NCBI GenBank assembly: GCA_001799975.1
Contig: MGUQ01000127.1
Coordinates: 1,829-15,571, forward strand
Direction: 5' to 3'
Origin: Elusimicrobia bacterium RIFCSPLOWO2_01_FULL_54_10
GTDB lineage: Bacteria > Elusimicrobiota > Elusimicrobia > 2-02-FULL-39-32
DNA: 13,743 nt
The notes below the pieces were generated by a model. The model had not been told where the DNA came from and made no database searches. It saw only the letters and a program-made list of their open reading frames with translations. Every line of letters starts with the position of its first letter. Within the stretch, counting starts at the first letter, position 1. Below are positions 1 to 13,743 of the stretch, in pieces. A program made the translations under genes and the position numbers.

Positions 1-185
1 TCCCGGGAGGTCATATCCTCAGGGTCCCGCGCGGCCTTGGCTTTGGCCCGGAGAGCTTCCAGGATGCGTTGGGCGTTTTCGCGGAATCCCCAAAAATTCT
101 GGAGATGCTCTTCCAGCCGGGGAATGAGGGCATTGACTTCGTCCGCGGTGAAATAGTGCACGGGTTTCTGGGCCATTTCAGGCAT
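1..185 (-). CDS. DUF2203 family protein (N-terminal part, runs off the left edge)
   Basis: Reading the minus strand from the ATG at 185-183 gives about 61 residues starting MPEMAQKPVHYFTADEVNAL and continuing open to the window edge. The FTxDEVNALIPRLEEHL pattern, followed by a charged helical stretch (residues about 28-60), is what I know from the start of DUF2203 proteins, small helical proteins of unknown function. A second in-frame ATG at 176-174 (residue 4) is the more likely start: a TATAAT box on this strand (189-184) ends 7 nt before it, which predicts a transcript starting almost on that ATG, whereas the first ATG overlaps the box itself. No Shine-Dalgarno precedes either. The gene diverges from ispH. 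The C-terminal part is outside the window, so the family call rests on the N-terminus only. Confidence 0.7.
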   Translation of the reverse strand, partial: MPEMAQKPVHYFTADEVNALIPRLEEHLQNFWGFRENAQRILEALRAKAKAARDPEDMTSR

Positions 186-213
186 TATATCTAATTATGA
201 TATAATCTGTCCA
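177..213. promoter_or_regulatory. Divergent, mirror-image promoter giving two probably leaderless mRNAs
   Basis: The core is a perfect inverted repeat: ATTATATC (184-191), spacer TAATTAT (192-198), GATATAAT (199-206). Each arm carries a consensus TATAAT pointing outward: 201-206 for ispH, 189-184 for the DUF2203 gene. The plus box ends 6 nt before the ispH ATG (213); the minus box ends 7 nt before the DUF2203 ATG at 176. For the minus promoter a TGGACA (213-208, one mismatch to TTGACA) lies 18 nt upstream; for the plus promoter only a poor -35 (TTCAGG, 177-182, 18-nt spacer) is visible. With normal spacing from -10 to start site, both transcripts would begin at or within a base or two of the start codons. 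The palindrome could equally be an operator. Confidence 0.65.
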
Positions 214-1187
214 TGACGCCAACTTCCGCACTTTCGGTGCCCAAACGCCTCATTTTGGCCAAACCCCGCGGTTTTTGCGCCGGAGTGGAGCGCGCCATCG
301 AAATCGTCGAAATCGCCCTTAAAATTTATCCCCCGCCGGTCTATGTGTATCACGAAATCGTGCACAACACGCATGTGGTCAAGGATCTGGGCAGCCGAGG
401 CGCCATCTTTGTGAATTCCGTTTCGGAGACTCCTGACGGCTCCGTGCTGGTGTTTTCCGCCCACGGCGTTTCCCCCGCCATCCGCGAAGAAGCCAAGCTC
501 AAGAATTTGAAGCTCATTGACGCCACCTGCCCCCTGGTCACCAAAGTGCACATGGAAGCCATCCTGTTCGCCAAGCAGGGCAACACCATCATCCTTGTGG
601 GCCACGAAGGCCATGACGAAGTGGTGGGCACCATGGGCGAGGCCCCGGAACGCATTGTTCTGGTGGACACTCCGGAAGACGTGGAAAAGCTGCAAGTAGA
701 AAACCCGGACAAGGTGGCGGTCATCACCCAAACCACGCTGTCTCTGGATGACACCAAAGACACCATCGCCGCCATCAAGAAAAAATTTCCCAAAGTGATC
801 TTCCCCCCCAAAGAAGACATTTGCTACGCCACCACCAACCGTCAGATTGCCGTGAAAGACCTCGCCAAAAAAGCGGACCTGGTGCTGGTGATCGGCTCCG
901 AAAACTCTTCCAACTCCAAGCGGCTCCAGGAAGTCTCCAAAGACATGGGCGTGCGGGCGCATTTGATTGACGATGTCACCAAAATCCGCCAGGAATGGTT
1001 TCAAGGCGTGGAAACCGTGGCGATTACGGCGGGAGCCAGCGCGCCGGAGCATTTGGTGCAGGAAGTCTTGGAGTATTTCAGGAAGCTGGGCGTTTCAGAA
1101 GTGAAGGAAGTAGAAGTGATTTCAGAGGCCGTGAAGTTTGGCCTGCCCCCCGAGCTCACCAAAGAGCTCTCTCAAGCCGCAAGATAA
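213..1187 (+). CDS. ispH: 4-hydroxy-3-methylbut-2-enyl diphosphate reductase (IspH/LytB)
   Basis: Last step of the MEP isoprenoid pathway: the cytosolic enzyme reductively dehydroxylates HMBPP to IPP and DMAPP using a [4Fe-4S] cluster. The 324-residue protein has the family's normal length. The three cluster cysteines are visible: C22 in GFCAGVERAI, C106 in DATCPLVTKVH, C204 in CYATTNRQ. Also present are the substrate-binding motifs YHEIVHN (46-52), FSAHGVS (81-87), the GHEGHDEVVGT segment, TQTTLS and GSENSSNS. The ATG at 213 is chosen because residues 12-22 begin the conserved core and there is no upstream room; no Shine-Dalgarno is present and a TATAAT box ends 6 nt upstream, so the message is probably leaderless. 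The gene is monocistronic and ends 5 bp from the converging thiamine-binding gene. The presence of IspH shows the organism uses the MEP rather than the mevalonate route. Confidence 0.97.
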   Translation: MTPTSALSVPKRLILAKPRGFCAGVERAIEIVEIALKIYPPPVYVYHEIVHNTHVVKDLGSRGAIFVNSVSETPDGSVLVFSAHGVSPAIREEAKLKNLKLIDATCPLVTKVHMEAILFAKQGNTIILVGHEGHDEVVGTMGEAPERIVLVDTPEDVEKLQVENPDKVAVITQTTLSLDDTKDTIAAIKKKFPKVIFPPKEDICYATTNRQIAVKDLAKKADLVLVIGSENSSNSKRLQEVSKDMGVRAHLIDDVTKIRQEWFQGVETVAITAGASAPEHLVQEVLEYFRKLGVSEVKEVEVISEAVKFGLPPELTKELSQAAR

Positions 1188-1192
1188 AATCC

Positions 1193-1501
1193 TTACTTTT
1201 TAAGCTTTAACCCCATCTTTTTCTCGAGCGAGGCCACTTTGCTCACCAACTGGTTTTTTGCGCCCCTGCGCGTGTCCACCGCGATCTGTATCATCACCCG
1301 CGGCGCTTCTTTAAGGATTGTGTTGCGGCAGCGGTCAATCAAGCCCATCACATCGTCCCAATCCCCCTCCACCGCGGTTCCCATGGGGCCTGCCTTATAA
1401 GGGAGCCCGCTTTGAGCCACCAGCTTCATAGCCTTCACAAGGCTTTTGGAGAGGGAATCTGTTTTGGTGCCGAGAGGAATTAATGTAAATGATGCAATCA
1501 T
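1193..1501 (-). CDS. Thiamine-binding protein, MTH1187/YqgV family (DUF77)
   Basis: A 102-residue protein starting MIASFTLIPLGTKTDSLSKS. The short ferredoxin-like fold family MTH1187/YqgV typically begins with a strand ending in IPLG, followed by a helix, then the YKAGPMGTAVEGDWDDVM segment (residues about 36-54) and an IAVDTRRG strand; all are present and the length is normal. Members bind thiamine or related pyrimidines, probably as small cytosolic carriers or sensors; that role is family knowledge. The context agrees: thiC lies upstream on the same strand, beyond nadA. The start ATG at 1501-1499 is embedded in the end of structured repeat copy 1: the G-run GGTGGGGGG directly before it is the stem's 3' arm and is the only Shine-Dalgarno-like sequence. 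It converges on ispH with a 5-bp gap and no visible terminator. Confidence 0.85.
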   Translation of the reverse strand: MIASFTLIPLGTKTDSLSKSLVKAMKLVAQSGLPYKAGPMGTAVEGDWDDVMGLIDRCRNTILKEAPRVMIQIAVDTRRGAKNQLVSKVASLEKKMGLKLKK

Positions 1502-1583
1502 CCCCCCACCTGCTTCGCGCGCAAAGCGCGCAGATCGATTGTGGATTTACTTCGTAAATAAGCAGGTGGGGGGATCATGGCTT
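1498..1583 (-). repeat. Structured palindromic repeat, copy 1 (three-way junction), before the thiamine-binding gene
   Basis: The outer stem is 16 bp and perfect: ATCCCCCCACCTGCTT (1500-1515) pairs with AAGCAGGTGGGGGGAT (1560-1575). Inside are hairpin A, GCGCGC-AAA-GCGCGC (1517-1531), a linker AGATCGATTGTGG (1532-1544), and hairpin B, ATTTAC-TTC-GTAAAT (1545-1559), which abuts the right arm. Copy 2 at 6973-7050 has the same plan. Both share flanks outside the stem: TCAT on the left and GATCAYGGCT on the right. The element fills nearly all of the space between nadA (ends 1593) and the thiamine-binding gene (starts 1501). In the minus-strand mRNA the stem takes in the G-run and the first two bases of the downstream ATG. 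It resembles REP/MITE-type non-autonomous elements; I do not recognise a named family. Confidence 0.85.
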
Positions 1584-1592
1584 CACCTCACT

Positions 1593-2494
1593 TCACTGTA
1601 TCTGCATCATGGCGTCCAGGGCCTTGCGGGCCCGCTCTGCCGTGTCTTTGGGCACGGTCACCCGGTACTGCATGTCTTCCAGGGACCACAAAACCTTTTC
1701 CAATGTGATTTTCTTCATGAACTCGCAAGTGGCTTCTTCCGCCGCAGGATAAAAGGTTTTTTCTGGATTTTCTTTCTTTAAGCGGTGCAGGATGCCCGTT
1801 TCCGTGGCAATGATGAATTCCTTGGCGGCGGATTCCCTGGCGCGCTTGATGATGCCGTCGGTGGACAAAATCTTGTCCGCCAGGCCCATCGAGGCCGTCA
1901 AACATCCGCATTCGGGATGCATCAAGAATTCTGCCTTGGGGTGGTCTGCCTTGAGTTTCGCGATCGGTTCCGGGCGGATGCGCACATGCGTGTGGCAGGA
2001 GCCGTTCCAAAGGCGGATCTTTCTTTTGGGTTCTTGCATGCGGACCCACGTGCCAAGGTACATGTCCGGCACGAACAAAATTTCCTTGTCTTCCGGAATG
2101 GACTGCACCACCTTCAAGGCGTTCGATGATGTGCAGCAGATGTCGGAAAGCGCCTTAACTTCCGCGGTGGTGTTGACATAAGACACCACGACGGCTTGCG
2201 GATGTTCTTTTTTCCATTCCGTGAGCTGGGCGGCCGTGATGCATTCGGCCAGTGAACAGCCCGCGGCCAGGTCCGGGATTAAAACCGTTTTTTCGGGGCT
2301 CAAGATGGCGGCCGATTCCGCCATGAAATGCACGCCGCAGATCACGATGGTCTGAGCGGTTGACGCCGCGCCAAAGTGCGCCATGCCGAGCGAATCTCCC
2401 AAATAGTCAGCAATGTTCTGGATTTCCCCCAATTGATAATTGTGCGCCACAATCACGGCGTTGCGCTTTTTCTTGAGTTCAAGGACTTTATCTT

Positions 2495-2498
<4 letters not shown>
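1593..2498 (-). CDS. nadA: Quinolinate synthase A (NadA), [4Fe-4S] enzyme of de novo NAD synthesis
   Basis: Condenses iminoaspartate with dihydroxyacetone phosphate to quinolinate. The 301-residue length fits the short thermophile-type NadA rather than the longer E. coli form. The three cluster cysteines are C81 (DLAAGCSLAEC), C168 (LWNGSCHTH) and C258 (EEATCEFMKKIT). Other landmarks are VAHNYQ (17-22), GDSLGMA, the SYVNTTAEVKALSDICCTSSNA region (106-127), HPECGC (194-199) and ATETGI (231-236), matching the triplicated domain layout. The ATG at 2498-2496 overlaps the stop of the upstream PHP gene (ATGA), which decides the start and implies coupled translation. No strong Shine-Dalgarno is seen. 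No nadB or nadC is in this window. Downstream lies repeat copy 1. Confidence 0.96.
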
Positions 2499-5048
<2,550 letters not shown>

Positions 5049-5052
<4 letters not shown>

Positions 5053-5441
5053 GTTTCCTTGAGCAGCCGCTCCATGTCCAGAATGGCGGAAATCTTGTGC
5101 ATCAGCTTGGGAAAGTTGATGGGTTTGATGATGTAGGACTGGGCCCCGTGCTGAAAGCTCATTTCGATGTCTTCGGGCCCGTCCTTGGCGGTGCACATGA
5201 TGACGGGGACGGTTGCCGTCTTGGGATTGGATTTCAAGCGCAGGAGGACTTCCCAGCCGCTCATGTCGCCCATCATGACGTCCAGAAGGATGAGGTCGGG
5301 CCTATCGGCGTCTGTCTGAGCGAGAGCGTCCTTTCCCGTGAAGCAGGCCGTGGCATCGAATTGGTTTGCAGGAAAATTGATCCGGATCATTTCCGCGAGC
5401 GGCCGTTCATCGTCCACAATGAGGATTTTGTATTTCTTCAT
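5049..5441 (-). CDS. Receiver-only (CheY-like) response regulator
   Basis: A 130-residue single receiver domain: acidic pair D10-D11 (ILIVDDE), phospho-acceptor D54 (LILLDVMMGDMSG), switch threonine T84 (VIMCTAKD) and conserved lysine K106 (YIIKPI). No DNA-binding or enzymatic output domain follows; the chain ends about 20 residues after K106, so it must act by protein-protein contact or as a phosphorelay intermediate. The true start is the ATG at 5441-5439 in an ATGA overlap with the stop of the fadD-like gene; the same frame stays open further upstream, but that stretch is out-of-frame fadD sequence with no protein character. No histidine kinase is nearby. The overlap predicts coupled expression with the acyl-CoA ligase and suggests a functional link, which is inference. 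Confidence 0.93.
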
Positions 5442-6976
5442 TTTGGGGCCATGCTTTCCAGGCGAAGCTGCCGCTTCAACACTTTTTGCAGGGCGTTTTT
5501 GGGCAGCTCCTTGCGAAACTCCAAGTCCCGCGGGCGTTTGTAGGGCGGGAGCTTGTCTTTGCAGAAATTGAGGATATCCTGCTTGTCCGCCGGCGCGCCC
5601 TCTTTCAAAACGATGAACCCTTTCACATATTCGTCGCCGGAGGCGTCCGGAATGCCCACCACGGCCGCTTCCAGCACGGCGGGGTGGGTGATGATGATGG
5701 CCTCCACCTGGGCGGAAAAAACCTTCAAGCCTTTCACGATAATCATATCTTTGATGCGGTCCCGGATATAAAGAAATCCCTCCGCGTCCTGCAAGCCCAC
5801 ATCCCCTGTTTTGAACCATCCGTCCGCGGTGAAAGCGGCTTTAGTGGCTTCCGGCTGGTTGAAATATCCCAGCATCACTCCCGGCCCGGAAATGCAGATT
5901 TCCCCTTCGCTGTTCACAAGCAGTTCCTTTTCATTTTCATCGATGATTTTGATTTTGACTCCGGGAATGGCCGGTCCCACGCTGCCGGGCTTCCATCGGG
6001 ACGCGGTGTTGCAGTTGGTCACGGGCGAGGTTTCGGTCAGGCCATAGCCTTCCTGAATGGGAATGCCGATGTTATTTTTAAAGCGGTCCATGGTGTCTTT
6101 GGTGAGAGGGGCCGAGCCCGAAATGCACATTCTCACGGTGCGGAAAAATCCCCAGCGCAGGACCCATTTTTTAAGCCCCTTGGCCTGCTCCGCCAGCACG
6201 GCATAAATCTGCGGCATGGCCGTAAAGCAGGTGACGCGCTCTTTCATCATCAACTTGAGCCACGGCTTGGGCGGGCGGATGGATTCGGCCATGATCATGG
6301 ACGCTCCTTCGCAGAGGGGCACCAGCACATTGGTGGTCCAGGCGAAAACATGGAACAGGGGCAGGAGGATGAGAAAGCGGTCGCTGATTTTAATTTCCAA
6401 GGCCTGCGCGGAGGCGCGCGCGTTGCTGAGAAGGTTCGAGTGGGAAAGCATGGCGCCTTTGGGCACGCCCGTGGTGCCGGAAGTATAAAGAATGAGCATG
6501 GGATCTTCCGCTTTGCAGGCAGGCGGAGCGCCGTGGGGTATTGTATAGAGATTTGTGAAGGGTTTATGGATTCCATCCGCCGCTTCCAGTCCGATCACCC
6601 ATGCTTCTTTCAAACCCGGATAGATTCTTTCCGTCTCGATGATTGTTTCAAGATGGACGACGTTTGTGATTAAATGCCTGGCCGAAATATCGTTTAAGAT
6701 ATAGCGGACTTCCTCAGGTTTGAGCAAAAAATTTATTGGGACGGCTGTCGCTCCAAGGTGGCTCAAGGCGAAAACGGTGAATATGAATTCGGGGCAGTTC
6801 TTGGAAAAAACCGCCACGCGGTCTCCGGCGTTGACCCCCCATGAGCTCAATCCCGCGGCCACGGACAAGCTTTGCTCTTGCAGCTCCGCATAACTCCATT
6901 CTTTCTCCTGATATTTAAGAGCGGTGCGGGTGGAATTGGCAAGAGCTGCGTTCTGAAGGAACTCAGAGAGGGTCAT
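5438..6976 (-). CDS. Long-chain fatty-acid-CoA ligase (FadD-like, AMP-binding superfamily)
   Basis: Activates a carboxylic acid to an acyl-adenylate and then the CoA thioester. The 512-residue protein has the full set of adenylating-enzyme motifs: YTSGTTGVPKG (164-174, phosphate loop), PLFHVFA (206-212), YGLTETSP (311-318), GWFKTGD (386-392), the hinge region YIRDRIKDMIIVKGLKVF (403-420), and the C-terminal catalytic lysine K498 in LPKNALQK, where the usual glycine before the lysine is glutamine. Length and motifs fit medium/long-chain acyl-CoA synthetases; the exact chain length cannot be read. I place the start at the ATG 6976-6974 (MTLSEFLQ), because the further upstream open frame to 7024 is inside structured repeat copy 2 and would begin with TTG. 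The ATG sits at the very end of that repeat, whose G-run is its only Shine-Dalgarno. ATGA overlap with the receiver gene. Confidence 0.93.
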   Translation of the reverse strand: MTLSEFLQNAALANSTRTALKYQEKEWSYAELQEQSLSVAAGLSSWGVNAGDRVAVFSKNCPEFIFTVFALSHLGATAVPINFLLKPEEVRYILNDISARHLITNVVHLETIIETERIYPGLKEAWVIGLEAADGIHKPFTNLYTIPHGAPPACKAEDPMLILYTSGTTGVPKGAMLSHSNLLSNARASAQALEIKISDRFLILLPLFHVFAWTTNVLVPLCEGASMIMAESIRPPKPWLKLMMKERVTCFTAMPQIYAVLAEQAKGLKKWVLRWGFFRTVRMCISGSAPLTKDTMDRFKNNIGIPIQEGYGLTETSPVTNCNTASRWKPGSVGPAIPGVKIKIIDENEKELLVNSEGEICISGPGVMLGYFNQPEATKAAFTADGWFKTGDVGLQDAEGFLYIRDRIKDMIIVKGLKVFSAQVEAIIITHPAVLEAAVVGIPDASGDEYVKGFIVLKEGAPADKQDILNFCKDKLPPYKRPRDLEFRKELPKNALQKVLKRQLRLESMAPK

Positions 6977-7050
6977 CCCCCTACCTGCCTTTGCCCGATA
7001 AGGCAATGCAATTTTGCTTCGCAAAATAGGCAGGTAGGGGGATCACGGCT
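6973..7050 (-). repeat. Structured palindromic repeat, copy 2 (three-way junction), before the fadD-like gene
   Basis: Perfect 16-bp outer stem: ATCCCCCTACCTGCCT (6975-6990) with AGGCAGGTAGGGGGAT (7028-7043). Inside are hairpin A, TTGCC-CGATAA-GGCAA (6991-7006), a TGCA linker (7007-7010), and hairpin B, ATTTTGC-TTC-GCAAAAT (7011-7027). Relative to copy 1 the outer stem differs at two positions, and both changes are matched on the other arm (C-G to T-A, T-A to C-G); hairpin B is one pair longer but keeps the TTC loop; hairpin A has an unrelated sequence yet still pairs. The element occupies the whole gap between dppF (stop 7051-7049, within the shared GGCT flank) and the fadD-like gene (start 6976). 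Orientation and placement relative to the downstream ATG are the same as in copy 1. Confidence 0.87.
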
Positions 7051-7777
7051 ATATTGTAACCCTCAATGTTGCCGCAAGCAAGGTTTTTGTGTAAGCGTTT
7101 TGCGGCCGCTCAAAAATTTCCCGCACAGCGCCCTGCTCAACAATCTCGCCCTCTTTCATCACCAGAACTTTGCCGGCCAGCTCTTCCACCACGGACAAGT
7201 CGTGCGTGATGAAAAGATACGAGATTTTGCGTTCGTTCTTGAGAGACAAAAGAAGTTTCAATATCTGCGCCTGGATGGTGACGTCCAGAGCGGACACGGG
7301 CTCGTCCGCAATGATGAGTTTCGGGTTGGCGGCCAGGGCGCGGGCGATGCCCAATCTCTGTCTTTGCCCTCCGGAAAACTGGTGCGGGTAATCGTGTAAA
7401 ATGTCGGCAGGCAAGCCCACGGATTTGAGCAAGTCCGCCGGTGTTTGAGAACTTTTGGAAAGCGCCAGGGCTTCTTTGAGCATCGTGCCCACTGAAAGTT
7501 TGGGATTCAACGACGCGTAGGGATCCTGAAAAATCATTTGCACTTCCCGGGCCCGCACTTTCCCGTCCAAAAGAATTTCTCCCGCATCGGGCTGGATCAA
7601 CCCCTGAATCAACTTGCCCACGGTGGATTTCCCGCTGCCGGATTCCCCCACCAGGGCCACAATTTCATTTTCCGCGATGGAAAACGAAACATTTTTAACG
7701 GCTTGAACATACCCCTTGACCTTGAACAGGCCGCTCTCAATCGGGAATTTCTTTGAGAGGTTTTTTACATCAAGCAC
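7049..7777 (-). CDS. dppF: Peptide ABC transporter ATPase, second subunit (DppF/OppF-like)
   Basis: One of the two cytoplasmic ATPases that power the peptide importer. The 242-residue protein has Walker [10 protein letters not shown] (44-52), Q-loop and the subfamily hallmark FQDPYASLNP (83-92), signature FSGGQRQR (134-141), Walker B LIIADEP (154-160) and switch H192 (FITHDLS). It is short: the usual OppF/DppF subunit is about 310-330 residues with a C-terminal oligopeptide-transporter tail, which is absent here, and the segment between Walker A and the Q-loop is also trimmed. The start is GTG (7777-7775); residue 2 onward matches the family's first strand, and it overlaps the end of dppD by 8 nt. 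A weak AAGG lies 6 nt upstream. Downstream is repeat copy 2. Dpp versus Opp cannot be decided from sequence alone. Confidence 0.93.
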   Translation of the reverse strand: MLDVKNLSKKFPIESGLFKVKGYVQAVKNVSFSIAENEIVALVGESGSGKSTVGKLIQGLIQPDAGEILLDGKVRAREVQMIFQDPYASLNPKLSVGTMLKEALALSKSSQTPADLLKSVGLPADILHDYPHQFSGGQRQRLGIARALAANPKLIIADEPVSALDVTIQAQILKLLLSLKNERKISYLFITHDLSVVEELAGKVLVMKEGEIVEQGAVREIFERPQNAYTKTLLAATLRVTI

Positions 7778-8576
7778 GATGCACCTTGGCTGTTTGCGGC
7801 ACGGCGCGCAGGAGTTCCTGCGTGTAGGAGTGGGCGGGACTGCTCAAGACGCTTCGGGTGGCTCCGCTCTCCACCACCTCCCCGTTTTTGAGCACATAAA
7901 TCCGATCTGTGGTTTGAGACACAATTCCCAGATGATGAGTGATGAGGATAAGCGCCATGCCCATGTCTTTCCTCAATTGAGCAAGCAAGTCGAGAATTTC
8001 CTTTTGCACGGTCACGTCCAGCGCCGTGGTGGGTTCGTCCGCAATGAGCAGGCGCGGCGAATTGGCAATGGCCATGGCAATCATGGCGCGCTGTCTCTGG
8101 CCGCCGGACACCTGGTGCGGATAGGAATTGTAAATCCGCTCCGGCTCGGGCAGCCGCGCATTGGACAGGGCAGCGAGGGCACTTTTTTTAAGATCAGCTT
8201 GCGATAATTTATTTTCCGCATGAACCTGAATGGCCTCTTCAATTTGGTCCCCGATGCGGAGCACCGGGTTGAGGGAGCTGAACGGGTCTTGAAAAATAAT
8301 GCCGATGTCTTTGCCCCGGATGGCCCGCATGTCCTGCTCAGGCAGCGCCAAAATGTCTTTGCCCTGAAAAATGATTTTTCCCTGTGTGATGTTGCCTTCA
8401 TGAGGCGAAATCAGGCGGAGAGCCGCCAGGGCAAGGGTGCTCTTGCCGCTGCCGGATTCCCCCACCAACCCCACGCTTTCCCCTTCGGCAATCTCGAGGG
8501 AAGCGTTCCGAAGCGCGGGAATGATTTTCTTGCCCCGGAAATAATCCACAGAAATATTTTTTATGGATAAAAGCAT
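7770..8576 (-). CDS. dppD: Peptide ABC transporter ATPase, first subunit (DppD/OppD-like)
   Basis: Partner ATPase to the following gene. The 268 residues contain Walker [10 protein letters not shown] (39-47), Q-loop and hallmark [10 protein letters not shown] (95-104), signature VSGGQRQR (156-163), Walker B LLIADEP (176-182), D-loop TALD and switch H214 (ITHHLG). The sequence ends soon after [14 protein letters not shown], about where the ATPase core ends in relatives; the C-terminal oligopeptide-transporter extension of 50-70 residues, which in some homologues carries iron-sulfur cysteines, is missing. The ATG at 8576 overlaps the dppC stop by one base (TGATG) and has GAGG about 6 nt upstream. 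The DppD/DppF order follows the usual SBP-B-C-D-F arrangement. Confidence 0.94.
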
Positions 8577-9403
8577 CAGGACCTCGGGTCCAGGGCGTCA
8601 CGCAAGCCTTCGCCCAGCAGATTGAACGCCATCACTGTGGTCAAGATGGCCAGCCCCGGGAAAACGGAGAGCCACCAGGCAAAATAAATGTAGTCTTTGC
8701 CGGCCGAGAGCATGTTGCCCCAAGACGGATCCGGCGGCTGAACGCCCAGGCCCAAAAATGAGAGCGCGGATTCCGTAAGGATGGCCCCGCCCACGCCAAG
8801 AGTGGCGCTCACAACAACCGGAGCCACCACATTGGGCAGCAGATGCACAAAAAGAATTCTTGGAGTGGAAGCGCCCAGCGCCCTGGCCGCCAGAATGAAA
8901 TCACGCTCTCTCAAAGACAGAGTTTCTCCCCGCACGAGGCGCGCCAGGCCCGTCCAGGAGGTGACGCCGATCACAATCATCACATTCACAATGTTGGGCT
9001 CCAGAAACGCGATCACCATCAAAATGAGAAAAAATGTGGGAAAGCAAAGGAGGATATCCACCGCGCGCATGAGCACCGCGTCCGTCCAGCGGCCGAAATA
9101 ACCCGCAATCAAGCCCACAAGCGTGCCAAAGAGGGTGGCAATGCCTACCGCCACAAACGCCACCACGAGCGACACTCGGGTGCCCCAAAGAAGCCGCGAA
9201 AAAACATCCCGGCCCAGATCATCGGTTCCCATCCAATGCTTGCCGGAGGGCGGCTGCAGACGGTCAATCAGACTTTGATCTGCAAAGTGGCTCGGCGCCA
9301 GCCAGGGAGCGGTCAGAGCCAAAATAATTAAAATCACCATGAGGAGAGCGCCGGCGAAGGCCAGTTTGTTGCGAAAAATCCTGTGCAAATATATGGAAAT
9401 CAT
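8576..9403 (-). CDS. dppC: Peptide ABC transporter permease DppC/OppC-like
   Basis: Inner-membrane subunit of the peptide importer, 275 residues, normal for the family. The first membrane segment is about 12-34, followed by the periplasmic stretch with the family hallmark [20 protein letters not shown] (56-75); five further hydrophobic segments follow (about 79-101, 114-135, 139-155, 193-212, 240-262). The cytoplasmic EAA-type loop that docks the ATPases is [19 protein letters not shown] (173-191). The C-terminal half contains [20 protein letters not shown], typical of DppC, and the chain ends [12 protein letters not shown], also diagnostic. The ATG at 9403-9401 is in an ATGA overlap with dppB. 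Confidence 0.96.
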
Positions 9404-10371
9404 TGATAGCGTATCCTGGGATCGCAGAACGCGTATAAAAGATCGGCCAGCAGATTTCCCGCCAATGTGAGGAGAGCCACGATGGTGCCGATGCCCATGA
9501 GCATGGGATAATCCCGCGCCATGATGGCGTCATAGCCCAGACGGCCCATGCCGGGATAGGCAAAAATCGTTTCAAAAATAAAACTTCCGCCAATCAGTTC
9601 CGGAAGCATGAGCCCCAGAAGCGTGACAATGGGAATAAGAGCGTTTCTAAAGGCATGTTTTAAAATCACGGTTCGCTCAGGCAATCCTTTGGCGCGCGCG
9701 GTGCGCACGTAATCTTGCCGGATCACTTCCAGCATGGCGGACCTGGAATATCTTGCCAGTCCCGCCAGGCCGGTTAATGCCATCACAAACACCGGCAGCA
9801 CCAGGTGCGCTGACATGTCCAAAAATTTTCGCCAGGCGGACAAGTCGCTGTAATGAATGGAGCGCAGGCCGGAAATGGGCAGGAGCCCAAGTTTCAAGCC
9901 CAGTCCGATCATCAAAAGAAGCGCCACCCAGAATGTGGGCACGGAAAAGCCCAAATATACGAAGAACGTTGAAATTTTATCGAAGAGAGAATCTTTTTTG
10001 ACCGCCGAGAATATTCCGATGGCCAGCGCCGCCGTGAATATAAGAATGAGCGACAAAATGTTTAAAAGCAAAGTGGCAGGCAGGCTCTCGGCGATTTTTT
10101 TGATCACGGGCCTGCCGTCGCGGAAGGAGGTGCCGAAATCAAGGCGGCTCATCCGCTTGAGCCATTTCCAATAGCGCTCATGCCAGGGACGGTCCAGCTC
10201 ATAGAGTTTCACGAGCTTTTCCCTGGCCTCCGAAGACATGCGGGTGTTCAAGTCCGTGACCAAGTCCGTGGGTTTTCCGGGGGCGAGCTGCATGATAAAG
10301 AAAGTCATTAAAGTGATCCCTAACAGAAGTGGAATCATCATAAAAAGGCGTTTGATAAGATATGGGGTCAT
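9400..10371 (-). CDS. dppB: Peptide ABC transporter permease DppB/OppB-like
   Basis: Second membrane subunit, 323 residues. It starts [20 protein letters not shown], the typical DppB N-terminus with a first membrane segment at about 9-29, then a periplasmic loop containing [16 protein letters not shown] (57-71) and [12 protein letters not shown] (78-89). Further membrane segments lie at about 97-123, 134-160, 186-203, 242-265 and 289-313. The ATPase-docking loop is [21 protein letters not shown] (223-243), a clear EAA motif. The protein ends [13 protein letters not shown], as expected. Start and stop both lie in ATGA overlaps, with the binding-protein gene upstream and dppC downstream, so the five transporter genes should be made in step. 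Confidence 0.96.
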
Positions 10372-11999
10372 AGGTCTTTATTGATCACCGGATATTTCAC
10401 ATTTTTTTCCCGCACATACCATTTATCAAAGTTCCATCCAAATCCGAAAGTGGACAAGGGCACTTGCCGCATTCCTTCAAAGCGTTCGTGCACCACGGGC
10501 AGATAATCCGGGTAATAGAGAAAAATATAAGGCAGGTCGTCATGCACAATCCTGTGCATTTCCTGGTAAAGTTTTTTCCGCTTTTCAAGATCGAAGGTCC
10601 TGCGGCCTTCTTCCAAAATAGCGTCCACGCGGGCGTTCTCGTAGCTGATGAAGTTGAACTGCCCTTCTTTTTTTTGGGAGGAGTGCCAGATGCTGAACTG
10701 GTCCGGGTCCGGGGCCGTGGTCCACCCCAAAATCATGGCGTCAAAATCCTTTTTGTCCACAAAGTTCTGGATGAAGGTGCTCCATTCGATGATGCGGATG
10801 TGCATGCGGATGCCGGCTTTTTTGAGCTGCTGCTGGATGATTTCTGCCGAGAGCGAGCGCATCTTGTTGCCCTGGTTGGTGATGAGGGTGAATTCAAAGG
10901 GCTTCCCCCCTTTATCCAGAACGCCGTCGCTGTCCGAATCCAGCCATCCTGCTTCCGCAAGGATGCTTTTGGCAAGTTCGGGGTCGCATTCGAAATCCTT
11001 GACGGCCGGGTTGTAGGCCCAGGACAACGGCAGAAAGGGCCCCGTGGCCTCCGAGCCCAGTCCCATCACCACGGCTTGCACCAGCTCAGACTTGTTGATG
11101 GCGTGCGCCAGGGCTTTGCGGATTTTAATGTCTTTGAACAGGGGCCGTGCCAGGTTGAAAGCAAAGTAGGTGTAGACGGCTCTCGGCAGGCGATATCGAT
11201 TATAGCTCTCGAAAAATTCTTCATACGCATGATACTGGTCCGGCGTGAGCAGCATGGTATCGATGCTTTTGTTGCGGAGCTCCAGAAATTCCACGGAATT
11301 GTCAGGAATGACGCGAAAAATGTAGCGAGCAATGTGAGGGCGGCCGTCAAAATATTTGGGGTTGGCTTCCAGCACGATTTTCTCGTCCACCCTCCATTCT
11401 TTGAAGATGTAGGGGCCGGTGCCCACGGGTTTTTTGTTCGCCGGATGCTCATTGAACGCGTTTCCCTTGGCTCCGCCAAAAACATGTTTGGGAATGATCC
11501 CGATGCCCCAGGATTCAAGAGCGGGCACATACGGTTCGGAGTAGGTCACTTTCACCGTCATGAAATCCGGCGTTTCCACGCGGACGACCTTGTCGAAGTC
11601 GGATGCTCGCGGAGTTTTGACTTCCGGGTCTTTCAGGCGGTCGTAGGTGTAGAGGACGTCTTCGGCCGTGAACGGTTTTCCATCGTGCCAGAAGATGCCG
11701 CTTTTCAGATGAAATGTGATGACCTTGCCGTCTTTGGAAACCTCCCAGCTTTTTGCCAGGTCCCCGGTGAGTTCAATGTTTTCGTCATATTTGATGAGCC
11801 CGTTGTAAACGAGACCGTTGATGGAGCTGGAAACGCTGTCTGAAGCCAGAACGGGGTTCAGATATGAAGCGTCGCCGATGGAACTTTCAACGAAGGAGTC
11901 GTCATAGGCGGGCGGGGATGCGGTGTCGAGCGGGGCCCGGGAGGTTCGGTTTTGACAGGCCGCGCCCAGGAGGAGGAAAAAGGAAAGGAATTTTTTCAG
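10368..11999 (-). CDS. Peptide-binding lipoprotein of the ABC transporter (DppA/OppA, SBP family 5), CTG start
   Basis: Extracytoplasmic solute-binding protein, 543 residues when read from the CTG at 11999-11997. Residues 2-14 form a short lipoprotein signal ([13 protein letters not shown]) ahead of C15, a slightly loose lipobox (LGAAC). The body has family 5 signatures: a [11 protein letters not shown] and [20 protein letters not shown] region near the N-terminus, [39 protein letters not shown] (190-202), and a [19 protein letters not shown] stretch (354 onward) with a DxDxDGxxD calcium-loop-like pattern common in this family. There is no ATG, GTG or TTG in frame between an upstream TGA (near 12098) and a GTG at 11579, which is 140 codons inside the conserved domain. 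CTG in a CTGA overlap with the RAM gene stop is therefore the best start. No Shine-Dalgarno; coupled re-initiation is likely. Confidence 0.92.
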
Positions 12000-12229
12000 A
12001 TGGCGATGGTGACGAGGGTTTCGGTGGAAGTCACGCCCGGGATTTGGCGGATTTTGTTCACCACCACGTTCGTCATGGTTGAAAGATCGTCCGCCTCAAT
12101 GTCGCACACCAGGTCCCAGCGCCCATAAACGCCGGACACATGCAAGACGCCCTTGGTGTCCTTGATCTTGGCCAGAGCGCTTTTTTCTTTGCCTGAGGAA
12201 AGTCTCACGAGAACCACACCTGTCACCAT
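11996..12229 (-). CDS. Standalone RAM domain protein (Lrp/AsnC ligand-binding domain only)
   Basis: The 77 residues correspond to just the amino-acid-sensing RAM domain of Lrp/AsnC regulators: MVTGVVLVRLSSGKEKSALA, then the GVYGRWDLVCDIEADD segment (33-48) and a final IPGVTSTETLVTI (63-75), the usual beta-alpha-beta-beta-alpha-beta order. The N-terminal helix-turn-helix is missing, and the 22 bp upstream plus the previous gene leave no room for one, so this is not a truncation of a visible longer gene. Standalone RAM proteins are known, especially in archaea, and can form ring oligomers or modulate full-length Lrp proteins (family knowledge). The ATG at 12229 has an excellent Shine-Dalgarno, AAGGAG, 8 nt upstream. 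Its stop overlaps the CTG start of the peptide-binding protein, suggesting it senses or regulates the imported amino-acid supply. Confidence 0.9.
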   Translation of the reverse strand: MVTGVVLVRLSSGKEKSALAKIKDTKGVLHVSGVYGRWDLVCDIEADDLSTMTNVVVNKIRQIPGVTSTETLVTIAI

Positions 12230-12233
12230 TGTT

Positions 12234-12250
12234 TTAACTCCTTAAGTTAA
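12234..12250 (-). promoter_or_regulatory. Small hairpin enclosing the RAM-gene ribosome binding site
   Basis: On the minus strand, TTAACT-TAAGG-AGTTAA is a 6-bp inverted repeat with a 5-nt loop; the Shine-Dalgarno AAGGAG straddles the loop and the 3' arm. It fills almost all of the 22-nt gap between the permease stop and the RAM ATG. The stem is A/T-rich with a single G-C pair, so stability would be low, and control by this hairpin is only a possibility. The ribosome binding site itself is clear. Confidence 0.4.
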
Positions 12251-12251
12251 T

Positions 12252-12761
12252 TTACGGATTTGCCGCCGGCAAATATTTGGAAAAGAAAATGTGGGCGATG
12301 CCCCCCGCCAGAGGCGGGAACAAAAGCGAGGACAGGAGGCGGAAAACCATGAAGCGCGGCGAAATAAGGGCGGATTCAATGGGCAGGCGCGCCACTGCCC
12401 AGAGTGACCAGGCCGTGACATAGGCCACCAATGTGCCCAGGCCCGCTCCGGCCTGATAGAGGGCGGCCACAATGGGGAAGCTGGTATAAGGCCCCCCAGG
12501 CGTGATGGCTCCCACGGCGCAGCCCAGCCAGATGCCCCGCCAGCCGGATTCTCGTCCCAGGCTTTTGGCGATGACTTCTTTGGGCACCAGCGTCTGGAGA
12601 AGCCCGGAGATTCCAAAGGCCAAAACAAGGATAGGCATGACTTTGATGAGCGTGCCCAATCCAAACTTCCATCCTTCGGTCAATGTTTCCGGGCCTTTTT
12701 TATAAGCGATCCAAGAGAGGACAGATGCGACAGCGGCAAAAAAAAGTGAAATGTTCCTCAT
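12252..12761 (-). CDS. Small multi-spanning permease, PF03773/DUF318 (YraQ/ArsP-like) half-length
   Basis: A 169-residue membrane protein starting MRNISLFFAAVASVLSWIAY. Hydrophobic segments: about 3-20, 39-60, 78-102 (containing the polar motif TPGGPYTSFPI, 87-97), 106-124 and 137-159. The glycine/proline motif inside a membrane segment and the overall style match the predicted-permease family PF03773, whose full-size members are roughly twice as long; half-size members occur, sometimes in pairs, but no partner is present here. The substrate is unknown. The ATG at 12761-12759 is in an ATGA overlap with the TM2-like gene and has GGAAG upstream; an earlier in-frame open stretch to 12839 is out-of-frame sequence of that neighbour. 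The family assignment is moderate; membrane location is clear. Confidence 0.75.
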   Translation of the reverse strand: MRNISLFFAAVASVLSWIAYKKGPETLTEGWKFGLGTLIKVMPILVLAFGISGLLQTLVPKEVIAKSLGRESGWRGIWLGCAVGAITPGGPYTSFPIVAALYQAGAGLGTLVAYVTAWSLWAVARLPIESALISPRFMVFRLLSSLLFPPLAGGIAHIFFSKYLPAANP

Positions 12762-13099
12762 GATTCTTCCGGCGCAGGAGGTTCTTTGGCGGAAAGTTCG
12801 CGGCCTTTGAAATAAGCCTGGGTGATGGAATAGGCCCAAAGCCCCAGAAAAACAAATGTGACCATGTTCAGCGTGTGTTTGTGCTGAGCTGCGGACGCGA
12901 GAACCACGGCTTGCACTTCAAGAGGGTCTGATGCAGGATCGATCGGGCCCACGCCCTTCATAATCCACACGGTGGGGACGATAAAAAGGATCGCGGCCGC
13001 CACAATGAGCAACCAGCCCTTTTTGTGTTCGCGGTTGTAAATTTGGCCCAACCCTGGGCCGAGGAGAGACAAGAGGCTTGCGATAAGCGCTTTCTTCAT
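12758..13099 (-). CDS. Small membrane protein, TM2/DUF5683-like
   Basis: A 113-residue protein. The N-terminus AL(I)ASLLSLLGPGLGQIYNRE (4-24) followed by HKKGWLLIVAAAILFI (25-40) is the pattern of TM2-like proteins: a first helix ending in PGxGQxYN, a short basic turn, then a second helix. A third hydrophobic segment (MVTFVFLGLWAYSITQAYF, 79-97) and a charged proline-rich tail (103-113) follow. The function of this family is not known. It is the first gene of the minus-strand run; the ATG at 13099 has no Shine-Dalgarno and lies 28 bp from the divergent TPR gene. Its stop overlaps the permease start by ATGA, so the two membrane proteins are probably made together. Confidence 0.75.
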   Translation of the reverse strand: MKKALIASLLSLLGPGLGQIYNREHKKGWLLIVAAAILFIVPTVWIMKGVGPIDPASDPLEVQAVVLASAAQHKHTLNMVTFVFLGLWAYSITQAYFKGRELSAKEPPAPEES

Positions 13100-13127
13100 C
13101 TAAAATGGATACGATAACTTATCAAAT
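13100..13127. promoter_or_regulatory. Compact divergent promoter region with an 11-bp palindrome
   Basis: The 28 bp between the TM2-like gene and the TPR gene must hold both promoters. It contains the palindrome GATAA-C-TTATC (13113-13123). Weak -10 candidates are TACGAT (13110-13115) for the plus strand, 12 nt before its ATG, and TATCGT (13116-13111) for the minus strand, 11 nt before its ATG; both match TATAAT at four of six. Neither gene has a Shine-Dalgarno, so near-leaderless transcripts are likely here too. The elements are weaker than those at ispH. Confidence 0.4.
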
Positions 13128-13743
13128 ATGAGAGTCAAATTCAATTTTGCGTTCCCACTCCTTGCGGCAGCTTGTCTGGCTCAGCCTTGCCGTGCTTTCG
13201 GCCAAGTGGATGCCTTCCCCCCCGCCCTCGTGCAAGACCTTTCGCAGGGAACCTCTGCCATCTATCTTTTGGATTTTGAGCAGGCCCATATGCATTTCCG
13301 CCATGCCATAGAGCAGGACCCCGCGCACCCCGCAGCTTACTTTTTTGACCTCATGTGCACGTGGTATGAGCTGGCGTATGATTCATTGTCCCTGCGCAAT
13401 CCCCAGAAGGAAAAAATTCTCGAAGCGCAGGCGGATTTGGCCATCCGGAAGGCCGAAGCCTACGCCAAAAACCCGCAAACCGCCGCGGTGGGATATCTTT
13501 ATTGGGGCGGCTCGTTGGGAGCCAAGGGCTGGTACAATGTGACGCGGCGCAATTGGGTGCGCGCTTATTTTTCCGGAAAAAAGGGCTACGAGCACATGAA
13601 AAAAGTGTTGGAGTTGGATCCGGAGCTTTATGACGCTTACCTGGGCGTGGGAATGTTTGAATATTACGCGGCCACTCTGGGCTCCGCGCTCCGCGCACTG
13701 GCCTCGTTCATGGTGCGGGGCAATAAAGAGGAAGCCGTCAAAT
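13128..13743 (+). CDS. Secreted TPR-repeat protein (N-terminal 205 residues, runs off the right edge)
   Basis: The frame from the ATG at 13128 stays open to the end of the window. The N-terminus MRVKFNFAFPLLAAACLAQP is a signal peptide (basic start, hydrophobic 6-18); cleavage could be type I after the CRAFG region or lipoprotein-like at C16 (LAAAC). Two tetratricopeptide-like units are visible: YLLDFEQAHMHFRHAIEQDP followed by AHPAAYFFDLM (about 43-73), and YEHMKKVLELDPELYDAYLG (about 155-175), each with the A/G-alternating small-residue pattern and a DP between units. Between them is a tryptophan/tyrosine-rich region (YLYWGGSLGAKGWYNV). The protein is probably periplasmic or envelope-attached; its partner is unknown. 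No Shine-Dalgarno upstream. Confidence 0.8.
   Translation, partial: MRVKFNFAFPLLAAACLAQPCRAFGQVDAFPPALVQDLSQGTSAIYLLDFEQAHMHFRHAIEQDPAHPAAYFFDLMCTWYELAYDSLSLRNPQKEKILEAQADLAIRKAEAYAKNPQTAAVGYLYWGGSLGAKGWYNVTRRNWVRAYFSGKKGYEHMKKVLELDPELYDAYLGVGMFEYYAATLGSALRALASFMVRGNKEEAVK

Follow-up and report, generated by a model that had tools for sequence, protein, structure and literature searches.

Mycobacterial interspersed repetitive units (MIRUs), reportedly described by Supply et al. in 1997, offer the closest precedent for the repeats analyzed here. According to the passage of PMC12548453 on which we draw, MIRUs are short, apparently mobile repeats inserted at start codons, with an internal ORF that is coupled to the host gene at a spacing of -4 nt, with little effect on expression; that passage makes no mention of a nuclease-bearing MIRU. 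Another relevant case is that of the Rickettsia palindromic elements (RPEs), palindromes that are tolerated in genes through open frames, as described in a 2024 review of prokaryotic MITEs, in the text of which the terms 'GIY-YIG', 'start codon' and 'MIRU' do not occur (PMC10969869). Within the literature covered, a scope that leaves bioRxiv and most subscription journals outside, we found no start-codon element that combines inverted repeats with a GIY-YIG gene, and likewise no report of a form with a nuclease, of covariation between the inverted repeats of such elements, or of their occurrence in the phyla considered here.

The window, that is, the whole stretch of 13,743 nucleotides that was analyzed (C127:1829-15571), comes from a 1.89-Mb, 129-contig, 79%-complete Elusimicrobiota MAG (hereinafter own genome, G000) and contains two hairpins which we assign to a MIRU-like mobile element that inserts at start codons and has structured inverted repeats and a likely parent with a GIY-YIG gene. 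Insertion of this kind is already known from MIRUs, and therefore we do not call the find categorically new; what is new here is the nuclease-bearing form, the covarying inverted repeats and the presence in these phyla. Compared by description only, the element differs from MIRUs in its Elusimicrobiota host, its covarying inverted repeats, its insertion in both orientations and the existence of a GIY-YIG parent copy.

Two hairpin copies in the window

The features on which the analysis builds, all on the minus strand, are the following.

1193..1501, minus strand: host gene downstream of copy 1, Thiamine_BP (PF01910), starting on the rebuilt ATG
1498..1500, minus strand: 3' TGA duplicate of copy 1 (TCA on the plus strand), the TG of which completes the rebuilt ATG (1501-1499); stop of the mini-ORF
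1498..1578, minus strand: mini-ORF of copy 1, 26 codons, MIPPPAYLRSKSTIDLRALRAKQVGG, the stop TGA of which overlaps the rebuilt ATG
1501..1574, minus strand: core of copy 1, 74 bp, with outer inverted repeat TCCCCCCACCTGCTT / AAGCAGGTGGGGGGA
Within the copy 1 core, minus strand: inner hairpins ATTTAC-GAA-GTAAAT and GCGCGC-TTT-GCGCGC
1575..1577, minus strand: 5' TGA duplicate of copy 1, which with 1578 forms the old start codon ATG, then A
3313..3316, minus strand: empty target TTGA, overlap of a thiC-like stop with the TTG at which a PHP-like gene starts; occupied in a congener (G001)
5438..6976, minus strand: host gene downstream of copy 2, AMP-binding (PF00501), starting on the rebuilt ATG
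6973..6975, minus strand: 3' TGA duplicate of copy 2, which completes the rebuilt ATG (6976-6974)
6976..7042, minus strand: core of copy 2, 67 bp, with outer inverted repeat TCCCCCTACCTGCCT / AGGCAGGTAGGGGGA
Within the copy 2 core: inner hairpins ATTTTGC-GAA-GCAAAAT and TTGCC...GGCAA
6981..7046, minus strand: mini-ORF of copy 2, VIPLPAYFAKQNCIALSGKGR, ending on a TAG 8 bases before the duplicated TGA and thus outside the common register
7043..7045, minus strand: 5' TGA duplicate of copy 2; old start codon GTG (7046-7044)

The labels nadA, thiC, PHP and glyQ, here and below, are our own putative assignments from the sequence.

A previous, sequence-only reading of this stretch had described two structured copies that share an outer stem and two inner hairpins, and this description holds: folded as single-stranded DNA, copies 1 and 2 give z values of -6.75 and -6.42, far better than shuffles (0 of 200 in each case), and as RNA of the minus strand, which is the strand of the neighboring genes, they give -7.27 and -5.92. 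The compensated differences are likewise as described, with two double changes in the outer stem, the replacement of ATTTAC/GTAAAT by ATTTTGC/GCAAAAT around a constant TTC loop, and another hairpin that is unrelated in sequence between the copies yet paired in both. The right-hand limits given there, 1583 and 7050, were 5 to 6 bases too wide, and it went unnoticed that each copy sits exactly within the start codon of a gene on the minus strand. Both cores are bordered on each side by TCA on the plus strand, that is, TGA on the minus strand, and the TTG at 7024 in the ORF list is not the start of the AMP-binding host gene. An Rfam scan of the window assigned no family to the hairpins; its sole match, to mir-214 over copy 2 (6963-7057, minus strand), scores 29.9 bits, far below the gathering score of 66.7 bits, and is best read as a chance match to a long hairpin.

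Spread, covariation and target sites of the family

A covariance model (R1) was built from 14 copies, which had been selected by a pattern with ACCTG/CAGGT and some portions of the ends held constant. It matched 26 places in the own genome and 13 in G001, 39 altogether, with no copies in another congener (G002) and one weak, different match in another genus within the family; among the Elusimicrobiota, there are matches in 19 of 340 genomes and 12 of 100 genera. A core-only model without the TGA (R2) returned, among the matches listed for the own genome and G001, only places that were already known. Stretches of N occur inside or beside the copies L120 (G000:C113:4117), L126 (G001:C49:11487), L127 (G001:C6:2428), L043 (G000:C108) and L119 (G000:C3:9761). 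The hairpins seem to break short-read assemblies, and the copy numbers are therefore lower bounds.

The 14 model copies contain 20 double-change stem cells, compared with 5.0 in shuffles. In a larger set of 57 copies, which joins 34 of the 39 copies from the own genome and the congener (left out were one copy with Ns, three short copies and one further copy) with 23 of 26 new Elusimicrobiota loci, 98.4% of the outer stem cells are paired and double changes occur in 12 of the 15 pairs; the 87 double-change cells compare with a shuffled mean of 18.6 (0 of 500 shuffles) and at most 12 in slid versions, controls that leave some relatedness in but from which the observed value is still far removed. 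The search of the genome and its relatives that the sequence-only reading had proposed thus expands its two copies to 39 in two genomes, with pairing kept, which removes chance as an explanation, and bears out its suggestions of a constraint on structure and of a dispersed, MITE-like element with compensated stems, to which the 3-bp target duplications and empty sites described below can be added.

In all 39 copies, the core is flanked by TGA on both sides, in the arrangement NTGA-core-TGA, a start codon followed by A, so that, as with MIRUs, every insertion lies at a start codon. The old start codons, read with the base before the first TGA, are ATG in 30 copies, GTG in 7 and TTG in 2, and the new ones, formed by the last base of the core and TG, are ATG in 33 and GTG in 6. 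From the new start, an ORF of at least 100 aa extends in 35 of the 39; among the other four, one is broken by an assembly gap and the rest measure 58, 59 and 82 aa. At 25 of the 39 sites, the first TGA is also the stop codon of an upstream ORF of 100 aa or more, and these sites accordingly were stop/start overlaps, as in MIRUs; both window copies fail this test. The copies thus lie not in plain intergenic gaps, as had been thought, but in start codons, often at such overlaps within operons. With the copy C45b as reference, four others among 17 copies of equal length have the same sense and eight are reverse complements, all of them clear, the remaining four being members of another sub-family with weak scores in either orientation. 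The core is found in both orientations, and the TGA therefore belongs to the target rather than to the element.

Empty sites are available in both directions. The site of copy 2 is empty in G001, AATATAGCCGTGACCCT (L269), as against AATATAGCCGTGA-core-TGACCCT in the window; reciprocally, the thiC/PHP site is empty in the window, CCGTTGAGAG, as against CCGTTGA-core-TGAAAG in G001. The site of copy 1 is found without the element in L060 (AAAAAGCATGATCG), L061 (CCTAATGATCG) and L062 (CCGCCATGATCG); the nadA-like protein from the window is 87% and 84% identical to its counterparts in two Elusimicrobia MAGs (L060 and L061). At the thiC/PHP site of L060 and L062, the element is also absent, but the spacers differ. 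The sites compared with G001 show precise insertion with exact duplication of the TGA. In 88 kb of own-genome stretches, which were chosen around copies and hence are biased, a simple ORF caller gave 50 starts followed by A versus 202 intergenic TGA/TCA sites, so that, if copies landed at random among tolerated sites, about one in five would be expected at a start. Tandem stacks of two cores with only TGA between them were observed at L187 (G113:C5:4977-5123) and L240 (G115:C85): NTGA is rebuilt at each insertion, and so the site can be used again.

How general is this mode of insertion? In eight other Elusimicrobiota genomes, where 62 of the 65 noted places were examined, the 3-bp flanks are identical in 48 copies and differ in 14. 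The identical flanks are TGA/TCA in 26 copies, TAA/TTA in 13, TGG/CCA in 5 (one genome), CAA/TTG in 3 (one genome) and ACA/TGT in 1, so that 39 of the 48 are of the TNA type, compared with TGA in the own lineage. By the criteria used, 17 of the 62 copies are placed at start codons and 45 elsewhere. The frame stays open as far as the new start in each of the 17 (7 have the overlap register, 9 read in frame into the host ORF and 1 does neither), and so it does in 31 of the 45 away from start codons. Judged from these flanks, the 3-bp duplication is general, and strict use of start codons is a mark of the own lineage and the nuclease family. By genome, the target triplet is TGG/CCA in 5 of the 9 copies of G170 (L229-L237) and CAA/TTG in 3 of the 9 copies of G332 (L220-L228), as if target choice changed with the lineage.

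Reading frame and the nuclease-bearing form

In 34 of the 39 copies, a mini-ORF that opens at the old start reads across the core and has the second TGA as its stop, overlapping the host start by 4 nt as the internal ORF of MIRUs does; the exceptions are three that stop 8 bases early (copy 2 of the window departs from the overlap in this way), one that stops 3 bases early and one that enters the host ORF. Among the 38 N-free copies, frame 0 is open in 34 and the other two sense frames in 16 each, and the antisense frames are open in 26 (frame 0), 13 and 19. The core length is 2 modulo 3 in 35 of the 39; many copies have the same length, but the rule also holds for 10 of the 14 distinct lengths. 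A Shine-Dalgarno (SD) match of 5 nt or longer lies before the new start in 29 of the 39 copies and before the old start in 9, and the SD-like AGGTG is located in the 3' arm. In the five copies folded as RNA, the SD of the new start falls within the predicted outer stem, so that a ribosome translating the mini-ORF should in principle uncover it.

We infer coupled translation from this anatomy. Ribosomes would start at the start codon of the host and translate either the nuclease or its mini-ORF remnant, thereby opening the hairpin that hides the new start site; they would then terminate on the duplicated TGA and re-initiate on the host gene. The element would thus be expressed from the initiation signal of the host, and the host gene would stay on. 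Because the start codon is rebuilt, most copies leave the host protein as it was, a difference from RPEs, which are in-frame insertions inside coding regions, whereas the copies here sit in start codons. Nearest to an RPE is a single copy of the 39, L114 (G000:C77:230-295), the length of which lets the mini-ORF continue in frame into the host ORF as an N-terminal extension; this host ORF has only 58 aa.

A search with single arms, allowing one mismatch, found one pair 317 nt apart, G000:C55:11058-11374. The ORF between these arms runs from the old ATG to a TGA that overlaps the new ATG, and it holds a GIY-YIG domain (PF01541, 44.8 bits versus a curated cut-off of 22.6), with the first and last residues encoded by the repeats in the same frame as the mini-ORFs. 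Where the sequence-only reading had suggested a search for a transposase with matching ends, the gene found between such ends is that of a GIY-YIG nuclease and not of a known transposase. This copy has one subterminal hairpin at each end, ATTCACC-GAA-GGTGAAT and GCCAGC...GCTGGC, an architecture shared with the window copies, which consequently look like the same element without the gene; more generally, the hairpin copies look like deletion derivatives of the nuclease-bearing element. In this they resemble MITEs of known insertion sequences, being short, bounded by inverted repeats and a target duplication, devoid of an enzyme of their own and apparently derived from a longer element by deletion, but they differ from them in that the longer form encodes a GIY-YIG nuclease, in their placement at start codons in the own lineage and in the compensated stem changes.

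The own genome has three GIY-YIG ORFs, on C55, C52 and C29. The one on C52 is enclosed by other inverted repeats, ATCCCCCACCAACC; its end overlaps the start of a glyQ-like gene, and its 5' border is TAA rather than TGA; around the one on C29, no such repeats were found. Out of 28 GIY-YIG loci besides C55, 23 were examined, and repeats of this kind surround five: G000:C52, G115:C85, G170:C71, G170:C122 and G330:C13. At G330:C19 there is a 17-bp inverted repeat beside a tRNA-like sequence, and the remaining examined loci have no repeats, short ones or another kind.

The link between the nuclease and the repeats extends to database sequences. At E <= 1e-15, the nuclease has 466 relatives, in the best 120 of which the ends were scored: 85 start with [MVL][ITV]PxP, 104 end with [QE]V[VMI]G and 74 do both. 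A tRNA-adjacent GIY-YIG protein served as the control, and neither motif occurs in any of its 120 listed relatives. Both motifs correspond to the peptides encoded by the repeats (ATGATCCCACCACCT and CAGGTGGTGGGATGA). Residue 2 is I or T in 83 of the 85 relatives with the N-terminal motif, which implies A after ATG and hence a TGA target in those metagenomes too; an organism name is given for seven of the best 120, all of them Omnitrophica MAGs. Tyr19, Tyr30, Arg40, His44, Glu64 and Glu76 are invariant in 52 aligned sequences, and we take these residues to have a catalytic-type role, as in the GIY-YIG family. NCBIfam has no family for three of the nucleases, and a scan of viral contigs with sequence A5, made with a viral source in mind, gave a single relative, at 33%.

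An AlphaFold2 model of the C55 nuclease (mean pLDDT 80, pTM 0.64) has low confidence at both repeat-encoded ends. The nearest solved protein is UPF0213 BH0048 (1zg2; sequence E 1.4e-13, fold E 5.4e-5, TM 0.42), followed by fold by the branched-DNA nuclease Slx1 (E 2.8e-3 and weaker, TM 0.53-0.58). The protein thus shares its domain with free-standing GIY-YIG proteins but differs from them in that its N- and C-terminal residues come from inverted repeats and its gene uses the start codon of the host. If the modeled fold is a guide, an enzyme acting on folded, branched DNA would be well matched to the covarying ends of this element.

Other GIY-YIG ORFs were found in different surroundings. L139 (G001:C23:9374-9595 and flanks) lies between copies of another hairpin, ATGCCCGCTTTCGCGGGCATGAC, perhaps a second pairing of a palindrome with a GIY-YIG gene. 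Still others are adjacent to tRNA-like sequence, namely L129 (G001:C47), L137 and L146 (G002:C18), L247 (G332:C62) and L256 (G160:C33), and several of these have repeated tRNA-like stretches on both sides, as if tRNA genes were the targets of related elements.

What moves the element

So what is the enzyme behind these insertions? The explanation that we consider probable holds that the hairpins are non-autonomous copies of a tiny start-codon-inserting mobile element with coupled translation, moved by the GIY-YIG nuclease. The anatomy and mobility of the element are well supported by the compared copies and empty sites, and a GIY-YIG mobility enzyme is the most likely reading of what lies between the arms. 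The least certain step is the action of the nuclease itself, which would cut the folded ends and/or the target and so mobilize both full-length and hairpin copies. A search with the nuclease profile (E <= 1e-15) found no match in several copy-rich genomes, among them G121, G112, G009 and G110; the loci matched in G113 and G332 are not flanked by repeats of this kind, and in G001, with 13 copies, GIY-YIG ORFs are present but outside such elements. In copy-rich genomes with no matching nuclease, the nuclease-bearing form could be absent, missed, more distant or unassembled, given incomplete assemblies and gaps at hairpins, or another enzyme could move the hairpins. Also against the explanation as a whole count the 45 of 62 copies of other lineages away from start codons, the five of 39 mini-ORFs that depart from the common stop and the antisense frame 0, which is open in 26 of 38 copies.

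The principal rival scenario retains the same anatomy, but mobility would be supplied in trans by a conventional transposase with 3-bp duplications as its product. The GIY-YIG gene would then be a mere passenger, or would encode a homing endonuclease able to spread the element to allelic sites only. The 3-bp duplications in the 48 copies of other genomes, mostly TNA, are compatible with such a scenario, this duplication type being known from some DDE elements, e.g. IS5/IS1031 and PIF/Harbinger, and so are the copy-rich genomes without a matching nuclease and the fact that the own genome is only 79% complete. Nevertheless, the arm search of the own genome and G001 detected no arm pair enclosing a gene except the GIY-YIG pair, and the repeat-encoded ends in 74 of the 120 best relatives tie the nuclease family to the repeats, so that we regard a conventional transposase as unlikely, albeit the most serious competitor. 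It is far harder to accept that the hairpins are cis-acting RNA regulators (an SD-sequestering hairpin, a leader-peptide attenuator or a riboswitch) kept by descent and not mobile. The SD and start codon in the outer stem, the covarying stems and the leader ORF that overlaps the start all conform to this view, but the empty sites with exact TGA duplication contradict descent, and the insertion in both orientations, the unrelated downstream genes, the nuclease-bearing copies and the lack of an Rfam family are at odds with it; a regulatory effect after insertion may exist all the same.

Least credible of all is the relation to REP/RAYT palindromes moved by a Y1 transposase, which the sequence-only reading had raised and which many small structured palindromes with compensated stems would bring to mind. 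The copies share with REP/REPIN-RAYT systems their dispersal as palindromes with conserved pairing, but they target start codons and carry a target duplication, which Y1 elements are not known to make, and the Y1 transposase profile (PF01797) had no match in the own, 79%-complete genome, although the same search was positive in 5 of 14 control genomes. Integron attC sites were set aside as well, the conserved ends appearing unlike the GTTRRRY type.

Returning to the GIY-YIG nuclease as the mover, one might go further and propose a new class of minimal transposon, the sole gene of which would be a GIY-YIG mobility enzyme acting on folded, covarying ends, and which would take the start codon of the host and return a rebuilt start and ribosome site; MIRU-like repeats elsewhere may be relics of the same strategy. 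We put this forward tentatively, as a possibility that we would not quite wager on.

The start-codon-inserting, MIRU-like repeats, which we otherwise found described only as short repeats, gain a likely nuclease-bearing parent, and the rebuilt starts explain how such repeats can sit at operon junctions and leave the genes there unsilenced. Among the entries from Omnitrophota and related MAGs that are annotated as 'GIY-YIG nuclease family protein', many appear to be genes of mobile elements with inverted-repeat ends, and annotation calls for caution in that ORFs of 13-28 codons and hairpins at such junctions are probably neither host genes nor riboswitches. Transposition by a GIY-YIG enzyme alone now becomes a directly testable question.
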